Origin: Polaribacter sp. Z022
Lineage (GTDB): Bacteria > Bacteroidota > Bacteroidia > Flavobacteriales > Flavobacteriaceae
Assembly: GCF_023555495.1 (NCBI RefSeq)
Contig: NZ_JALCZO010000001.1
Coordinates: forward strand, 682,001-746,000
DNA: 64,000 nucleotides
Reading direction: 5' to 3'
Each line of letters starts with the position of its first letter. Position 1 is the first letter of the stretch. The notes beneath the pieces are model-generated. The model did no database searches. It was not told where the DNA came from and worked only from the letters and a program-made list of their open reading frames with translations. Shown here one piece after another: positions 1 to 64,000 of this stretch. The position numbers and the translations under genes were made by a program.

Positions 1-2650
1 ACGCTCTAGGTGCTTGTGCGTTAACAGTTGTCCATCCATTATAGTATATTTTATTTGTAAAATTATTTGCTTTTAACGCTACTCTAAACTTATCTACATT
101 ATAGTATAAACTAGCATTAAAAATTGTGTAACTAGGTATTGTAAAAACACCAGCTACAGAGTTGTTTTTTGTTAAGTTTTCTGAAGCACCATTAAAACCA
201 AAACCTAAACCAAAGTTTTTTGCAAAACTATTTTCGTCAAATTTATAGTCTGCCCAAAAGTTGTATAAGTTTTCTGCACCTGCTTCTGTTGGTCTTCTGT
301 CTAAATATTCTATAACTTCTCTTCCTGTAATACCAGTTATTGGGTCTATTGCTTTTTCACTATATACATCAGTGTATTTTCTATCATTCAAAGAATAAGA
401 AGCTCTAATGTTAAGGTTTTTTATAGGACTCGTGTTTATTTCAAATTCAAAACCTTTACTTATACTTTCTGCCATATCAATAGTTACATTAAATAATAGT
501 GCATAAGGATCACTTGTTGTAAAATCATTTACAGTAATGTGATAATAACTAGCGCCTAAATTTAATTTTCCATTAATTAGATTTGTTTTTACACCACCTT
601 CAAATTGAACTGCTTTGGTTGGTTGAAAAACACTAGTAGTTCCATCAGGATTCACAATAGAGTTATTGTTTACAAAACCTGTTTGGTAGTTTCCAAATAC
701 AGATACTTTATCTTTTATAGGTTGGTATAAAATACCAGCACTTGGAGATAAAGTTGTTTTTGTATAATCATCTGCTTTAGTAGATAAATTACCATCTTGA
801 ATAAAATGGTCTAAACGTAAACCAACATTAACAGTTAATGCAGGTGTAACATTAATTACATCAGAAACATAAGCTGCAAGTGTTTGTGATTTTAAATTGC
901 TAATAAAAGGATCTAATTGATCAAAGTTTTCTTGAACATTTTTAGCATCTGTAAAATAGGTAGCATTTGGTGTAAATGTAGAAGGAATTACATCTCCATT
1001 TGCAGCTATAAAAGCATCAAAATAAGGAAAAGAAGAAAAATTGCTCTCTATAGCATCTGAAAAAGGAGATAAACCTAAAGCATTTAAAGTGGCTATTAAT
1101 TGTGGAAAGTTTGATGAAGAAGTAATTTCTGTGTTACCATTAACATTTTTACTATTTCTTTGATTACTAATATAATCTACACCAAAAACCAATCTATTTC
1201 TAACATCACCAATTTTAAAATCTCCAGTAAAATTTTGTTGTAAGTTAAATCTTGTTTCACTTGCATCTCTTTCACTATAAACTCGTGTAAAAGACTCTGT
1301 TGTTAATAGAGAAGAAGCTTCTAATAACATTGGATTTACTAATGGATCTAGTAATGAATTTATGTAGCCTAAAGTTGCAGCATCTAAACCTAAATTATTT
1401 AATTGACCTGTAATTGAAGATAATAATAAAAGACCACTAGCACCACCATCAAATTGGTATTGATACAAACCATCAGTTTGTGCATAACTACTAGAAAAAG
1501 CAGTTTGAGATGTCCAAGTGTCAGATATTTTATAATCAAAAATTGCTCTTGTGTTAAAAGTTGAATTATTTAAAGTGATATCATTAGAGGTAAATGATTT
1601 GTTTGGATTAATATTTAGCTCATCAATATTAGTAGCAACAAGTGGTATTCCATTTCTTAAAAATAGCATAGAAGGATTGGTAGATTCTGTTTGCGAATAT
1701 TCTAAATTAACAGAAGCATTTAATCTATTATTAATTCTGTAAGACATAGAAGGTGCAATAAAAAACGTGTTTTTAAAACCTGCATCTTGAAAACTATCTT
1801 GAGTTAAATAAGATGCATTTACTCTAAAATATGGAGCGTTTGTTTTTCCTAATGGTGTATTGTAATCTAAAGAAACTCTATTTAAACCAAAAGAACCACC
1901 TGTGTAAGATACACTACCTCCCTTACCTTCAAAAGGTTTTTTAGTTACTACATTAATTAAACCACCTAAAGAAGTTTCTGTACTTCCAAATAATGTAGCA
2001 GAAGGCCCTTTTATAACTTCTATTCTTTCAATATATGATGGATCAACTGCACTAAAAGTTACCCCTGCAACACCATCTACCATTCTTGGTTGTACACTAA
2101 ATCCTCTTGAAGAAAAATAGGCAGTTCCATTTCCTGGAGATCTACCTGTTCCTTCCCATAATTTATAAATACCTGTTGCATTAGTCATAGCCTCATCTAA
2201 GTTTGTTACAACTTGAGATTCTAATAAAGCAGAAGTAACAGTAGTATACACATGTGCATTTTCCATGTCTTTTAAAGGAAGTTTAGAAACGTAAGCAGTT
2301 TCTTTTCTAGAAAAAGAATTGTTTTTAGATCTAAGTACTACTTCTTGTAGTAATTCATTACCCTCATATAAAATAATAGTACCTAAATCTGTATTATTAC
2401 TTATGGTAATTTCTTTTGTTTTAAAACCAATATAAGAGAATACAATTGTTTGATTTTTTTGAATATCCTTAATTTCAAAATTTCCATCAAAATCAGATTC
2501 AACTCCCTTTTTTGAACTTTTAATATGAATACTTACTCCTGTTAAAGGGTTTTTGTAATTGTCTACAACTTTTCCTTTTATTGTAGTTTTCTGAGCATTA
2601 GTGTTTGCTATTATCAGCAAAAACAGTACTGAACTTAAAATATATTTCAT
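1..2650 (-). CDS. TonB-dependent siderophore-type receptor (C-terminus cut by window edge)
   Basis: Outer-membrane receptor that would import an iron-siderophore-like ligand using TonB energy. Translation from the ATG at 2650-2648 begins MKYILSSVLFLLIIA and ends its signal peptide near NTNAQ. A carboxypeptidase-regulatory-like domain follows (KGKVVDNYKNPLTGV, SYIGFKTKEI). Next is a plug domain with the receptor hallmarks IKGPSATLFGS and GGLINVVTKKP, then a long beta-barrel with alternating aromatic strands. The frame stays open to base 2 with ...NNFTNKIYYNGWTTVNA, normally within about 20 residues of the barrel end, so only the last strand is missing. The plug resembles the FhuA/siderophore class rather than the SusC class, and no SusD partner is visible. 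The ligand is unknown. A promoter with good spacing lies just upstream. Confidence 0.93.
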   Translation of the reverse strand, partial: MKYILSSVLFLLIIANTNAQKTTIKGKVVDNYKNPLTGVSIHIKSSKKGVESDFDGNFEIKDIQKNQTIVFSYIGFKTKEITISNNTDLGTIILYEGNELLQEVVLRSKNNSFSRKETAYVSKLPLKDMENAHVYTTVTSALLESQVVTNLDEAMTNATGIYKLWEGTGRSPGNGTAYFSSRGFSVQPRMVDGVAGVTFSAVDPSYIERIEVIKGPSATLFGSTETSLGGLINVVTKKPFEGKGGSVSYTGGSFGLNRVSLDYNTPLGKTNAPYFRVNASYLTQDSFQDAGFKNTFFIAPSMSYRINNRLNASVNLEYSQTESTNPSMLFLRNGIPLVATNIDELNINPNKSFTSNDITLNNSTFNTRAIFDYKISDTWTSQTAFSSSYAQTDGLYQYQFDGGASGLLLLSSITGQLNNLGLDAATLGYINSLLDPLVNPMLLEASSLLTTESFTRVYSERDASETRFNLQQNFTGDFKIGDVRNRLVFGVDYISNQRNSKNVNGNTEITSSSNFPQLIATLNALGLSPFSDAIESNFSSFPYFDAFIAANGDVIPSTFTPNATYFTDAKNVQENFDQLDPFISNLKSQTLAAYVSDVINVTPALTVNVGLRLDHFIQDGNLSTKADDYTKTTLSPSAGILYQPIKDKVSVFGNYQTGFVNNNSIVNPDGTTSVFQPTKAVQFEGGVKTNLINGKLNLGASYYHITVNDFTTSDPYALLFNVTIDMAESISKGFEFEINTSPIKNLNIRASYSLNDRKYTDVYSEKAIDPITGITGREVIEYLDRRPTEAGAENLYNFWADYKFDENSFAKNFGLGFGFNGASENLTKNNSVAGVFTIPSYTIFNASLYYNVDKFRVALKANNFTNKIYYNGWTTVNAQAPRA

Positions 2651-2690
2651 TATATTTATTTAGACTTGTTAAAAATAGTGTTATTTTTGG

Positions 2691-2720
2691 CAAATATATC
2701 TACTAAGACTATATCTACAA
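2691..2720 (-). promoter_or_regulatory. Bacteroidota-type promoter (-33 TTG, -7 TATATTTG) of the TonB receptor
   Basis: On the minus strand, TTG (2720-2718) and TATATTTG (2698-2691) are separated by 19 bp. This fits the known Bacteroidota sigma factor pattern TTG-N(19-21)-TAnnTTTG. The predicted transcript start is roughly 35 bp before the ATG. Of the candidate promoters I looked at, this is the only one where both elements and the spacing fit. Confidence 0.55.
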
Positions 2721-2880
2721 AATTTATTTAGAATTATTTTAAATAAGGATTTGTTTTTGTTTTTTGCCCAATGATAACAAGCAATCAAAAGCGTTATTAA
2801 GTAAAAACAATTTGGGTTTTAATACAGAAGAAACTAGAATTAACTATATTGCTTCTTGATTTTTTACAGATAAAGGTTAA

Positions 2881-3798
2881 ATGAATAGAGACGATATTTT
2901 AAAGAAAATTGAAGAAAAGTACGAAAAACTAGGAGTACCTGTAGATTCTATGTTAGAGGGTTTACTTTGGAGCACACCCATTACTTATTGGGATTATATT
3001 CAAACAGATGCGCTTTTAGGTTTACAAACTCCAAGAACAACACAACCAGATGAAATGGTTTTTATCATGTATCATCAGGTAAACGAATTGTTGTTTAAAA
3101 TGGTTTTATGGGAAATTGATCAGGTTGCAAAAACAATTGAAGTTTCTGCAGAAAAATTTTCTATGCATTTAAATAGAATTAGTAGATATTTTGATATGCT
3201 TTGTAACTCATTTACTGTAATGGCAGATGGTATGGAGCGTGAACAATATTTAAAATTTAGAAACACTTTAACACCTGCAAGCGGATTTCAATCAGCTCAA
3301 TATCGTAAAATAGAATTTGCATCCACAGAGTTAATCAACTTAATAGATGTTCGTTACAGAGATACAATCAATAAAAGTTCGTCTTTTAAAAATGCATACA
3401 ATCACTTGTATTGGCAAGCTGCTGGTAAAAATTATACAACTGGTCAAAAATCTACTTTATTAAATCTTTTTGAAAAGAAATACATGGGAGATTTTATAGA
3501 TTTTATGGAAGATTATAATGATATTAATCTGTCTTTAAAATTTAAACAACTACCTAAAGAAGTTCAAGAAAATGAAGATTTAATAAAAGCAATGCGTCAT
3601 TATGATTATACAGTAAATGTAAAATGGGTAATGGCACATTACAATGCAGCTGGTAAATATATTGGAGGTAATGATTCTGATTTAAAGGCAACTGGAGGAA
3701 GTAATTGGCGTAAGTATATGCATCCTAAATATCAAAAAAGAATATTTTTTCCATTCTTGTGGAGTAAAGACGAATTAGAAAACTGGGGTACTTTTTAA
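2881..3798 (+). CDS. kynA: Tryptophan 2,3-dioxygenase
   Basis: Haem enzyme that opens the indole ring of L-tryptophan to N-formylkynurenine, the first step of the kynurenine pathway; cytosolic. The 305-residue product has the family signature around residues 63-78 (MYHQVNELLFKMVLWEI, with the active-site His at 65) and the PASGFQSAQYRKIE segment at 132-145. Length matches bacterial members (about 280-310). The chosen ATG follows an in-frame stop directly, so no longer start exists. No other kynurenine gene is adjacent. A hairpin followed by a T-run lies just downstream, so the gene is probably transcribed alone. Assignment is firm. Confidence 0.96.
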   Translation: MNRDDILKKIEEKYEKLGVPVDSMLEGLLWSTPITYWDYIQTDALLGLQTPRTTQPDEMVFIMYHQVNELLFKMVLWEIDQVAKTIEVSAEKFSMHLNRISRYFDMLCNSFTVMADGMEREQYLKFRNTLTPASGFQSAQYRKIEFASTELINLIDVRYRDTINKSSSFKNAYNHLYWQAAGKNYTTGQKSTLLNLFEKKYMGDFIDFMEDYNDINLSLKFKQLPKEVQENEDLIKAMRHYDYTVNVKWVMAHYNAAGKYIGGNDSDLKATGGSNWRKYMHPKYQKRIFFPFLWSKDELENWGTF

Positions 3799-3816
3799 AA
3801 TCTTAAATTAATTGTT

Positions 3817-3854
3817 AAAAGTCATTAGTTTAAAGTTATTAAATGGCTTTTTTT
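3817..3854 (+). terminator. Rho-independent terminator after kynA
   Basis: A ten-pair stem (AAAAGTCATT at 3817-3826 with AAATGGCTTTT at 3841-3851, one G-U pair) has a 14-nt loop and runs into a T-rich tract. It sits 18 bp after the kynA stop. Confidence 0.6.
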
Positions 3855-3887
3855 TATTTTGGAATGGTAATTGTCAATACTTTTTTA

Positions 3888-3895
3888 TAAGTTTG
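3888..3895 (+). promoter_or_regulatory. Candidate -7 element (TAAGTTTG) for the DUF3108 gene
   Basis: TAAGTTTG matches the TAnnTTTG consensus, but the nearest upstream TTG is at 14 bp or 26 bp, outside the preferred spacing. The ATG follows 8 bp later, so the transcript would be nearly leaderless. Weak call in such AT-rich DNA. Confidence 0.3.
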
Positions 3896-3902
3896 GTTTT
3901 AT

Positions 3903-4673
3903 ATGAAAAATTACATCCTATTATTTTTTACACTTTTTTTCTTAACAACTGCTAAGAGTCAGAATCATAACAAAGCTTTTAAAAGCGGAGAATGGCTTCG
4001 TTATAAAATGAGTTATAGTGGTTTTTTAAGAGCAGGTACCGCAATTTTAGAGGTAAAAGAAAAAGATTTTAATGGTAAAAAAGTTTTTCATACTAAAGGT
4101 ACAGGTTGGACTTCTGGAATGATAAAATGGTTTTTTAAAGTAGATGATAAATATGAATCTATTTTTGATAGAGATACAATTAAACCTTATGTCTTTAAAA
4201 GAAAAATAGATGAAGGAGGTTATAAAAAACATAGAATAACTTCTTTTAATTACACTTCAAAAAAAGCTTATATACAAGATTTTACTTTACAAAAAGATAC
4301 ATCAGTTGCATTTTATAACGTACAAGATATGCTTTCTTCTTTCTATTATTTAAGAAATAGAGATGTAAAAAATATGACAAAAGGAGAAGAGATTGCTATA
4401 GATATGTTTATGGATTCTCAAATTTACCCTTTTAAATTACGTTTTTTAGGAAGAGAAACTATAAAAACAAAATTTGGTAAAGTAAAAACAATGATTTTTA
4501 GACCATTGGTTCAGTCTGGTAGGGTTTTTAAAGCGCAAGAAAGTGTAACACTTTGGATTACAGATGATGCCAATAAAATTCCAATTAAAATGAAAGCAGA
4601 TTTATCTGTAGGTTCTCTAAGAGCAGAATTAGAACAATACAAAGGTTTGGCAAACTTGTTTGCTAAAAATTAA
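3903..4673 (+). CDS. DUF3108 domain-containing secreted protein
   Basis: Secreted protein of 256 residues with a type I signal peptide (MKNYILLFFTLFFLTTAKS, cleavage near residue 19). The remainder is rich in beta strand and carries DUF3108-like features: GEWLRYKMSYSGFLRAGTA near the N-terminus and KTKFGKVKTMIFRPLVQSG near residue 190. DUF3108 proteins are periplasmic or outer-membrane-associated beta structures of unknown role. The gene lies about 100 bp before the M23 peptidase gene, in the same direction, so a shared role in the envelope is possible but not shown. The long open frame on the opposite strand inside it has no protein-like character. Confidence 0.85.
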   Translation: MKNYILLFFTLFFLTTAKSQNHNKAFKSGEWLRYKMSYSGFLRAGTAILEVKEKDFNGKKVFHTKGTGWTSGMIKWFFKVDDKYESIFDRDTIKPYVFKRKIDEGGYKKHRITSFNYTSKKAYIQDFTLQKDTSVAFYNVQDMLSSFYYLRNRDVKNMTKGEEIAIDMFMDSQIYPFKLRFLGRETIKTKFGKVKTMIFRPLVQSGRVFKAQESVTLWITDDANKIPIKMKADLSVGSLRAELEQYKGLANLFAKN

Positions 4674-4740
4674 TAAATTTTTAACGAAACCGTTATCGGA
4701 AGTTCATTGATAATGATACCTAAAAAAACTTTTTTATTTG

Positions 4741-4748
4741 TATTTTTG
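4741..4748 (+). promoter_or_regulatory. Candidate -7 element (TATTTTTG) for the M23 peptidase gene
   Basis: TATTTTTG fits TAnnTTTG, 26 bp before the TTG start codon. I see no -33 TTG at standard distance. The position agrees with the chosen start. Confidence 0.3.
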
Positions 4749-4774
4749 AATCTTACATTCAACAGAACAAATTT

Positions 4775-6043
4775 TTGAAAAAAATACTCCTCCTTTTAGT
4801 TTTAATTATCTCATTTTCATCTTGTAAAAAAGATTCAGAAAAATCAAATACTACTCCTAAAAAAGTAAAACCTAAACCTGTTTATAGATTTGGGTATAAA
4901 TTAGATGATTATAAAGTTATACAAGACACTATTAAAAACGGAGAAAGTTTTGGAGCAATTTTAGATAGACATCATGTTTTTTATCCAAAAATTAATAAGA
5001 TAGCTGGTACTATAAAAGAAACTTTTGATGTTAGAAGAGTAAGAGCAGGTAAACCTTATACCATTTTAGCTAGTAAAGATTCTACAGAAAAAGCACAGGT
5101 TTTTATTTATAAACATAATAAAATAAATGCTACAATTATAGATTTTAAAGATTCTTTAATTACTGCAAAACGTTATGAAAAACCAGTAAAAAAAGTATTA
5201 AGAACTGTTTCTGGTGTTATAAATTCTAGTTTTTCTGTTACAATGGATAGTTTAGGGGTTAATGCAGGTGTTACTAATGAAGTAGCAGATATTTATGCAT
5301 GGACTTTAGACTTTTTTAAACTTCAAAAAGGAGATTCTTTTAAATTAATGTTTGAAGAAAGGTTTATAGAAGATACTATTTATGCTGGTTATGGAGAAAT
5401 TAAATCTGCAGTGTTTAAACATAAAGGAACAGATTTATATGCTTTTAGGTTTATAGCAGATTCTATAAAAGGTATTCCAGAATATTATGATGATGAAGGG
5501 AATATGCTTCGAAGTCAGTTTTTAAAATCACCTATAAAATTTAGATACAGAATTTCTTCGAGATATAATTTAAGAAGAAAAATTGCTTATTATGGTAATA
5601 AAATAAGACCACATAGAGGAACAGATTTTGCGGCAAACATTGGTACACCTATTTTAGCAACTGCAAGTGGTACAGTTGTAGAATCTACAAGAAGAGGAGG
5701 TAATGGTAAGTTTGTTAAAATAAAACATAATGCAACTTATTCTACACAATATCTTCATATGAAAAATCGTAATGTTAAAAGAGGGCAATACGTAAAACAA
5801 GGAGATGTAATTGGTTGGGTAGGTATGACAGGTAATACTGGTGGTCCACATGTTTGTTATCGTTTTTGGAAAAACGGAAGAGAAGTAGACCCTTTTAAAC
5901 AAAAATTACCAGCAGCAGAGCCTTTAAAGAAAAGTATAAGACCAAGATATTTTGAGTTTATTAAACCACTTAAATATCAATTAGAAAATAAAACATTTCC
6001 GGTTAAAGAACCAGAAGTGATAGAAAGTATAGCAAAAAAATAA
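4775..6043 (+). CDS. M23 family metallopeptidase lipoprotein, HxH motif changed to HxC
   Basis: Predicted peptidoglycan endopeptidase of the LytM/M23 class, anchored as a lipoprotein: lipobox FSSC at Cys17 followed by KKDSEK. It uses a TTG start, the only start that gives an intact lipoprotein signal. An N-terminal module of about 270 residues resembles the OapA/LysM-like regions of cell-division M23 proteins. The catalytic domain follows with HRGTD (His280, Asp284), QYLHMK (His328) and GPHVCYRFW (His359, Cys361). In canonical M23 enzymes the last motif is HxH and its second His is the third zinc ligand; here that position is Cys. Cys can bind zinc, so activity is possible but unproven. The stop lies 5 bp before pgi, suggesting co-transcription. 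Confidence 0.88.
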
Positions 6044-6048
6044 AAGAA

Positions 6049-7617
6049 ATGGCTTTAAAAAACATCAACCCAACTACAACTAACGCTTGGAAAGAATTAT
6101 CAAATCATTTTAATGAAATTAAAGATATAAACATTAAAGATTTAGATAAAGACCCAAATAGAAAAGAAGAGTTTTCATTAAAATTTGATGATTTATTAGT
6201 AGATTTTTCTAAAAACAGAATTACTAAAAAAACCCTTAGTTTACTAGTAGATTTAGCAAATGAAGTAGATTTAAAAGATGCTATAGAAAAGCAATATTCT
6301 GGAGCTGTAATTAATGTTACAGAAGGTAGGGAGGTTTTACATACAGCATTAAGAAGCACTACAGAAGATCCTATTTTAGTTGATGGAAAAAACATTAAAC
6401 CTCAAATACAAACTGCTTTAAGAAAAATTAAAAGCTTTTCTAACAAGGTAATTTCTGGTAAATGGAAAGGATATACAGGCAAATCTATAACAGATGTAGT
6501 AAATATAGGTATTGGTGGGTCAGATTTAGGACCAGATATGGTTGTAGAGTCTTTACAATACTATAAAAACCAATTAACTACACATTTTGTTTCTAATGTA
6601 GATGGAGACCATGTTTCAGAAATTATTAAAAACTTAAACCCAGAAACAACATTGTTTGTAATTGTTTCTAAAACATTTACAACTCAAGAAACTATTTCTA
6701 ATGCAGAAACTATTAAAAATTGGTTCTTAAAATCTGCTACAATATTTGATATTCCTAAGCATTTTGTTGCTGTATCAACTAACTTAGAAGCTGTAGATAA
6801 TTTTGGTATAGATAAGAAAAATGTATTTCCAATGTGGAATTGGGTTGGAGGTCGTTTTTCTCTTTGGTCTGCAGTAGGTTTATCAATTAGTTTATCTGTT
6901 GGTTTCGATAATTATAAAGAGTTATTAGAAGGAGCAGAAGAAATGGATATTCATTTTAAGAATGAAGATTTTGACAAAAATATACCAGTAATTTTAGCAC
7001 TTATTAGTATCTGGTATAACAATTTTTACGGAGCAGAAACAGAAGCAGTATTACCTTACTCTCAGTATTTAAAGAAACTTCCAGATTATTTACAACAAGC
7101 AATTATGGAAAGTAATGGTAAAGGTGTAGATAGAAATGGAGATAAGATAGATTATCAAACAGGTACAATTGTGTGGGGTAGTTCTGGTACAAATATGCAA
7201 CATGCTTTTATGCAATTAGTACACCAGGGTACAAAATTAATTCCTGCAGATTTTATTGGTTATAAAGAATCTCTTTATGGCTTAACAAGTCATCATAAAA
7301 AATTAATGGCTAATTATTATGGTCAAATGGATGCTTTAGCATTTGGAAAAACAAAAGAAGAAGTTCACTTAGAATTAAAAACTTCTGGAGATGAAGATAA
7401 AATTTCAACTTTATTACCATTTAAAGTGTTTGAAGGTAACAGACCAAGTAACGCCATTTTATTTGATAAATTAACTCCTCGTTCTTTAGGTAAATTAATA
7501 GCATTATATGAGCATAAAATCTTTACTCAAGGAATTTTATGGAATATTTATAGTTATGATCAATTTGGTGTTGAGTTAGGAAAAGAGTTAGCTAAGAAAT
7601 TGTTGAATAAGCAATAA
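6049..7617 (+). CDS. pgi: Glucose-6-phosphate isomerase
   Basis: Interconverts glucose 6-phosphate and fructose 6-phosphate in glycolysis and gluconeogenesis; cytosolic homodimer. The 522-residue product shows the sugar-phosphate-binding segments [12 protein letters not shown] and [10 protein letters not shown], then [11 protein letters not shown], and the C-terminal block [19 protein letters not shown]. It is slightly shorter than the E. coli enzyme (about 549) but complete in its motifs. It follows the M23 peptidase gene by 5 bp, so the two are likely one transcript. A long palindrome lies about 50 bp downstream. Confidence 0.97.
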
Positions 7618-7664
7618 ATAAAACTATTAGTTTTTACTGTTCAATTTTTTAACGTTTAATGTAC

Positions 7665-7711
7665 ATATTGATAATAAATCTGTTAATATATAATAGATTT
7701 ATTATCAATAT
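7665..7711. repeat. Perfect 17-bp inverted repeat between pgi and a TonB receptor gene
   Basis: ATATTGATAATAAATCT (7665-7681) is repeated in exact reverse complement at 7695-7711, with a 13-bp loop. There is no GC-rich stem base and no long T-run, so it is an atypical terminator. It may still end pgi transcription, or be an operator for the receptor gene that starts 122 bp further on. Confidence 0.6.
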
Positions 7712-7833
7712 ATTAATGTTCTTTGTATAATTAACAACTTCTTAATTATTTGTTAAATATTAACATTTAATTAACATTAATCCTCTGTGAAAACAAGATT
7801 TTTGTAGAACATTTAATAATATAAAATTAAACA

Positions 7834-10368
7834 ATGAGAAATTTTAAAAACTTATTATTTGTAGCCTTGTTTTTTGTAACAGCTACAGTTTTAGGACAAA
7901 CTAAAATTACTGGTACGGTTGTAGATGATACAAACCAACCATTACCAGGCGCAAGTGTTGTTGTAAAAGGTACAACAAACGGAACATCAACAGATTTTGA
8001 TGGAAAATTTACTTTAAAAGCTAAAACTAGCTCAGGAACTGTTGTGGTTTCTTTTATTGGTTTTAAGTCTAAAGAAATTACATTTTCTTCTTCAAAATCT
8101 AATTTAGGGTCTATTCAATTAGAAGAAGATTCAGTATTAGATGAAATTGTTGTAACTGCTACTTCTTTTGCAGTTGATAGAAAAACTCCTGTTGCTGTTT
8201 CAACAATTAAAGCAGCAGATATTGAAAGAAAATTAGGAACTCAAGAATTTCCTGAAGTTTTAAAATCTACTCCTGGGGTATATGCTACTAAATCAGGTGG
8301 TGGTTTTGGAGATGGACGTATTAACTTACGTGGATTTAACTCAGAAAACGTTGCTGTAATGATTAACGGTGTACCTGTTAATGATATGGAAAACGGAAGA
8401 GTATATTGGTCTAACTGGGCTGGATTATCTGATGTAACATCTGCAATGCAAGTTCAAAGAGGTTTAGGAGCTGCTAAAGTTGCTGTACCTTCTATTGGTG
8501 GTACAATTAATATTTTATCTAAAACGTCTGATATTGAAAAAGGTGGAAATGTTATTGCATCTACAGGTAATGATGGATACCAAAAATACGGTTTTACTTT
8601 ATCTACAGGTTTAATGGATAATGGTTTTGCTGCAACAGTTTCTTTTGCAAAAATTTCTGGAGAAGGTTATGTAGATGGAACTCAATTTAATGGTTTCAAT
8701 TACTTTGTAAACTTTTCAAAAGAATTAAATGATAATCATAAACTTTCATTTACAACTTTTGGAGCACCACAAAGACATGGTCAAAGACAAAATAGAAGCA
8801 CAATTTCTACTTATAGAAATGCTCAATCAGGTATTCGTTTCAATCCAGACTGGGGTTACAAAAACGGACAAGTAACTCATATTGAAGATAACTTTTACCA
8901 TAAATCTCAATCATCTTTAAATCACTATTGGACAATGAGTGATGTAACTTCATTATCTACTGCTGTATACGCTTCTTATGGTACAGGTGGTGGTGGTGGA
9001 ACTGCTGGTACTAACAGAGATTTATTTAATGTTAGATTAGGTGGTTTTGATCAACCTGTAGATTTAGATAATATCGTTTCAATTAATAAAGCAAATGGAG
9101 CTTTAGGATCTGAAGCAATTTTAAGAGCTTCAAGAAACGATCATGAATGGTATGGTGTTTTATCTACTTTTAAAACAGAATTATCAGATAATTTAGATTT
9201 AATTGCTGGTTTAGACTGGAGAACTTATACAGGAAAACACTTTAGAGAAGTAACAGATTTATTAGGTGGTGAATACTTTTTAGATAATTCTGATATTAAC
9301 AATCCTAATGCCACTTTAAAAGTTGGTGATAAATTCTCTTATAATAATGATGGAAAAGTAGGTTGGTTAGGTTTCTTCGGACAATTAGAATATGGAACTG
9401 ATAACTTTGATGCATTTGTTTCTACTTCTTTCCAAAAAACTTCTTACCAAAGAGTAGATTATTTCCAATATGCTACAACTAGTGATTTAAGAACTACAGA
9501 TAAAGTAAAATTAAACGGATACAGTATTAAAGGAGGAGCTAACTTTAAGTTAGATGATGTACATAATGTTTTTGCAAACATTGGTTACTTTGAAAGACCT
9601 GCTAATTTTGATGCAGTTTTCCAAAACTTTAATAACGAAGATGTAAATCCAAATGCTGAAAACGAAAAGATTTTTAGTATGGAATTAGGTTACGGTTTAA
9701 GAAGCGAAAAATTTGCTGCTAATGTAAACGTTTATAGAACTCAATGGAATGACAGAACTTTTACAAGAGGTATTTCTGCAGACCCAACAATTGCTGGTTC
9801 TGAAGATTTTACAGCAAACTTATTAGGAGTTAATGCATTACACCAAGGTATTGAATTTGACTTTACTTATAAGCCTTCAGATAAATTAAACTTCTCAGGA
9901 ATGTTATCTTTAGGAGACTGGAAATGGGATAACGATTTACAAAATGTTCCAATTTTTGATGAAAATCAAAATCAAGTATCATCAATCTCTCTTCCTATTA
10001 AAGGTTTAAGAGTATCAGATGCTGCTCAAACAACTGCTGCTTTAGGTATGTTATATAAATTTTGGGATAAAACAAGTATTACTGTAGATTATAACTATTT
10101 TGCAGACTTATATGCTCAAATAGATGTATTAGATTATGCTAATGCTTCTACAAGACCTTCAGATTCTTGGAAAGCACCTAACTATAGTACTGTAGATGCT
10201 AGTTTACGTCATGGTTTTAACCTTGGAGAATTTGATACAACTGTTACTGCTCGTGTAAATAACTTATTTAACACAGAATATGTAGCTGATGCTTTAGATG
10301 CTGCTGACCCATTAGTATGGTTTGGATATGGTAGAACATTTAGTTTAAGTGCAAAAATTAAATTTTAA
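7834..10368 (+). CDS. TonB-dependent receptor with carboxypeptidase-like N-terminal domain
   Basis: Outer-membrane transporter of 844 residues. A signal peptide (MRNFKNLLFVALFFVTATVLG) precedes a carboxypeptidase-regulatory domain (TVVDDTNQPLPGASVVVKG, VSFIGFKSKEIT), a plug (LKSTPGVYATK, INLRGFNSENVAVMINGVP, PSIGGTINILSKT) and a barrel ending FSLSAKIKF with a terminal aromatic residue. The plug and the final strand are intact, so the protein looks functional. It is followed 12 bp later by a lipoprotein gene, a layout typical of receptor-lipoprotein pairs in Bacteroidota, but that partner does not look like SusD. The substrate cannot be read from the sequence. Confidence 0.93.
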   Translation: MRNFKNLLFVALFFVTATVLGQTKITGTVVDDTNQPLPGASVVVKGTTNGTSTDFDGKFTLKAKTSSGTVVVSFIGFKSKEITFSSSKSNLGSIQLEEDSVLDEIVVTATSFAVDRKTPVAVSTIKAADIERKLGTQEFPEVLKSTPGVYATKSGGGFGDGRINLRGFNSENVAVMINGVPVNDMENGRVYWSNWAGLSDVTSAMQVQRGLGAAKVAVPSIGGTINILSKTSDIEKGGNVIASTGNDGYQKYGFTLSTGLMDNGFAATVSFAKISGEGYVDGTQFNGFNYFVNFSKELNDNHKLSFTTFGAPQRHGQRQNRSTISTYRNAQSGIRFNPDWGYKNGQVTHIEDNFYHKSQSSLNHYWTMSDVTSLSTAVYASYGTGGGGGTAGTNRDLFNVRLGGFDQPVDLDNIVSINKANGALGSEAILRASRNDHEWYGVLSTFKTELSDNLDLIAGLDWRTYTGKHFREVTDLLGGEYFLDNSDINNPNATLKVGDKFSYNNDGKVGWLGFFGQLEYGTDNFDAFVSTSFQKTSYQRVDYFQYATTSDLRTTDKVKLNGYSIKGGANFKLDDVHNVFANIGYFERPANFDAVFQNFNNEDVNPNAENEKIFSMELGYGLRSEKFAANVNVYRTQWNDRTFTRGISADPTIAGSEDFTANLLGVNALHQGIEFDFTYKPSDKLNFSGMLSLGDWKWDNDLQNVPIFDENQNQVSSISLPIKGLRVSDAAQTTAALGMLYKFWDKTSITVDYNYFADLYAQIDVLDYANASTRPSDSWKAPNYSTVDASLRHGFNLGEFDTTVTARVNNLFNTEYVADALDAADPLVWFGYGRTFSLSAKIKF

Positions 10369-10380
10369 AAACATTAAAAA

Positions 10381-11505
10381 ATGAAAAAAATATTTTATTC
10401 TTTCGCAATTCTTTCGTTGTTGTTTACAGCATGTAACCCAATGGAAGATATTTATGAAGAAATTGACGCTATAGAAACAGTAATTTCTGGTGAAGCAAAA
10501 ATAACGCTTTCAGAAACTGACTATACAGATGATGTAGAAGATGGTGGTTTAGGATTAAGCTTTCCTAACTTTAGTAGTTTAGATGATGCAAAATCTATGT
10601 TACCAGCATTTTTAAAAGCTAAATATCCAGCTTGGGGTAAAGAATCTTTAGCAGAAGTAACTTTTCAGTTATACAACAAAAAAAATGACGAAAAAAGTTT
10701 AGCTATTTATGAAGTAACTGATGCAGATTATACAGATAATGGTCATACATATGGAAACTTTGATAGCTTTTCTGATATTTCAGACTTTTTAAATGTAAAA
10801 TATCCTACTGCAGAACCAAGATTATTAGTTTCTTTAACTTACAAATATTATTCAGGAGGTACTACTTATACTCTTAATAATGGTTTTATAAACAATTATG
10901 GAACTTGGGAAATGTCTACAGGAATTTCTGATGACGAATATGCTGCAATGGGTGAAGGTAGAGCTCAGTTTTCTTACGAAGATGAAGCTTATGAAAAAAT
11001 ACCAACTTTCTTATTAGATAAATTTAAGTATGATGGTAAAGAAGCTGGAGATATTGAAGGTGTAATGTATAAATTATATGTTACAGATACTCAAGATATT
11101 GATGGAGATGGTAGAACAGATGATAGTGCTGTTTATAGTTTTGTAGCTTTCTTTATTTATGATGGTGCTACTTGGACTAAGTATAACAACGTAATAGATG
11201 AAACTATTAAATTTGGTCATGATGGTGCAAACTGGGTTCCAGATAATACTATTAAATATACTTTAACTGCAGCAGATTATGCTTTAGTTGGTAATGATAG
11301 ATATGGAAACTTTGATGTAAGATCTGGTAAAGATGAAGAGTTAGAGTCTGTTCGTGTAGAAAAAATTAGTACAATTTTATTAAACAACTTCCCTTCTGAT
11401 GCAGAAGGACAAAAATACATTGTTTCTTATAATATTTATAATGGAGCAAATGGAGTTTGGAGTTTAGCTGTAATCAAAGAAGGATCAGCTTACGTTAAGC
11501 AATAA
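10381..11505 (+). CDS. Lipoprotein with four internal repeats, partner of the upstream TonB receptor
   Basis: I do not recognise this family by name. The 374-residue product starts with a lipoprotein signal (SLLFTAC, Cys18). The mature part shows four imperfect repeats of about 65-105 residues starting near residues 38, 105, 181 and 288. Each opens with a (S/T)xxDYxxxG-like segment (SETDYTDD, VTDADYTDNG, SDDEYAAMGEG, TAADYALVG). In repeats 2 and 4 this leads into YGNFD, and all end in a V/M-x-Y/F-x-L/Y-Y-type strand. A Ca-loop-like stretch DIDGDGRTDD lies near residue 240. It is 12 bp after the receptor gene and before a terminator, so the two form an operon. A surface ligand-capture role is inference. 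Confidence 0.75.
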   Translation: MKKIFYSFAILSLLFTACNPMEDIYEEIDAIETVISGEAKITLSETDYTDDVEDGGLGLSFPNFSSLDDAKSMLPAFLKAKYPAWGKESLAEVTFQLYNKKNDEKSLAIYEVTDADYTDNGHTYGNFDSFSDISDFLNVKYPTAEPRLLVSLTYKYYSGGTTYTLNNGFINNYGTWEMSTGISDDEYAAMGEGRAQFSYEDEAYEKIPTFLLDKFKYDGKEAGDIEGVMYKLYVTDTQDIDGDGRTDDSAVYSFVAFFIYDGATWTKYNNVIDETIKFGHDGANWVPDNTIKYTLTAADYALVGNDRYGNFDVRSGKDEELESVRVEKISTILLNNFPSDAEGQKYIVSYNIYNGANGVWSLAVIKEGSAYVKQ

Positions 11506-11528
11506 TTTCTTTTTAATAGAAAATTTTA

Positions 11529-11557
11529 AAAACCACCTCATTTGAGGTGGTTTTTTT
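11529..11557 (+). terminator. Rho-independent terminator after the receptor-lipoprotein operon
   Basis: Twelve-pair stem AAAACCACCTCA / TGAGGTGGTTTT with a very short loop, followed by a T-run. Confidence 0.85.
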
Positions 11558-11604
11558 GTTTTTAAAATTAGTAACTTTACAGCCTAACTAAACTAACTAA
11601 AAGC

Positions 11605-12027
11605 ATGAAAGATATACACTCATATTGGGCATACATTGTTTTAGCAATTTTAATTTTTACAGTTATTAATGCAATTATTGGTCTAAGTCAAAAAAAGAAA
11701 TTTACAGACAAAGATTTAAGACTAGGGTTATTTACACTTATAGTATCTCATATACAGTTGTTAATAGGCTTGGGTTGGTATTTTATGTCTCCTTGGTATA
11801 AAGCACTTAAAGATAGTGGTGCAGAAGTTATGGCAGATAAAGGAGCTAGATTATTAGCTGTAGAACACCCACTTATGATGATTATTGCTATTGTTTTAAT
11901 TACAATGGGATGGTCAAAACACAAAAAAAAGACAGAAGATACTGCAAAATTTAAAACTTTTGCTATTTTCTATGGTCTAGCATTATTGTTAATTCTTTCA
12001 AGAATCCCTTGGACTAACTGGTTTTAA
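11605..12027 (+). CDS. Small four-helix membrane protein (cytochrome b-like)
   Basis: A 140-residue inner-membrane protein with four predicted transmembrane helices (residues about 7-27, 42-63, 88-104 and 118-134). Histidines sit near helix ends (DIHSYWAY, VSHIQLLIG, VEHPLMMI), a spacing that recalls b-haem-binding four-helix proteins, so cytochrome-like function is possible but not proven. It ends 3 bp before the PlsC gene, and the two with the desaturase form a tight run, suggesting a link to membrane lipid or redox chemistry. No closer function can be assigned. Confidence 0.7.
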   Translation: MKDIHSYWAYIVLAILIFTVINAIIGLSQKKKFTDKDLRLGLFTLIVSHIQLLIGLGWYFMSPWYKALKDSGAEVMADKGARLLAVEHPLMMIIAIVLITMGWSKHKKKTEDTAKFKTFAIFYGLALLLILSRIPWTNWF

Positions 12028-12030
12028 TAA

Positions 12031-12759
12031 ATGAAAATTTTAAGCTATATATTATCACCAATCTTTGTAGTGGTGTATTTTTTATTTTTGATTATTTTTC
12101 ACCCATTACAATGGTTAGCTTTAAATATTTTTAATCAAAAAACTCAAGGAAAAGTAGTTGATGTATTAAATTTCTTCTTGGTAAAAGCCATGTTAATACT
12201 AGGAATTTCTGTTCGTTTAAAAAATGAACATAAAATACCAGAAAATACATCAATAGTTTTTGTTTCAAATCATCAATCTACATTTGATGTTGCTCCCTTA
12301 GGATGGTTTTTTAGAAAACATTACCCTAAATTTGTAGCAAAAAAAGAATTAGGAAAAGGATTGCCAAGTGTTTCATTTAATTTAAAACATGGAGGAGCAG
12401 CCTTAATAGATAGAAAAGATCCTAAACAAGCAATAGGAGCTTTAATAGAATATTCTAAAAGAATTAAAGCAAATAAATGGGCTGCAGTAATTTTTCCAGA
12501 AGGAACTAGAAGTAGAAATGGAAAACCTAAAAGGTTTGCTACAAACGGTTTAAAAGTAATTTCAAAATTTAATAAAGAAGGGTATGTAGTACCTGTAACT
12601 ATAAATAATTCTTGGAAAGTTTTTAAATACGGAAAATTTCCTCTAGGTTTAGGTAGTCCAATTACAATTGAAGCTCATAAACCAATTAAAATAAATTCAT
12701 TACCTTTTGATGAATTGATGGAACAGACAGAATCTGTTATAAAAGAACACATAAAATAA
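12031..12759 (+). CDS. plsC: 1-acyl-sn-glycerol-3-phosphate acyltransferase (PlsC family)
   Basis: Transfers an acyl chain to lysophosphatidate or a related lysolipid at the inner membrane. The 242-residue product has N-terminal hydrophobic helices. The catalytic HX4D motif is NHQSTFD (His81, Asp86), and the substrate-binding block FPEGTRSR lies near residue 155. Length is normal for the family. It starts 3 bp after the small membrane protein gene and ends 4 bp before the acyl-ACP desaturase gene. This supports joint control of acyl chain insertion and desaturation. It could be a lysolipid acyltransferase with another acceptor. Confidence 0.92.
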   Translation: MKILSYILSPIFVVVYFLFLIIFHPLQWLALNIFNQKTQGKVVDVLNFFLVKAMLILGISVRLKNEHKIPENTSIVFVSNHQSTFDVAPLGWFFRKHYPKFVAKKELGKGLPSVSFNLKHGGAALIDRKDPKQAIGALIEYSKRIKANKWAAVIFPEGTRSRNGKPKRFATNGLKVISKFNKEGYVVPVTINNSWKVFKYGKFPLGLGSPITIEAHKPIKINSLPFDELMEQTESVIKEHIK

Positions 12760-12763
12760 TACT

Positions 12764-13744
12764 ATGTCTATATACAATGTTAGAAAAGAAGTAATGCTAA
12801 CTTTAGAAAAAAGCATGCAAACCTTTGTGGACAAATTTTTAATTCCTGCAGAAAAAATTTGGCAACCTACAGATTTCTTACCAAATTCTCAAAAAGATTC
12901 TTTTATTACTGAAGTAGAAGAAATTAGAGAGTTATCTAAAGAATTACACGATGATTTTTGGGTAGTTTTAGTAGGAGATACAATTACTGAAGAAGCATTA
13001 CCAACATACGAATCTTGGTTATTAGATTTAGATGGAGTTTCTCAAGACCCAGATAATAGTTGGGCAAAATGGGTAAGAACTTGGACAGCCGAAGAAAACA
13101 GACATGGAGATGTGTTAAACAAATATTTATATTTATCAGGTCGTGTTAACATGCGTGAAGTAGAAATTACAACACAACATTTAATTACAGATGGTTTTGA
13201 TATAGGAACATCTACAGATCCGTATAAAAACTTTGTTTATACAAGTTTTCAAGAATTAGCAACCTATATTTCTCATAATAATGTGGCTAAAATTGCACGT
13301 AAAAAAGGGCACAAAGCGTTAGCAAAAATGTCTAAAATTATTGCAGGAGATGAAATGCGTCATCACCAAGCATATGCACATTTTGTTAAAGAAATTTTTA
13401 AAATAGACCCTAGTGAAATGATGTTGGCTTTTCAACATATGATGAAACATAAAATTGTAATGCCTGCAATGCATTTAAGAGAGTCTTATGGAGAAAAAGG
13501 AAGTTTATTCGATGATTTTTCTACAGTAGCTCAAAGAGTAGGAGTATACACAGGTTTTGATTATGTAGATATAATTAAGAAATTAAATACAATGTGGGAA
13601 ATAGATAAGATTACAAATCTTACTCCAGAAGCAGAAAAAGCTAGAGATTATCTTATGAAGTTACCAGACAGAATGTACAGAATTACAGAAAGAATTGTGG
13701 TTCCAGACACAAAGTTTAACTTTAAATGGATGTTACCAGCATAA
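12764..13744 (+). CDS. Acyl-ACP desaturase (soluble di-iron, FA_desaturase_2)
   Basis: Predicted soluble di-iron enzyme that puts a cis double bond into acyl-ACP. The 326-residue product has the two ferritin-like di-iron motifs EENRHGD and DEMRHHQAY, plus further helices with acidic ligands. Size fits plant and bacterial stearoyl-ACP desaturases. It lies directly behind plsC, so desaturated chains could be passed to phospholipid synthesis, which would suit a cold-adapted organism (inference). An efficient terminator follows. Confidence 0.93.
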   Translation: MSIYNVRKEVMLTLEKSMQTFVDKFLIPAEKIWQPTDFLPNSQKDSFITEVEEIRELSKELHDDFWVVLVGDTITEEALPTYESWLLDLDGVSQDPDNSWAKWVRTWTAEENRHGDVLNKYLYLSGRVNMREVEITTQHLITDGFDIGTSTDPYKNFVYTSFQELATYISHNNVAKIARKKGHKALAKMSKIIAGDEMRHHQAYAHFVKEIFKIDPSEMMLAFQHMMKHKIVMPAMHLRESYGEKGSLFDDFSTVAQRVGVYTGFDYVDIIKKLNTMWEIDKITNLTPEAEKARDYLMKLPDRMYRITERIVVPDTKFNFKWMLPA

Positions 13745-13751
13745 ACAAATT

Positions 13752-13786
13752 AAAAACCCTTCAAATTTAAATTTTGAAGGGTTTTT
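13752..13786. terminator. Bidirectional terminator between convergent genes
   Basis: AAAAACCCTTCAAA pairs with TTTGAAGGGTTTTT, with T-runs on both strands. It serves the desaturase gene on the plus strand and the omega-amidase gene on the minus strand. Confidence 0.85.
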
Positions 13787-13835
13787 ATTTAAAATTAATG
13801 TTTAAGTATTCTGTTTTAAGATGTAATAAAAGTCT

Positions 13836-14618
13836 TTATAAATCAATTTTAAAAGAATCTCTATCATTTAAAAAGCCTAATTTTTTACGAATTAAATCTT
13901 GTGCTGTTTTATTTAAAGTAGCACTTAAAATATTTGTTTCATTTTTTTCTAAACTAGATATCTCTTCACCCAAACAATCAATTATTAAAGAGTTTCCAGA
14001 ATATTCATAATTATTAGCATCTTTTCCTGTTCTATTTACACCAATAACATAACTTATATTTTCTATTGCTCGTGCTTTTAAAAGAGTGTCCCAAGCTTTA
14101 ATTCTTGTAACAGGCCAATTAGCCATAAAAATTAAAAGGTCGTAATTATCTGTATTTCTTGTCCAAACAGGAAAACGTAAATCATAACAAATTAAGGGTT
14201 TAATTTTCCATCCTTTAAAATTGACAATTACTTGTTTTTTGCCAGAAGTATACACTTTATCTTCTCCAGCCAATGTAAAAGAATGTCTTTTATTATAAGT
14301 TTCAATTTTACCAGAAGGATGCACAAAAACTAAACGATTACAATATGTATTATTCTCTTTAATAACCAAACTACCAACAAGCGCAATTTTATTAATGGTT
14401 GCCATTTTTTGCATCCATAAAACTGAGTTTCCATTCATTTGTTCAGCAATATTTTCAGGATTCATGGTAAAACCTGTTGTAAACATTTCTGGAAGTACAA
14501 CTAAATCTGTATTTTTAGGTAAAGAACCAATTTGTTCTTCAAAATAAGCAAGATTTTTTTCTGGGTTTTCCCAAACTAAATCTGCCTGAATACCCACAAC
14601 ATTTAATTCATTTTGCAT
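13836..14618 (-). CDS. Nitrilase-family omega-amidase (YafV-like)
   Basis: Carbon-nitrogen hydrolase of 260 residues. The catalytic triad is visible: Glu44 in VLPEMF, Lys110 in YNKRHSF and Cys144 in ICYDLRFP. CYDLRFPVW and the YNKRHSFTLAGE block match the YafV/Nit2 group. That group hydrolyses alpha-ketoglutaramate and alpha-ketosuccinamate, which repairs side products of glutamine transaminases. The start is the ATG at 14618, and the intergenic space to the divergent nuclease gene is only 70 bp, so both promoters lie there. Exact substrate is by family only. Confidence 0.92.
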   Translation of the reverse strand: MQNELNVVGIQADLVWENPEKNLAYFEEQIGSLPKNTDLVVLPEMFTTGFTMNPENIAEQMNGNSVLWMQKMATINKIALVGSLVIKENNTYCNRLVFVHPSGKIETYNKRHSFTLAGEDKVYTSGKKQVIVNFKGWKIKPLICYDLRFPVWTRNTDNYDLLIFMANWPVTRIKAWDTLLKARAIENISYVIGVNRTGKDANNYEYSGNSLIIDCLGEEISSLEKNETNILSATLNKTAQDLIRKKLGFLNDRDSFKIDL

Positions 14619-14688
14619 TAAAAAATAATTTAATGATTAAAGATGTATAAATGTAAGTTTTTGTAATTTAGAAAACCAAAAAAAAGCT

Positions 14689-17427
14689 ATGCAATCTTTT
14701 ATTTCTAATACTTTAGATGATATTTTAAAAACTACTAAATCTTTTCAAGATGTTGTTTTTGTATTGCCATCTCAAAGGTCAAAAGTATTTGTAAAACAAA
14801 CCTTTAAAGATAAAATTGCAGTTGGGTTTTTACCAGAAATTATAAATGTTGAGCAATTTATAAATGAAGTTTCTGGTATAGAAAAAGCAGATGGAGTACA
14901 ATTACTTTTTCATTTTTATACAATTTATAAAGGTTTAGAAAAAGCACCTGTAACCTTTGATGTCTTTTCTTCTTGGGCATTTACCGTAATTCAAGATTTT
15001 AATGAAATAGACCAACATTTAATAGATACAAAACAAATATTTGTTTATTTAAGAGACATTCAACGTTTAAAAAAATGGTCTGTTAAAGGAGAGTTTAAAG
15101 AAACCGAATTAATGAAAGATCATTATTCGTTTTTAGAAAAATTAAACGTTTACTATGATGCGTTTTATCAATTTTTATTAGAAAATAATATTGGTTATCA
15201 AGGGTTGATTTATAGAGAATCTTGCAAAAAAATAGATCCTTATTTAGAGAAGAATTCTAATAAAAAATTCTTTTTTATAGGTTTTAATGCCCTAAATACT
15301 GCAGAAGAGTTTCTGTTTCAAAAAGTTTTAGAAAATAAGAAATCAGAAATATATTGGGATTTAGACGAAGCTTTTTTTAAAGGAAACCATCAAGCAGGTA
15401 GGTTTATTAGAAGGTATAAGAAAGAATGGAAATATTATGAGAAAAACGAAATAAAGACTTTAAGTAATAGTTTTTCTGAACTTAAAAATATTGAAGTTAT
15501 AGGGGCTTCTAAAAACACAACTCAAATAAAATATGCTGGAGAAATTTTAGAAAATATTACCGATTTTAAAAATACAGCTTTAGTTTTAGCAGATGAAACT
15601 TTGTTACCAATAACATTAAATTCACTGCCTAAAAACATAAATGCAATTAATATAACAATGGGATATCCCTTAAAAGATGTTCCTACAACTAGTTTGTTGT
15701 TTTCAATATTTCAGTTATTTATTTCTCAAGAAAAATTACAAAAAGCAGCAGAAAATGAATTTTATTATAAAGATGTAATTCGCTTTTTAAAACATCAATC
15801 TGTATATAAATTAATTCCAGAAATAGATGTCTTTTCAAATGATGTTGCTAAGCATAATCAAACATTTATTAATATAAAACATATAGATAAATTATTAGAA
15901 AACAGTAATTTAAAATTAAAAAAAATTTTTGTAGCAATCTTTAATTCGTTTGCTTCAATAGAAGAATTTATAGATAGAATTTTAAATTTAATTGATTACT
16001 TAAAAGAAGATGTAACAGAATTAGAAAAAGAATACCTATTCAGATTTTATACAACCTTTAACCAATTAAAAACATTACAAAACGAGTTTAAATATTTTCC
16101 AGATTTAAAAACATTAGCATTATTTTTTAGACAATTAATAGCTTCAGAAAGTTTATCTTTTCAAGGAGAACCTTTAAGAGGTTTACAGTTAATGGGAATG
16201 TTAGAAACACGTGTTTTAGATTTTGAAAATATAATTTTAGTATCTACAAACGAAGGTGTTTTACCAGCAAGTAGCCAGCAAAATTCTTTTATTCCTTTCG
16301 ATGTAAAAGTAGATTTTAAATTGCCTACTTACAGAGAAAAAGATGCTATTTTTTCATATCACTTTTTTAGATTAATGCAAAGAGCAAAGAATGTTTTTAT
16401 AATTTATAACACAGAACACGATGTTTTTGGTAGTGGAGAAAAAAGCAGATTTGTTACGCAGTTAGAAATGATGAGAACAGATGTAATTCAAAAAACGGTT
16501 GCTCCAAAAGTAATAACTCAAAAAATTGAATTAAAAGAAATTAAAAAAGACGAATCTGTATTAAATAAATTAAAAGAATTGGCTCAAAAAGGAATATCTC
16601 CTTCTGCTTTAACCAATTATTTGTACAATCCAATATCGTTTTATAAACAGAAAATTCTAAAACTAAAAGAATTTGAAGATGTAGAAGAAACAGTAGCTTA
16701 CAATACTTTAGGTACTGTTGTGCATGAAACTTTAGACGAATTATATACACCTTTTGTAGGTAAGTTTTTGCAAGTAGAAAATATAGATTCTATGAAAACA
16801 GAATCTAAGAAACTTGTTAATAAACATTTTAAAAAAGAGTTTAAAAACGGAGATCTTTCTACAGGTAGAAATCGATTAATTTTTGAAGTTGCAAATCGTT
16901 TTGTTCTTAATTTTTTAGACCAAGAAAAAGAATTATTAAAAGACAAAAACAATCAATTAAAAATTTTAGCAACAGAAGAAAATTTAGCTACTCAAATAGA
17001 AATAGAAGGAGTTGACTTTCCAATAAAAATTCATGGACAAGTAGATAGAGTAGATGTATTAAATGGTGTTTTAAGAATTATAGATTACAAAACAGGCATG
17101 GTAAGTAGTGCTAACTTAAAAGTGCTAGATTTTGAAAAGTTAAGAGAAAAAGAACAATACAAAGCAATTCAGGTATTGTTATATGCTTATTTGTATACAA
17201 AAAGTAAAAAATACGATTTTAAGAAACCTTTAGAAGCAGGAATTTACTCGTTTAAAAACCTAAATAGTGGCTTTTTGTCTGTCAATTTTTCATCAAATTA
17301 CAGAAAACCAGATTTAGAAATTACAGAAGAAAGATTAGAAGAATTTATACAGACAATTAAAACCTACATCAAAGAAATTTATACACTTGATGTAGATTTT
17401 ATTGAACCCGCAGATTTAAAATATTAA
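14689..17427 (+). CDS. PD-(D/E)XK nuclease family protein, AddB/RexB-like
   Basis: Large protein (912 residues) that resembles the AddB subunit of AddAB-type double-strand-break resection nucleases. A degenerate helicase-like body precedes a C-terminal RecB-family nuclease domain. The nuclease motifs are VDRVDV followed by IIDYKTG, with Asp799 and Lys801 as metal and catalytic residues. The N-terminal part lacks a clear Walker A motif but carries VLPSQRSKVF and ALVLADETLLP, consistent with a structural helicase relic. The expected partner AddA is not in this window. The gene ends 1 bp before the end of the convergent universal stress gene. Confidence 0.85.
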   Translation: MQSFISNTLDDILKTTKSFQDVVFVLPSQRSKVFVKQTFKDKIAVGFLPEIINVEQFINEVSGIEKADGVQLLFHFYTIYKGLEKAPVTFDVFSSWAFTVIQDFNEIDQHLIDTKQIFVYLRDIQRLKKWSVKGEFKETELMKDHYSFLEKLNVYYDAFYQFLLENNIGYQGLIYRESCKKIDPYLEKNSNKKFFFIGFNALNTAEEFLFQKVLENKKSEIYWDLDEAFFKGNHQAGRFIRRYKKEWKYYEKNEIKTLSNSFSELKNIEVIGASKNTTQIKYAGEILENITDFKNTALVLADETLLPITLNSLPKNINAINITMGYPLKDVPTTSLLFSIFQLFISQEKLQKAAENEFYYKDVIRFLKHQSVYKLIPEIDVFSNDVAKHNQTFINIKHIDKLLENSNLKLKKIFVAIFNSFASIEEFIDRILNLIDYLKEDVTELEKEYLFRFYTTFNQLKTLQNEFKYFPDLKTLALFFRQLIASESLSFQGEPLRGLQLMGMLETRVLDFENIILVSTNEGVLPASSQQNSFIPFDVKVDFKLPTYREKDAIFSYHFFRLMQRAKNVFIIYNTEHDVFGSGEKSRFVTQLEMMRTDVIQKTVAPKVITQKIELKEIKKDESVLNKLKELAQKGISPSALTNYLYNPISFYKQKILKLKEFEDVEETVAYNTLGTVVHETLDELYTPFVGKFLQVENIDSMKTESKKLVNKHFKKEFKNGDLSTGRNRLIFEVANRFVLNFLDQEKELLKDKNNQLKILATEENLATQIEIEGVDFPIKIHGQVDRVDVLNGVLRIIDYKTGMVSSANLKVLDFEKLREKEQYKAIQVLLYAYLYTKSKKYDFKKPLEAGIYSFKNLNSGFLSVNFSSNYRKPDLEITEERLEEFIQTIKTYIKEIYTLDVDFIEPADLKY

Positions 17428-17428
17428 T

Positions 17429-18220
17429 CTATTCTCCCTTTAATATCAATAAAGGAATAGGAGCATGAAATTCTTTTTTAAGAATAATATTCTTTTCCCA
17501 TAATTTTTTAAAGAAACCTCTTTTTCTTTTAAATACACATAACATATTAGGGTTGTGAGTTTTAAAATGTTCTAAAACTCCCTGAAAAGTAGTAGCATTT
17601 TCTGTAGTTAAAAAAGAAGTTTGTAAAGCAGTCAAACCTTCATTTATTTCACCATCTTTTTCAGAAAAATCAGGAGTTTTAACCAACAGAGAATTTACTT
17701 CTGGTTTAAATTTTTCAACAATAAGTTTTAAAGGATTTAAAGCTGTGTTTCTATTAATAATTCCAGATTTAAAAGCCATTAAAACACTTTTAATTGGTGT
17801 ATAAACATAATTTTCTGGTACAGCTAATACAGCTATATCAGTTAATTTTACTAAACCACCAGCAGTACTTCCTAAAAACGTACTTTCTTTAAAAGAGTTA
17901 CTTTTAGCACCAACAATTATTAAATCTATTCCTATTTCTTTATCAATAGCTTCAACGCTTTCAATAACATTTCCTTTAGATGAAATTAATTTTACATCCA
18001 CATTTTTTCTATCAACGCTATTCACCATTGTACGTAAGTATAAATTTGTTTCACGCTCAATAATTGCATTCATATTAACCATACTTCCTGCTTTAGATTT
18101 TGCTTTATAAGCTCTAAAAACAGATACATCAGCATTTATTTCTGATGCAAAATCTATTGCATATTGTAAGGTAGTATGTGCTGTTTCTGTAGATCCAATT
18201 GGTACTAAAATATGTTTCAT
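17429..18220 (-). CDS. Universal stress protein, two UspA-like halves
   Basis: Cytosolic protein of 263 residues. The first half is a clear UspA domain (MKHILVPIGSTETAHTTLQY to VLAVPENY). The second half is a divergent copy ending FHAPIPLLILKG, which mirrors the usual C-terminal strand. The ATP-binding signature Gx2Gx9GxS is altered: VGAKSNSF lacks the second Gly although FLGSTAGG is kept, so nucleotide binding is uncertain. Such tandem proteins are common in Flavobacteriia and act in stress responses, with no defined reaction. It is divergent from the MATE gene, with a repeat element between them. Confidence 0.88.
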   Translation of the reverse strand: MKHILVPIGSTETAHTTLQYAIDFASEINADVSVFRAYKAKSKAGSMVNMNAIIERETNLYLRTMVNSVDRKNVDVKLISSKGNVIESVEAIDKEIGIDLIIVGAKSNSFKESTFLGSTAGGLVKLTDIAVLAVPENYVYTPIKSVLMAFKSGIINRNTALNPLKLIVEKFKPEVNSLLVKTPDFSEKDGEINEGLTALQTSFLTTENATTFQGVLEHFKTHNPNMLCVFKRKRGFFKKLWEKNIILKKEFHAPIPLLILKGE

Positions 18221-18254
18221 AACTATGTTTTTAAGATTACAAAGTTACATATTT

Positions 18255-18362
18255 TTTTTGGGCGTTACCACAAAGGGCAGGTTTTACGTTGTAAGTCTTC
18301 GTTCATTCTTCACTGTGGGCTTATAATTTATCTTGAGCGTAATCTAAAGGCTACAAACCTTA
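18255..18362 (+). repeat. Fragment of a flavobacterial intergenic repeat (GGGCGTTAC type)
   Basis: The stretch GGGCGTTACCACAAAGGGC...GTAAGTCTTCGTTCATTC...CACTGTGGGC resembles one end of the GGGCGTT...AACGC intergenic repeats I recall from Flavobacteriaceae genomes. It lies between divergent genes and is clearly richer in G and C than the DNA around it. No open frame. The match is from memory and needs a database comparison. Confidence 0.4.
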
Positions 18363-18374
18363 ATCAAATCTAGT

Positions 18375-18382
18375 TATCTTTG
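18375..18382 (+). promoter_or_regulatory. -7 promoter element TATCTTTG upstream of the MATE gene
   Basis: TATCTTTG followed by C is an exact TAnnTTTG match. It overlaps a possible TTG start at 18380, which argues that translation begins at the ATG at 18395 instead. I find no -33 TTG at standard spacing. Confidence 0.45.
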
Positions 18383-18394
18383 CAAAATTTAGAA

Positions 18395-19729
18395 ATGAAG
18401 ACAAATATTACTTTAAAATCCATTAATAAATTAGCAATTCCAGCTTTAATTGCAGGTATTGCAGAACCTTTATTGTCTATTACAGATACTGCTATTATTG
18501 GTAATATTAATGAAAACGCTACAGAAAGTTTAGCGGCTGTTGGTATTGTTGGTGCTTTTATTTCTATGTTAATTTGGGTTTTTGGTCAAATTAGAAGTGC
18601 AATTTCTTCAATTATTTCTCAATATGTAGGTGCCAATAAATTAGAAGAAGTTAAAACATTACCTGCGCAAGCAATTGCTATTGTGGTTTTAGGCAGTTTT
18701 ATTGTTTTGGCTATTTCATATCCGTTTGCAAAACAAATTTTTCAATTTTACAATGCATCAGGAACTGTATTAGAATATTGTATTACCTATTTTAAAATCA
18801 GAATTTTTGGTTTTCCATTTTCGCTTTTTGTTTTTGCTGTTTTTGGTACATTTAGAGGCTTGCAAAACACATTTTATCCAATGATTATTGCCATTATTGG
18901 AGCATTGTTAAATATAGTATTAGATCTTGCTTTTGTTTACGGAATAGAAGGTTTTATTCCTGCAATGAATATAGAAGGAGCAGCTTACGCAAGTGTAATT
19001 GCACAAATAACAATGGCAATTATTGCAGTAGTTTTATTGTTGAAAAAAACAGATATTACTCTTAAAATAAGTTATCCTTTTCATAAAGAAATTCCACGTT
19101 TGTTAGGTATGATTGCAAATCTTTTTGTGAGAACAATTGCCTTAAATACTGCTTTGTATTTTGCAACTTCTTATGCTACAGACTATGGTAAAGAATACAT
19201 TGCTGCTTATACCATTGGTATAAATATTTGGTTGTTAGGTGCATTTATGATTGATGGATATTCAAGTGCAGGAAATATTTTGTCAGGTAATTTTTTAGGA
19301 GCAAAAGATTATAACTCTTTAGTAACATTAAGTAATAAATTGTTTAAATACGGATTAATTACAGGAATAATTATTGCAATTATTGGAGCAGTTTTTTACA
19401 ATTTCATTGGTCAAATTTTCACTAAAGATGCAGCTGTTTTAGAACAATTTTATCATGTTTTTTGGATTGTTCTTTTAACACAACCTATAAGTGCTATCAC
19501 TTTTATTTTTGATGGAATGTTTAAAGGAATGGGAGAAATGAAATATCTTAGAAATTTGCTAATTCTTTCAACCGGATTTGTCTTTATTCCAACTTTATTA
19601 GTTTTTGATTATTACGATTTAAAACTAACTGCCATTTGGATTGCTTTTACACTTTGGATTATTGCAAGAGGATTACCATTGGTAATTAAATTTAGAAGAC
19701 AATTTTTGCCTCTTGTAGAAAATAAATAA
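18395..19729 (+). CDS. MATE family efflux transporter
   Basis: Inner-membrane multidrug or metabolite exporter of 444 residues with about twelve transmembrane helices. The MATE/DinF pattern is visible: an early SINKLAIPALIAGIAEPLL segment, PLLSITDTAIIG in helix 1, and a matching second half. I start it at the ATG at 18395 because an upstream in-frame TTG at 18380 lies inside the promoter motif TATCTTTG. It is most similar in style to the DinF subgroup. Substrate unknown. The stop is followed by a repeat element rather than a clean terminator. Confidence 0.9.
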   Translation: MKTNITLKSINKLAIPALIAGIAEPLLSITDTAIIGNINENATESLAAVGIVGAFISMLIWVFGQIRSAISSIISQYVGANKLEEVKTLPAQAIAIVVLGSFIVLAISYPFAKQIFQFYNASGTVLEYCITYFKIRIFGFPFSLFVFAVFGTFRGLQNTFYPMIIAIIGALLNIVLDLAFVYGIEGFIPAMNIEGAAYASVIAQITMAIIAVVLLLKKTDITLKISYPFHKEIPRLLGMIANLFVRTIALNTALYFATSYATDYGKEYIAAYTIGINIWLLGAFMIDGYSSAGNILSGNFLGAKDYNSLVTLSNKLFKYGLITGIIIAIIGAVFYNFIGQIFTKDAAVLEQFYHVFWIVLLTQPISAITFIFDGMFKGMGEMKYLRNLLILSTGFVFIPTLLVFDYYDLKLTAIWIAFTLWIIARGLPLVIKFRRQFLPLVENK

Positions 19730-19734
19730 TTTTA

Positions 19735-19815
19735 CTTGTCATTGCGAGTTTACAAAGCAATCTCATATTAGATTTCTCAATCTACTAAAAAGTCTCATTT
19801 CGAAATGACATTCAG
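19735..19815. repeat. Intergenic repeat with TCATTGCGAG / GCAATCTC and TCGAAATGACA ends
   Basis: Between the MATE and hydratase genes lie CTTGTCATTGCGAG...GCAATCTCAT and AGATTTCTCAATC...CATTTCGAAATGACATTCAG. These are the two halves of the widespread Bacteroidota TGTCATT intergenic repeats. The same TTCGAAATGACA end occurs several times at 21205-21660. Confidence 0.65.
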
Positions 19816-19853
19816 AATAAAATCTACTATTTTTACAAAAAGAAGATTCATTT

Positions 19854-20621
19854 ATGACAACCACAAGAAAAAACGGTAGTTTATATACCAATATTCAAAA
19901 TAGTATTGCAACTGTAGAATTCGGACATCCAGCAAGCAACTCTTTTCCTGCAGAATTATTAGATAGATTAACTAAAGAATTAGAATCTTTAGGAAATAAT
20001 AATTTGGTTTCTGTAATTATTTTAAAATCTGAAGGAGAAAGAGCTTTTTGTGCAGGTGCTTCTTTTGATGAATTGGTGGCTGTTTCTAATTTAGAAGAAG
20101 GAAAACAATTTTTTACTGGTTTTGCCAATGTTATTAATGCAATGCGTACTTGTGGAAAACTAATTATAGGACGTGTTCAAGGAAAATCTGTTGGTGGAGG
20201 TGTTGGTTTAGCAGCTGCTTGCGATTATGTTTTGGCTACAGAAAATGCTTCTATAAAATTATCAGAATTTACAATAGGAATTGGTCCTTTTGTAATAGAA
20301 CCTGCAGTAACTCGTAAAATTGGAGTAGCAGGAACTGCAGAATTAACTTTAGATGCGACCTCTTGGAAAAATGCTTATTGGGCAAAAGAAAAAGGACTGT
20401 TTGCAAAAGTTTTTGAAACTAAAAAAGAGTTAGATGATGAAGTAGTTCTTTTAGCAGAAAAATTAGCTTCTTATGATCCTGAGGCTTTAGCTGAAATGAA
20501 AAAAGTTTTATGGAAAGGAACTGAAAATTGGAATAATTTATTAGCAGAAAGAGCTACAATTTCAGGAAAGTTAGTTTTGTCTGATTTTACTAAAAAGGCG
20601 TTGTCAAAATTTAAAAAATAG
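19854..20621 (+). CDS. Enoyl-CoA hydratase/isomerase family protein
   Basis: Crotonase-fold enzyme of 255 residues, probably hydrating an enoyl-CoA such as methylglutaconyl-CoA. The oxyanion-hole segments are present: ERAFCAGASFDELV near residue 62 and KSVGGGVGLAAACDYVLA near residue 110. FTIGIGPFVIEPAV stands where the catalytic Glu usually sits after LxEFxxG(L/I)xP. In this protein the Glu of SEFTIG is retained, and a Glu is also found in VIEPAV. The MOSC gene follows after 4 bp, so the two are co-transcribed. Substrate cannot be fixed from sequence. Confidence 0.88.
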   Translation: MTTTRKNGSLYTNIQNSIATVEFGHPASNSFPAELLDRLTKELESLGNNNLVSVIILKSEGERAFCAGASFDELVAVSNLEEGKQFFTGFANVINAMRTCGKLIIGRVQGKSVGGGVGLAAACDYVLATENASIKLSEFTIGIGPFVIEPAVTRKIGVAGTAELTLDATSWKNAYWAKEKGLFAKVFETKKELDDEVVLLAEKLASYDPEALAEMKKVLWKGTENWNNLLAERATISGKLVLSDFTKKALSKFKK

Positions 20622-20625
20622 TTTT

Positions 20626-21183
20626 ATGAAAATTGTTTCAATCAATATTGGTGAAAAAAAAGAAATAAATTGGAAAGGAAAAATAGTAACAACAGGTATT
20701 TTTAAATATAGTGTTGATGAACCAATTTTTTTAGATACAGAAGATGTAAAAGGTGATGCTATTTGTAATAGAGAAAATCATGGTGGTATTTTACAAGCAG
20801 TATATGGTTACTCTTTAAAACATTATGCATATTTTAAAGATTTATACTCAAACTTAGCTTTTGAAATGGGCATATTTGGAGAAAACCTAACCATTGATGA
20901 TTTAGATGAAACCAAATTACACCAAGGAGATACATTTAAAGTAGGAGAAACTATTTTAGAAGTTACTGTACAAAGAAACCCTTGTATGAAATTAGGTGTT
21001 CGTTTTAATGATATGAAAATTGTTAAACAATTTTGGAATACTACTTTTTGTGGTGTGTATTTTAAGGTATTACAAACGGGTTTTGTAAAAGCAGGTGATG
21101 TTTTTGAGCAAATTAAAAGTTGTCCAGAAAACCCAACCATTGCAGAATTGTACGTTGCTAAGAGAATTGCAAAAGGGATGTAA
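20626..21183 (+). CDS. MOSC domain-containing protein (YiiM-like)
   Basis: Small MOSC-fold protein of 185 residues. MOSC domains bind molybdenum cofactor or carry activated sulfur on a conserved Cys. Here the Cys lies in VQRNPCMKLG near residue 121, with NRENHGGILQAVYGYS near residue 48 and MGIFGENLTIDD near residue 83, all matching the YiiM-type subgroup. YiiM-type proteins reduce N-hydroxylated bases using the molybdenum cofactor, but that function is by homology only. It is the second gene of a pair with the hydratase. Its 3' end runs straight into a long repeat region. Confidence 0.9.
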   Translation: MKIVSINIGEKKEINWKGKIVTTGIFKYSVDEPIFLDTEDVKGDAICNRENHGGILQAVYGYSLKHYAYFKDLYSNLAFEMGIFGENLTIDDLDETKLHQGDTFKVGETILEVTVQRNPCMKLGVRFNDMKIVKQFWNTTFCGVYFKVLQTGFVKAGDVFEQIKSCPENPTIAELYVAKRIAKGM

Positions 21184-21204
21184 ATTTTTATGTATTTGTC
21201 ATTT

Positions 21205-21660
21205 TGACTCAATCTGTCATTTCGACCTTGTGGAGAAATCTAAAGATAACAATAATTTAGATTTCTCAATTCCACTACGTTTCATTCGAAATGACAAAGA
21301 CATTGTTATTTTGACCTTGTGGAGAAATCTTATTGTAGAATTTATGTTTTTCGACTACATTTTATTTCGCTCAAAATGGCATTCAGTTTGTCATTTCTAT
21401 TTTATGATGAAAATTCATAATATAAAAAGTTAAGATTTCTCAATTCCACTATGTTTCATTCGAAATGACAGAGACATTGTCATTTCGACCTTGTGGAGAA
21501 ATCTTATTGTAGAATTTTGGTTTTTGACTAAATTTTATTTCGCTCAAAATGAGATTTAGTTTATCATTTCTATTTTATGATGAAAAATTCATAATATAAA
21601 AAGTTAAGATTTCTCAATTCCACTACGTTTCATTCGAAATGACATTCAGTTTGTATTTTT
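21205..21660. repeat. Cluster of TGTCATTTCGA / TCGAAATGACA repeats with a 174-bp tandem duplication
   Basis: Gene-free region between convergent genes. The unit TGTCATTTCGACCTTGTGG-AGAAATCT and its inverse AGATTTCTCAATTCCACTA...TCGAAATGACA alternate at least three times. One unit (starting 21299) is repeated from 21473, period 174 bp, with few differences. Both copies contain CTTGTGGAGAAATCTTATTG, TTTATTTCGCTCAAAATG and ATTTCTATTTTATGATGAAA. The arms can pair into long hairpins. An apparent 112-codon frame across this area is an artefact of the repeats. Confidence 0.85.
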
Positions 21661-21735
21661 TTCCATTTGGAGAAACCTCAAAAAATAATTAAGAGATATA
21701 GTTTGTCCTAAAATAAATATACTGGCAAACAAGTT

Positions 21736-21851
21736 TAGCCCAGATTGAAACGGCATCCTTTTTTCTGTCAGTTCGAGTGAATTTTGAAGAATGAAAAATT
21801 TGTATCGAGAACAGAAGAAAAAAGATATAGTGAAAAGCTGGAAATAGCTTC
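21736..21851 (+). repeat. Flavobacterial intergenic repeat (GGCATCC...AAAGATATAG) carrying a second repeat inside
   Basis: Outer arms: GATTGAAACGGCATCCTTTT (21743-21762) and AAAAAGATATAGTGAAAAGC (from about 21819), ending at the holB stop codon. Between them sits CTGTCAGTTCGAGTG...TGTATCGAGAACAG, which looks like a separate hairpin-forming repeat. A shorter copy of the outer element without that insert lies inverted near 27724-27775. Confidence 0.65.
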
Positions 21852-22993
21852 TAAACAGTTTCTTCTTTTTTATGTAAAAAACGAGTTAATTTCATAGATA
21901 AATCTAACAAAATAATTTTTGCATTTCCATTTCTTTCTATGTGATAGATAGCTTCATTGAGCTCTTTTTCTATTTCTAAAATGTTTCCTCCATGTACAAA
22001 AGGAGCAAATTTAGAGATGTCAAACCCAGTTTTGGTTTCCATAAAAACTAAGTTTTCAGACTTATAATTAAGCAACATGGCTTGTCTAAAAAATTGCAAA
22101 CAATAATCTAAAAAACGCTTTTGAGTTTCGCGTCCGGTTTTTGCAATAGAATCAGACCATTCTATTAATTGTTGCACAACAGCAGCATTTCCTTTGGCTC
22201 TAAAAGCTGTTCTTATCCAAGCAATAAACCATTCTTCAAAAATTAAATCTGAAGAATCGTTGTGTAAAAAATGCAATGCTTTGTTAAAATTACCTTCTGC
22301 TTGATGTGCTAATTTTGCAGCTTCATTATCTGAAACCTGATGATTTACAATTAATGCATTAGAAATATCTTGCTCGCTTAAAGCTGGAAAATGTAATGCC
22401 TGACAACGAGATTTTATAGTATTTATAATTTGTTCTTCGTTTTCTGTAATTAAAATGAAAACTGTTTTTTCTGGCGGTTCTTCAATTAGTTTTAATAATT
22501 TGTTGGCAGCAGCAATATTCATTTTTTCTGCCATCCAAATAATCATTACTTTAAAACCACCTTCGTAACTTTTAAGTTTTAGTTTTTTTACTACTTCTTC
22601 TGCTTCATCAACCCCAATAATTCCTTGTTTGTTTTCTACACCAATATGTTGCAGCCAATTAAACAAACTTCCATAAGGTTGTGTTTCAATAAAAGTTCTC
22701 CAATCTTCTAAAAACAAACTACTAATAGGGTGTTTTTTTACGTTTTCGTTAGAAGTAACAGGAAAAGCAAAATGCAAATCTGGATGTTGAAGTTTATCAC
22801 ACTTTAAATTACAGATATCAACATTATCAGAAAAATTACACAATAAAAATTGAGCGTAAGCAATTGCCATTGGTAATGTGCCACTACCTTCTTTACCTAC
22901 AAATAATTGTGCATGAGGTATTCTGCCATTTTCAGCAGATACTTTTAAATGTTTTTTAATATGTTCTTGACCTATAATTTGGTTGAAAAGCAT
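21851..22993 (-). CDS. holB: DNA polymerase III subunit delta'
   Basis: Clamp-loader subunit that helps place the sliding clamp during replication. The 380-residue product starts MLFNQIIGQEHIKKHL, the usual form in Bacteroidota. The P-loop is degenerate (GKEGSGTLP in place of GxxGxGKT), as expected for non-ATP-hydrolysing delta'. The sensor-like TIKSRCQALHF segment is near residue 185 and AAANKLLKLIEEPPEKT near residue 160. I chose the ATG at 22993 rather than a TTG at 22999. It converges on the MOSC gene and is separated from it by the repeat region. Confidence 0.92.
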   Translation of the reverse strand: MLFNQIIGQEHIKKHLKVSAENGRIPHAQLFVGKEGSGTLPMAIAYAQFLLCNFSDNVDICNLKCDKLQHPDLHFAFPVTSNENVKKHPISSLFLEDWRTFIETQPYGSLFNWLQHIGVENKQGIIGVDEAEEVVKKLKLKSYEGGFKVMIIWMAEKMNIAAANKLLKLIEEPPEKTVFILITENEEQIINTIKSRCQALHFPALSEQDISNALIVNHQVSDNEAAKLAHQAEGNFNKALHFLHNDSSDLIFEEWFIAWIRTAFRAKGNAAVVQQLIEWSDSIAKTGRETQKRFLDYCLQFFRQAMLLNYKSENLVFMETKTGFDISKFAPFVHGGNILEIEKELNEAIYHIERNGNAKIILLDLSMKLTRFLHKKEETV

Positions 22994-23141
22994 AAGCAAA
23001 TATAAAATTTGTTTATCATTAATTCATTAATTTTAGATAGCAATCTTTTTATTTGTGTATTACTTACAAGAGATACATTTATCTTCGAAAACGTTGTATT
23101 GATTTTTAAGTTTTCTCCCTTAAAAAGAGCAAATAAAAAGG

Positions 23142-23149
23142 TATTTTTG
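23142..23149 (+). promoter_or_regulatory. -7 promoter element TATTTTTG upstream of pgk
   Basis: TATTTTTG followed by TAC fits TAnnTTTG and lies 22 bp before the pgk ATG. The -33 element is not recognisable. Confidence 0.4.
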
Positions 23150-23171
23150 TACAAAATAGATTTAATAAAAG

Positions 23172-24359
23172 ATGAAAACACTAAAAGATTTTAATTTCAA
23201 GAATAAGAAAGCGTTAATTCGTGTAGATTTTAATGTGCCTTTAAATGATAAATTAGAAGTAACAGATGCTACAAGAATTCAAGCTGCAAAATCTACAATT
23301 ATAGATATTTTAGAAGATGGTGGTAGCTGTATTTTAATGTCTCATTTAGGGCGTCCAAAAGGATTTCAAGATGAGTTTTCTTTAGGAAACATTGTAGAAA
23401 AAGCTACAGAAATTTTAGGAGTTAAAGTTAAGTTTGTTGCTGATTGTATTGGAGATAAAGTAGAAGAAGCTGTTGCAAACTTAGAATCTGGAGAAGTTTT
23501 ATTATTAGAAAACTTACGTTTTTATGATGAAGAGAAAAAAGGTGATGTTGCTTTTGCAGAAAAACTAGCAAAATTAGGAGATATTTATGTAAACGATGCA
23601 TTTGGTACTGCTCACAGAGCACATGCTTCTACTACAATTGTAGCTCAATTTTTCTCTGAAAGTAAATGTTTTGGAAACTTATTAGCTAAAGAAATAGTTA
23701 GTATAGATAAAGTATTAAACAATTCTGAAAAACCAGTATTGGCAATTTTAGGTGGTGCAAAAGTATCATCAAAAATTACAGTTATTGAAAATATTTTAGA
23801 CAAAGTAGATCACTTAATTATTGGTGGTGGAATGAGTTTTACGTTTGTAAAAGCACAAGGAGGAAAAATTGGAAATTCAATTTGTGAAGACGATAAAATG
23901 GAATTGGCTTTAGAAATTTTAAAGCAAGCAGAATCTAAAGGAGTACAAGTTCATATTCCTGTAGATGTTATTGCTGCAGATGATTTTAGTAACGATGCAA
24001 ATACACAAGTTTGTGATATTAATAACATTCCAGAAGGATGGGAAGGTGTAGATGCAGGTCCAAAATCTCAAGAAATTTTTGATAAAGTTGTAAAAGAATC
24101 TAAAACTATTCTTTGGAATGGTCCTTTAGGTGTTTTTGAAATGGAATCTTTTGCAGGTGGAACTATTGCTTTAGGTCATTCTATTGATGCATCAACTCAA
24201 AATGGAGCCTTTTCTTTAGTTGGAGGTGGAGATTCTGTTGCTGCTGTTAAACAATTTGGTTTTGCAGATAAAGTTAGTTACGTTTCTACTGGAGGTGGAG
24301 CAATGTTAGAAAGTTTAGAGGGTAAAACATTACCAGGTATAGAAGCTATTTTAAAATAG
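23172..24359 (+). CDS. pgk: Phosphoglycerate kinase
   Basis: Glycolytic enzyme that transfers the acyl phosphate of 1,3-bisphosphoglycerate to ADP. The 395-residue product is full length. It has the N-terminal signature [13 protein letters not shown], the substrate loop [20 protein letters not shown], the mid-protein GGAKVSSKI, the nucleotide-binding NGPLGVFEM and the C-terminal GGGDSVAAV. It stands alone between a promoter motif and a strong terminator. Assignment is firm. Confidence 0.98.
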
Positions 24360-24380
24360 TATTCTTATAAATTTTATTGA

Positions 24381-24417
24381 TAAGCGTGTAATTTTTTAAA
24401 ATTACACGCTTATTGTT
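24381..24417 (+). terminator. Rho-independent terminator after pgk
   Basis: A 15-pair perfect stem, TAAGCGTGTAATTTT with AAAATTACACGCTTA (24381-24412), is followed by a T-rich run. Confidence 0.85.
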
Positions 24418-24496
24418 TTTACAACTTTAAGTTTTATTTTCGTTGAAAGTTTTTATAACTTTTTTCGATTAATATAAGGCACATATAAATTATAAT

Positions 24497-25537
24497 ATGA
24501 AGTACACAACATTACCACATACAGATATTAAAGTTTCTAAAATTTGTTTAGGAACCATGACTTGGGGAAAACAAAACACCCAACAAGAGGGTTTTGAACA
24601 AATGGATTATGCACTAGAACAAGGTGTAAATTTCTTTGATACTGCAGAGTTGTATTCAGTACCTGCAACACCAGATACATATGGTTCTACAGAAAAAATT
24701 ATAGGTAACTGGTTTCAAAAAACAGGAAATAGAGATAAAGTTGTACTTACTAGTAAAATTTGTGGACCAGGACCTTATACTGCTCATATTAGAGAAAATG
24801 GTTTTGCCAAAGAAGCAATTATTGAAGCTGTAGAAGGAAGTTTAAGTAGACTGAAAACAGATTATATAGATTTGTACCAATTGCATTGGCCAGAACGTGG
24901 AGTAAATACTTTTGGTTTAAGAGATTATCCTTATAAAACATCTAGAAAAGAAGCAGAAAATCATGTTGAAATTTTAGAAACTTTAGATGCTTTAATAAAA
25001 CAAGGAAAAATAAGACAAGTTGGTTTGTCTAATGAAACTCCTTGGGGAACTTTACAATATTTACAAGCTTCTAAAGAGTTAAACTTACCAAGAATGATTA
25101 CCATGCAAAACTCTTATTCTTTAGTACATAGAAGTTATGAGTATGGAATGTCTGAAGTTTCTATGAGAGAAAATATAGGTTTATTAGCGTATTCTCCTTT
25201 AGCACAAGGAGTGTTAACTGGTAAATATTTAAGAGGTCAAAAACCTGCTGATGCAAGAGGAATTTTATTTCCTAATTATATTTTAAGATACCAATCTGAT
25301 TTGGTACAAGAAGCAGTTTTAAAGTATGAAGCAATTGCAAAAAATGCAGGAATTACTTTAACAGAATTGTCTTTGGCTTACATAAACCAATTACCATTTG
25401 TAACTGCAAACATTATTGGAGCAACAAAAATGAGTCAGTTAAAAGAAAATATAAACTCTATAAATGTTGAATTATCTGAAGAAGTTTTGGCAAAAGTAGA
25501 AGCAGTTCATAAATTGATTCCTAATCCAGCTCCTTAA
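24497..25537 (+). CDS. Aldo/keto reductase (Tas-like)
   Basis: NADPH-dependent aldo/keto reductase of 346 residues with a TIM barrel. The N-terminus YTTLPHTDIKVSKICLGTMT and the catalytic Tyr segment FFDTAELYSVP near residue 50 match the Tas group. So do Lys in VVLTSKICGPG near residue 88 and His in DLYQLHWPERG near residue 125. The C-terminal cofactor segment IIGATKMSQLKENI is present. Physiological substrate unknown; Tas-type enzymes act on varied aldehydes. Monocistronic, bounded by terminators. Confidence 0.92.
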   Translation: MKYTTLPHTDIKVSKICLGTMTWGKQNTQQEGFEQMDYALEQGVNFFDTAELYSVPATPDTYGSTEKIIGNWFQKTGNRDKVVLTSKICGPGPYTAHIRENGFAKEAIIEAVEGSLSRLKTDYIDLYQLHWPERGVNTFGLRDYPYKTSRKEAENHVEILETLDALIKQGKIRQVGLSNETPWGTLQYLQASKELNLPRMITMQNSYSLVHRSYEYGMSEVSMRENIGLLAYSPLAQGVLTGKYLRGQKPADARGILFPNYILRYQSDLVQEAVLKYEAIAKNAGITLTELSLAYINQLPFVTANIIGATKMSQLKENINSINVELSEEVLAKVEAVHKLIPNPAP

Positions 25538-25560
25538 ATAGAAGAAAGTTTATTTATAAA

Positions 25561-25593
25561 AAAAAATCCGAAGTAATTTACTTCGGATTTTTT
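25561..25593 (+). terminator. Bidirectional terminator after the aldo/keto reductase gene
   Basis: AAAAAATCCGAAGTA pairs with TACTTCGGATTTTTT, flanked by A- and T-runs. It can also serve the convergent DUF6370 gene. Confidence 0.85.
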
Positions 25594-25614
25594 AGTTTTA
25601 TATAAATTAAAATT

Positions 25615-25920
25615 TTAATCTAATAAGTTAATTTTAGTAGCAACAAACTTTTCATTTTCAATAATTCCAGCAATTTCTCCTTTTCTAATTTTGTTACAAA
25701 GACCTTTTTTAAGATCATGAGCGTCACCAAAATCGTCAATTCCAAAACCATCAACATAATACGCTTTATCGTTTACACGAACTGCTAAATTGCAACCACC
25801 ACCTTCTAAATCAAACTGACATTGTCCACAAGAAATTTTGGCTACTTGTTTAATCTCTTGTTTCTTGTTTGAACAAGAAAACCCTATAAATAAGATTGCT
25901 AATAATAATATTTTCTTCAT
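25615..25920 (-). CDS. DUF6370-type small Cys-rich lipoprotein
   Basis: A 101-residue lipoprotein: signal MKKILLLAILFIGFSC with Cys16 as lipidation site. The mature domain has ISCGQCQFDLEGGGCNLAVRV, written here only as landmarks: CGQC near residue 31, GGGC near 40, and GLCNKIRKG near 74. It ends with a short strand. The CxxC plus two more Cys suggest metal binding or a disulfide pair in the periplasm. The family (DUF6370) has no known role. It lies 15 bp after glnS on the same strand, so it may be co-transcribed with it. Confidence 0.75.
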   Translation of the reverse strand: MKKILLLAILFIGFSCSNKKQEIKQVAKISCGQCQFDLEGGGCNLAVRVNDKAYYVDGFGIDDFGDAHDLKKGLCNKIRKGEIAGIIENEKFVATKINLLD

Positions 25921-25935
25921 AATTTTAAAAACTAA

Positions 25936-27621
25936 TTACTTCTTTGCCCAAGAATCTCGTAATCCAACTGTTTTGTTGAACACTAAATTTTCTTTTGTAG
26001 AATCATTATCAACATTAAAATATCCTAAACGTTGAAACTGAAAACGTTCTCCAATTTCTGCAGTTTGTAAACTAGGTTCTAAATAAGCTTCTATAATTTC
26101 TAAAGAATTCGGATTTACAAATTCCATATAATCTTTGTCTTTATGCGCATCTGGAGCTTCATCTAAAAACAATCTGTCATAAGCTCTTACTTCAGCTTTA
26201 ACAGCATGTTTTACAGAAACCCAGTGTAAAGTACCTTTAACTTTACGTTTGCTTTCTTCTGTTCCACTACCAGATTTTGTTAGCGGATCATAAGTACATT
26301 GTATTTCTGTAATATTTCCATCAGCATCTTTAGTACAACTATTAGCAGTAATAAAGTAAGCATTTTTTAAACGTACTTCTTTACCAAGTTTTAGTCTAAA
26401 AAATTTCTTATTTGCTTCTTCCCTAAAATCTTCACGCTCAATATAAATTTCTCTAGAAAAAGGTACTTTTCTACTTCCAAAACCTTCTTCATAATCGTTA
26501 TAATTAGCGTCTAATAATTCTTCTTCTCCTTCAGGATAATTGGTAATTACCACCTTTACAGGATCTAAAACAGCCATTACTCTTTTGGCAGTTTTATTTA
26601 AATCTTCTCTAATTTTAAATTCTAAAAGAGCAACATCAATTACATTTTCACGTTTAGAAACCCCAACAGTTTCTACAAAACTTCTAATTGCAGCAGGTGT
26701 GTAACCACGTCTTCTTAAACCAGAAATTGTTGGCATTCTTGGGTCATCCCATCCAGATACAATTCCATCTTCAACCAACTTTAACAACTTACGTTTACTC
26801 ATTATGGTATAACTTAAGTTTAAACGAGAAAACTCACGTTGTTTTGGTGGATTTGGGTATTCATTTCTACTATAATCAAGAACATTGTCACGAAACCAAT
26901 TGTATAATTTTCTGTGAGGTTTAAATTCTAAAGAACACAAAGAATGCGATATTTGCTCAATATAATCACTCTCACCATGTGTCCAATCATACATTGGGTA
27001 AATACACCAATCATCACCAGTTCTGTGGTGAGATTTGTACATAATTCTGTACATTAAAGGATCACGCATTAACATATTGTCATCTGCCATATCAATCTTT
27101 GCACGCAAAGTATGTTCCCCTTCTTTAAATTTTCCATCTTTCATTCCTTGAAATAATTCCAAGTTTTCTTCAACAGATCTATTTCTAAAAGGACTATTTG
27201 TTCCAACTTGTGTTGGTGTACCTTTTTGCTCACGCATTTCTTCAGATGTTTGGCTATCTACATAAGCTTTACCATCTTTTATCAATAAAACAGCCCAATC
27301 ATACAACTGCTGAAAATAATCTGAAGAATAACATTCGTTTGCCCATTGGTAACCCAACCAAGAAATATCTTCCTTAATTGCATCTACATACTCTTGCTCT
27401 TCTTTAGCAGGATTTGTATCGTCAAAACGTAAGTTAACAGGTGCGTTATAATCCAATCCTAAACCAAAACTTATACCAATAGCTTTAGTGTGCCCAATGT
27501 GTAAATAACCATTAGGTTCTGGTGGAAAACGAAAACGCAAATTTTCTTTTGGCATTCCATTTGCCAAATCTTCTTCTATAATGTGCTCTATAAAATTGAG
27601 CGATTTATTTTCTTCAGACAT
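25936..27621 (-). CDS. glnS: Glutamine--tRNA ligase
   Basis: Class I aminoacyl-tRNA synthetase that charges tRNA-Gln directly. The 561-residue product has the HIGH motif (GYLHIGHTKAI near residue 35) and the KMSKS-type loop TIMSKRKLL near residue 270, then the C-terminal anticodon-binding beta barrels. Length is as in E. coli (about 554). Direct GlnRS is the usual form in Flavobacteriia. A -7-like motif, TAATTTTG on the minus strand at 27652-27645, lies just upstream. Confidence 0.98.
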   Translation of the reverse strand: MSEENKSLNFIEHIIEEDLANGMPKENLRFRFPPEPNGYLHIGHTKAIGISFGLGLDYNAPVNLRFDDTNPAKEEQEYVDAIKEDISWLGYQWANECYSSDYFQQLYDWAVLLIKDGKAYVDSQTSEEMREQKGTPTQVGTNSPFRNRSVEENLELFQGMKDGKFKEGEHTLRAKIDMADDNMLMRDPLMYRIMYKSHHRTGDDWCIYPMYDWTHGESDYIEQISHSLCSLEFKPHRKLYNWFRDNVLDYSRNEYPNPPKQREFSRLNLSYTIMSKRKLLKLVEDGIVSGWDDPRMPTISGLRRRGYTPAAIRSFVETVGVSKRENVIDVALLEFKIREDLNKTAKRVMAVLDPVKVVITNYPEGEEELLDANYNDYEEGFGSRKVPFSREIYIEREDFREEANKKFFRLKLGKEVRLKNAYFITANSCTKDADGNITEIQCTYDPLTKSGSGTEESKRKVKGTLHWVSVKHAVKAEVRAYDRLFLDEAPDAHKDKDYMEFVNPNSLEIIEAYLEPSLQTAEIGERFQFQRLGYFNVDNDSTKENLVFNKTVGLRDSWAKK

Positions 27622-27644
27622 AATTTACATGAAAAATTAAGCCG

Positions 27645-27652
27645 CAAAATTA
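27645..27652 (-). promoter_or_regulatory. -7 promoter element TAATTTTG upstream of glnS
   Basis: On the minus strand TAATTTTG followed by CGGC fits TAnnTTTG, 23 bp before the glnS ATG. No clear -33 TTG. Confidence 0.4.
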
Positions 27653-27689
27653 CGGAAAATAACTCGTTTTTTATCCTTTTTTTGGTGTT

Positions 27690-27780
27690 CCTTTATACTG
27701 AAAGCATTCAGTATTAAAGTCGTGCTTTCCACTATATCTTTTTTCATTCTTCAAAAAGGATGCCGTTTTAATCACTAACA
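27690..27780 (-). repeat. Second copy of the GGCATCC intergenic repeat
   Basis: On the minus strand it reads ATTAAAACGGCATCCTTTTT, GAAGAATGAAAAAAGATATA, then GTGGAAAGC. These are the same blocks, in the same order, as the element at 21736-21851, but without the insert found there. A short inverted repeat TACTGA...TCAGTA (27695-27712) adjoins it. It sits between divergent genes. Confidence 0.6.
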
Positions 27781-27862
27781 CAGCCACATTTATCTACTAA
27801 AGTTTTTAAGAACCATTTTTGTACTTATTTATTATCGTATTTTTACAAAAAATTAAACAATA

Positions 27863-28246
27863 ATGGCAACTTTTGCATTAGACCATATTGCAATTTCTGT
27901 AACAGATGTAGATGCTTCAGTTGCATTTTATAAAAAGGTTTTAAAACTTAAAGAAATAGAAAACACTGCATCAAATTCTAAAACTAGATGGATGAGATTA
28001 GGAGATAACAAGCAATTACATTTAATTCCTCGTCCAGATTTTGAAGTTATTACAAATAAAGCTGTACACTTTGCACTTTCTACTAACGATTTAGATGCTT
28101 TTTTAAAGCATTTAACAGAATTAGAAATAGAATATTCAGATTGGAAAGGCACACCAAACAAAGATTATGTAAGAAAAGATGGTGTAAATCAGTTTTATTT
28201 TCAAGATCCAAATGGTTATTGGATTGAAATTAACAATGCAGTTTAA
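27863..28246 (+). CDS. VOC family (glyoxalase-like) protein
   Basis: Small vicinal-oxygen-chelate protein of 127 residues with two beta-alpha-beta-beta-beta units. Metal-ligand positions are plausible: His in FALDHIAIS near residue 8, His in KAVHFALS near residue 69, and Glu in GYWIEINN near residue 121. It lacks the extended insert of glyoxalase I, so lactoylglutathione lyase activity is not assured. It precedes folB by 19 bp in the same direction. A TTG-N16-TATTTTTA promoter-like pair is present at 27819-27845. Confidence 0.85.
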   Translation: MATFALDHIAISVTDVDASVAFYKKVLKLKEIENTASNSKTRWMRLGDNKQLHLIPRPDFEVITNKAVHFALSTNDLDAFLKHLTELEIEYSDWKGTPNKDYVRKDGVNQFYFQDPNGYWIEINNAV

Positions 28247-28265
28247 TTAAATTTAAAAAATAAAA

Positions 28266-28622
28266 ATGGGTGTAATTCAAGTAAATAATATTAGACTATT
28301 TACAAATCATGGGTGTTTAGATGAAGAAGCTAAAATTGGTTCTGAGTACAGAGTAGATGTAGAGGTAAAAGCAGATTTAAAAAAATCGGCAAAGTCAGAT
28401 AAGTTAGCAGATACTGTAGATTACGTTCATTTAAATCATATTGTAAAAGAAGAAATGGCCATTCGTTCTGAGTTATTAGAAGAAGTAGCACAACGTATTT
28501 TAGATCGTTTTTTTAAAGAAATTCCAATGATAAAAAAAGCCAAAGTTGCTGTTGCAAAAATTAATCCACCAATAGGTGGAAATGTAGCAGAAGTAGTAAT
28601 TATTCTTACAAAAAAGCGATAA
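28266..28622 (+). CDS. folB: Dihydroneopterin aldolase
   Basis: Folate-pathway enzyme that splits dihydroneopterin to hydroxymethyl-dihydropterin and glycolaldehyde. The 118-residue product is full length. It starts MGVIQVNNIRLFTNHGCLDEE with the family GxxxEE segment, then DTVDYVHLNHIV, a Glu-rich helix LLEEVAQRILDRF and KAKVAVAKINPPIGG near the end. Tandem with the VOC gene and followed by tRNA-Cys. Confidence 0.95.
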   Translation: MGVIQVNNIRLFTNHGCLDEEAKIGSEYRVDVEVKADLKKSAKSDKLADTVDYVHLNHIVKEEMAIRSELLEEVAQRILDRFFKEIPMIKKAKVAVAKINPPIGGNVAEVVIILTKKR

Positions 28623-28683
28623 AGTTAAAAAAGGCTTGCAGAAATTGTAAATTTACTTAAATTTGCAGTCCTTAATACAATAA

Positions 28684-28754
28684 GGTGTCGTGGCCGAGTG
28701 GCTAGGCAGTGGTCTGCAACACCATCTACAGCGGTTCGAATCCGCTCGACACCT
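28684..28754 (+). tRNA. tRNA-Cys (anticodon GCA)
   Basis: Cloverleaf read by eye: acceptor stem GGTGTCG / CGACACC, D-arm with GCCGAGTGGCTAGGC, anticodon loop CTGCAAC with GCA, T-loop TTCGAAT on a five-pair stem AGCGG / CCGCT, and U as discriminator base, which is the normal identity base for Cys. CCA is not encoded. It lies 61 bp after folB, and a terminator follows immediately. Confidence 0.97.
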
Positions 28755-28755
28755 C

Positions 28756-28789
28756 AAAAAGTCTCAATAATAAATTGAGACTTTTTTTT
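28756..28789 (+). terminator. Rho-independent terminator after tRNA-Cys
   Basis: AAAAAGTCTCAAT pairs with ATTGAGACTTTTT and runs into more T residues. Confidence 0.85.
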
Positions 28790-28887
28790 CTTTAAAAAAT
28801 AAAATAGGATAAAAATATCTTTTTTTCTTATTTATGATATTTGTCATGTTTCAAACTATTTGATGAAACTATTTTTGTTATATCTTT

Positions 28888-29511
28888 ATGAGAACCAATT
28901 GGTGTAACAATTATAATTTGAAAAAAATATTTAACATATTACCAGAAGAAGCTAAATGGAGAAAGACGGCTTTATTTTTTATTGCCGTAATTATTGGTTT
29001 AGGTTTATTTATGGCTAAAGAGTCTAAAGTAATCTCTTATTTGTCAGATGATCCTCAGGCATGTGTAAATTGTCATGTTATGACACCTGTTTATAATAGT
29101 TGGATGCATAGTTCTCACAGAGAATGGGCTAAATGTAATGATTGTCATGTGCCACATGATAATGTGTTTAACAAATACTATTTTAAAGCAAAGGATGGTT
29201 TATATCACGCATCCGTGTTTACAGCTAGAGCTGAACCAGATGTGATAGAAATGAAAGAAGCTTCTCAGAAAGTTGTTCAAGATAACTGTATTAGATGTCA
29301 TGTGCAGCAAGTTACGCAAACTAAATATGATGGTTTTTTAGAGGGGCATAAAGAGAGTAGAACAACAAGAAAATGTTGGAGTTGTCATAAACAAGTTCCT
29401 CATGGTAATATTCATGGATTAATGACAATTAAATTTAATGTTGCTCCATTACCAACAGATCAAGAAGAAGTTGTAATTCCTTCTTGGTTAGCAGATAAAG
29501 TTAAAAAATAA
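28888..29511 (+). CDS. nrfH: Cytochrome c nitrite reductase small subunit (NrfH)
   Basis: Membrane tetrahaem quinol dehydrogenase that passes electrons from menaquinol to NrfA. One N-terminal helix (TALFFIAVIIGLGLFMA) anchors it. Four CxxCH haem motifs are seen: CVNCH, CNDCH, CIRCH and CWSCH, the NrfH/NirT complement. The ATG at 28888 adds ten residues with a stray Cys. A TTG at 28918 (MKKIFNIL) is an alternative that fits the usual family N-terminus better, so the start is uncertain. nrfA follows after 11 bp. Confidence 0.94.
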   Translation: MRTNWCNNYNLKKIFNILPEEAKWRKTALFFIAVIIGLGLFMAKESKVISYLSDDPQACVNCHVMTPVYNSWMHSSHREWAKCNDCHVPHDNVFNKYYFKAKDGLYHASVFTARAEPDVIEMKEASQKVVQDNCIRCHVQQVTQTKYDGFLEGHKESRTTRKCWSCHKQVPHGNIHGLMTIKFNVAPLPTDQEEVVIPSWLADKVKK

Positions 29512-29522
29512 ATTTATTAAAG

Positions 29523-31022
29523 ATGAAAAATAAAGTACTATTTGTTATAACAATTTTAGTGGTATTTTTACTAGGCTTATTAGCTTCAAGTATTGTAAAT
29601 AGAAAAACTGAAGCAAAGTATAAGTATGTTCCTCAGGTTAATATTTCTGAAAATGAACCAAGAAATGAAGTTTGGGGAGAAAATTTTCCTTTAGAATATC
29701 AATCTTCATTACAAACATTAGATACTACTTTTTCTTCGTTTCAAGGAGGTTCTGCTATGCGTGATGTTTTAGAAGAAGATCCTAATTTAGTAATTCTATT
29801 TGCTGGTTATGGTTTTTCTAAAGATTATAATCAAGGTAGAGGTCATGCATATGCTATAGAAGATATTCAAAATTCTTTAAGAACTGGTGGACCAAAAGGT
29901 AAAGGTGATGGGCCAATGCCTGCAACTTGTTGGACATGTAAAAGTCCTGATGTTCCTAGATTAATGAACGAGCATGGTGTAACTGAATTTTATTCTGGAA
30001 AATGGGCTGATAAAGGATCTGAAGTTGTAAATAATATTGGTTGTGCAGATTGTCATAATCCTAAGACTATGAAATTACAAATTTCTAGACCTGCTCTTGT
30101 AGAAGCTTTTGATTCTATGGGTAAAGATATAAACAAAGCAACTCATAATGAAATGAGATCTTTAGTGTGTGCTCAATGTCATGTTGAATATTATTTTGAT
30201 AAGAAATTGCCAGGTAAAGAAGGAGTTCCATATTTAAAATTCCCTTGGAAAAATGGAATGACAGTAGAAGCTATGGAAGAATATTATGATAATTTAGAGT
30301 TTAAAGATTGGACTCATAAAATTAGTAAAGCTCCAATGTTAAAAGCACAACACCCTGGTTATGAAACATTTTTAACAGGAGTTCATGCAGATAGAGGCGT
30401 TTCTTGTGCAGATTGTCATATGCCTTATAAGAGTGAGGGAGGTCAGAAATTTACAGATCATCACATTCAATCTCCTTTAAATAATACTTCTAATGCTTGT
30501 CAAGTTTGTCATAGAGAAGATTCTAAAAAGTTAATTGCTAACGTATATGAAAGACAAAATAAAGCGAAAGAAAATAGATTAAAATTAGAAGACTTATTAG
30601 TTAGAGCTCATTTAGAAGCAAAAAAATGTTGGGATTTAGGAGCAACAGATGCACAAATGAAAGATATTTTGTTAGATATTAGACATGCTCAATGGAGATG
30701 GGATTATTCTGCTGCTGCACATGGTGCTTCTTTTCACTCTCCTGTAGAAACTGCTAGAGTAATTGGAGGAGGTTTAGTAAAAGCACAAGATGCTCGTTTA
30801 AAATTAGCTAGATTATTGGCTACATTAGGACATAACAAACCTGTTATAATGCCAGATATTTCTACAAAAGAATTAGCACAGAAATACATTGGTTTAGATA
30901 TTAAGAAGTTAGAGAAAGAAAAGGCAGAATTTAAGAAAAATTTATTGCCAAAATGGTTAGAAGACGCTAAAAAAAGAGAAGATAAAATGGAGGTTAAAAC
31001 AACTTCATCTATAGAAAAATAA
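29523..31022 (+). CDS. nrfA: Ammonia-forming cytochrome c nitrite reductase (NrfA)
   Basis: Periplasmic pentahaem enzyme reducing nitrite to ammonium with six electrons. After a signal/anchor helix (VLFVITILVVFLLGLLAS) five haem sites are visible: the catalytic CWTCK with Lys as haem ligand, then CADCH, CAQCH, CADCH and CQVCH. CxxCK is the diagnostic NrfA site. Other active-site blocks are MRSLVCAQCHVEYYF and a late HGASFHSPVE. It is the second gene of the nrfHA pair and is followed by a terminator-like hairpin and then ccsBA, which would supply covalent haem attachment. Confidence 0.97.
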   Translation: MKNKVLFVITILVVFLLGLLASSIVNRKTEAKYKYVPQVNISENEPRNEVWGENFPLEYQSSLQTLDTTFSSFQGGSAMRDVLEEDPNLVILFAGYGFSKDYNQGRGHAYAIEDIQNSLRTGGPKGKGDGPMPATCWTCKSPDVPRLMNEHGVTEFYSGKWADKGSEVVNNIGCADCHNPKTMKLQISRPALVEAFDSMGKDINKATHNEMRSLVCAQCHVEYYFDKKLPGKEGVPYLKFPWKNGMTVEAMEEYYDNLEFKDWTHKISKAPMLKAQHPGYETFLTGVHADRGVSCADCHMPYKSEGGQKFTDHHIQSPLNNTSNACQVCHREDSKKLIANVYERQNKAKENRLKLEDLLVRAHLEAKKCWDLGATDAQMKDILLDIRHAQWRWDYSAAAHGASFHSPVETARVIGGGLVKAQDARLKLARLLATLGHNKPVIMPDISTKELAQKYIGLDIKKLEKEKAEFKKNLLPKWLEDAKKREDKMEVKTTSSIEK

Positions 31023-31040
31023 TAAGTTAGAATTAAAAAT

Positions 31041-31076
31041 AAAAGATACCTTTTTTTATAGAAAGGTATCTTTTTT
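31041..31076 (+). terminator. Terminator-like hairpin between nrfA and ccsBA
   Basis: AAAAGATACCTTT pairs with AAAGGTATCTTTT, with a T-run after it. It may partly uncouple ccsBA from nrfHA. Confidence 0.75.
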
Positions 31077-31094
31077 ATTAATACCAATTACCAA

Positions 31095-34000
31095 ATGAAA
31101 AGAATAATTAAAATATTTTCATCTTCTACATTAGCAGTATTATTATTGCTTGTTTTTGGATTTTCGATGGCAATAGCAACGTTTATAGAAAATGATTTTG
31201 GAACAGCAACTGCATGGAAAGTAATATACGATGCTTGGTGGTTTGAAATGGTAATGTTAGGTTTAGGTCTTAGTTTTATATTTAATACTTTTAAATATAA
31301 CCTTTGGACATTTAAAAAATGGGCAATTTTATTATTTCATATTTCATTTATAATTATTTTAATTGGAGCTAGTATAACTCGTTATTCATCTTATGGAGGA
31401 ATTATGAGAATTAGAGAAGGGGCATCATCTAATGTAATAATATCAAGTAATAAATATTTGCATATTCATTTATCTGATGGAGAAAAAACCAAATCTATTA
31501 GTAAACAAATAAGTTTTTCACCAATAAGCGATAATTACTTTAGTATAGAAGAAGAATTTAATAATATTCCTGTAAAAGTTTCTTATAATAACTTTATTGC
31601 AGATGCAGTTCCAGAAATTGTAGAAGATGATAAAAACGGAAAAGCTATTATTCAAATGGTGGTATCTGCAGGAAGTGGAAGAGAAACTGTATTCTTAGAA
31701 AAAGGAGAAGTTGAAGCTATTGGTGCTCATCAACACAAAGTTGGTTTTGAAGCTGAAGAAGAAGGCATAATCAACATTACTGAAAAAGATGGGGTTTTTA
31801 AGATTTTATCTCCAAGAAACTTAAGCTCTTTTGTAATGGCAACAGAAAAAGCTGGAACAATTTTAAAAGATAGTCTACATGATTTTCAATTAAGAACTTT
31901 ATATAGAGATGGAGATGCTTCTTTTGTGCCTTTATCATATCATCCAAAAGGAAAAATTGATTTGGTTTCTGGAGCAGAGAAAGTAAAAGATAATGATGAG
32001 TTAAAAGATGATGCTTTAGTTGTAGATGTTTCTATCAATGGAGAGGTTAAAGAATCTACAATTCTTTATAGAGATGGATTTATACCAACAGAACATAAAT
32101 TAGATTTTAATGCTATTAAAGTTTCAATTTCTTATGGATCAAAGGCAATACAAACGCCATTTTCAATTCATTTAGATGATTTTCAATTAGAGCGTTATCC
32201 AGGTTCAACAAGTCCATCTGCTTATGCAAGTGAAGTACAAGTTATAGACAATGGAGAGCGTTTTTTACATAGAATTTTCATGAATAATGTACTAGATTAT
32301 AAAGGATATCGTTTTTTTCAGGCAAGTTATGATACAGATGAATTAGGTACAGTGTTAGCCGTAAATCATGATGCTTTAGGTACAAATGTTACTTATTTAG
32401 GATATTTATTAATGATAATTGGTATGTTTTTTACCTTATTTGGTAAAGCTTCTCGTTTTACTTTAATTAATAAAAAATTAAAAAAATTGAAAGAAAAAAC
32501 AACAATGTTAGTGTTGTTGTTATTAATGATTTCTGGAACTGCTTTTTCGCAAAAAAAGAACCCTGATATTAATATTCAAACCATAAAACAACAAACTGTA
32601 GATGTTCAACATTCAGAATTGTTTGGGCGTTTAATGGTGCAAGATTTAGATGGAAGAATTAAACCATTAAATACATTAGCTTCAGAGTTTTTAAGAAAAC
32701 TAACAGGTAAACCATATTTTAAATATGTAAAAGATGGAGAAAGTGCTAGGTTAGATGCTAATCAAACTTTTTTAGCAATGCAATCTGCAGCTAATGTTTG
32801 GCAATACATTCCGTTAATTAAAATTGATAAGAAAAAGGGAGGAGAATTATTTTCTGAATTAAAAATTAGCGAAAATAATATGATTTCTTTTATTGATTTA
32901 TTAGATGAAAAAGGAGATTATAGGTTAGGAAAAGTTGTTGAATCTGCAAATAAAAAGAAACCAGCAGAAAGAAGTGAATTAGATAAAGAAGTTTTAAAAG
33001 TTGATGAAAGATTTAATATTTTGTTTAATGTTTTTTCTGGAAATTACTTAAAAATATTTCCTAATAGTAATGATGAAAATAACAAGTGGCATAGTCATTC
33101 TCATCATTTTGAAGATTTCCCTAAAGATGATGGCGATTTTGCTAAAACTATAATTCCTATTTATTTTAAAGATGTAAATGAAAAAAAATGGGTAGCAGCA
33201 AGTGAAAAATTAGAGTATATTAAAAAGTTTCAAGATGTTTTAGGAAAAGAAATTATACCAAACAGACAAAGAATAGAAGCAGAATTGTGGTACAATCAAT
33301 TAAACTTAAATTTTTGGTTGTTTCAAGTGTTTTTTGTTCTAGGTTTAATTCTTTTAATATTGTCTTTAATTAAGATATTTACAAAAACAAAGCTTACAGA
33401 ATTTGTTTGGAATTCAATAATCATTTTAACCTTAATAAGTTTTTTATTCTTTACAGGGAATATTATTTTAAGATGGTATGTTTCTCAACATGCACCTTGG
33501 AGTAATGGTTATGAAATGTTGGTTTTTGTAGCTTGGGTATTATTACTTTGTGGATTATTAACATTTAGAAAATCAGATTTTTCTTTACCACTATCTACTC
33601 TGTTTTCAGGCGCACTTTTATTTGTAAGTTATTTAGATTGGTTAAGTCCAGAAATTACCAATTTAATGCCTGTTTTAAAGTCTTTTTGGTTAAAAGTTCA
33701 TGTGGCAACAATTGTTAGTAGTTATGCACCTTTAGCTTTATCTGCAATTTTAGGTTTTATGGCATTGTTATTAATGATTTTTAAAACTAAAAACACCAAA
33801 AAAGTTATAGATATAAGAATTAAAGAACTTACTTATATCAACGAAATTTCTATGACAATAGGGTTGTTTGTTTTAACAATTGGTACTTTCTTAGGAGGTG
33901 TTTGGGCAAATGAATCTTGGGGGCGTTATTGGGCTTGGGATCCAAAAGAAACTTGGGCTTTAATTAGTATTATTGTTTATACAATTGTTTTACACTTACG

Positions 34001-34226
34001 CTTAATACCTGCTTTAAAAGGAAATTATATTTTAAATATGGTAAGTGTTTTTGCTTTTGGATCTATTATTATGACCTCTTTTGGAGTAAATTATTATTTA
34101 TCAGGATTGCATAGTTATGCAGCAGGAGACCCAGTTCCAATTCCAACATTTATTTATGTTTTAACGGCTATTGTAATTATTATTTCTGTTATTGCTTATT
34201 ATAGAAATAAGAGATTTAAAAAATAA
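31095..34226 (+). CDS. ccsBA: Fused cytochrome c biogenesis protein CcsBA (ResB-ResC, system II)
   Basis: Inner-membrane haem exporter and ligase of system II, attaching haem to CxxCH proteins in the periplasm. The 1043-residue product fuses a ResB-like half (starting STLAVLLLLVFGFSMAIATF, several helices and a large periplasmic region) to a CcsA half with many helices. The WWD haem-binding segment WGRYWAWDPKETW is near residue 940, flanked by conserved His (HVATIVSSYAPL, SGLHSYAAGDP). A second signal-like segment near residue 475 marks the join. The place directly after nrfHA suggests a role in loading the nine haems of that complex. It may be one of more than one haem ligase in the genome. 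Confidence 0.94.
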   Translation: MKRIIKIFSSSTLAVLLLLVFGFSMAIATFIENDFGTATAWKVIYDAWWFEMVMLGLGLSFIFNTFKYNLWTFKKWAILLFHISFIIILIGASITRYSSYGGIMRIREGASSNVIISSNKYLHIHLSDGEKTKSISKQISFSPISDNYFSIEEEFNNIPVKVSYNNFIADAVPEIVEDDKNGKAIIQMVVSAGSGRETVFLEKGEVEAIGAHQHKVGFEAEEEGIINITEKDGVFKILSPRNLSSFVMATEKAGTILKDSLHDFQLRTLYRDGDASFVPLSYHPKGKIDLVSGAEKVKDNDELKDDALVVDVSINGEVKESTILYRDGFIPTEHKLDFNAIKVSISYGSKAIQTPFSIHLDDFQLERYPGSTSPSAYASEVQVIDNGERFLHRIFMNNVLDYKGYRFFQASYDTDELGTVLAVNHDALGTNVTYLGYLLMIIGMFFTLFGKASRFTLINKKLKKLKEKTTMLVLLLLMISGTAFSQKKNPDINIQTIKQQTVDVQHSELFGRLMVQDLDGRIKPLNTLASEFLRKLTGKPYFKYVKDGESARLDANQTFLAMQSAANVWQYIPLIKIDKKKGGELFSELKISENNMISFIDLLDEKGDYRLGKVVESANKKKPAERSELDKEVLKVDERFNILFNVFSGNYLKIFPNSNDENNKWHSHSHHFEDFPKDDGDFAKTIIPIYFKDVNEKKWVAASEKLEYIKKFQDVLGKEIIPNRQRIEAELWYNQLNLNFWLFQVFFVLGLILLILSLIKIFTKTKLTEFVWNSIIILTLISFLFFTGNIILRWYVSQHAPWSNGYEMLVFVAWVLLLCGLLTFRKSDFSLPLSTLFSGALLFVSYLDWLSPEITNLMPVLKSFWLKVHVATIVSSYAPLALSAILGFMALLLMIFKTKNTKKVIDIRIKELTYINEISMTIGLFVLTIGTFLGGVWANESWGRYWAWDPKETWALISIIVYTIVLHLRLIPALKGNYILNMVSVFAFGSIIMTSFGVNYYLSGLHSYAAGDPVPIPTFIYVLTAIVIIISVIAYYRNKRFKK

Positions 34227-34242
34227 AGAGCACTTGTTTTTA

Positions 34243-34281
34243 TAGTTTTTTACGAATTCTAAACATTTAGTTACGAATTCT
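34243..34281. repeat. Paired ACGAATTCT motif with 21-bp spacing, upstream of the A2M operon
   Basis: TTACGAATTCTA occurs at 34250-34261 and again at 34270-34281, in direct orientation 20-21 bp apart. The 21-bp block TAGTTTTTTACG-AATTCTAAA at 34243-34263 recurs identically at 60719-60739, again with a related second copy 21 bp on. It may be an operator or a dispersed repeat. Confidence 0.5.
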
Positions 34282-34312
34282 ATATTGATTAATTTAATGG
34301 TAATTAAATCGT

Positions 34313-34320
34313 TAAATTTG
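34313..34320 (+). promoter_or_regulatory. -7 element TAAATTTG upstream of the A2M operon
   Basis: TAAATTTG matches TAnnTTTG; the nearest TTG upstream is 25 bp away (34285), longer than ideal. A transcript starting about 6 bp later would exclude the GTG at 34325 and supports the ATG at 34346. Confidence 0.4.
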
Positions 34321-34345
34321 AGTTGTGAACTTAAATAGCGCAACT

Positions 34346-37300
34346 ATGAAAACAAAATACCTTTTTTCTGCTCTTGTAATTTTTTTATTAATTTCTTCTT
34401 GTAAAAAAGAGGTTGTTAAAACAGACAATATATACAAGTTTAAAGAATATGTAAGTTATACAAGTTCTGGTATTGTATCAATCCAAGAAAAAATAAGAAT
34501 AAATCTTGCAAAAGAAGTTAAAGGTTGGGAAGCTAATCAAGAAATTTCTGCGGATATTTTATCAATAAAACCATTTGTAAACGGAAAGATAAAAACAGTA
34601 AATAAACATGCATTTATGTTTATTCCTGATGAAGATTTAGATTCGGATACAGAATATACAGTTTCAATAAAACTGAATGAAATTTATAAAGAAATTCCCG
34701 AAAATTTTAAAAATTATACTTTTCAATTTAAAACAATAACACCAAATTTTAGGATTCAAACAGCATCTTTACAATCGTATTCTAAAGAATTTCAATATTT
34801 AGAAGGTGTTGTAAAATCTGCAGATGTAATTTCTTTAGAAAACGCTAAAAAACTTATAGAAGCTAATCAAAAAGGAGTTAAAAAAAATATTGTTTGGAAC
34901 GAATCCTATGATAAAGGAAAAGTTTTTGAATTTAAAATTGATAGTATTCAACGTTTTATAGAAGATACAAAACTTAAAGTTTCTTGGTATGGAAAAGCTA
35001 TAAAAGCTGAAGCTAAAGGTGAAAATGAAATTATAATTCCAGGTAAAAATAATTTTAAGGTTGTTAGTTTAGAAGTAAAAAACACAAATGAACAATACAT
35101 TTCAATCAACTTTTCAGATGCGCTTAAAAAACAACAAAATTTTGATGGGTTGGTTGCCATTCAAAATGTAAAAAAACCAAGATTTATTGTAAATGGAAAT
35201 GAATTAAAGGTTTTTTCAGAAAACAAATTTCAGGGTAATATTTTAGTTTCTGTTTTTCAAGGAATTAAAAACTCAGATGATTTTAAATTGAAAACATCAT
35301 TTAAAGAAACTGTAACTTTTGAACAGAAAAAACCACAAATTAGAGCAATTAGTAGCGGAACTATTTTGCCAAACTCTAAAGATTTAAAATTCAATTTTGA
35401 AGCAATAAATGTTAAAGAAGTAGATGTTAGAATTATAAAAATTTATGAAGATAATGTGCTGCAATTTCTTCAAGAAAATAACATTAACAGTAATAATAGT
35501 TATGCTATTAAAAGGGTTGGACGTAGAGTTGCTAAAGAAACCATTACACTTATTAAAAATACAGAAAACAATACTCAAAAGTGGAAAGCATATAGTATTG
35601 ATATTTCTAAAATGGTAGCAACAGAACCTGGAGCAATTTATAGAGTTGAGTTAAGTTTTAATAAAAAACAGACTTTATATAATTGTTCACAAGGAAATTT
35701 TGCATCTAAAAACACAGACAATTTAGAAGATTACCAAAGTTTTAATGAAGTTGAAGACGAAGATACAAGAGAAGAAATGTATTGGGATAATAAATTATAT
35801 AGTTATAAAAATTATAGATATAATTGGCGCGAAAGAGAAAACCCTTGTCATGATGCTTATTATTATGAAAACAGAATGGTTGCTCAAAATTTATTGGCAT
35901 CTAACCTTGGTGTAATTGCAAAAAAAGGGAATAATAATGAGTATTTCTTTGCTGTAACTAACATTATAAATACCAATGTAGAAGTAGGTGCAAGTATAAA
36001 ACTATTTAATTTTCAGCAAAACGAAATTGCTTCTGGTGTTACAAATTCAGAAGGAATTGTTACTATTAATTCAGCTAAAGAAGCTGCATTTGCAATTATT
36101 TCTAAAGGAAAGAATGCTGCTTATATTAAATTGTTTGATGGTAATTCTTTGTCATTAAGTAAGTTTGATGTTTCTGGGAGCAAAACTCAAAAAGGTTTAA
36201 AAGGATATATTTATGGAGAACGTGGTGTTTGGAGACCTGGAGATGAAATGTATTTAACTTTTTTGTTGAATGATGCAGATAATAAATTGCCAAAAAATCA
36301 TCCAATAAAATTGGAAGTTACAGATCCAAGTGGAAAATTGGTGTATAAAAAAGTAACATCAGAAAATCTTAACAACTTCTACAAGTTTACCGTTAAAACT
36401 ACAACCGAATTTAAAACAGGAAACTATTCTGCTAAAATTTCTGTTGGTGGAGCAAAGTTTTATAAAAATTTAAAAGTTGAAACAGTAAAACCTAATCGTT
36501 TAAAAATTAAGGTAGATTTTAATGATAAAATTCTTACAAGTAAAAAACCTATTAATGGAGTTTTAGATGTAAAATGGTTGCATGGTACACCTGCAAAGAA
36601 TTTAAAAGCAGAAATAAAAGCTAAAGTTTCAGTCACTAATTACGGGTTTAAAAATTACAAGAATTATATTTTTTCAGATCTATCAAGAAAATTTTCTTCA
36701 GAAGAAATAAACATTTTTGAAGGTAAATTAGATAAAAATGGAATGGCAAAAATCAATAGTAAATTAACTATTGGTAAAAATGCCCCAGGTATGTTAAATG
36801 TTCAGTTTTTGGTAAGAGCATTTGAAAACGGAGGAGATTTTTCAATAGATGCTTTTTCAAAAAAATACGCACCTTTTAATTCTTTTGTAGGTTTAAAATC
36901 GCCAAAAGGAAATAGATATGGATCTTTTTTTACAGATGAAAATCAAACATTTTCTGTTGTTTCTGTTGATGAAAATGGAAATCCTAAATCTAATAGAGAA
37001 TTAGAAGTTGAAGTATATCAAATTCAATGGCGTTGGTGGTGGAGTTCCTCATCAGATAATTTATCTAGGTATACTTCTAGTAGTTACCATAACAAATATA
37101 AAACCATAAAAGTTAATACAAATTCTAAAGGAAAAGGGAGTTTTAAATTAAATATTCCAGAGAATGATAGAGGTCGTTTTTTAATTAGAGTATTAGATAA
37201 AAAAAGTGGTCATGCAACTGGAAGAACAGCTTATTTTTATAAAAATTGGTGGCAAAATGCTACTTCTGGAGACAAAGATGCTGCAAAAATGTTGGTTTTT

Positions 37301-39889
37301 TCTGCAGATAAAGAAAAGTACAATGTTGGTGAAACTGCAAAAATAACTTTTCCTTCAGGAAGTAAAGGAAGAGCTTTAATTAGTATAGAAAACGGAACAA
37401 AAGTTTTAGAAACAAAATGGGTAAAAACTAAGAAAGGAACAACCTCTTTAGAAATACCAATAACAAAAAACATGACACCAAATGTTTTTGTAAATATTTC
37501 TTTGTTACAGCCTCATCAAGTTTCAGAAAACGATTTACCAATTCGTTTATTTGGTGTAATTCCTATTTTGATTGAAGATAAAAACACCAAGTTAGAGCCT
37601 CAAATATCTATGTTAGATGAGTTGCAACCCGAAAAAGAATTTACGGTAAAGGTTACAGAAAAAAACAAAAAATCTATGACCTATACTTTGGCTGTTGTAG
37701 AAGAAGGTTTGTTAGATTTAACACGCTTTAAAACGCCAAATGCATATTCAGAATTTTACAAAAGAGAAGCTTTAGGTGTAAAAACTTGGGATATTTTTGA
37801 TGATATAATTGGTGCTTATTCTGGTAGTGTAGATCAAGTTTTTGCAATTGGAGGAGATGGTACTTTATCAAAAGGAAAAAATAGAAAAGCAAATAGATTT
37901 AAGCCAGTTGTAAAATATTTAGGTCCATTTTATTTAGAAAAAGGGAAAACAAATTCGCATAAAATAACGCTGCCTAATTATATTGGTTCTGTTAGAACAA
38001 TGGTAATTGCTGGCGATGTTACTAAAGAAGCTTTTGGTAATGCAGAAAAAGCAGTTCCAGTTAAAAAACCATTGATGGTTTTGGCTACTTTACCAAGAAA
38101 ATTATCGCCTAAAGAAAAAGTTACGTTGCCAATTTCTGTTTTTGCAATGGATAGAAAAGTGAAAGATGTAAAAATTCAGGTTAAAACTTCAAATGGAATT
38201 ACTGTTATCGGTAATAAAATTCAAAACATCAATTTTACAAAGCCAGATGAAAAAATGGTGTATTTTAAATTGGATGTTTTAAAAGCAAATGGTATTAATA
38301 CTGTAGAGGTTATTGCTACAGGAAATGGAGAAAAATCTACTTATAAAGTAGAATTAGATGTTGTAAATCCAAACCCAATTACATCAAAAATAATAGATAA
38401 AAATATAGAAGGAAAACAAACACAAACTATTGCTTTAAACACGTTTGGTATAGCAGGTTCTAATTCTGCAATTTTAGAATTATCTACAATTCCGCAGATA
38501 AATTTTTCTGGTAGATTAGAGTACTTAATACAATATCCTCATGGTTGTGTAGAGCAAACTACATCTAGTGTTTTTCCTCAGTTGTTTTTAAATGATTTGT
38601 TTGATTTAACATCAGATAAGAAGCAAAAAATTCAGAATAATATAGAAAAAGGAATTGCACGTTTAGGAAATTTTCAGAAAGCAAATGGAGGTTTAAGTTA
38701 TTGGATGGGAGAAGGAGTAATTAGTGATTGGGGAACAAGTTATGCAGGTCATTTTTTATTAGAAGCAGAGAAAAAAGGATTTGTTTTACCTCTAACTTTT
38801 AAAAGTAATTTTATTAGATATCAAAAACAAGCTGCAAGAAATTGGAGGCCAAATTATAGCTCTAATTATTCTAGAGATTTATCTCAAGCATACAGATTGT
38901 ACACCTTAGCTTTAGCTGGAAGTGCAGATTTATCTGCAATGAATAGATTACGTGAGTTTAAACAAATATCTAATGAAGCAAAATGGCGTTTGGCTGCAGC
39001 TTATGCTTTAGTTGGTCAAAAAGAAGCTGCAGAAGAAATTATACAAAATGCAACTTTAACTTTTTCAGGTTATAATTATTACAATTATGGTTCTGTTGCT
39101 AGAAATAGAGCAATGGCTTTAGAAACAATGTTATTAACTAATAATATTAAAGCAAAAACTATGGCTAAAAAAATTGCTAAAGATTTATCTAGTGATAATT
39201 GGATGAGCACACAATCTACAGCCTTTAGTTTATTGTCTATTGGTAAAATGGTACTTAAAAACGGAGGAAAAGCTATTAATGTAAGTTATACAAATAATAG
39301 TAAAACAGAGAACTTAAAAACTACAAGTTCTATGATTCAAAGAAATTTAAAAATTAAGAAAGGCAAAAATGTCATTAAAATTAATAATAATGAAAGCAAT
39401 ATTGTTTTTGCAAGAATTATAAATTCTGGAAAATTACCATTAGGAGATGAAATTTCTGAAAGTAGAGGTTTAAGTGTTTCTCTGCAATACAGAGATTTAA
39501 AAGGAAAAATAATTGATGTAAATAATTTAAAACAAGGACAAGATTTTGTAGCTAAAATTACGGTTAGTAATCCTAAAAATGAAACTGTAAAAGACATTGC
39601 ATTAACGCAGATTTTCCCTTCTGGATGGGAAATTGTAAATACTCGTTTTACAGATTTTGGGTCAACTACAAAAAGTGAAGCACGTTATACAGATATTAGA
39701 GACGATCGTGTAAATTTTTATTTTGATTTAAATGAAGGAAGAAAAAAAGCAGAAACAAAAACATTTACAGTTTTGTTAAATGCTGCTTATTTAGGAAACT
39801 ATTATTTACCAGGAGTTCAGGTTGAAGCAATGTATGATAACGATTATTTGGTAAGAACAAAAGGACTTTGGATTAAAGTTGTGAAGTAA
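34346..39889 (+). CDS. Alpha-2-macroglobulin family lipoprotein with thioester motif
   Basis: Giant periplasmic or surface protease trap of 1847 residues. I start it at the ATG at 34346 because this gives a clean lipoprotein signal (LFSALVIFLLISSCKKE, Cys near 20); a GTG 21 bp upstream would spoil it. The body is a series of beta-sandwich MG domains (KGYIYGERGVWRPGDEMYL marks MG3/4-like sequence). A bait-region-like stretch and an A2M core follow (PNYIGSVRTMVIAGD). The intact thioester GCVEQ, Cys1401, heads the alpha-helical TED domain. In E. coli the similar protein YfhM is coupled to PBP1C; here PBP1C lies three genes downstream. It traps attacking proteases by covalent capture, by family. 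Probable first gene of a four-gene operon. Confidence 0.93.
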   Translation: MKTKYLFSALVIFLLISSCKKEVVKTDNIYKFKEYVSYTSSGIVSIQEKIRINLAKEVKGWEANQEISADILSIKPFVNGKIKTVNKHAFMFIPDEDLDSDTEYTVSIKLNEIYKEIPENFKNYTFQFKTITPNFRIQTASLQSYSKEFQYLEGVVKSADVISLENAKKLIEANQKGVKKNIVWNESYDKGKVFEFKIDSIQRFIEDTKLKVSWYGKAIKAEAKGENEIIIPGKNNFKVVSLEVKNTNEQYISINFSDALKKQQNFDGLVAIQNVKKPRFIVNGNELKVFSENKFQGNILVSVFQGIKNSDDFKLKTSFKETVTFEQKKPQIRAISSGTILPNSKDLKFNFEAINVKEVDVRIIKIYEDNVLQFLQENNINSNNSYAIKRVGRRVAKETITLIKNTENNTQKWKAYSIDISKMVATEPGAIYRVELSFNKKQTLYNCSQGNFASKNTDNLEDYQSFNEVEDEDTREEMYWDNKLYSYKNYRYNWRERENPCHDAYYYENRMVAQNLLASNLGVIAKKGNNNEYFFAVTNIINTNVEVGASIKLFNFQQNEIASGVTNSEGIVTINSAKEAAFAIISKGKNAAYIKLFDGNSLSLSKFDVSGSKTQKGLKGYIYGERGVWRPGDEMYLTFLLNDADNKLPKNHPIKLEVTDPSGKLVYKKVTSENLNNFYKFTVKTTTEFKTGNYSAKISVGGAKFYKNLKVETVKPNRLKIKVDFNDKILTSKKPINGVLDVKWLHGTPAKNLKAEIKAKVSVTNYGFKNYKNYIFSDLSRKFSSEEINIFEGKLDKNGMAKINSKLTIGKNAPGMLNVQFLVRAFENGGDFSIDAFSKKYAPFNSFVGLKSPKGNRYGSFFTDENQTFSVVSVDENGNPKSNRELEVEVYQIQWRWWWSSSSDNLSRYTSSSYHNKYKTIKVNTNSKGKGSFKLNIPENDRGRFLIRVLDKKSGHATGRTAYFYKNWWQNATSGDKDAAKMLVFSADKEKYNVGETAKITFPSGSKGRALISIENGTKVLETKWVKTKKGTTSLEIPITKNMTPNVFVNISLLQPHQVSENDLPIRLFGVIPILIEDKNTKLEPQISMLDELQPEKEFTVKVTEKNKKSMTYTLAVVEEGLLDLTRFKTPNAYSEFYKREALGVKTWDIFDDIIGAYSGSVDQVFAIGGDGTLSKGKNRKANRFKPVVKYLGPFYLEKGKTNSHKITLPNYIGSVRTMVIAGDVTKEAFGNAEKAVPVKKPLMVLATLPRKLSPKEKVTLPISVFAMDRKVKDVKIQVKTSNGITVIGNKIQNINFTKPDEKMVYFKLDVLKANGINTVEVIATGNGEKSTYKVELDVVNPNPITSKIIDKNIEGKQTQTIALNTFGIAGSNSAILELSTIPQINFSGRLEYLIQYPHGCVEQTTSSVFPQLFLNDLFDLTSDKKQKIQNNIEKGIARLGNFQKANGGLSYWMGEGVISDWGTSYAGHFLLEAEKKGFVLPLTFKSNFIRYQKQAARNWRPNYSSNYSRDLSQAYRLYTLALAGSADLSAMNRLREFKQISNEAKWRLAAAYALVGQKEAAEEIIQNATLTFSGYNYYNYGSVARNRAMALETMLLTNNIKAKTMAKKIAKDLSSDNWMSTQSTAFSLLSIGKMVLKNGGKAINVSYTNNSKTENLKTTSSMIQRNLKIKKGKNVIKINNNESNIVFARIINSGKLPLGDEISESRGLSVSLQYRDLKGKIIDVNNLKQGQDFVAKITVSNPKNETVKDIALTQIFPSGWEIVNTRFTDFGSTTKSEARYTDIRDDRVNFYFDLNEGRKKAETKTFTVLLNAAYLGNYYLPGVQVEAMYDNDYLVRTKGLWIKVVK

Positions 39890-39906
39890 TATTATTTTCA
39901 AAAATT

Positions 39907-40440
39907 ATGAATAGCTACAAGAATCTGATATTTTACTTTGTAATGATAGGTTTTTTTATTTTGTTAAAGTTTGGTTACACACTTACAGAAACAAATCACT
40001 TAACTTTTTTATTAAGTCCTACAAGCAAGTTAGTTGAGTTTGTAACAGGTTTTCAATCAATTTATGCAGATAGCAAAGGTTATTATTTTCAAGAATTGAA
40101 TATTGTAATTGATAAATCTTGTGCTGGTTTTAATTTTTGGATTTTGAGTTTTTTAATGTTAACCTTTTTATCATTAAAGTATTTTGAAAAGATTAATGAT
40201 AAAGTTATCGCAATCATTATTTCGTTTTTTGGCGCTTATTTATTTACAGTATTAATCAATAGTTTTAGAATTAATGTTGTTGTGATTTTTCAAAATAAAA
40301 TTGAACTATTAACTAATTTAAGAAAAGGAATCATTCACGAAAGTATTGGTATAACAATCAATTTAACTTTTCTTGTTCTGATTTATTTAATAACAGAAAA
40401 AATTCTAAATTTTAAAAAAAGAAATGGGAAACTTACTTAA
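39907..40440 (+). CDS. xrtK: Exosortase K (XrtK)
   Basis: Small integral membrane transpeptidase-like protease (177 residues, about five or six helices) that cleaves a C-terminal sorting signal. The exosortase triad can be placed: Cys72 in DKSCAGFNFW, Arg121 in NSFRIN, and His144 in HESIGI. It is much shorter than XrtA and matches the Bacteroidota type K, which is known to pair with one dedicated MSEP-CTERM protein. That partner is the next gene and overlaps it by 17 bp, so translation is coupled. It starts 17 bp after the A2M stop. Confidence 0.9.
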   Translation: MNSYKNLIFYFVMIGFFILLKFGYTLTETNHLTFLLSPTSKLVEFVTGFQSIYADSKGYYFQELNIVIDKSCAGFNFWILSFLMLTFLSLKYFEKINDKVIAIIISFFGAYLFTVLINSFRINVVVIFQNKIELLTNLRKGIIHESIGITINLTFLVLIYLITEKILNFKKRNGKLT

Positions 40441-43243
40441 TCCGAAATGGATTTTTTTATTCAATTCATTACCAACAGCAATATTATTTTTCATTTATTA
40501 TGGAGAGTTTCAAGTAATTAAAACGCTGTTAAATGACGAAAGTATTAGCCTATGGAAATCTTTTGGTTTGGCTTTAGTTATACTTGCAATTTTAAATCTT
40601 GGATATGGAGTATTTTTAACAATTAAAAGAAAAAAAGTTTCAATCCTTTATGGTGTTTTGGCTCTTGTGTGTTATGTCTCATTTATATATTTATATGGCT
40701 ACTATTCATATGAAATCATTCCTTTTTCTATCCCACAATGGATGATTCCTCAGCGAATTGAATTATATGTTGGTACTTTTTTAATGCCAACACTGGCATT
40801 TTCGATGTTTGTTTTAGTTGCACATTTTACACCAGAAACGAAAAAACATAAAGCTTGGGTAAGTTTTTTAATTTCAATAGCAATACCAATTATTTGGTTT
40901 TTGTTTTCTCAAGTAATTTTTCCTTTATGGAAACCAATAGAAAGTAATTTTAACATTCACGTATTATTAATTTTTATAATTATTGGTACGCTAGTTTTTC
41001 TTTTCTTTTTAGTTCGTACTATTTTAATACTTGCAACCAAGAAAGCTATGATATGGAAAAAACATGAATTATTATGGAAAATACCAATAACCATATTATT
41101 TCCTATAGTAGGACTATTAGTTAACAATGGATATCTTTTTAATGATTTTGTAGTTAATGATTCTGGTATTTTTGGAAACTTTAATAGCTATTGGTTTTAC
41201 ATTTTTGCAACTTTAAGTGGGGTGTTATTATGTTTACCAAACCTTGATAAGAAACAGTATCGTCTTCTTTTATTTATAGGTAGAAGTATTACATTTACTT
41301 ATACTTTTTATTTTTTCATTGTTTTTCTTCCTTTTTTACCTTTATCTATTATTGCCATTGTAGCTATAGGAATTGGGTTTTTAATGTTAACTCCATTGCT
41401 TTTGTTTGTAGTACATATAAATGAGATTACAAAAGATTTCAATTTTTTAAAATCAAATTTTTCGAAAAAAAGGATTTGGACTATATCAATAATAAGTTTT
41501 TGTGTAATTCCAGTTCTTATAACCCTAAATTATTTGAACGATAGAAATACATTAAATGAATCTCTAGAATATCTCTATAGCCCAGATTATTCTAAAAATT
41601 ATGAGATAGATAAACGTTCACTAAAAAAGACGCTTGATGTCGTTATTGGGCATAAGGATAGTAGAGGTTTTTTTTCTAGCAAACAAAAACCTTATTTATC
41701 ATCATATTTTAATTGGTTAGTTTTAGATAACCTAACATTATCTAATTCTAAAATTGATAATATAGAAGATGTTTTTTTTGGGTTAAAGCCAAAGGATAGA
41801 TCAACATTTATAAATAATCAAAATAAGAATGTAGAAATTACCAAAATTGATACAAAAAGTACATACAATGAATCTGAAAAAACGTGGAAAAGTTGGGTTG
41901 AATTAGAAATTACAAATCAGAATGAAAATGATAGATTTTCTGAATACGCTACAACTATAGAGATACCAGAAGGATGTTGGATTAGTGATTATTATTTATA
42001 TGTAGGAGGTAAAAAAGAAATGGGAATTTTAGCAGAAAAGAGAACTGCTAAGTGGGTGTTTTCAAATATTAGAAATGAGAATAGAGATCCAGGTATTTTA
42101 TATTATCTAACAGGAAATAAAGTTGCATTTAGAGTTTTTCCTTTTGCGAAAAATGAAGTTAGAAAAACAGGAATTGAATTAATTCATAAAGAACCTTTTC
42201 AGTTTAAAATAGATAAAGAAACAGTAATACTTGGTGATTTTAAAAAGAATGAAGAGAAAGTATATGAGAATAAAAATATAATATATATATCAGCAGAAGG
42301 TAAACAGAAGCTAAAAAAGGTTAATAGAAAACCTTATTTTCATTTTATTCTAGATGCAACTAATAAAGATTCTTTAGCTACTTATAAAAATCGATTAGAA
42401 TCATTAGTGAAGAACAATAAAAACTTATCAGAAAATGCTAAAATAAGTTTTGTTAATAGCTATGTAAATACAACTCCTCTTATTAACGGTTTTCAATTAA
42501 ATTTGAAGAAAATTAAATTTGAAGGAGGTTTTTATCTTGATAGAGCTATAAAATCGATACTATTTAATTCGTATAAATCTCAAACAAATTATTACCCTGT
42601 AATTGTTGTAATTACAGATTCTATAAAGGAAGCGATAATTAATAAAGATTTTTTAGATTGGAAATTTACTTTTCCAGAAAGTGATTTGTTTTATAATCTG
42701 AATAAGAAAGGTATTTTAGAATCACATTCTTTAATATTGAATCCTTCAAAACCCGTAAATGCCAGTGCTAATTTGTCTTTTGATAAAACCGTTTTAGAAT
42801 ATAAATTAGAAGATAATTCTGTAAAATACCTTTCAGATAATAACAAACCAACCATCATTTTAAAAACGGATGTATTTAAAATTGAAAATAAAGAGATAAA
42901 CAAAAAAAGTTGGAATTCTGGTTTGCTTATGCAAGCAAAATGGAGGTCACAAATATTGCATCCAGAGAACTCAGATACAGAGTGGTTAGATTTAGTGAGA
43001 AATAGTTTTACATCTCATATTATGATGCCAGTTACATCTTTTTTAGTTGTAGAAAATGAAGCTCAAAAAGCAATATTGAAAAGAAAGCAGCAACAAGTTT
43101 TGTCAAGTAATCAATTATTAGATCTTGGCGAAGAAGCAGAAAGTATGAGTGAACCAGGTTTTGTTGTAATGTTATTTTTACTAGGTTTTATATTTTGGTT
43201 TAGAAGTAAAAGAAATGGAATTAAGCAATGTTTAAAAAAATAA
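40424..43243 (+). CDS. MSEP-CTERM sorting domain protein with VIT and VWA-like region
   Basis: Probable dedicated substrate of exosortase K, 939 residues. Residues 1 to about 375 form a bundle of roughly ten transmembrane helices. A VIT-like domain follows (about 485-600: EYATTIEIPEG, VGGKKEMGILAEK, NRDPGILYYLTGNKVAFRVF). Next is a VWA-like alpha/beta region (about 625-800: PYFHFILDATNKDS in place of a canonical MIDAS DxSxS). The C-terminus is the sorting signal: MSEP at 908-911, a hydrophobic helix (VVMLFLLGFIFWF) and a basic tail RSKRNG. The tail coding region overlaps the PBP1C start by 16 bp. VIT plus VWA is the core layout of inter-alpha-trypsin inhibitor heavy chains. Function in bacteria is unknown. 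Confidence 0.88.
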   Translation: MGNLLNPKWIFLFNSLPTAILFFIYYGEFQVIKTLLNDESISLWKSFGLALVILAILNLGYGVFLTIKRKKVSILYGVLALVCYVSFIYLYGYYSYEIIPFSIPQWMIPQRIELYVGTFLMPTLAFSMFVLVAHFTPETKKHKAWVSFLISIAIPIIWFLFSQVIFPLWKPIESNFNIHVLLIFIIIGTLVFLFFLVRTILILATKKAMIWKKHELLWKIPITILFPIVGLLVNNGYLFNDFVVNDSGIFGNFNSYWFYIFATLSGVLLCLPNLDKKQYRLLLFIGRSITFTYTFYFFIVFLPFLPLSIIAIVAIGIGFLMLTPLLLFVVHINEITKDFNFLKSNFSKKRIWTISIISFCVIPVLITLNYLNDRNTLNESLEYLYSPDYSKNYEIDKRSLKKTLDVVIGHKDSRGFFSSKQKPYLSSYFNWLVLDNLTLSNSKIDNIEDVFFGLKPKDRSTFINNQNKNVEITKIDTKSTYNESEKTWKSWVELEITNQNENDRFSEYATTIEIPEGCWISDYYLYVGGKKEMGILAEKRTAKWVFSNIRNENRDPGILYYLTGNKVAFRVFPFAKNEVRKTGIELIHKEPFQFKIDKETVILGDFKKNEEKVYENKNIIYISAEGKQKLKKVNRKPYFHFILDATNKDSLATYKNRLESLVKNNKNLSENAKISFVNSYVNTTPLINGFQLNLKKIKFEGGFYLDRAIKSILFNSYKSQTNYYPVIVVITDSIKEAIINKDFLDWKFTFPESDLFYNLNKKGILESHSLILNPSKPVNASANLSFDKTVLEYKLEDNSVKYLSDNNKPTIILKTDVFKIENKEINKKSWNSGLLMQAKWRSQILHPENSDTEWLDLVRNSFTSHIMMPVTSFLVVENEAQKAILKRKQQQVLSSNQLLDLGEEAESMSEPGFVVMLFLLGFIFWFRSKRNGIKQCLKK

Positions 43244-45582
43244 AAAACTACATAAAACGTCATAAAAAGAAAACAATATTACTTGTTGTTTTGCTGATTT
43301 TTTATGCTTTTTGTTTGCCAAAAAAGTTATTTACAAAGCCAACGTCAACAGTAATTACAAGTAATAATGATGAGTTATTAGGTGCTTTAATTGCTAATGA
43401 TGGTCAATGGCGTTTTCCTTATAATGATGCTGTTCCTAATAAATTTAAAAATTGTTTAATTCAGTTTGAAGATGAGTATTTTTATAAACATCCAGGATTT
43501 AACCCTATTTCAATTTTGAAAGCTTTAAAACAGAATTTACAAGAAGGAAGCGTAAAAAGAGGAGGTAGTACAATTACACAACAAGTTATTAGATTATCTA
43601 GAAACGATAAACCAAGAACGTATTTTGAAAAATTTAAAGAACTCATTTTAGCAACACGTTTAGAACTTAGAACTTCTAAAGAAAAAATTTTAACGTACTG
43701 GAGTTCTAATGCCCCTTTTGGCGGAAATGTAGTAGGTTTAGATGCAGCTTCTTGGAGATATTTTAACAGAAAATCTTCAGATTTATCTTGGGCAGAATCT
43801 GCAACTTTAGCAGTTTTGCCAAACGCACCAAACTTAATTTATCCAGGAAAAAATCAACATAAATTATTAGCAAAAAGAAATAGATTACTAAAAAAGTTAT
43901 TATTAAAAAATGTAATTGATTCTTTAACTTTTGAATTATCAATTTTAGAAGAATTACCACAAAAACCTTATGCGCTTCCACAAATTACACCGCATTTATT
44001 ACAAAGAATTAATAAAGAAAAAAAGGGTGAAGTTGTAAAAACTACTATTGATAAACAATTACAAAATCAAACAAACACAATTGTTAAAAATCATTACAAT
44101 CTATTAAGTAAAAACGGAATTCATAATATTTCTGTTTTGGTTTTAGATGTAAAAACAAGACGAGTTTTAAGCTATATTGGTAATTCTCCAACTTCTAAAA
44201 AACATCAAAAAGATGTAGATGTAATAGACAAACCAAGAAGTACAGGTAGTATTTTAAAACCATTTTTATATGCTGCTATGTTAGATTCTGGAGATTTATT
44301 ACCAAATACCATAGTTGCAGATGTACCAACAAATTTTGGTAGTTATAAACCCGAAAATTTCGACAAAAAATATGCAGGAGCAATTTCTGCAAAATTAGCA
44401 TTGTCTAAATCTTTAAATGTACCAACAGCTAGAATGTTGCAAAGTTTTGGATTGGATAAATTTCATAATTATTTACAAAAATTAAAACTCAGAGGTTTAA
44501 AAAATAATCCAGATTATTATGGTTTAACCTTAGCTTTAGGAGGAGCAGAAAGTAACTTGTGGGATTTATGTAAAAGTTATGCATCCTTAGCATCAACAGT
44601 AAATCATTTTTCAGAAAACTCTAGTAGATATTTTAAAAATGAATTTACAGAACCAACTTTTTATGCTGATAAAGAGGTTGATTTTGGAGAAAAAACCTCA
44701 GAAAAAATTGTTTTAGATGCTGCATCAATTTATTTGACTTTAGAAAGTTTAAAAGAAGTAAATAGACCAAATGTAAATCAGAACTGGGAGTATTTCGATT
44801 CATCTAAACAAATAGCGTGGAAAACAGGAACTAGCTTTGGTTTTAGAGATGCTTGGGCAATTGGTGCTACAAAAGATTATGTTGTTGGTGTTTGGTGTGG
44901 AAATGCAGATGGAGAAGGAAGACCTGGTTTAGTTGGTGTACAAGCTGCAGCTCCTATTTTATTTGATGTTTTTGATAAATTACCAAATTCTGAATGGTTT
45001 GAAAAACCTTTTGATGAAATGACAGAAATAGAAATCTGTAGAAAAAGTGGTTATAGAGCAACTGATATATGTGAAAACAAAAATGTTGAGTTTATACAAA
45101 ATGCTGGGTTAAAAACGGCTCCTTGCCCTTATCATATTTTAGTAAATATAGATTCCTCAGAAAATTATCAAGTAAACACATCTTGTGAAAAATTAGAAAA
45201 TATTAAGCAAAAATCTTGGTTTGTTTTACCACCTTTAATGGAATATTATTTTAAGAAAAAAAATCCGTTTTATAAGTCGTTACCTAAGTATAGAGTTGAT
45301 TGTTTGGGTGACTCTAAAAACGCAATGAAATTTATTTATCCAACAGAAAACAGTACTATTTTTCTTCCTAAAGATTTTAAAGGTAAAAAAAACGAAGTTG
45401 TTTTTAGAGTAGCACATTCTAATTCAGAAGCTACATTGTTTTGGTATGTAGATAATATTTATTGTGGTACAACAAAAAGAACGCACGATTTTTCTATGAA
45501 TTTAGAAATTGGAACTTATAATGTTTCTGTAACTGATAACTTTGGTGGCGTAATTGCACAAAAAATATCGGTAACAGAGTAG
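43228..45582 (+). CDS. pbpC: Penicillin-binding protein 1C
   Basis: Bifunctional class A-type murein synthase, 784 residues, with one N-terminal membrane helix (ILLVVLLIFYAFCLP). The GT51 glycosyltransferase shows FEDEYFYKHPG and GGSTITQQVIRL. The transpeptidase shows SxxK as SILK (Ser341, Lys344), SLN in SKSLNVPTARM, and KTG in WKTGTSFGFRDAW. A BiPBP-type C-terminal beta domain follows. Such PBP1C proteins typically team with alpha-2-macroglobulin for repair at breached envelope sites; that is inference from E. coli yfhM-pbpC. It overlaps the end of the MSEP gene and ends the operon. Confidence 0.95.
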   Translation: MFKKIKNYIKRHKKKTILLVVLLIFYAFCLPKKLFTKPTSTVITSNNDELLGALIANDGQWRFPYNDAVPNKFKNCLIQFEDEYFYKHPGFNPISILKALKQNLQEGSVKRGGSTITQQVIRLSRNDKPRTYFEKFKELILATRLELRTSKEKILTYWSSNAPFGGNVVGLDAASWRYFNRKSSDLSWAESATLAVLPNAPNLIYPGKNQHKLLAKRNRLLKKLLLKNVIDSLTFELSILEELPQKPYALPQITPHLLQRINKEKKGEVVKTTIDKQLQNQTNTIVKNHYNLLSKNGIHNISVLVLDVKTRRVLSYIGNSPTSKKHQKDVDVIDKPRSTGSILKPFLYAAMLDSGDLLPNTIVADVPTNFGSYKPENFDKKYAGAISAKLALSKSLNVPTARMLQSFGLDKFHNYLQKLKLRGLKNNPDYYGLTLALGGAESNLWDLCKSYASLASTVNHFSENSSRYFKNEFTEPTFYADKEVDFGEKTSEKIVLDAASIYLTLESLKEVNRPNVNQNWEYFDSSKQIAWKTGTSFGFRDAWAIGATKDYVVGVWCGNADGEGRPGLVGVQAAAPILFDVFDKLPNSEWFEKPFDEMTEIEICRKSGYRATDICENKNVEFIQNAGLKTAPCPYHILVNIDSSENYQVNTSCEKLENIKQKSWFVLPPLMEYYFKKKNPFYKSLPKYRVDCLGDSKNAMKFIYPTENSTIFLPKDFKGKKNEVVFRVAHSNSEATLFWYVDNIYCGTTKRTHDFSMNLEIGTYNVSVTDNFGGVIAQKISVTE

Positions 45583-45666
45583 TTAATTAAAGGGTTGTTT
45601 AGGTTTATTCGTCGAAAGTAATGTATGAATTATCGAAAAAGGATTCATAGAAATAAAGTTTACGAT

Positions 45667-45674
45667 TACCTTTG
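45667..45674 (+). promoter_or_regulatory. -7 element TACCTTTG ahead of a 49-codon gene
   Basis: TACCTTTG fits TAnnTTTG and lies 26 bp before the ATG at 45701. No clear -33 TTG. Confidence 0.35.
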
Positions 45675-45700
45675 GTAGACAAACTGAAACTTTTGTCATC

Positions 45701-45850
45701 ATGTTTTTACAAATCTTACCACCAGATAATATAGCAACAGAGCACTCTAATTATGATAACCAATTGTTATTAGTAGTATTAGGTTTAGCCTTTTCAGTTT
45801 TTGTTATTATAAGATTGGCAAAATTGTTAAGTAAATTAAAAATAAACTAA
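45701..45850 (+). CDS. Small single-helix membrane protein (49 residues), hypothetical
   Basis: The only likely gene in the stretch 45583-46037. The ATG frame gives 49 residues: an acidic, polar N-terminus (MFLQILPPDNIATEHSNYD), one transmembrane helix (LLLVVLGLAFSVFVIIRL) and a basic tail ending KLLSKLKIN. The helix with positive residues on one side is what a real small membrane protein looks like rather than chance AT-rich sequence. Resembles accessory subunits or small regulators only in shape; I recognise no family. The rest of the stretch, 45851-46037, is AT-rich with nothing else visible. Confidence 0.5.
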   Translation: MFLQILPPDNIATEHSNYDNQLLLVVLGLAFSVFVIIRLAKLLSKLKIN

Positions 45851-46037
45851 CTTTTTATTTATTTAAATGTTTTGTTTATAAAGGTTTTAAATAGACAACC
45901 TTTAGATTTTTTTAACAAAAAATTATATATTTTTCTACATCTTTGTTTCCTTGTACTTTTTTAAAAGTATTATAAGTATTTTGATTCTTAATTAGTTATT
46001 TTTATAGATAATTTTTTTTGATTTTAATTTATATAGA

Positions 46038-46883
46038 ATGAAGATATATCCTATTGAAACTGGTAATTTTAAACTAGATGGAGGGGCAATGTTTGGTGTT
46101 GTTCCTAAAACTATTTGGCAAAAAACAAATCCTGCAGATAATAACAATCTAATAGATATGAGTATGAGAAGTATACTTATAGAAGATGGGGATCGTTTAA
46201 TTTTAGTAGATACTGGTTTAGGAGCAAAACAATCCAATAAATTTTATAGTTATTATTATCTTTTTGGCGATTTTTCTTTAGATACTTCTTTAGCCAAACA
46301 TGGTTTTCATAGAGATGATATTACAGATGTTTTTTTAACACATTTACACTTTGATCATTGTGGAGGTGCTATAGAATGGAATTCTGATAGAACTTTCTTA
46401 CAACCTGCATTTAAAAATGCAAAATTTTGGTCTAATGATAAACATTGGCAATGGGCAACAGAACCAAATGCAAGAGAAAAAGCTTCGTTTTTAAAAGAAA
46501 ATATCAATCCAATTAAAGAAAGTGGTCAATTAAATTTTATACACAGTAATTATAAAGACCAAATAGGTTTTGATGTTTTATTTATGGATGGACATACAGA
46601 AAAACAAATGTTACCCATGATAAAATATCAAGGAAAAACAATAGTTTTTATGGCAGACTTACTTCCAACTGTTGGTCATATACCTTTACCATATGTTATG
46701 GGTTATGATACAAGACCATTGTTAACAATAAAAGAAAAAGCAGCATTTTTAAATCAGGCTGCAGATAAAGAATTTTACCTTTTTTTAGAACACGATTCTT
46801 ACAATGAACTTTGTACAGTTAAACATACAGAAAAAGGAGTTAGACTTAAAAGTACACACAAATTTATAGATATATTTAATTAA
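46038..46883 (+). CDS. MBL-fold metallo-hydrolase
   Basis: Metallo-beta-lactamase-fold hydrolase of 281 residues without a signal peptide, so cytosolic. The zinc motif HxHxDH is LTHLHFDHCGG near residue 106. Later ligands are His in LFMDGHTEKQ, Asp in VFMADLLPTVGH, and His in FLEHDSYN. Overall similarity is to the lactonase-like group that includes AHL lactonases, but the physiological ester or lactone is unknown. It precedes the S8 peptidase gene by 14 bp in the same direction. No terminator is visible between them. Confidence 0.88.
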   Translation: MKIYPIETGNFKLDGGAMFGVVPKTIWQKTNPADNNNLIDMSMRSILIEDGDRLILVDTGLGAKQSNKFYSYYYLFGDFSLDTSLAKHGFHRDDITDVFLTHLHFDHCGGAIEWNSDRTFLQPAFKNAKFWSNDKHWQWATEPNAREKASFLKENINPIKESGQLNFIHSNYKDQIGFDVLFMDGHTEKQMLPMIKYQGKTIVFMADLLPTVGHIPLPYVMGYDTRPLLTIKEKAAFLNQAADKEFYLFLEHDSYNELCTVKHTEKGVRLKSTHKFIDIFN

Positions 46884-46897
46884 GATAAGAAAAGATT

Positions 46898-48562
46898 ATG
46901 AAGATTTTAAAACCCGTTTTTTATACAGCTGTTGCTGGTTTATTACTTACAAGTTGTAAGTCAATTTCTAGTTTACCTGTACCTGTAGGATCTGATGTAG
47001 TTGTAAATGCAACTGCTAAAAAAGGAAAACTATCAGACACAGAAAAAGACAATTGGCAACATTTAGATTTGGTAACAGACTCTATACCAGGAATGAGTGT
47101 TAATAAAGCTTATGAATTTTTAAAAGGTAAAAAAGGAATTGAAGTTATTGTTGGTGTTGTAGATTCTGGTACAGATTTAAAACACGAAGATTTAATAGAT
47201 GTAGCTTGGGTAAATAAAAAAGAAATTCCTGGAAATGGAATTGATGATGATAAAAACGGATACATTGATGATATTAATGGATGGAATTTTTTAGGTAGCT
47301 CTTACAAAGAACATTTAGAGTACGAACGTATTTTAATGAATCCATCAATTACAGATGCAGAAACTTTAGCAGAAGTAAAAAAATATTACAAAGAAAAAGT
47401 TGATGGTGCTAAAAAAGCTAATGAAAAATTAGTGCAAAATAAAACCAGATATGAGCAATTATTACAAGGTGTAAATAATGCTGATGCTGCTTTTGCTAAA
47501 CATTTTGGTAAAAAAGATTATACAACTGCAGAGATAATTTCTTTAAAAACTGAAGATGCAGATTTGTTAAAACATGTTCAAGTTGCAAAATCAATTTTTG
47601 GTTTTGGTTTGCCTTCTTTAACTGTAGCTAAACAAGAAATAGAAAAAGGAGTTAACTATTTTATTAAACAATTAGCTAATAATAAAAAGTTAATTGATGG
47701 AGATAATTTAAAAACAGATTATAGACTTGAGGTTGGTGACAATGCTTATGATATTAATGATAAACCAGGTTCTGGAGACGCAAATACAGGTCATTCAGTT
47801 AAAAGTGAAGCTCATGGTTCTCACGTATCAGGAATAATTGGTGCTACTAGAAATAATGGAAAAGGAATGAATGGAGTTGCAAATAATGTAAAAATTATGG
47901 CAGTTCGTTCTGTTTCTGATGGAGATGAGTATGATAAAGATGTTGCTTTAGGAATTAGATATGCAGTAGATAATGGAGCAAAAGTTATTAATACTAGTTT
48001 CGGAAAAGCTTTTTCACCAAATAAAGAATGGGTTTATGAAGCAATATTATATGCAGAAAAACACGATGTTTTAATTGTAAATGCTGCAGGAAATGATGGT
48101 GCTAATATTGATGTAACTAAAACATTTCCTAATGATTCTAAAGATTTAGTTTCAGAAATTTCTGACAATGTTTTAACAATTGGTGCAATGAGTGCTAATT
48201 ATAATGAAAAATTACCAGCAAGTTTTTCTAACTATGGTAAAATTAATGTAGATGTTTTTGCTCCAGGAGTACAAGTAAACTCTACAACACCAGAAAATGG
48301 TTATGCTAAATTTAGCGGAACTTCTATGGCAGCTCCATCTACAGCAGGTGTTGCAGCTTTAATTCGTTCTTATTACCCTAAATTATCAGCAAGTCAAGTA
48401 AAACACATTTTAATGAATTCTGGAACAAAAATTGATTTAGAAGTTATTAAACCAGGTACTAGAGATGAAAAAGTTCCTTTTGCAGATTTATCAGTTTCTG
48501 GAAGGGTTGTAAACGCTTACAACGCTTTAAAAATGGCAGATAAAATTGTAAACAGAAAATAA
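46898..48562 (+). CDS. S8 family serine peptidase lipoprotein with long insert
   Basis: Subtilisin-like protease of 554 residues, exported as a lipoprotein (AGLLLTSCKS, Cys20). The triad is Asp89 in VVDSGTDLKH, His306 in AHGSHVSGI and Ser476 in SGTSMAAP; the oxyanion Asn lies in NAAGNDG. The Asp-to-His distance is 217 residues against about 30 in subtilisin, because of a mostly helical, Lys-rich insert of about 180 residues. Core motifs are intact, so it should be active. The insert may cover or regulate the site. It follows the MBL gene by 14 bp and precedes a terminator. Confidence 0.93.
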   Translation: MKILKPVFYTAVAGLLLTSCKSISSLPVPVGSDVVVNATAKKGKLSDTEKDNWQHLDLVTDSIPGMSVNKAYEFLKGKKGIEVIVGVVDSGTDLKHEDLIDVAWVNKKEIPGNGIDDDKNGYIDDINGWNFLGSSYKEHLEYERILMNPSITDAETLAEVKKYYKEKVDGAKKANEKLVQNKTRYEQLLQGVNNADAAFAKHFGKKDYTTAEIISLKTEDADLLKHVQVAKSIFGFGLPSLTVAKQEIEKGVNYFIKQLANNKKLIDGDNLKTDYRLEVGDNAYDINDKPGSGDANTGHSVKSEAHGSHVSGIIGATRNNGKGMNGVANNVKIMAVRSVSDGDEYDKDVALGIRYAVDNGAKVINTSFGKAFSPNKEWVYEAILYAEKHDVLIVNAAGNDGANIDVTKTFPNDSKDLVSEISDNVLTIGAMSANYNEKLPASFSNYGKINVDVFAPGVQVNSTTPENGYAKFSGTSMAAPSTAGVAALIRSYYPKLSASQVKHILMNSGTKIDLEVIKPGTRDEKVPFADLSVSGRVVNAYNALKMADKIVNRK

Positions 48563-48570
48563 TAATTAGT

Positions 48571-48602
48571 AAAACAGCAATTTTTTAATTGCTGTTTTTT
48601 TT
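48571..48602 (+). terminator. Rho-independent terminator after the S8 peptidase gene
   Basis: AAAACAGCAATT pairs with AATTGCTGTTTT with a four-T loop and a long T-run. Confidence 0.85.
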
Positions 48603-48623
48603 TATCAACTTAAATAAATATAT

Positions 48624-50450
48624 ATGAAGAAAATATTCTTATTAGGATTGTCACTTATTACATTAGTTTCTTGTAAGGTTACAAAAGATACAACATATGT
48701 GGCAAAAGACACTTATTGGCAACAACATGTAGATTACACTATGGATGTTGATGTGGATGTAAACAAATATCAATACAAAGGGAAACAAACTTTAGTTTAT
48801 ACAAATAATTCTCCAGACGATTTAGATAAGGTATTTTATCACTTATATTTTAATGCATTTCAACCAGGGTCTCAAATGGATGTTAGATCTTTAAATATTA
48901 AAGATCCAGATAGAAGAGTTAGAGATAGAATTAGTAAGCTAAAACCAGAAGAAATTGGTTATATAAAAGTAAATTCTTTAAAACAAAATGGAGTGGCAGT
49001 TTCACACGAAACTGTTGGTACTATTTTAGAAGTACAATTAAATCAACCAATTAAATCAGGAGAATCTGTAACTTTTGAAATGGATTTTGATGCACAAGTG
49101 CCACTTCAAGTTCGTAGATCTGGTAGAACAAGTAAAGAAGGAGTTGCGTTATCTATGTCTCAATGGTATCCTAAATTAGCAGAATACGATTTTCAAGGTT
49201 GGCATACACCACCTTATATTGCAAGAGAATTTCAAGGAGTTTGGGGTAATTTTGATGTAACAATTCATATTGATAAAAACTATACTGTTGGTGGTACTGG
49301 TTATATACAAAATCCACAAGAAGTTGGTCATGGATATGAAGATGCAACTAAAGAATTAAAACTACCAAAAGGAGATAAACTAACATGGCATTTTAAAGCT
49401 CCAAAAGTTCATGATTTTATGTGGGCTGCAGATAATGAATATATTCATGATGTTTTAAAAATGGAAAATGGAATTGATTTGCATTTTTTATACAAGAAAA
49501 CTCTAGAAGATAAATATTTAAAAAGTTGGAAAGATGTTCAGCCAAAAACTGCTGAATTAATGACTTATTTTAGTGAAAATGTTGGTCAATATCCTTATAA
49601 ACAATACTCTGTAATACAAGGAGGAGATGGAGGTATGGAGTATGCAATGTCTACTTTAGTTACTGGTAAAAGAAGTTTTAGAAGTCTTTTTGGGGTTACA
49701 TCTCATGAAATGGCACATACTTGGTTTCAATTTTTATTAGCTTCTAATGAAAGCTTACACCCATGGATGGATGAAGGTTTTACGAGTTATATTTCTACAA
49801 AAGCTTCTTATGATATTTTTAAAAAAGAAGGTAAAAATCCAAATGCAGGACCATATAGAGGTTATAATAGAATGGTAAAATCTGGTACAGAAGAGGTGCT
49901 TACTACACATGCAGATAGATATCATACAAATAGAGGATATAGTTTTGCAAGTTATGGTAAAGGAAGCATGTTTTTATCTCAATTAGAATACATAATAGGT
50001 GCAGAAAATACAGCTAAAGGATTAAAAAAATATTTCACAGATTTTAGTTTTAAACATCCAACACCAAATGATGTAAAACGTTCAATGGAAAAAGTTTCTG
50101 GTATTCATTTAGGATGGTATTTAAACGAATGGACGCAAACTTTACATACTATAGATTATGGAATTAAATCTGTAGAAGGAAATAAAATTACTTTAGAAAG
50201 AATTGGTCAAATGCCAATGCCAATAGATGTAGAAGTTACTTTTACAGACGGAAGCAAGGAAAGTTTTAATATACCTTTAGAATTAATGAGAGGTAGTAAA
50301 CCAACAGATGCAACTGTATTAAAAGATTGGGGTTGGGCATACCCAACTTATTCTTTTAATACATCTAAAACTATTAAAACAGTAGCTATAGATAAAAGTT
50401 TATTAATGGCTGATGTTAACTTAGAAAATAATGTATTTGAAGTGAAATAA
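48624..50450 (+). CDS. M1 family metallopeptidase lipoprotein
   Basis: Gluzincin aminopeptidase-like protein of 608 residues with a lipoprotein signal (LGLSLITLVSCK). The zinc site is HEMAH (His361, His365) with the third ligand Glu384 in WMDEGFTSY, the normal 18-residue spacing. The substrate-binding motif is GGMEYAMS in place of GAMEN, a common bacterial variant. The N-terminal beta domain carries acyl-type strands (YQYKGKQTLVYTNN). It lacks the C-terminal helical domain of long M1 enzymes. It likely trims peptides in the periplasm or at the surface. Confidence 0.94.
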   Translation: MKKIFLLGLSLITLVSCKVTKDTTYVAKDTYWQQHVDYTMDVDVDVNKYQYKGKQTLVYTNNSPDDLDKVFYHLYFNAFQPGSQMDVRSLNIKDPDRRVRDRISKLKPEEIGYIKVNSLKQNGVAVSHETVGTILEVQLNQPIKSGESVTFEMDFDAQVPLQVRRSGRTSKEGVALSMSQWYPKLAEYDFQGWHTPPYIAREFQGVWGNFDVTIHIDKNYTVGGTGYIQNPQEVGHGYEDATKELKLPKGDKLTWHFKAPKVHDFMWAADNEYIHDVLKMENGIDLHFLYKKTLEDKYLKSWKDVQPKTAELMTYFSENVGQYPYKQYSVIQGGDGGMEYAMSTLVTGKRSFRSLFGVTSHEMAHTWFQFLLASNESLHPWMDEGFTSYISTKASYDIFKKEGKNPNAGPYRGYNRMVKSGTEEVLTTHADRYHTNRGYSFASYGKGSMFLSQLEYIIGAENTAKGLKKYFTDFSFKHPTPNDVKRSMEKVSGIHLGWYLNEWTQTLHTIDYGIKSVEGNKITLERIGQMPMPIDVEVTFTDGSKESFNIPLELMRGSKPTDATVLKDWGWAYPTYSFNTSKTIKTVAIDKSLLMADVNLENNVFEVK

Positions 50451-50467
50451 TTTGAAACATACAGTAT

Positions 50468-50498
50468 AAAAAAAGCGAGGTTTTTACCTCGCTTTTTT
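50468..50498. terminator. Bidirectional terminator between the M1 and LysE genes
   Basis: AAAAAAGCGAGGT pairs with ACCTCGCTTTTTT; A- and T-runs flank it. It touches the end of the LysE gene on the minus strand. Confidence 0.85.
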
Positions 50499-51163
50499 TA
50501 TTGTATTAATTCATCTATACTTTCATTGGGTATAAAACCTTTAAGCATTAAAAAGACTCCGCATATTAGTAAAATAATACCCATTATTCTTTTTAAACGA
50601 TAAATAACAAGAGGAGTTAATCTGCTTTTTAATTGTTTTGCTAGCAATATTTTTCCTAAATCTGTAACTGCATAACCTAAAATTATAGTTGCAAAATACC
50701 AAAAAATTGCATTTTCATCCATTTTTAAAGTTGGGCCAATTACTAAAACTGTTCCTAACCAAAAAGCTAAAACTCCAACGTTTATAAAATTTAAAAAATA
50801 ACCTTTAAAAAACAATTTTACGTAATTGTTTTTAATGGGTACTTCTACACTTTTAGCGTCTTCTAAAGCTTCCTTTTTGTTTTGTTTATCAAAGTAGGTT
50901 ATTAAACCGTAAATAATAAGAACAAGGCCTCCAATAAAAAATAAACGAGGGTCGTCTTTAATTTTTTCTAGTAAAGATCTACTTCCATAATAAGCAATTA
51001 GTATAAAAGAAATATCGCCTAAAATAACACCTAAATCAAAAGCAATTGCTGCCCTAGCACCTTTTAAAATACTGATTTGAATTAACATAAAAAAAACAGG
51101 TCCTATCATAAAAGCCATGAAAAAACCTATTAAAAAAGCATCTCTAAAGTGAAATAAATCCAT
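50498..51163 (-). CDS. LysE family amino acid exporter
   Basis: Inner-membrane exporter of 221 residues with six predicted helices. The family signature is at the N-terminus: FLIGFFMAFMIGPVFFMLIQ, matching the G-x-x-x-GP pattern of LysE/RhtB exporters, followed by a second conserved segment IAFDLGVILGDISFILIAYY. Export of an amino acid or small compound is likely, exact substrate unknown. It is a separate unit: a terminator of the upstream reductase gene lies at 51199-51226. Confidence 0.88.
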   Translation of the reverse strand: MDLFHFRDAFLIGFFMAFMIGPVFFMLIQISILKGARAAIAFDLGVILGDISFILIAYYGSRSLLEKIKDDPRLFFIGGLVLIIYGLITYFDKQNKKEALEDAKSVEVPIKNNYVKLFFKGYFLNFINVGVLAFWLGTVLVIGPTLKMDENAIFWYFATIILGYAVTDLGKILLAKQLKSRLTPLVIYRLKRIMGIILLICGVFLMLKGFIPNESIDELIQ

Positions 51164-51198
51164 TCTATAAAAATAATGTTTTTAAAATTAAGAGAAAA

Positions 51199-51228
51199 AG
51201 AAAGGATGGTAAAACCATCCTTTTTATT
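51199..51228 (-). terminator. Terminator after the asd-reductase pair
   Basis: On the minus strand AAAAGGATGGTT pairs with AACCATCCTTT and runs into a T-rich tract. It lies 24 bp after the reductase stop. Confidence 0.75.
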
Positions 51229-51252
51229 AAATAAAATATTTATTATAATTGA

Positions 51253-52296
51253 TTAAACATCGTCAAAATCAATTGTAATTTTTGGTGTTGTTGGATATGC
51301 TTGACATGCTAAAATTAAACCTTCATCAATTTCATCTTCAGATAAAATAGAGTTTTTAACCATTACAGCTTTTCCTTCTGTTACTTTACACATACAAGAA
51401 CTACAAACTCCACCCTGACAAGAATAAGGAGCATCTAAATCGTTACGTAAACTAGCTGCTAAAATATCATCTGTTTGGTTCATTGTGAAGGTAGTTTCTT
51501 CATCATCTAATAAAACAGTAATTTCTGTAGTTCCTTCTTTAATATTAGAAGTAGCTTCTTCATCAATAGATGCAGTAAATAATTCGAAATGGATATTTTC
51601 ATTCGAAAAACCGTTTTCTAAAAGTGTTTCAGATACTACATTAATCATTTCTTCTGGACCACAAAGATATGCAGCTTCAAAAGTTGTATTTTTATAATTA
51701 CTTAGATAAAAATTAGTGTTTTCTTTATCAATTCTTCCAAATAATGAATCTTCTAATTTTTCTCTACTGCAAACGTAATGAAGATTAAAACGATCAGAAT
51801 TTGCTTCTTTTAGAGCATCCAATTCAGTTTTAAAAATGATATCATTAACGGTTTTGTTTCCGTAAATTAAAGTAAAAGTAGATGTAGTTTCGTTTGTTAA
51901 AACATCTTTTATCATTGATAATATTGGCGTAATTCCAGAACCTGCAGCAAAAGCAATATAATTTTTGTTAGAAGAAGGCTCTAAGATAAATTTACCTTCT
52001 GGTTCAGAAATTTCAATAAAATTTCCTGCTTTTAATTCTGAAGTAGCATACGTAGAAAAAGTACCATTTTCTACAGCTTTAATAGCTACTTTTAAATAAT
52101 TATCAGTAGGAGAAGAACAAATAGAATATGCTCTTCTTACTTCTTTACCATTAATTGTTTTTTTAAGTGTTAAGTATTGACCTGAGTGAAAAGCAAAATT
52201 AGATTTTAAATTTCCAGGTATATCAAATATAAGAGAAACCGCATCTGCGGTTTCTCTTATCACTTCTTGTATGTTTACTTTGTGAAATGTTGCCAT
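51253..52296 (-). CDS. Ferredoxin--NADP(+) reductase-type flavoprotein with 2Fe-2S domain (PaaE-like)
   Basis: Electron-transfer flavoprotein of 347 residues. An FAD-binding N-terminal domain (RAYSICSSP near residue 55) precedes an NAD(P)-binding domain (AAGSGITPILSMI and YLCGPEEMI). A C-terminal plant-type 2Fe-2S ferredoxin domain with CQGGVCSSCMC and a last Cys in LACQAYP completes it. This is the domain order of PaaE and related oxygenase reductases. None of the paaABCD subunits lie nearby, so it may serve another oxygenase or a general role. It sits 16 bp after asd on the same strand. Confidence 0.9.
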   Translation of the reverse strand: MATFHKVNIQEVIRETADAVSLIFDIPGNLKSNFAFHSGQYLTLKKTINGKEVRRAYSICSSPTDNYLKVAIKAVENGTFSTYATSELKAGNFIEISEPEGKFILEPSSNKNYIAFAAGSGITPILSMIKDVLTNETTSTFTLIYGNKTVNDIIFKTELDALKEANSDRFNLHYVCSREKLEDSLFGRIDKENTNFYLSNYKNTTFEAAYLCGPEEMINVVSETLLENGFSNENIHFELFTASIDEEATSNIKEGTTEITVLLDDEETTFTMNQTDDILAASLRNDLDAPYSCQGGVCSSCMCKVTEGKAVMVKNSILSEDEIDEGLILACQAYPTTPKITIDFDDV

Positions 52297-52312
52297 TAAA
52301 AAAATGTATGTT

Positions 52313-53302
52313 TTACACCAAATTATTTTCTACTAAATATTCGGCAATTTGAACTGTGTTTGTAGCAGCACCTTTACGTAAGTTGTCTGCAACTACCCAC
52401 AAATTTAATGTATTTTCTTGAGATTCATCTCTTCTAATTCTACCAACAAATACTTCGTCTTTATTATGTGCATTAACTGGCATTGGGTAAACGTTATTTG
52501 CTAAATCATCTTCAACAATAACACCTGGAGTATCGTTTAAGATTTGACGAACTTCAGCCAAATCAAAATCATTTTCAAACTGAACATTTACTGCTTCAGA
52601 GTGTCCACCAGCTGTAGGTATTCTAACAGCAGTTGCAGTTACAGAAAAAGAATCATCACGTAAAATTTTCTTAGGTTCTTTAACTAATTTCATTTCTTCT
52701 TTAGTGTAACCGTTTTCTAAGAAAACATCACAATGAGGTAATGCATTTCTACCTATTTTATGTGGGTATGCCATTTCTCCATCTATACCAGCTTCTTCAT
52801 TATCTAATTGTTGAACCGCTTTTACACCTGTTCCAGAAACAGATTGATAAGTAGAAATAACTACACGTTTCATGTTGTATTTTGCGTGTAAAGGTGCTAA
52901 AGCCATTACTAACTGAATTGTAGAACAGTTTGGATTAGCAATAATTTTATCATCAGCAGTTAAAACATCTCCATTAATTTCTGGTACTACTAGTTTTTTA
53001 GTAGGATCCATTCTCCAAGCAGAAGAATTATCGATTACAGTTGTACCTACTTCTGCAAATTTTGGTGCCCATTCTAAAGAAGTATCTCCACCTGCAGAAA
53101 ACAAAGCTACATCTGGTTTCATGGTAACAGCGTCTTCTAAGGTAACAACGGTATAATCGTTTCCTTTATATGATAATTTTTTACCAGCAGATCTTGCTGA
53201 TGCAACAGGTATTAATTCTGTTACAGGTAAATTACGTTCTTCTAAGACTTTTAACATTACTGTTCCAACCATTCCAGTTGCTCCAACTACAGCTATTTTC
53301 AT
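52313..53302 (-). CDS. asd: Aspartate-semialdehyde dehydrogenase
   Basis: NADPH-dependent reduction of aspartyl phosphate to aspartate semialdehyde, on the way to lysine/diaminopimelate, methionine and threonine. The 329-residue product has the Rossmann start VGATGMVGTVML, the active-site Cys in NPNCSTIQL near residue 128, and the substrate-binding His in GGHSEAVNVQF near residue 230. Full length for the family. It is co-directional with the PaaE-like reductase gene 16 bp downstream. A CATCTTTG motif on the minus strand near 53340 may be its -7 element. Confidence 0.96.
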   Translation of the reverse strand: MKIAVVGATGMVGTVMLKVLEERNLPVTELIPVASARSAGKKLSYKGNDYTVVTLEDAVTMKPDVALFSAGGDTSLEWAPKFAEVGTTVIDNSSAWRMDPTKKLVVPEINGDVLTADDKIIANPNCSTIQLVMALAPLHAKYNMKRVVISTYQSVSGTGVKAVQQLDNEEAGIDGEMAYPHKIGRNALPHCDVFLENGYTKEEMKLVKEPKKILRDDSFSVTATAVRIPTAGGHSEAVNVQFENDFDLAEVRQILNDTPGVIVEDDLANNVYPMPVNAHNKDEVFVGRIRRDESQENTLNLWVVADNLRKGAATNTVQIAEYLVENNLV

Positions 53303-53465
53303 CAGTATTTATATTTAATGATTTTTATTATGATGCAAAGATGCTAAAAAAAAGGATGAACTAAATCACTTAAAGTCTTATAAGTCAACCAAAGTTTAAA
53401 AATTTAGCAAATAAATTTCTAATGTTTAAATTTAAACGAGTTGATATAATTTTAAATAAAAAAGA

Positions 53466-53501
53466 AAAACCATTCAGTTATTAATACTGAATGGTTTTTA
53501 T
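53466..53501 (-). terminator. Terminator after the pfl-transporter operon
   Basis: AAAAACCATTCAGT pairs with ACTGAATGGTTTTT around a short loop, with T-rich flanks. It ends the minus-strand pflB-pflA-transporter unit. Nothing else is visible in the remaining gap to asd. Confidence 0.85.
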
Positions 53502-53523
53502 TATAGTTATTTGTTTGCTGTTA

Positions 53524-54783
53524 TTAAGTAGCCATACTTAATTCTTTTTCTTTTTTCTTTTGAGATTTTATGATAGAAATTTTCATCATAATAGATACAA
53601 TTAAAGCTATTACAAATAAGCCTGCAAATATTACTAGTGTAGTATCTAAAGAGCCAGTTTGTTCTTTTACCATGTCGTAAATTGTAGGTCCAATTACACC
53701 TGCTAAACCCCAAGCAGCTAATACCATACCATGTATTGCTCCTAATTGTTTTGTTCCAAATAAATCTCCTAAGAAAGCAGGTAAAGTAGCAAAACCACCA
53801 CCATACATTGTAATAACTGTAAATAATACAATTAAGAAAACGCTTTCAACTCCAATTTTTGGTAAGAAATAAAAGGCTAAAATTTGAAAGGCAAAGAATA
53901 AAATAAATGTATTTGCTCTTCCTAAATAATCTGATAAAGTAGACCACATTATTCTTCCTAATCCATTAAATACTCCAATAAAACCTACAATTGCTGCAGC
54001 TTGCATTGGTGTATAACTTAGTTTTTCTTGCATCATTGGACTTGCAGCTGAAATAATTGCAATACCACAAGATATGTTTATAAACATCATAATCCAGATG
54101 TAATAAAAACGAGGAGATTGTAACGATTCAGTAGCAGTTATATTAGAAATATCTTCTTTAATTTTACCACCTTCACCTTCTTTATAACCTGCAGGAGCAT
54201 ATCCTTCTGGTGGTCTTTCTATATATCTTGCAGAAGATAAAATTAAAACCATGTAAATTACTCCTAAAATATAAAATGCATTAGAAACACCAACAGTTTC
54301 AAATAGTTTAGCCATTACAGGACCAAAGATTAAGGCAGCAAAACCAAATCCCATAATTGCCATTCCTGTTGCTAAACCTCTTCTGTCTGGAAACCATTTT
54401 ACTAATGTACTTACTGGGGTAATGTATCCTAAACCTAATCCTATACCACCTATAACTCCATAACATAAATAGAATAACCAAAGCGATTCCATTTGTACTG
54501 CTAATCCAGATCCTAAAATTCCTATTCCGTAAAATAATCCTGCTGTAGTACCACTAATTTTTGGACCAACTTTTTCTACCCATCTACCTAAAAATGCTGC
54601 TGATAAACCTAATAATAAAATGGCAATTTTAAACGCCCATTTTATTACAGATCCTTCTACGTCAAATACATCTTTAACAGGATTTGTCATTACTGAATAT
54701 GCATATACAGACCCAATTGAGATATGTATACCTACTGCAGAAGCTGCAATTAACCATCTATTTTTTAGTTTTGGTGCACTCAT
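53524..54783 (-). CDS. OFA-family MFS transporter (oxalate/formate antiporter-like)
   Basis: Major facilitator protein of 419 residues with twelve helices. The N-terminus (KNRWLIAASAVGIHISIGSV) and helix 4-5 region (GGIGLGLGYITPVSTLVKWF, GLATGMAIMGFG) are typical of the OFA family, which includes OxlT and lactate or formate carriers. It lies 11 bp after pflA and closes the operon, so export of formate or a related carboxylate made by PflB is the natural reading. That is inferred from context. A long minus-strand frame nested in it is a shadow. Confidence 0.9.
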   Translation of the reverse strand: MSAPKLKNRWLIAASAVGIHISIGSVYAYSVMTNPVKDVFDVEGSVIKWAFKIAILLLGLSAAFLGRWVEKVGPKISGTTAGLFYGIGILGSGLAVQMESLWLFYLCYGVIGGIGLGLGYITPVSTLVKWFPDRRGLATGMAIMGFGFAALIFGPVMAKLFETVGVSNAFYILGVIYMVLILSSARYIERPPEGYAPAGYKEGEGGKIKEDISNITATESLQSPRFYYIWIMMFINISCGIAIISAASPMMQEKLSYTPMQAAAIVGFIGVFNGLGRIMWSTLSDYLGRANTFILFFAFQILAFYFLPKIGVESVFLIVLFTVITMYGGGFATLPAFLGDLFGTKQLGAIHGMVLAAWGLAGVIGPTIYDMVKEQTGSLDTTLVIFAGLFVIALIVSIMMKISIIKSQKKKEKELSMAT

Positions 54784-54794
54784 TTTTTAATTCT

Positions 54795-55526
54795 TTAATT
54801 TATTTTTACTTTTTTAAAGTAGTTGCTTAAAATTTTTGATGCTTCATCTAATTCTTCTTGAGTATTTTCTCTAGCATCTTTAAGTTCATACTCCCAACCT
54901 AACGTATCCCATTTATGGATACCTAATTTATGATAAGGTTGTAATTCTATTTGTTCTATTGTTTTGTAATCTTTGAAATAGTTTCCTAATTCATGTAGCA
55001 ATTCTGGAGTATTAGTAATACCCGGAATTAATACATAACGTAACCACATTTTTTTTCCTGATGCTTCTCTATGTTTTGCAAAATTAAAAGTGGTTTCTTT
55101 ATTTTTTTTTCCGGTAATTTTTTGAAAACCATCTTCTCTCATATGCTTAATGTCAAGCATTACTAAATCAGCATAATTATCAATTAACTCAACAGCAGGA
55201 TGGTTTAATAAGCGCCCATTTGTGTCTAAGTTGGTATGTATACCTTCTTCTTTTAATCTTTTAAATAAAGGAATAAGATTATGAGCTTGTAATAATGGTT
55301 CTCCACCAGAAACGGTTACACCACCTTTACCACCATAATAAGATTTCATTTTTAAAGCTCTTTGTACTAAATCTTCAATATGGTGTTCTTCACCTCCATG
55401 AGTATCAATAGTATCTGGGTTATGACAATATTGGCATTTTAATTTACAACCTTGTAAAAAAATTACCATTCTAATTCCTGGACCATCATGGGTTCCAAAA
55501 GACTCTATAGAATGTACGTTTAATAT
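54795..55526 (-). CDS. pflA: Pyruvate formate-lyase activating enzyme (start codon non-standard)
   Basis: Radical SAM enzyme that puts the glycyl radical on PflB. The cluster motif is CKLKCQYC in VIFLQGCKLKCQYCHNP, with GGKGGVTVSGGEPLLQ for SAM binding. The first ATG (55469) would drop the conserved leading segment SIESFGTHDGPGIR, which is encoded in frame just upstream. That segment is open back to 55556 with no ATG, GTG or TTG. An ATA at 55526 after an A-rich stretch gives about 243 residues, the family's usual size; an ATT at 55544 is the other candidate. I mark 55526 as a guess. Function itself is firm. Confidence 0.9.
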   Translation of the reverse strand: MLNVHSIESFGTHDGPGIRMVIFLQGCKLKCQYCHNPDTIDTHGGEEHHIEDLVQRALKMKSYYGGKGGVTVSGGEPLLQAHNLIPLFKRLKEEGIHTNLDTNGRLLNHPAVELIDNYADLVMLDIKHMREDGFQKITGKKNKETTFNFAKHREASGKKMWLRYVLIPGITNTPELLHELGNYFKDYKTIEQIELQPYHKLGIHKWDTLGWEYELKDARENTQEELDEASKILSNYFKKVKIN

Positions 55527-55560
55527 GTTTTCTTTAGTTTTAATAACTGATAAATTTTAA

Positions 55561-55650
55561 TGAATAAAAAAAGGGATTCGAAAAAATAAAACTAATACTT
55601 TCTTAAAAAGTAGGCTCTAAAAAGAGTCAATTTTATTTTTTGAATCCCTT
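55561..55650 (-). terminator. Large hairpin with T-run between pflB and pflA
   Basis: On the minus strand AAGGGATTCAAAAAATAAAA (55650-55631) pairs with its near-perfect complement (55591-55571, one bulged base), followed by TTTTTATT. Two smaller hairpins sit in its loop (TACTTT/AAAGTA at 55596-55612 and GGCTCT/AGAGTC at 55613-55628). It has the form of a partial terminator or RNA-processing site. Confidence 0.75.
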
Positions 55651-55668
55651 ATTAATACATAAAAAGGA

Positions 55669-57924
55669 CTACATAGATTCGTGGAAAGAACGCGAAATAA
55701 CTTCCATTTGTTGTTCTTTTGTTAATCTAATGAAATTAACTGCATAACCAGAAACTCTAATTGTTAATTGAGGGTGATTTTCTGGATGTGCCACTGCATC
55801 TAATAAAGTTTCTTTGTCTAATACATTTACATTTAAATGTTGTGCTCCGTGCTCAAAGTAACCATTTAAAGTAGCAACTAAGTTGTCTATTCTGTCTTCT
55901 TGAGTAGAACCTAAAGATTTAGGAACAATAGAGAATGTATTAGAGATTCCATCTTGAGAATCTTTATAATCAATTTTTGCAACTGAGTTTAGAGAAGCAA
56001 TTGCACCATTTGTGTCACGCCCATGCATTGGGTTTGCACCTGGAGCAAAAGGAACACCTAAAGCTCTACCATCTGGTGTTGCACCGGTTTTCTTACCATA
56101 TACAACGTTAGATGTAATTGTTAATACAGACATTGTTGGTTCTGCATCTTTATATACTTTTAACTTTTTCAATTCATTATTAAAATCTTCAACACCATCG
56201 TGAGCAAAAATATCTACTCTATCATCATCATTACCATATTTAGGGAATTCTCCTTCAACTTTAAAGTCTACTGTTAAACCTTCTTCGTTTCTAATTGGTT
56301 TAACTTTTGCATATTTAATTGCTGATAAAGAATCTGCTAAGATTGATAAACCAGCAATACCATAAGCGATATTAATATCTGGGTTAGTATCAATTAAAGC
56401 CATTTGAGCTTTTTCGTAGTAATATTTATCATGCATGTAGTGAATAATATTCATTGCATCATTATAAACTTTTGCTACTTGTTTCATGGCAATTTTGTAG
56501 TTAGCCATTACTTTGTCAAAGTCTAAATACTCGCTATTATCTGGCTCAATACCATCAACCATTTGAGTTCCAGTAATCTCACATTTACCACCATTAACAG
56601 CTAATAATAATGTTTTAGCTAAGTTTGTTCTTGCTCCGAAAAACTGAATTTGTTTTCCAATTTCTTGGTAAGATACACAACAAGCAATACCATAATCATC
56701 AGAACCTCTTAAGTTTCTCATTAAATCATCATTTTCAAATTGAATAGATGAAGTATCAATAGAAACTTTTGCACAGAAGTTTTTAAAGTTTTGAGGTAAT
56801 AATGGAGACCATAAAACAGTAATATTTGGTTCTGGTGATGGTCCTAAGTTGTATAAAGTATGTAAGAAACGGAATGCAGTTTTAGTAACTTTTGTTCTTC
56901 CGTCATTTAACATACCACCAATTGCTTCAGTTACCCAAGTTGGATCTCCAGCAAAAATTTCGTCATAAGCAGCCATACGTAAGTGACGTACCATTCTCAA
57001 TTTCATTACAAATTGATCAATGTATTCTTGTGCTTCGTTTTCTGTAATAGTCCCGTTTTCTAAATCTCTTTCAATAAAGATATCTAAGAAAGTAGAAACG
57101 TTACCTAAAGACATTGCAGCTCCATCTTGCTCTTTTACAGCAGCTAAATAAGCCATGTAAGTCCATTGTACAGCTTCTCTTGCAGTTTCTGCAGGACGAT
57201 TTAATTCTAAATCATAATGGTTACCCATTACAATCATATCTTTTAAAGCTTTGATTTGCTCAGATACTTCTTCTCTTAAACGAATAACAGCATCAGACAT
57301 TGGTCCTTCAATGTTTGCTAAATCTGCTTTTTTTGCTTCAATTAATTTATCAATACCATATAAAGCTACACGTCTGTAATCACCAATTATTCTACCACGT
57401 GCATAATTATCTGGTAATCCAGTTAAAAATCCTAATGAACGGAATTTTCTAATTTCTGCATTATATGCATCAAAAACACCATCATTATGTGTTTTTACAT
57501 ATTTAGAAAATAACTCATTAATTTCTTCACTTGGTTTTAAACCATGTTCTTGTAAAGCTTTTTGAACAACTTTATAACCTCCAAAAGGTTTCATTGCTCT
57601 TTTTAATAATCCATCAGTTTGTAATCCAACAATTGTTTCATTTTCTTTATCAATGTAACCAGCTCCAAAGCTAGCAACTCCAGAAATAGTTTCTGTATCT
57701 ACAGAATGTACACCATTATTCTGTCTTTCTTGTTGCATTCCTTTTTTACAAACTTCCCAAAGTTTTTGTGTTTTTTCACTAGCACCAACTAAAAATTGGT
57801 CATCTCCATAGTAAGAGATAATGTTTTTTACAACAAAATCTCTAACGTTAATAGATGTATTCCAAACACCTTGTGTAAACTCTCTACTTGTCGGTTTTTC
57901 TAAGATTAATTCTTCTAATTCCAT
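55669..57924 (-). CDS. pflB: Formate C-acetyltransferase (pyruvate formate-lyase)
   Basis: Glycyl radical enzyme splitting pyruvate with CoA into acetyl-CoA and formate; works without oxygen. The 751-residue product has the paired catalytic cysteines Cys415-Cys416 in GIACCVSY and the glycyl radical loop RVSGYAVNF with Gly726. Length is close to E. coli PflB (760). The last residues SRSFHESM match the usual end. It is the first gene of the pflB-pflA-transporter operon. A TAAATTTG -7-like motif at 57976-57969 lies 45 bp upstream. Unusual for marine flavobacteria seen as strict aerobes, but well supported. Confidence 0.98.
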
Positions 57925-57968
57925 TAGTTTATGTATTTAAAATTTTATGTATTCTTTTTTATGTACTA

Positions 57969-57976
57969 CAAATTTA
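57969..57976 (-). promoter_or_regulatory. Candidate -7 element TAAATTTG of pflB
   Basis: Matches TAnnTTTG on the minus strand, with no -33 TTG at usual spacing. The gap to trhO also holds TTGATTATCAA (58053-58063), a perfect short palindrome that may be a regulator site for either gene; it lacks the 4-bp spacer of a classic FNR box. Confidence 0.3.
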
Positions 57977-58110
57977 CAGTCAAAGCTTTTTTTAAAACAT
58001 GATAAAAGTTAGGTTTTGCAATTATTTAAGAAAACGTTGTAGTTGTTTTTGGTTGATTATCAAAGAGATAAAAAACGATATTTAATATTAACTATTATTT
58101 AAAAAAAGAG

Positions 58111-58118
58111 TAATTTTG
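58111..58118 (+). promoter_or_regulatory. Candidate -7 element TAATTTTG of the trhO operon
   Basis: TAATTTTG followed by CAG fits TAnnTTTG and would give a leader of about 80 nt before the trhO ATG. No -33 TTG at proper distance. Confidence 0.4.
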
Positions 58119-58207
58119 CAGAATATTTGTAAAATTTTTGTTTATAAATATGTAAAAACTGAAATGAGTTCAGTTTAAAAATTAACGTTAAACTTAAAAA
58201 GTATAGC

Positions 58208-59239
58208 ATGCAACTGTACAACAAGTTAAGCGCAAAAGAGCGCGCTGCATTAATTGATGAGGCAGGTAAAGACCGTCTTACAATTTCATTCTATCAATAT
58301 TATAAGATAGAAAATCCACAATTATTTAGGAATAAATTATTCTTAGAATGGAATGATTTAGATGTTTTAGGAAGAATTTATGTTTCTTACGAAGGTATTA
58401 ATGCTCAACTTTCTGTTCCTGCAGAAAATTTTTTAGAGCTAAAAAAACAGTTAGATAGTATTTCTTTTTTAAAAAACATTCGTTTAAACGTTGCTGTAGA
58501 GCAAGACAATAAATCGTTTTTAAAACTAAAAGTTAAGGTTAGAAACAAAATTGTTGCAGATGGTTTAAATGATGAGACGTTTGATGTAACCAACAAAGGT
58601 GTGCATTTAAATGCTAAAGAATTTAATGAAATGTTGGCAAATCCAAATACGGTTTGTGTAGATATGCGTAATCATTATGAAAGTGAAATTGGTCATTTTG
58701 ATGGTGCAGTTACTCCAGATGTAGATACTTTTAGAGATTCATTAGATATTATAGAAGAAGATTTAAAAGACAACAAAGAAGATAAAAACTTATTAATGTA
58801 TTGTACTGGCGGAATTCGTTGCGAAAAAGCATCTGCTTATTACAAACACAAAGGGTTTAAAAATGTTTTTCAGTTAGAAGGAGGTATTATTGAATATACT
58901 CGTCAAGTAAAAGCAGAAGGAATTGAAAATAAATTTATAGGTAAAAATTTTGTGTTTGATCATAGAAGAGCAGAACGTATTACAGATGATGTAGTTTCTA
59001 ACTGTCATCAATGTGGTAAAGCTTGTGATACTCATACAAATTGTGCAAATGAAGCTTGTCATTTATTATTTATACAATGTGATGAATGTGCAGAAAGTAC
59101 AGAAAACACGTGTTCTACAGATTGTCAAGAAATAATAAAACTTCCTTACGAAGAGCAAAAAGAGCTTAGAAAAGGAAAAGGAAACAGTAATAAAATATTT
59201 AAAAAAGGACGTTCAGAAGTTCTAAAATTTAAAAAATAA
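58208..59239 (+). CDS. trhO: Oxygen-dependent tRNA uridine(34) hydroxylase (TrhO)
   Basis: Rhodanese-type enzyme that uses oxygen to form 5-hydroxyuridine at wobble position 34 of tRNAs. The 343-residue product has an N-terminal acylphosphatase-like region and a rhodanese domain with VDMRNHYESEIGH. The catalytic Cys is in MYCTGGIRCEKA near residue 199, followed by a Cys-rich C-terminal part (NCHQCGKACD, CDECAEST). Length fits E. coli YceA/TrhO (350). The U32 gene follows 4 bp later. Confidence 0.93.
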   Translation: MQLYNKLSAKERAALIDEAGKDRLTISFYQYYKIENPQLFRNKLFLEWNDLDVLGRIYVSYEGINAQLSVPAENFLELKKQLDSISFLKNIRLNVAVEQDNKSFLKLKVKVRNKIVADGLNDETFDVTNKGVHLNAKEFNEMLANPNTVCVDMRNHYESEIGHFDGAVTPDVDTFRDSLDIIEEDLKDNKEDKNLLMYCTGGIRCEKASAYYKHKGFKNVFQLEGGIIEYTRQVKAEGIENKFIGKNFVFDHRRAERITDDVVSNCHQCGKACDTHTNCANEACHLLFIQCDECAESTENTCSTDCQEIIKLPYEEQKELRKGKGNSNKIFKKGRSEVLKFKK

Positions 59240-59243
59240 CAGC

Positions 59244-60491
59244 ATGCAGAAAATCGAATTAATGGCGCCAGCAGGTAATTTTGAATCTATGCAGGCAGCT
59301 TTAGATAATGGTTGTGATTCTATTTATTTTGGAGTAGAACAACTAAATATGAGAGCAAGAGCTTCTATCAACTTTACTTTAGATGATTTAGAAGAAATTC
59401 AAAGAAGATGTTCAGAAAAGAATGTTCGTACTTATTTAACGCTGAATACTATTGTTTATGATCATGATTTATCAATTGTAAAAACATTGATAAAAAGAGC
59501 AAAAGAAGCAAATATTACAGCTGTAATTGCTATGGATCAAGCAGTAATTGCAATGGCGAGAGAACTGCAAATGGAAGTTCATATTTCAACTCAAATTAAT
59601 ATTACAAATATTGAAACTGTAAAGTTTTATGCAATGTTTGCAGATACAATTGTGTTGAGTAGAGAATTGAGTTTGCGTCAAGTAAAAAAGATTACAGAAG
59701 ATATTGAAAAACACGAAGTAAAAGGCCCTTCAGGAAGATTGGTTGAAATCGAAATTTTTGGTCATGGAGCTTTATGTATGGCAGTTTCTGGTAAATGTTA
59801 TATGAGTTTACATTCTGCAAATTCATCAGCAAATAGAGGAGCTTGTAAACAAAATTGCCGAAAAAAATATACAGTTATCGATCAAGAAACTGGTTTTGAA
59901 ATGGAGTTGGATAATGAATACATTATGTCTCCAAAAGATTTGTGTACTATTGATTTTTTAGATCAAGTTGCAGATGCAGGTATTAAAGTTTTAAAGATAG
60001 AAGGTAGAGGTAGAGCACCAGAATATGTTGCAAAAGTGATAAAATGCTACAGAGATGCCATTGATAATTTAGCAGCAGGAACTTACGATAAAGAGAAGGT
60101 GATTTCTTGGATGCAAGAATTAGAAAAAGTATATAATCGTGGTTTTTGGAACGGATATTATCTAGGTCAAAAATTAGGAGAATGGAGTAAAGAATCGGGT
60201 TCTCATGCAACACAAAAGAAAGTCTTTTTAGGAAGAGGTGAACATTATTTTGACAAAGCAAAAATTGGTCAGTTTAAAATTGATGCTTATGATGTAAATG
60301 TTGGTGATACTATTTTAATTACGGGTCCAACAACTGGAGCTCAAGAAATGGAATTAAAGCAGATGTTTGTTAATGATAAGCCATCAGAAAAAGCTACAAA
60401 AGGAGATGAAGTTACCATAAAGTTAGACTTTAAAATTAGAAGATCAGACAAGTTGTACAAGATTGTTAAAACAGAATTTGCAGAAAACTAA
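59244..60491 (+). CDS. trhP: U32 family peptidase-like protein (TrhP-type tRNA hydroxylation)
   Basis: U32-family protein of 415 residues, probably the oxygen-independent prephenate-dependent tRNA uridine hydroxylase. The N-terminus ELMAPAGNFESMQAALD and the central Cys cluster (GHGALCMAVSGKCYMS, GACKQNCRKKY near residue 200) match TrhP/YegQ-type members, where the Cys residues bind an Fe-S cluster. RlhA and UbiU/V are related families, so TrhP is assigned mostly by its placement right after trhO. Its stop overlaps the ferredoxin ATG by one base (TAATG), so translation is coupled. Confidence 0.82.
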   Translation: MQKIELMAPAGNFESMQAALDNGCDSIYFGVEQLNMRARASINFTLDDLEEIQRRCSEKNVRTYLTLNTIVYDHDLSIVKTLIKRAKEANITAVIAMDQAVIAMARELQMEVHISTQINITNIETVKFYAMFADTIVLSRELSLRQVKKITEDIEKHEVKGPSGRLVEIEIFGHGALCMAVSGKCYMSLHSANSSANRGACKQNCRKKYTVIDQETGFEMELDNEYIMSPKDLCTIDFLDQVADAGIKVLKIEGRGRAPEYVAKVIKCYRDAIDNLAAGTYDKEKVISWMQELEKVYNRGFWNGYYLGQKLGEWSKESGSHATQKKVFLGRGEHYFDKAKIGQFKIDAYDVNVGDTILITGPTTGAQEMELKQMFVNDKPSEKATKGDEVTIKLDFKIRRSDKLYKIVKTEFAEN

Positions 60492-60721
60492 TGGTAGTAA
60501 TTACGTTACAAAGAAATAAATGTATTGGTTGTAATTATTGTGTTGAGGTTGCACCAAATCAGTTTCAAATGTCTAAAAAAGACGGAAAATCTGTGCTACT
60601 TCATTCTACAGAAAAGAAAGGTTTTTTTACAATAAAATCTTTTGATGAATCTATTTACGATTGTTCTGTTGAAGCAAAAAAAGCATGTCCTGTTAAAATT
60701 ATTGAAGTAAAACAGGTGTAG
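60491..60721 (+). CDS. Small ferredoxin, single 4Fe-4S cluster
   Basis: A 76-residue soluble ferredoxin. Cluster ligands are Cys11, Cys14 and Cys17 in CIGCNYC and a distal Cys in KACPVKII near residue 67; one more Cys (YDCSVEA) is present. This is the monocluster pattern of Bacteroidota and Firmicutes ferredoxins. Its ATG overlaps the stop of the U32 gene. Co-translation strongly suggests it passes electrons to the TrhP-like protein or to the same tRNA-modification step. That role is inference. Confidence 0.88.
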   Translation: MVVITLQRNKCIGCNYCVEVAPNQFQMSKKDGKSVLLHSTEKKGFFTIKSFDESIYDCSVEAKKACPVKIIEVKQV

Positions 60722-60760
60722 TTTTTTACGAATTCTAAATTAATAATAGCAAATTCTAAA
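60719..60760. repeat. Second site of the paired ACGAATTCT motif
   Basis: TAGTTTTTTACG-AATTCTAAA (60719-60739) equals 34243-34263 base for base. A related AGCAAATTCTAAA follows so that the shared AATTCT blocks are 21 bp apart, as in the other site. It begins inside the ferredoxin stop codon. Confidence 0.5.
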
Positions 60761-60796
60761 TAGCTTAAATATGAACTAAATATTTAAGCTATTTTT
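60758..60796 (+). terminator. Terminator after the trhO-trhP-ferredoxin operon
   Basis: AAATAGCTTAAATAT pairs with ATATTTAAGCTATTT with a short loop and T-run. The rest of the gap to 61001 shows nothing but AT-rich sequence. Confidence 0.7.
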
Positions 60797-61001
60797 GATA
60801 TAGAATCTAAATAAAAGTAGTTCTAAGAACTTTAATTTTGATGTTTTTTCATTCTTCTAGAATGCTTATATTTACAGATTAGAGAAGATTGGGTTTATTT
60901 TTTGTATAAACCTGATAATCAATTTATGAATCATACGTTTTTTATAATTTATACTTTGTTTTAACAAATTAAATCATAAAAACTATATAATATATACTTA
61001 C

Positions 61002-62492
61002 ATGGCATGTGGAAGTTGTGGTACAACAGAAAATGGAGTACCAAAAGGTTGTAAGAGTAATGGTAATTGTGGTACAGGAACCTGTGGAAGTGGTAGTAAT
61101 AAACTTGCTGTTTTTGATTGGTTGTCTAATATGACATTACCTAGTGGTCAAGAAAAATTTAACATTTTCGAAGTTCGTTTTAAAAACGGAAGAAAGCATT
61201 TTTATAAAAACCCTGATAATTTACCAGTAACAATGGGAGATATTGTTGCTGTAGAAGGAAACCCAGGACATGATATTGGTACTGTTTCTTTAGCAGGTGA
61301 GCTTGTAAAAGTTCAAATGAAGAAAAGAAAAATTACAGCAGATAGTGAAGATGTTAAGAAAATCTACAGAAAAGCAAGTAAAAGAGATATAGATATTTGG
61401 CAACAAGCAAGAGCTAAAGAAGAAGAAACGCAACGTAGAGGAAGAGAAATTTTAGGTCGTTTAGGATTGCAAATGAAATTATCTGATGTAGAATATCAAG
61501 GAGATGGAAACAAAGCTACTTTTTATTATACAGCAGATGCACGTGTAGATTTTAGACAATTAATTAGAGATTTGGCAAGTGCTTTTTCTATTCGTGTAGA
61601 AATGAAACAAGTAGGTGCAAGACAAGAAGCAGCACGTTTAGGAGGAGTTGGTTCTTGTGGTAGAGAGTTGTGTTGTTCTACTTGGTTAACAGATTTTAGA
61701 AAAGTGACAACATCTGCAGCACGTTATCAGCAATTATCATTAAATCCGTTAAAATTAGCAGGTCAATGTGGTAAACTAAAATGTTGTTTAAATTTTGAAT
61801 TAGATACGTATTTAGATGCTTTAAAATCATTTCCAAAACAAGATGTGGTTTTAAAAACAGAAAAAGGTGATGCAGTTTTTGTAAAGATGGATATTTTTAA
61901 AAACCATCTTTGGTATACCTACAAAGAAGAACGTTTTAAGTGGTTTAGGTTAACATTAGATCAAGTTTTAGAAATTATTGATTTAAATAAAAATAATGAA
62001 AAATCTGCAACGTTAGAAGAATATGAAGCAGATGTAATTATACCAGAAAAAGTAGATTTTGAAGATGCTGTTGGTCAAGATAGTTTAACTCGTTTTGATG
62101 CACCAAAAACAAGTAAACGTAAAAGAAATAACAGAAACAGAAATAGAAAAAAACCAGTTGCTGTAAATGCTAACAGTAACAATAAACCAAAACCAACTCA
62201 AAAGCAAAATCCTAACCAAAAAAGAAAACCTCAAGCTAAAAAGCAAGGTAACCAACAGAATAAACCAAATCAAAAACCGAAGCAAAATCCTCAGAAAAAA
62301 GCGAAAGTAAATCCTAATCAGAAACCAAAAACGCAGCCAAACCAAAAACCCAAACCAAAATCACAGGGTCAAAATCAAGGAAATGCTAATCAGCCAACAG
62401 GTGAGGTAAAAAAGGTAAATAAACCTAGAAGAAATAATAGAAATCGTAAAAATAATAAACCAAAAAATGACAACAACACTGAAAAAAAATAG
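61002..62492 (+). CDS. ricT: PSP1-domain protein RicT with basic disordered tail
   Basis: Homologue of RicT/YaaT, part of an Fe-S-containing Ric complex that affects RNA maturation in Bacillus. The 496-residue product has a Cys-rich N-terminus (MACGSCGTTENG, CKSNGNCGTGTCG) and a PSP1 core. The two conserved Cys clusters are GSCGRELCCSTW and GQCGKLKCCLNFE near residues 222 and 256. From about residue 370 the tail is disordered and rich in N, K, Q and P (NQKPK-type repeats), likely RNA-binding. gldH starts inside its last 26 bp, in another frame, a layout I recall from gliding Bacteroidota. Confidence 0.9.
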   Translation: MACGSCGTTENGVPKGCKSNGNCGTGTCGSGSNKLAVFDWLSNMTLPSGQEKFNIFEVRFKNGRKHFYKNPDNLPVTMGDIVAVEGNPGHDIGTVSLAGELVKVQMKKRKITADSEDVKKIYRKASKRDIDIWQQARAKEEETQRRGREILGRLGLQMKLSDVEYQGDGNKATFYYTADARVDFRQLIRDLASAFSIRVEMKQVGARQEAARLGGVGSCGRELCCSTWLTDFRKVTTSAARYQQLSLNPLKLAGQCGKLKCCLNFELDTYLDALKSFPKQDVVLKTEKGDAVFVKMDIFKNHLWYTYKEERFKWFRLTLDQVLEIIDLNKNNEKSATLEEYEADVIIPEKVDFEDAVGQDSLTRFDAPKTSKRKRNNRNRNRKKPVAVNANSNNKPKPTQKQNPNQKRKPQAKKQGNQQNKPNQKPKQNPQKKAKVNPNQKPKTQPNQKPKPKSQGQNQGNANQPTGEVKKVNKPRRNNRNRKNNKPKNDNNTEKK

Positions 62493-62961
62493 TTTTTTAA
62501 TTATTTTATTTTCTCTCTTTTTAATGTTTTCTTGTAATGATAAAACAGATTTTAACGTTTATAAACCCATAGACAATAAAGGTTGGAAAGCAAGCGAAAA
62601 AATAGTGTTTGAGTTTGATGTAACTGATACGATTTCACCTAAGAATCTTTTTATCAATATTAGAAATAATAATGATTATAAGTTTAGTAATTTATATTTA
62701 ATAACTGAGTTAATTTTTCCTAATGAAACTGTTGTTATAGATACTTTACAATACGAAATGACAGATGTTACAGGTAGGTTTTTAGGAGAAGGTTTTACTG
62801 AAATAAAAGAAAACAAATTATTTTACAAAGAAAATAAGGTATTTCCAATATCTGGAAAATATATGTTTAATGTCCGTCAATCTATGAGAAAAAATGGCGA
62901 AGTAAATCCTATTGAATTTTTAAAAGGAATTCAAGATGTAGGTTTTAGTATAGAAAATTAA
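62467..62961 (+). CDS. gldH: Gliding motility lipoprotein GldH
   Basis: Lipoprotein of 164 residues needed for gliding in Flavobacterium johnsoniae. Signal ILFSLFLMFSC, then a mature region starting NDKTDFNVYKPIDNKGW with the family's beta-rich LFINIRNNNDYKFSNLYL and FNVRQSMRKNGEVNPIEF near the end. The start overlaps ricT by 26 bp and no later ATG would keep the signal peptide. GldH acts with other Gld proteins and the type IX secretion system, though none of those are in this window. A small hairpin (TTCCC/GGGAA near 62970) follows. Confidence 0.93.
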   Translation: MTTTLKKNSFLIILFSLFLMFSCNDKTDFNVYKPIDNKGWKASEKIVFEFDVTDTISPKNLFINIRNNNDYKFSNLYLITELIFPNETVVIDTLQYEMTDVTGRFLGEGFTEIKENKLFYKENKVFPISGKYMFNVRQSMRKNGEVNPIEFLKGIQDVGFSIEN

Positions 62962-63032
62962 ATTAGATTCCCGTTTTTAAGGGAAAGACAAATTATTGAA
63001 ATCTCAATTTAATTGAGAAGCAGTTTAGTATT

Positions 63033-64000
63033 ATGAAAAAAAAGAAAACAACTAATTTTAAAAAGTATATCAAGTGGTTTTGGGGAATTATCCTTGGAGG
63101 AACTTCATTATTGATATTAATATTTTTGTTTGCATCTTGGGGCTTTTTAGGTGCATTACCAACTTTTGAAGAGTTAGAAAACCCAGAAAACAATTTAGCA
63201 ACAGAAGTTATTTCTGCAGATGGAAAAACTTTAGGAAAATATGCTAAAGAAAATAGAACTCCTATAAAATATAAAGATTTACCACAAAATATAGTTAATG
63301 CATTAGTAGCAACCGAAGACGAACGTTTTTACGAACATTCTGGTATCGATTTTTATAGTACAGCAAGAGCAGTTTTAAAACCAGGTAGTGGAGGGGCAAG
63401 TACAATTACTCAGCAATTAGCAAAAATGTTATTTACTGGTAGAGCTTCTAGAAATATCTTTTTAAGATTGGGTCAAAAGGTAAAAGAATGGGTGGTTGCA
63501 ACTAAATTAGAAAGACAATATACCAAAAATGAAATTCTAACAATGTATTTAAATAAGTACGATTTTTTAAATCAAGCAGTTGGTATTCGTTCTGCAGCAC
63601 GTATTTATTTTGGTAAAGAACCTAAAGATTTAGATGTAGAAGAATCTGCAATGTTGGTTGGTATGTTAAAAAACTCGTCGCTTTACAACCCTTTACGTAG
63701 AGCAGAAAGAGTAAAACAACGTAGAAATGTAGTTTTAAAACAAATGAATAGAAGTGAGTTTATTACACTTCAAGAAAAAGATTCTTTGCAAAAATTAGAC
63801 CTTGGTTTAGACATTCATAAAGAAGGACATAGTGATGGTTCTGCAACATATTTTAGAACCCATTTACAAAAGGTTTTAAGAAAATGGGTACAAGAAAACC
63901 CAAAACCAAATGGAGAACAATACAATATTTTTAGAGATGGTTTAAAGATTTATGTAACCATAGATTCTCGCATGCAAAAATATGCAGAAGAAGCTATACA
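63033..64000 (+). CDS. Penicillin-binding protein 1A, truncated by window end
   Basis: Class A PBP, bifunctional murein synthase, 5' part only (about 322 residues). It starts at the ATG at 63033 (MKKKKTTNFKKYIKWFWG), has one membrane helix, and then the GT51 domain. Visible are ATEDERFYEHSGID with the catalytic Glu, GGASTITQQLAKML, RQYTKNEILTMYLNKYDF and AARIYFGKEPKDL. The frame is open at base 64000 (VTIDSRMQKYAEEAIQ), so the transpeptidase is outside the window. It lies 71 bp after gldH, the usual ricT-gldH-PBP order in Flavobacteriaceae. Confidence 0.95.
   Translation, partial: MKKKKTTNFKKYIKWFWGIILGGTSLLILIFLFASWGFLGALPTFEELENPENNLATEVISADGKTLGKYAKENRTPIKYKDLPQNIVNALVATEDERFYEHSGIDFYSTARAVLKPGSGGASTITQQLAKMLFTGRASRNIFLRLGQKVKEWVVATKLERQYTKNEILTMYLNKYDFLNQAVGIRSAARIYFGKEPKDLDVEESAMLVGMLKNSSLYNPLRRAERVKQRRNVVLKQMNRSEFITLQEKDSLQKLDLGLDIHKEGHSDGSATYFRTHLQKVLRKWVQENPKPNGEQYNIFRDGLKIYVTIDSRMQKYAEEAI

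Follow-up and report, generated by a model that had tools for sequence, protein, structure and literature searches.

Background

Among envelope-defence genes, those for bacterial alpha-2-macroglobulin (A2M) of the thioester type and the murein synthase PBP1C are a well-known pair, as described in PMC3328433 and PMC4498604. In the yfhM-pbpC (ECAM) arrangement a thioester A2M lipoprotein is encoded with PBP1C downstream. A second known pair is exosortase K (XrtK, NCBIfam TIGR04287) and its MSEP-CTERM substrate (TIGR04286). Related systems are XrtX/PID-CTERM (NF046081/NF046080) and XrtN/VIT-domain (TIGR04476/TIGR04477), in the latter of which the exosortase is likewise a dedicated one, encoded next to a polytopic VIT protein that carries its tag at the C-terminus. 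No paper in the openly licensed literature searched contained the terms 'MSEP-CTERM', 'exosortase K' or 'PID-CTERM'.

In Polaribacter sp. Z022 the first two pairs are found interleaved. The window, the whole stretch of DNA analysed here, comprises 64,000 nucleotides of contig NZ_JALCZO010000001.1. A preliminary description made from its sequence recognized both known pairs and proposed that their genes encode one envelope machine, in which a protease trap, a processed VIT-VWA protein and a murein synthase act together, as mirrored in the operon. Is the gene order the sign of a shared machine? Or have two independent modules come to lie together in a single lineage? Here we investigate the layout, distribution and origin of this locus.

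Results and discussion

Layout of the locus

The features, with the evidence for each in brackets, are:

34346..39889, + strand: A2M, bacterial lipoprotein of the thioester-type alpha-2-macroglobulins; the ATG start gives 1847 aa (ORF, Pfam, PDB matches, motifs)
38546..38557, + strand: CVEQ thioester codons (position computed from residue 1401)
39890..39906, + strand: 17-bp gap between A2M and XrtK, upstream junction of the presumed inserted cassette (ORFs, comparison with relative L063)
39907..40440, + strand: XrtK, exosortase K (NCBIfam, aligned XrtK set)
40424..43243, + strand: MSEP-CTERM protein, predicted XrtK substrate (NCBIfam, structure model)
40445..41578, + strand: about eleven predicted membrane helices bundled at the N-terminus, residues 8-385 (structure model)
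41903..42166, + strand: VIT-like domain, residues 494-581 (Pfam VIT, 25.3 bits against a cut-off of 26.5; model)
42317..42796, + strand: VWA-like domain with a degenerate metal site, about residues 632-791 (model, alignment A2)
43145..43156, + strand: MSEP tag codons, residues 908-911 (alignment A2, model)
43160..43237, + strand: membrane helix that follows the tag at the C-terminus, residues 913-938 (structure model)
43228..43243, + strand: 16-bp MSEP/PBP1C overlap, downstream junction (ORFs, comparison with relatives)
43228..45582, + strand: PBP1C, bifunctional murein synthase, motifs intact (NCBIfam, Pfam, motifs)

The ORF coordinates confirm four same-strand genes in the order first described, with the 17-bp gap, a 17-bp overlap of XrtK and MSEP and the 16-bp overlap. 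The A2M ORF spans 34325-39889 (+), with its first ATG at 34346. No terminator-like site was found in 34200-46050, where 3.2 are expected in shuffles, which makes co-transcription of the four genes plausible at the level of sequence. A scan for sigma-70-like promoters was uninformative (58 sites versus 69 in shuffles), and one Bacteroidota-type promoter consensus with fixed spacing had 0 matches in the region.

The A2M protein has bait region, bMG3, MG2, bMG5, bMG6, A2M, TED and bMG10 domains over the Pfam cut-off, and its PDB matches are the solved A2M 4u48 and YfhM entries, with E down to 2.5e-76; the NCBIfam search matched 0 families. The GCVEQ thioester is intact, as had been claimed, with Cys at residue 1401 from the ATG, and a motif check found a lipobox-like LISSC. 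The CxEQ thioester, lipobox and bMG domains of the thioester-type bacterial A2M (ECAM) are thus all present. PBP1C matches TIGR02073 (675 bits, cut-off 494) and has the GGSTITQQ and KTGT motifs and the glycosyltransferase and transpeptidase domains (Pfam) of its class. The window therefore shares with yfhM-pbpC a thioester A2M lipoprotein with PBP1C downstream, but here about 3.3 kb of unrelated cassette parts the two genes.

The cassette pair is far over both NCBIfam cut-offs (XrtK 150.5 bits against a curated 55; MSEP protein 936 against 150, with tag and helix present), and its members are adjacent. Their 17-bp overlap recurs in 44 of the 77 distinct other loci among the matches listed; it is the cassette's own habit. 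Placement between A2M and PBP1C, in contrast, occurs in this survey only in the window. XrtK residues C72, R121 and H144, which we take to be catalytic as the conserved Cys, Arg and His of an exosortase, are invariant in all 78 distinct aligned XrtK among the matches listed, that of the window included. A PDB search with XrtK returned chance matches only.

Distribution of the two modules

MSEP scores over the cut-off in 1/166 genomes of the genus, the window's own, and XrtK in 1/146; two further genus genomes have XrtK fragments only, at 20-21 bits and with stops. Loci with an MSEP match above 200 bits were pooled from three scans (4, 9 and the best 80 of 120), giving 93. The collection scan found 0 relatives with the single MSEP protein; it was the alignment of five that supplied the best 80 of 120. 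Exclusion of L133, in which MSEP is cut at 631 aa, and removal of five duplicates left 87. At least 1 kb of flank is present on both sides in 75 of these; in the other 12 one flank is shorter than 1 kb.

Among the matches listed, A2M or PBP1C lies within 7 kb (or to the end of the sequence) in 0/87 other distinct MSEP loci, and the four-gene order did not recur in independent lineages. The nearest A2M listed is partial, on the opposite strand and 9.0 kb off (L093); the nearest PBP matches listed are weak (63-74 bits) and 7.4-8.8 kb off (L101, L127, L131). The preliminary description had itself held that the linkage would be accidental if most XrtK/MSEP loci lacked A2M and PBP1C, and that is what these 87 listed loci show. 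In 13/13 other MSEP genomes searched, PBP1C either lies on a different contig or is 0.5 Mb or more away. Its presence somewhere in all 13 makes a loose functional relation possible.

A2M and PBP1C, for their part, co-occur in the same 40/58 genus genomes and are less than 0.8 kb apart in 22 of the 40. This pairing used the 40 weaker over-cut-off bMG10 matches (53-71 bits, frames of 1,834-1,918 aa); 43 stronger matches (longer A2M, two fragments) and three under the cut-off were left out. MSEP is missing from 39 of these 40 genomes. Twenty genus regions were compared, that of L075 stopping short of A2M, and in those read the relatives' A2M and PBP1C are neighbours without the cassette.

These distributions lead us to reject the joint envelope machine, which we consider very unlikely. 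In its favour are the tight gene spacing, the lack of a terminator-like site across the locus, and the presence of PBP1C in 10/10 other MSEP Flavobacteriaceae versus a base rate of 110/199, a figure that is unlinked and uncontrolled for kinship and genome size. Against it are the 87 listed loci, the separation of the two modules in 13/13 genomes and the 39/40 genomes that have A2M and PBP1C without MSEP. Thus the genes, both known pairs and the VIT/VWA likeness of the earlier reading stand, and the joint machine does not. With MSEP so rare in the genus, its listed loci unlinked and the relatives' A2M-PBP1C cassette-free, the likeliest history of XrtK-MSEP is acquisition followed by insertion between A2M and PBP1C, which are conserved neighbours. 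We hold with confidence that two independent known modules, A2M-PBP1C and the probably inserted cassette, have come to share a transcriptional neighbourhood in just one lineage. The four-gene operon looks like a one-off insertion private to this genome and not like a shared machine.

Junctions and origin of the probable insertion

In the window, A2M is 84.6% and PBP1C 83.2% identical to the counterpart in genus relative L063. By contrast, no other MSEP among the matches listed exceeds 61-62% identity to the MSEP of the window, which a quick tree places with those of other families. Homology to the relatives' PBP1C restarts no more than about 20 bp from the point where PBP1C begins, and there the window has an ATG; both junctions are at gene boundaries with all frames intact. 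In L063, the closest relative read, an IS110 transposase occupies the same A2M-PBP1C interval.

A four-gene operon already present in the ancestor and since lost everywhere else in the genus would explain the tidy junctions. It is scarcely credible, however, given MSEP in a single genus genome, the order in none of the 87 other loci listed, and an MSEP that, among those listed, is closest to other families in the quick tree. An assembly chimera would fit an order seen in one genome only, but the locus is internal to a contig of 875 kb and its junctions respect genes and frames; this is the least likely explanation of all.

No mobile gene was found at the cassette, nor direct repeats of at least 14 nt bracketing both its ends. 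One 16-nt inverted match does bracket it (39884-39899 / 43269-43284, 94%); its right arm belongs to the normal PBP1C sequence, which L063 shares, so we took the match for chance and rejected it as an insertion trace. Foreign base composition was also set aside as proof of transfer: GC3 is 16.6 for MSEP and 18.5 for XrtK, against a mean of 14.3 (sd 2.7) over 42 window ORFs, and gives no sign of it.

On the insertion explanation, A2M-PBP1C would be the older module and XrtK-MSEP the younger, most likely acquired horizontally (with the window's genome as presumed recipient) and inserted without harm to A2M or PBP1C. The tight spacing to both would be a by-product of the landing site. A chance insertion may later have been kept because the A2M-PBP1C promoter usefully drives the cassette, with no physical partnership. 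The intact frames, the undecayed cassette and the PBP1C ATG at the junction agree with this, but a recent neutral insertion would give the same picture, and we regard such co-option as rather unlikely. It is compatible with the insertion explanation.

Architecture of the MSEP protein

The structure model supports a VIT and a VWA domain in the predicted MSEP protein. The Pfam VIT score is just under its cut-off, and the model matches ITIH1, with VIT then VWA as in the inter-alpha-inhibitor heavy chains. The likeness to these chains first suggested from sequence holds up, heavy chain 1 (6fpy) being the best Foldseek match (E 8e-9). In VIA the two align with Z 9.6 over 327 residues at rmsd 9.2. 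With a TM-score of only 0.16-0.29, the likeness is closer for the single domains than for the way they are arranged. Unlike heavy chain 1, the MSEP protein is membrane-embedded and exosortase-tagged and its VWA metal site is degenerate. A PDB sequence search with the MSEP profile gave weak matches only, the best being ITIH4 at the VIT region (E 0.44).

An intact VWA metal site reads DxSxS, T, D. In alignment A2, built for the fold from 56 of the 82 rows available, the six PID-tagged rows not among them, D644 is kept in 55/56 rows and S/T646 in 54/56, the second Ser position is variable, 56/56 have F, Y or L at the Thr position, and D732 is D in 42/56. The site is thus not intact. The tag residues M, E and P are invariant in the same 56 rows.

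The XrtN/VIT-domain profile matches MSEP residues 248-580 with a probability of 98.6. That system differs in its enzyme family, its tag (VPEP) and its order, substrate then enzyme.

Tag and enzyme

Among the matches listed, M-x-E-P is kept in the window and in 77 loci with XrtK, and PID is found in six without. The XrtK of L149, identified by tblastn, was counted as present; L122, whose MSEP is truncated ahead of the tag, was set apart, as were L082, L112 and L117, whose contigs are too short for XrtK. The six listed relatives form one Hymenobacter clade in which PID-CTERM stands at the C-terminus in place of MSEP, and XrtX is the only exosortase found in their genomes. The XrtX/PID-CTERM tag is therefore borne there by an MSEP-family protein; the window protein, in contrast, has the MSEP tag, and the exosortases found in its genome are XrtK and XrtF only. 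The tag follows the enzyme; this is one evolutionary event, though one that serves as a natural test of how enzyme and tag are matched.

XrtK and MSEP are a self-contained module of one enzyme and one substrate, a pairing that the NCBIfam names and the tag-enzyme match bear out. According to the model, the MSEP protein would sit in the inner membrane through its eleven or so helices. Its VIT-VWA ectodomain would face the periplasm, and it would end in M-S-E-P and a membrane helix. XrtK, with Cys, Arg and His, would cut at the tag, as the tag-enzyme match suggests, and would probably hand the new C-terminus to a putative envelope acceptor.

Implications

In animals, inter-alpha-inhibitor heavy chains are VIT-VWA proteins that are cut and, at the C-terminus so formed, ester-linked to a polysaccharide. 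We suggest, tentatively and at somewhat less than even confidence, that the membrane-embedded VIT-VWA protein recurs as a payload, its C-terminus joined to an envelope acceptor by each lineage's own exosortase. The pairs on this reading are XrtK/MSEP in the window, XrtX/PID in the Hymenobacter clade and XrtN/VPEP in other Flavobacteriaceae.

The analysis removes a tempting but accidental case of guilt by association, and it cautions that an operon may be tight and overlapping and yet be a private insertion. XrtK-MSEP stays useful: the module pairs one enzyme with one substrate, and its fold model is good. For Bacteroidota, the six relatives that lack XrtK and have the swapped tag allow exosortase specificity to be tested readily by comparison. 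If the recurrent-payload reading is true, the Hymenobacter tag swap would be a natural re-targeting experiment, and the VIT-VWA payload would be a bacterial parallel to the animal heavy chains.

Four consecutive genes in the window

ORF calling together with NCBIfam and Pfam confirmed the four genes of the preliminary description, all in one direction:

34346-39889, forward strand, alpha-2-macroglobulin (A2M)
39907-40440, forward strand, exosortase K (XrtK)
40424-43243, forward strand, MSEP-CTERM protein (MSEP)
43228-45582, forward strand, PBP1C

The A2M is of the bacterial thioester type, with a lipobox-like LISSC and, as previously stated, an intact thioester (GCVEQ at residue 1401). Its PDB matches are bacterial A2M 4u48 and YfhM entries. 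NCBIfam identified XrtK at 150 bits (cut-off 55), MSEP at 936 bits (cut-off 150) and PBP1C at 675 bits (cut-off 494). The spacing is also as described, with a 17 bp gap between A2M and XrtK and overlaps of 17 bp (XrtK-MSEP) and 16 bp (MSEP-PBP1C). Since no terminator-like site was found across the four-gene stretch, a single transcript is plausible. The same genome (G000) contains a second A2M with a longer frame of 2133 aa, at G000:C32:128722-131040.

The A2M-PBP1C pair in Polaribacter

That A2M and PBP1C form a known pair is borne out by PMC3328433 and PMC4498604, in which the pairing is described and a joint role in defence and repair is reported as a proposal. PBP1C is over cut-off in 40 of 58 genus genomes, and an A2M with the shorter 1,834-1,918-aa frame is found in exactly those 40; the two genes share this genome set even where they are not adjacent. 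Their matches share a strand with less than 0.8 kb between them in 22 of these 40 genomes and with less than 19 kb in 35, counting the window. In the remaining five they are further apart (two genomes, 97 and 130 kb), on opposite strands (one) or on separate contigs (two).

Twenty A2M-PBP1C regions from the genus were fetched and read. In nine close relatives (PBP1C identity 76-83%) the spacing is 1 to 1,336 bp, and neither XrtK nor MSEP is present between the two genes. The interval does take insertions in other genomes, such as an IS110 transposase in locus L063, and more distant genus members have longer gene runs. Across loci L062, L063, L068, L070, L076, L077 and L079 it gathers GTCATTGCGAGGAACGAAGCAATC-like repeats, the IS110 transposase and longer gene insertions, which in L068 include a DEAD-box helicase.

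Linkage with XrtK-MSEP is not conserved

It had been proposed that the four genes make up one envelope machine, a protease trap, a processed VIT-type protein and a murein synthase, and that their joint recurrence should be counted. XrtK is over cut-off in 1 of 146 genus genomes and MSEP in 1 of 166, in each case the window's own; two further genomes of the 146 have only XrtK fragments of 20-21 bits, with stops. Counting the window's genome in each, MSEP is over cut-off in 5/392 phylum and 10/397 family genomes. The surroundings of 93 MSEP loci (sets of 4, 9 and 80) were read which, after removal of one row with a truncated MSEP and five duplicates, left 87 distinct loci besides the window. Flanks of 1 kb or more on each side of the pair are present in 75 of these and of 3 kb or more in 66, with a maximum of about 10 kb. 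Within 7 kb, in the flanks as present, A2M or PBP1C was found at none of the 87 (phmmer, E up to 1e-5). The nearest A2M match is partial, on the opposite strand and 9.0 kb away (L093), and the nearest PBP matches are weak (63-74 bits) and 7.4 to 8.8 kb away (L101, L127, L131). The linkage is not conserved, and the joint machine, with no recurrence at these loci and MSEP in a single genus genome, finds no support.

Is there a relation beyond linkage? Among 13 other MSEP genomes searched, PBP1C is present in all and an A2M with a 1,854-1,905-aa frame in 12. Nine of the 13 have MSEP and PBP1C on separate contigs; in G284, G688, G852 and G165 the distance is 0.5 Mb or more. All 10 MSEP-bearing Flavobacteriaceae among the 13 have PBP1C, which exceeds expectation because the base rate is 110 of 199 family genomes; the chance is 0.55 to the tenth power, or 0.003 (0.009 by eight genera), figures that ignore kinship and genome size. 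This hints at a loose relation.

Junctions and origin of the cassette

At the 3' junction, the stretch ACTACATAAAACGTCAT at the PBP1C start is common to the window and to genus loci L063, L076 and L077. In these three the mechanically called PBP1C start is a TTG just before ACTACATAAAACGTCAT, where the window has ATG, and the MSEP stop codon in the window falls within the first PBP1C codons. At the 5' side, 17 bp separate the A2M stop from the XrtK start. No direct repeat bracketing the cassette was found. Of the 77 other distinct loci where XrtK was called, 44 show an XrtK-MSEP overlap of exactly 17 bp, which is thus a feature of the cassette itself; the 16 bp MSEP-PBP1C overlap is therefore best read as a product of insertion.

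Was the cassette gained here, or has it been lost from all 165 other genus genomes? Compared with L063, the window's A2M shows 84.6% identity and its PBP1C 83.2%. The window's MSEP has at most 61-62% identity to any other MSEP seen, and a quick tree (88 rows) joins it to a Saprospiraceae metagenome sequence (support 96), in a group with Brumimicrobium and Dokdonia (support 99). The base composition of the cassette is not unusual. Horizontal gain is the simplest reading, with loss throughout the rest of the genus as the alternative. The arrangement is most likely an insertion private to this genome, in which the known XrtK-MSEP module entered another known one, A2M-PBP1C.

Neighbours of XrtK-MSEP elsewhere

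Near XrtK in 20 of the 87 loci, and nearly always upstream of it, lie a regulator gene of winged-helix type (HTH_34 in L034) and a protein of about 200 aa without a Pfam family; examples are L034, L055 and L100. Other recurring neighbours, each named from scanning one member, are CreD-like (12 loci), DUF1361 (13), DUF4153 (11), DUF2809 (7) and DUF218 (6). The recurrence of these genes makes the cell envelope, in an envelope-stress-like context, the likely setting of the pair. XrtF, a different exosortase, is important when Flavobacterium johnsoniae colonises surfaces, according to PMC10936215. An aconitase gene is directly upstream of ten Hymenobacter-type MSEP loci (L035, L136, L145, L148, L149, L150, L153, L157, L158, L160), and the ORF flanking the XrtN/VIT loci L037-L039 is also aconitase-like, judged by eye.

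The tag follows the exosortase

Of 88 MSEP rows, counting the window, 78 carry an M-x-E-P tag with XrtK encoded at the locus, and six have neither. In three the tag is present and the contig end leaves no space for XrtK, and in one XrtK is present and the protein is cut before the tag. The view of XrtK and MSEP-CTERM as a sorting pair is upheld by this match. The six XrtK-less rows (L035, L152, L153, L154, L157, L160) group as a single supported clade, made up of Hymenobacter and a genome of the same class. Their C-termini resemble PID-CTERM (NF046080), three over the 26-bit cut-off and three at 21-25 bits; in a whole-genome search PID-CTERM was over cut-off for five of the six. TIGR04178 found a single exosortase in each of their genomes, and this is XrtX (242-257 bits, cut-off 170). 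The M-x-E-P form is kept in Hymenobacter genomes with both XrtK and XrtX (G912, G913, G915) and in those where the one exosortase found is at the XrtK position (G914, G916, G917, G918). PID-CTERM is over cut-off in 9/9 XrtX genomes versus 0/4 XrtK-alone genomes, and in none of 14 control genomes. The tag follows the enzyme. Because the swap is one event, the small Fisher value counts kin rather than independent trials.

The PID-CTERM tag is not bound to XrtX alone, since the window's genome, which has XrtK and XrtF, encodes two short ORFs whose ends match PID-CTERM over cut-off; XrtX was not found in it. XrtF is at L170 (G000:C32:286501-288900) and the ORFs are at G000:C44:149574 and G000:C32:337246.

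Fold of MSEP and a proposed mechanism

Cys72, Arg121 and His144 of XrtK are kept in 78/78 distinct aligned sequences, the window among them. The AlphaFold model of MSEP (56 alignment rows, mean pLDDT 85.3, pTM 0.81) has about eleven helices at residues 8-385, followed by a region rich in beta structure and, behind the MSEP tag, a C-terminal helix. Foldseek ranked inter-alpha-inhibitor heavy chain 1 first (E 8e-9, about 600 columns); with an rmsd of 16 and TM of 0.18-0.24, the predicted likeness is better for the domains than for their arrangement. VIA-align 2 assigned roughly residues 632-791 to a VWA domain, with many VWA domains tied (best Z 9.7 over 138 residues, rmsd 3.6), and matched ITIH1 to residues 466-882 (Z 9.6, rmsd 9.2). 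The suggested VIT/VWA likeness to these heavy chains holds at the level of the model. The VWA metal site is degenerate, with F, Y or L replacing the usual Thr in 56/56 rows. The family of XrtN targets is distantly related, over a stretch that takes in the final membrane helices and the VIT domain.

This analysis supplies the gene content, the fold model and the match of tag to enzyme; membrane side, cleavage, transfer and acceptor are extrapolated from the known biology of exosortases. In the best reading, XrtK would act at the outer face of the inner membrane, cutting at the MSEP tag and handing the C-terminus of the VIT-VWA ectodomain to an acceptor, and the MSEP protein would remain anchored through its N-terminal helices. 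The lasting interest of this system lies in its retagged relatives and in the VIT-VWA likeness.
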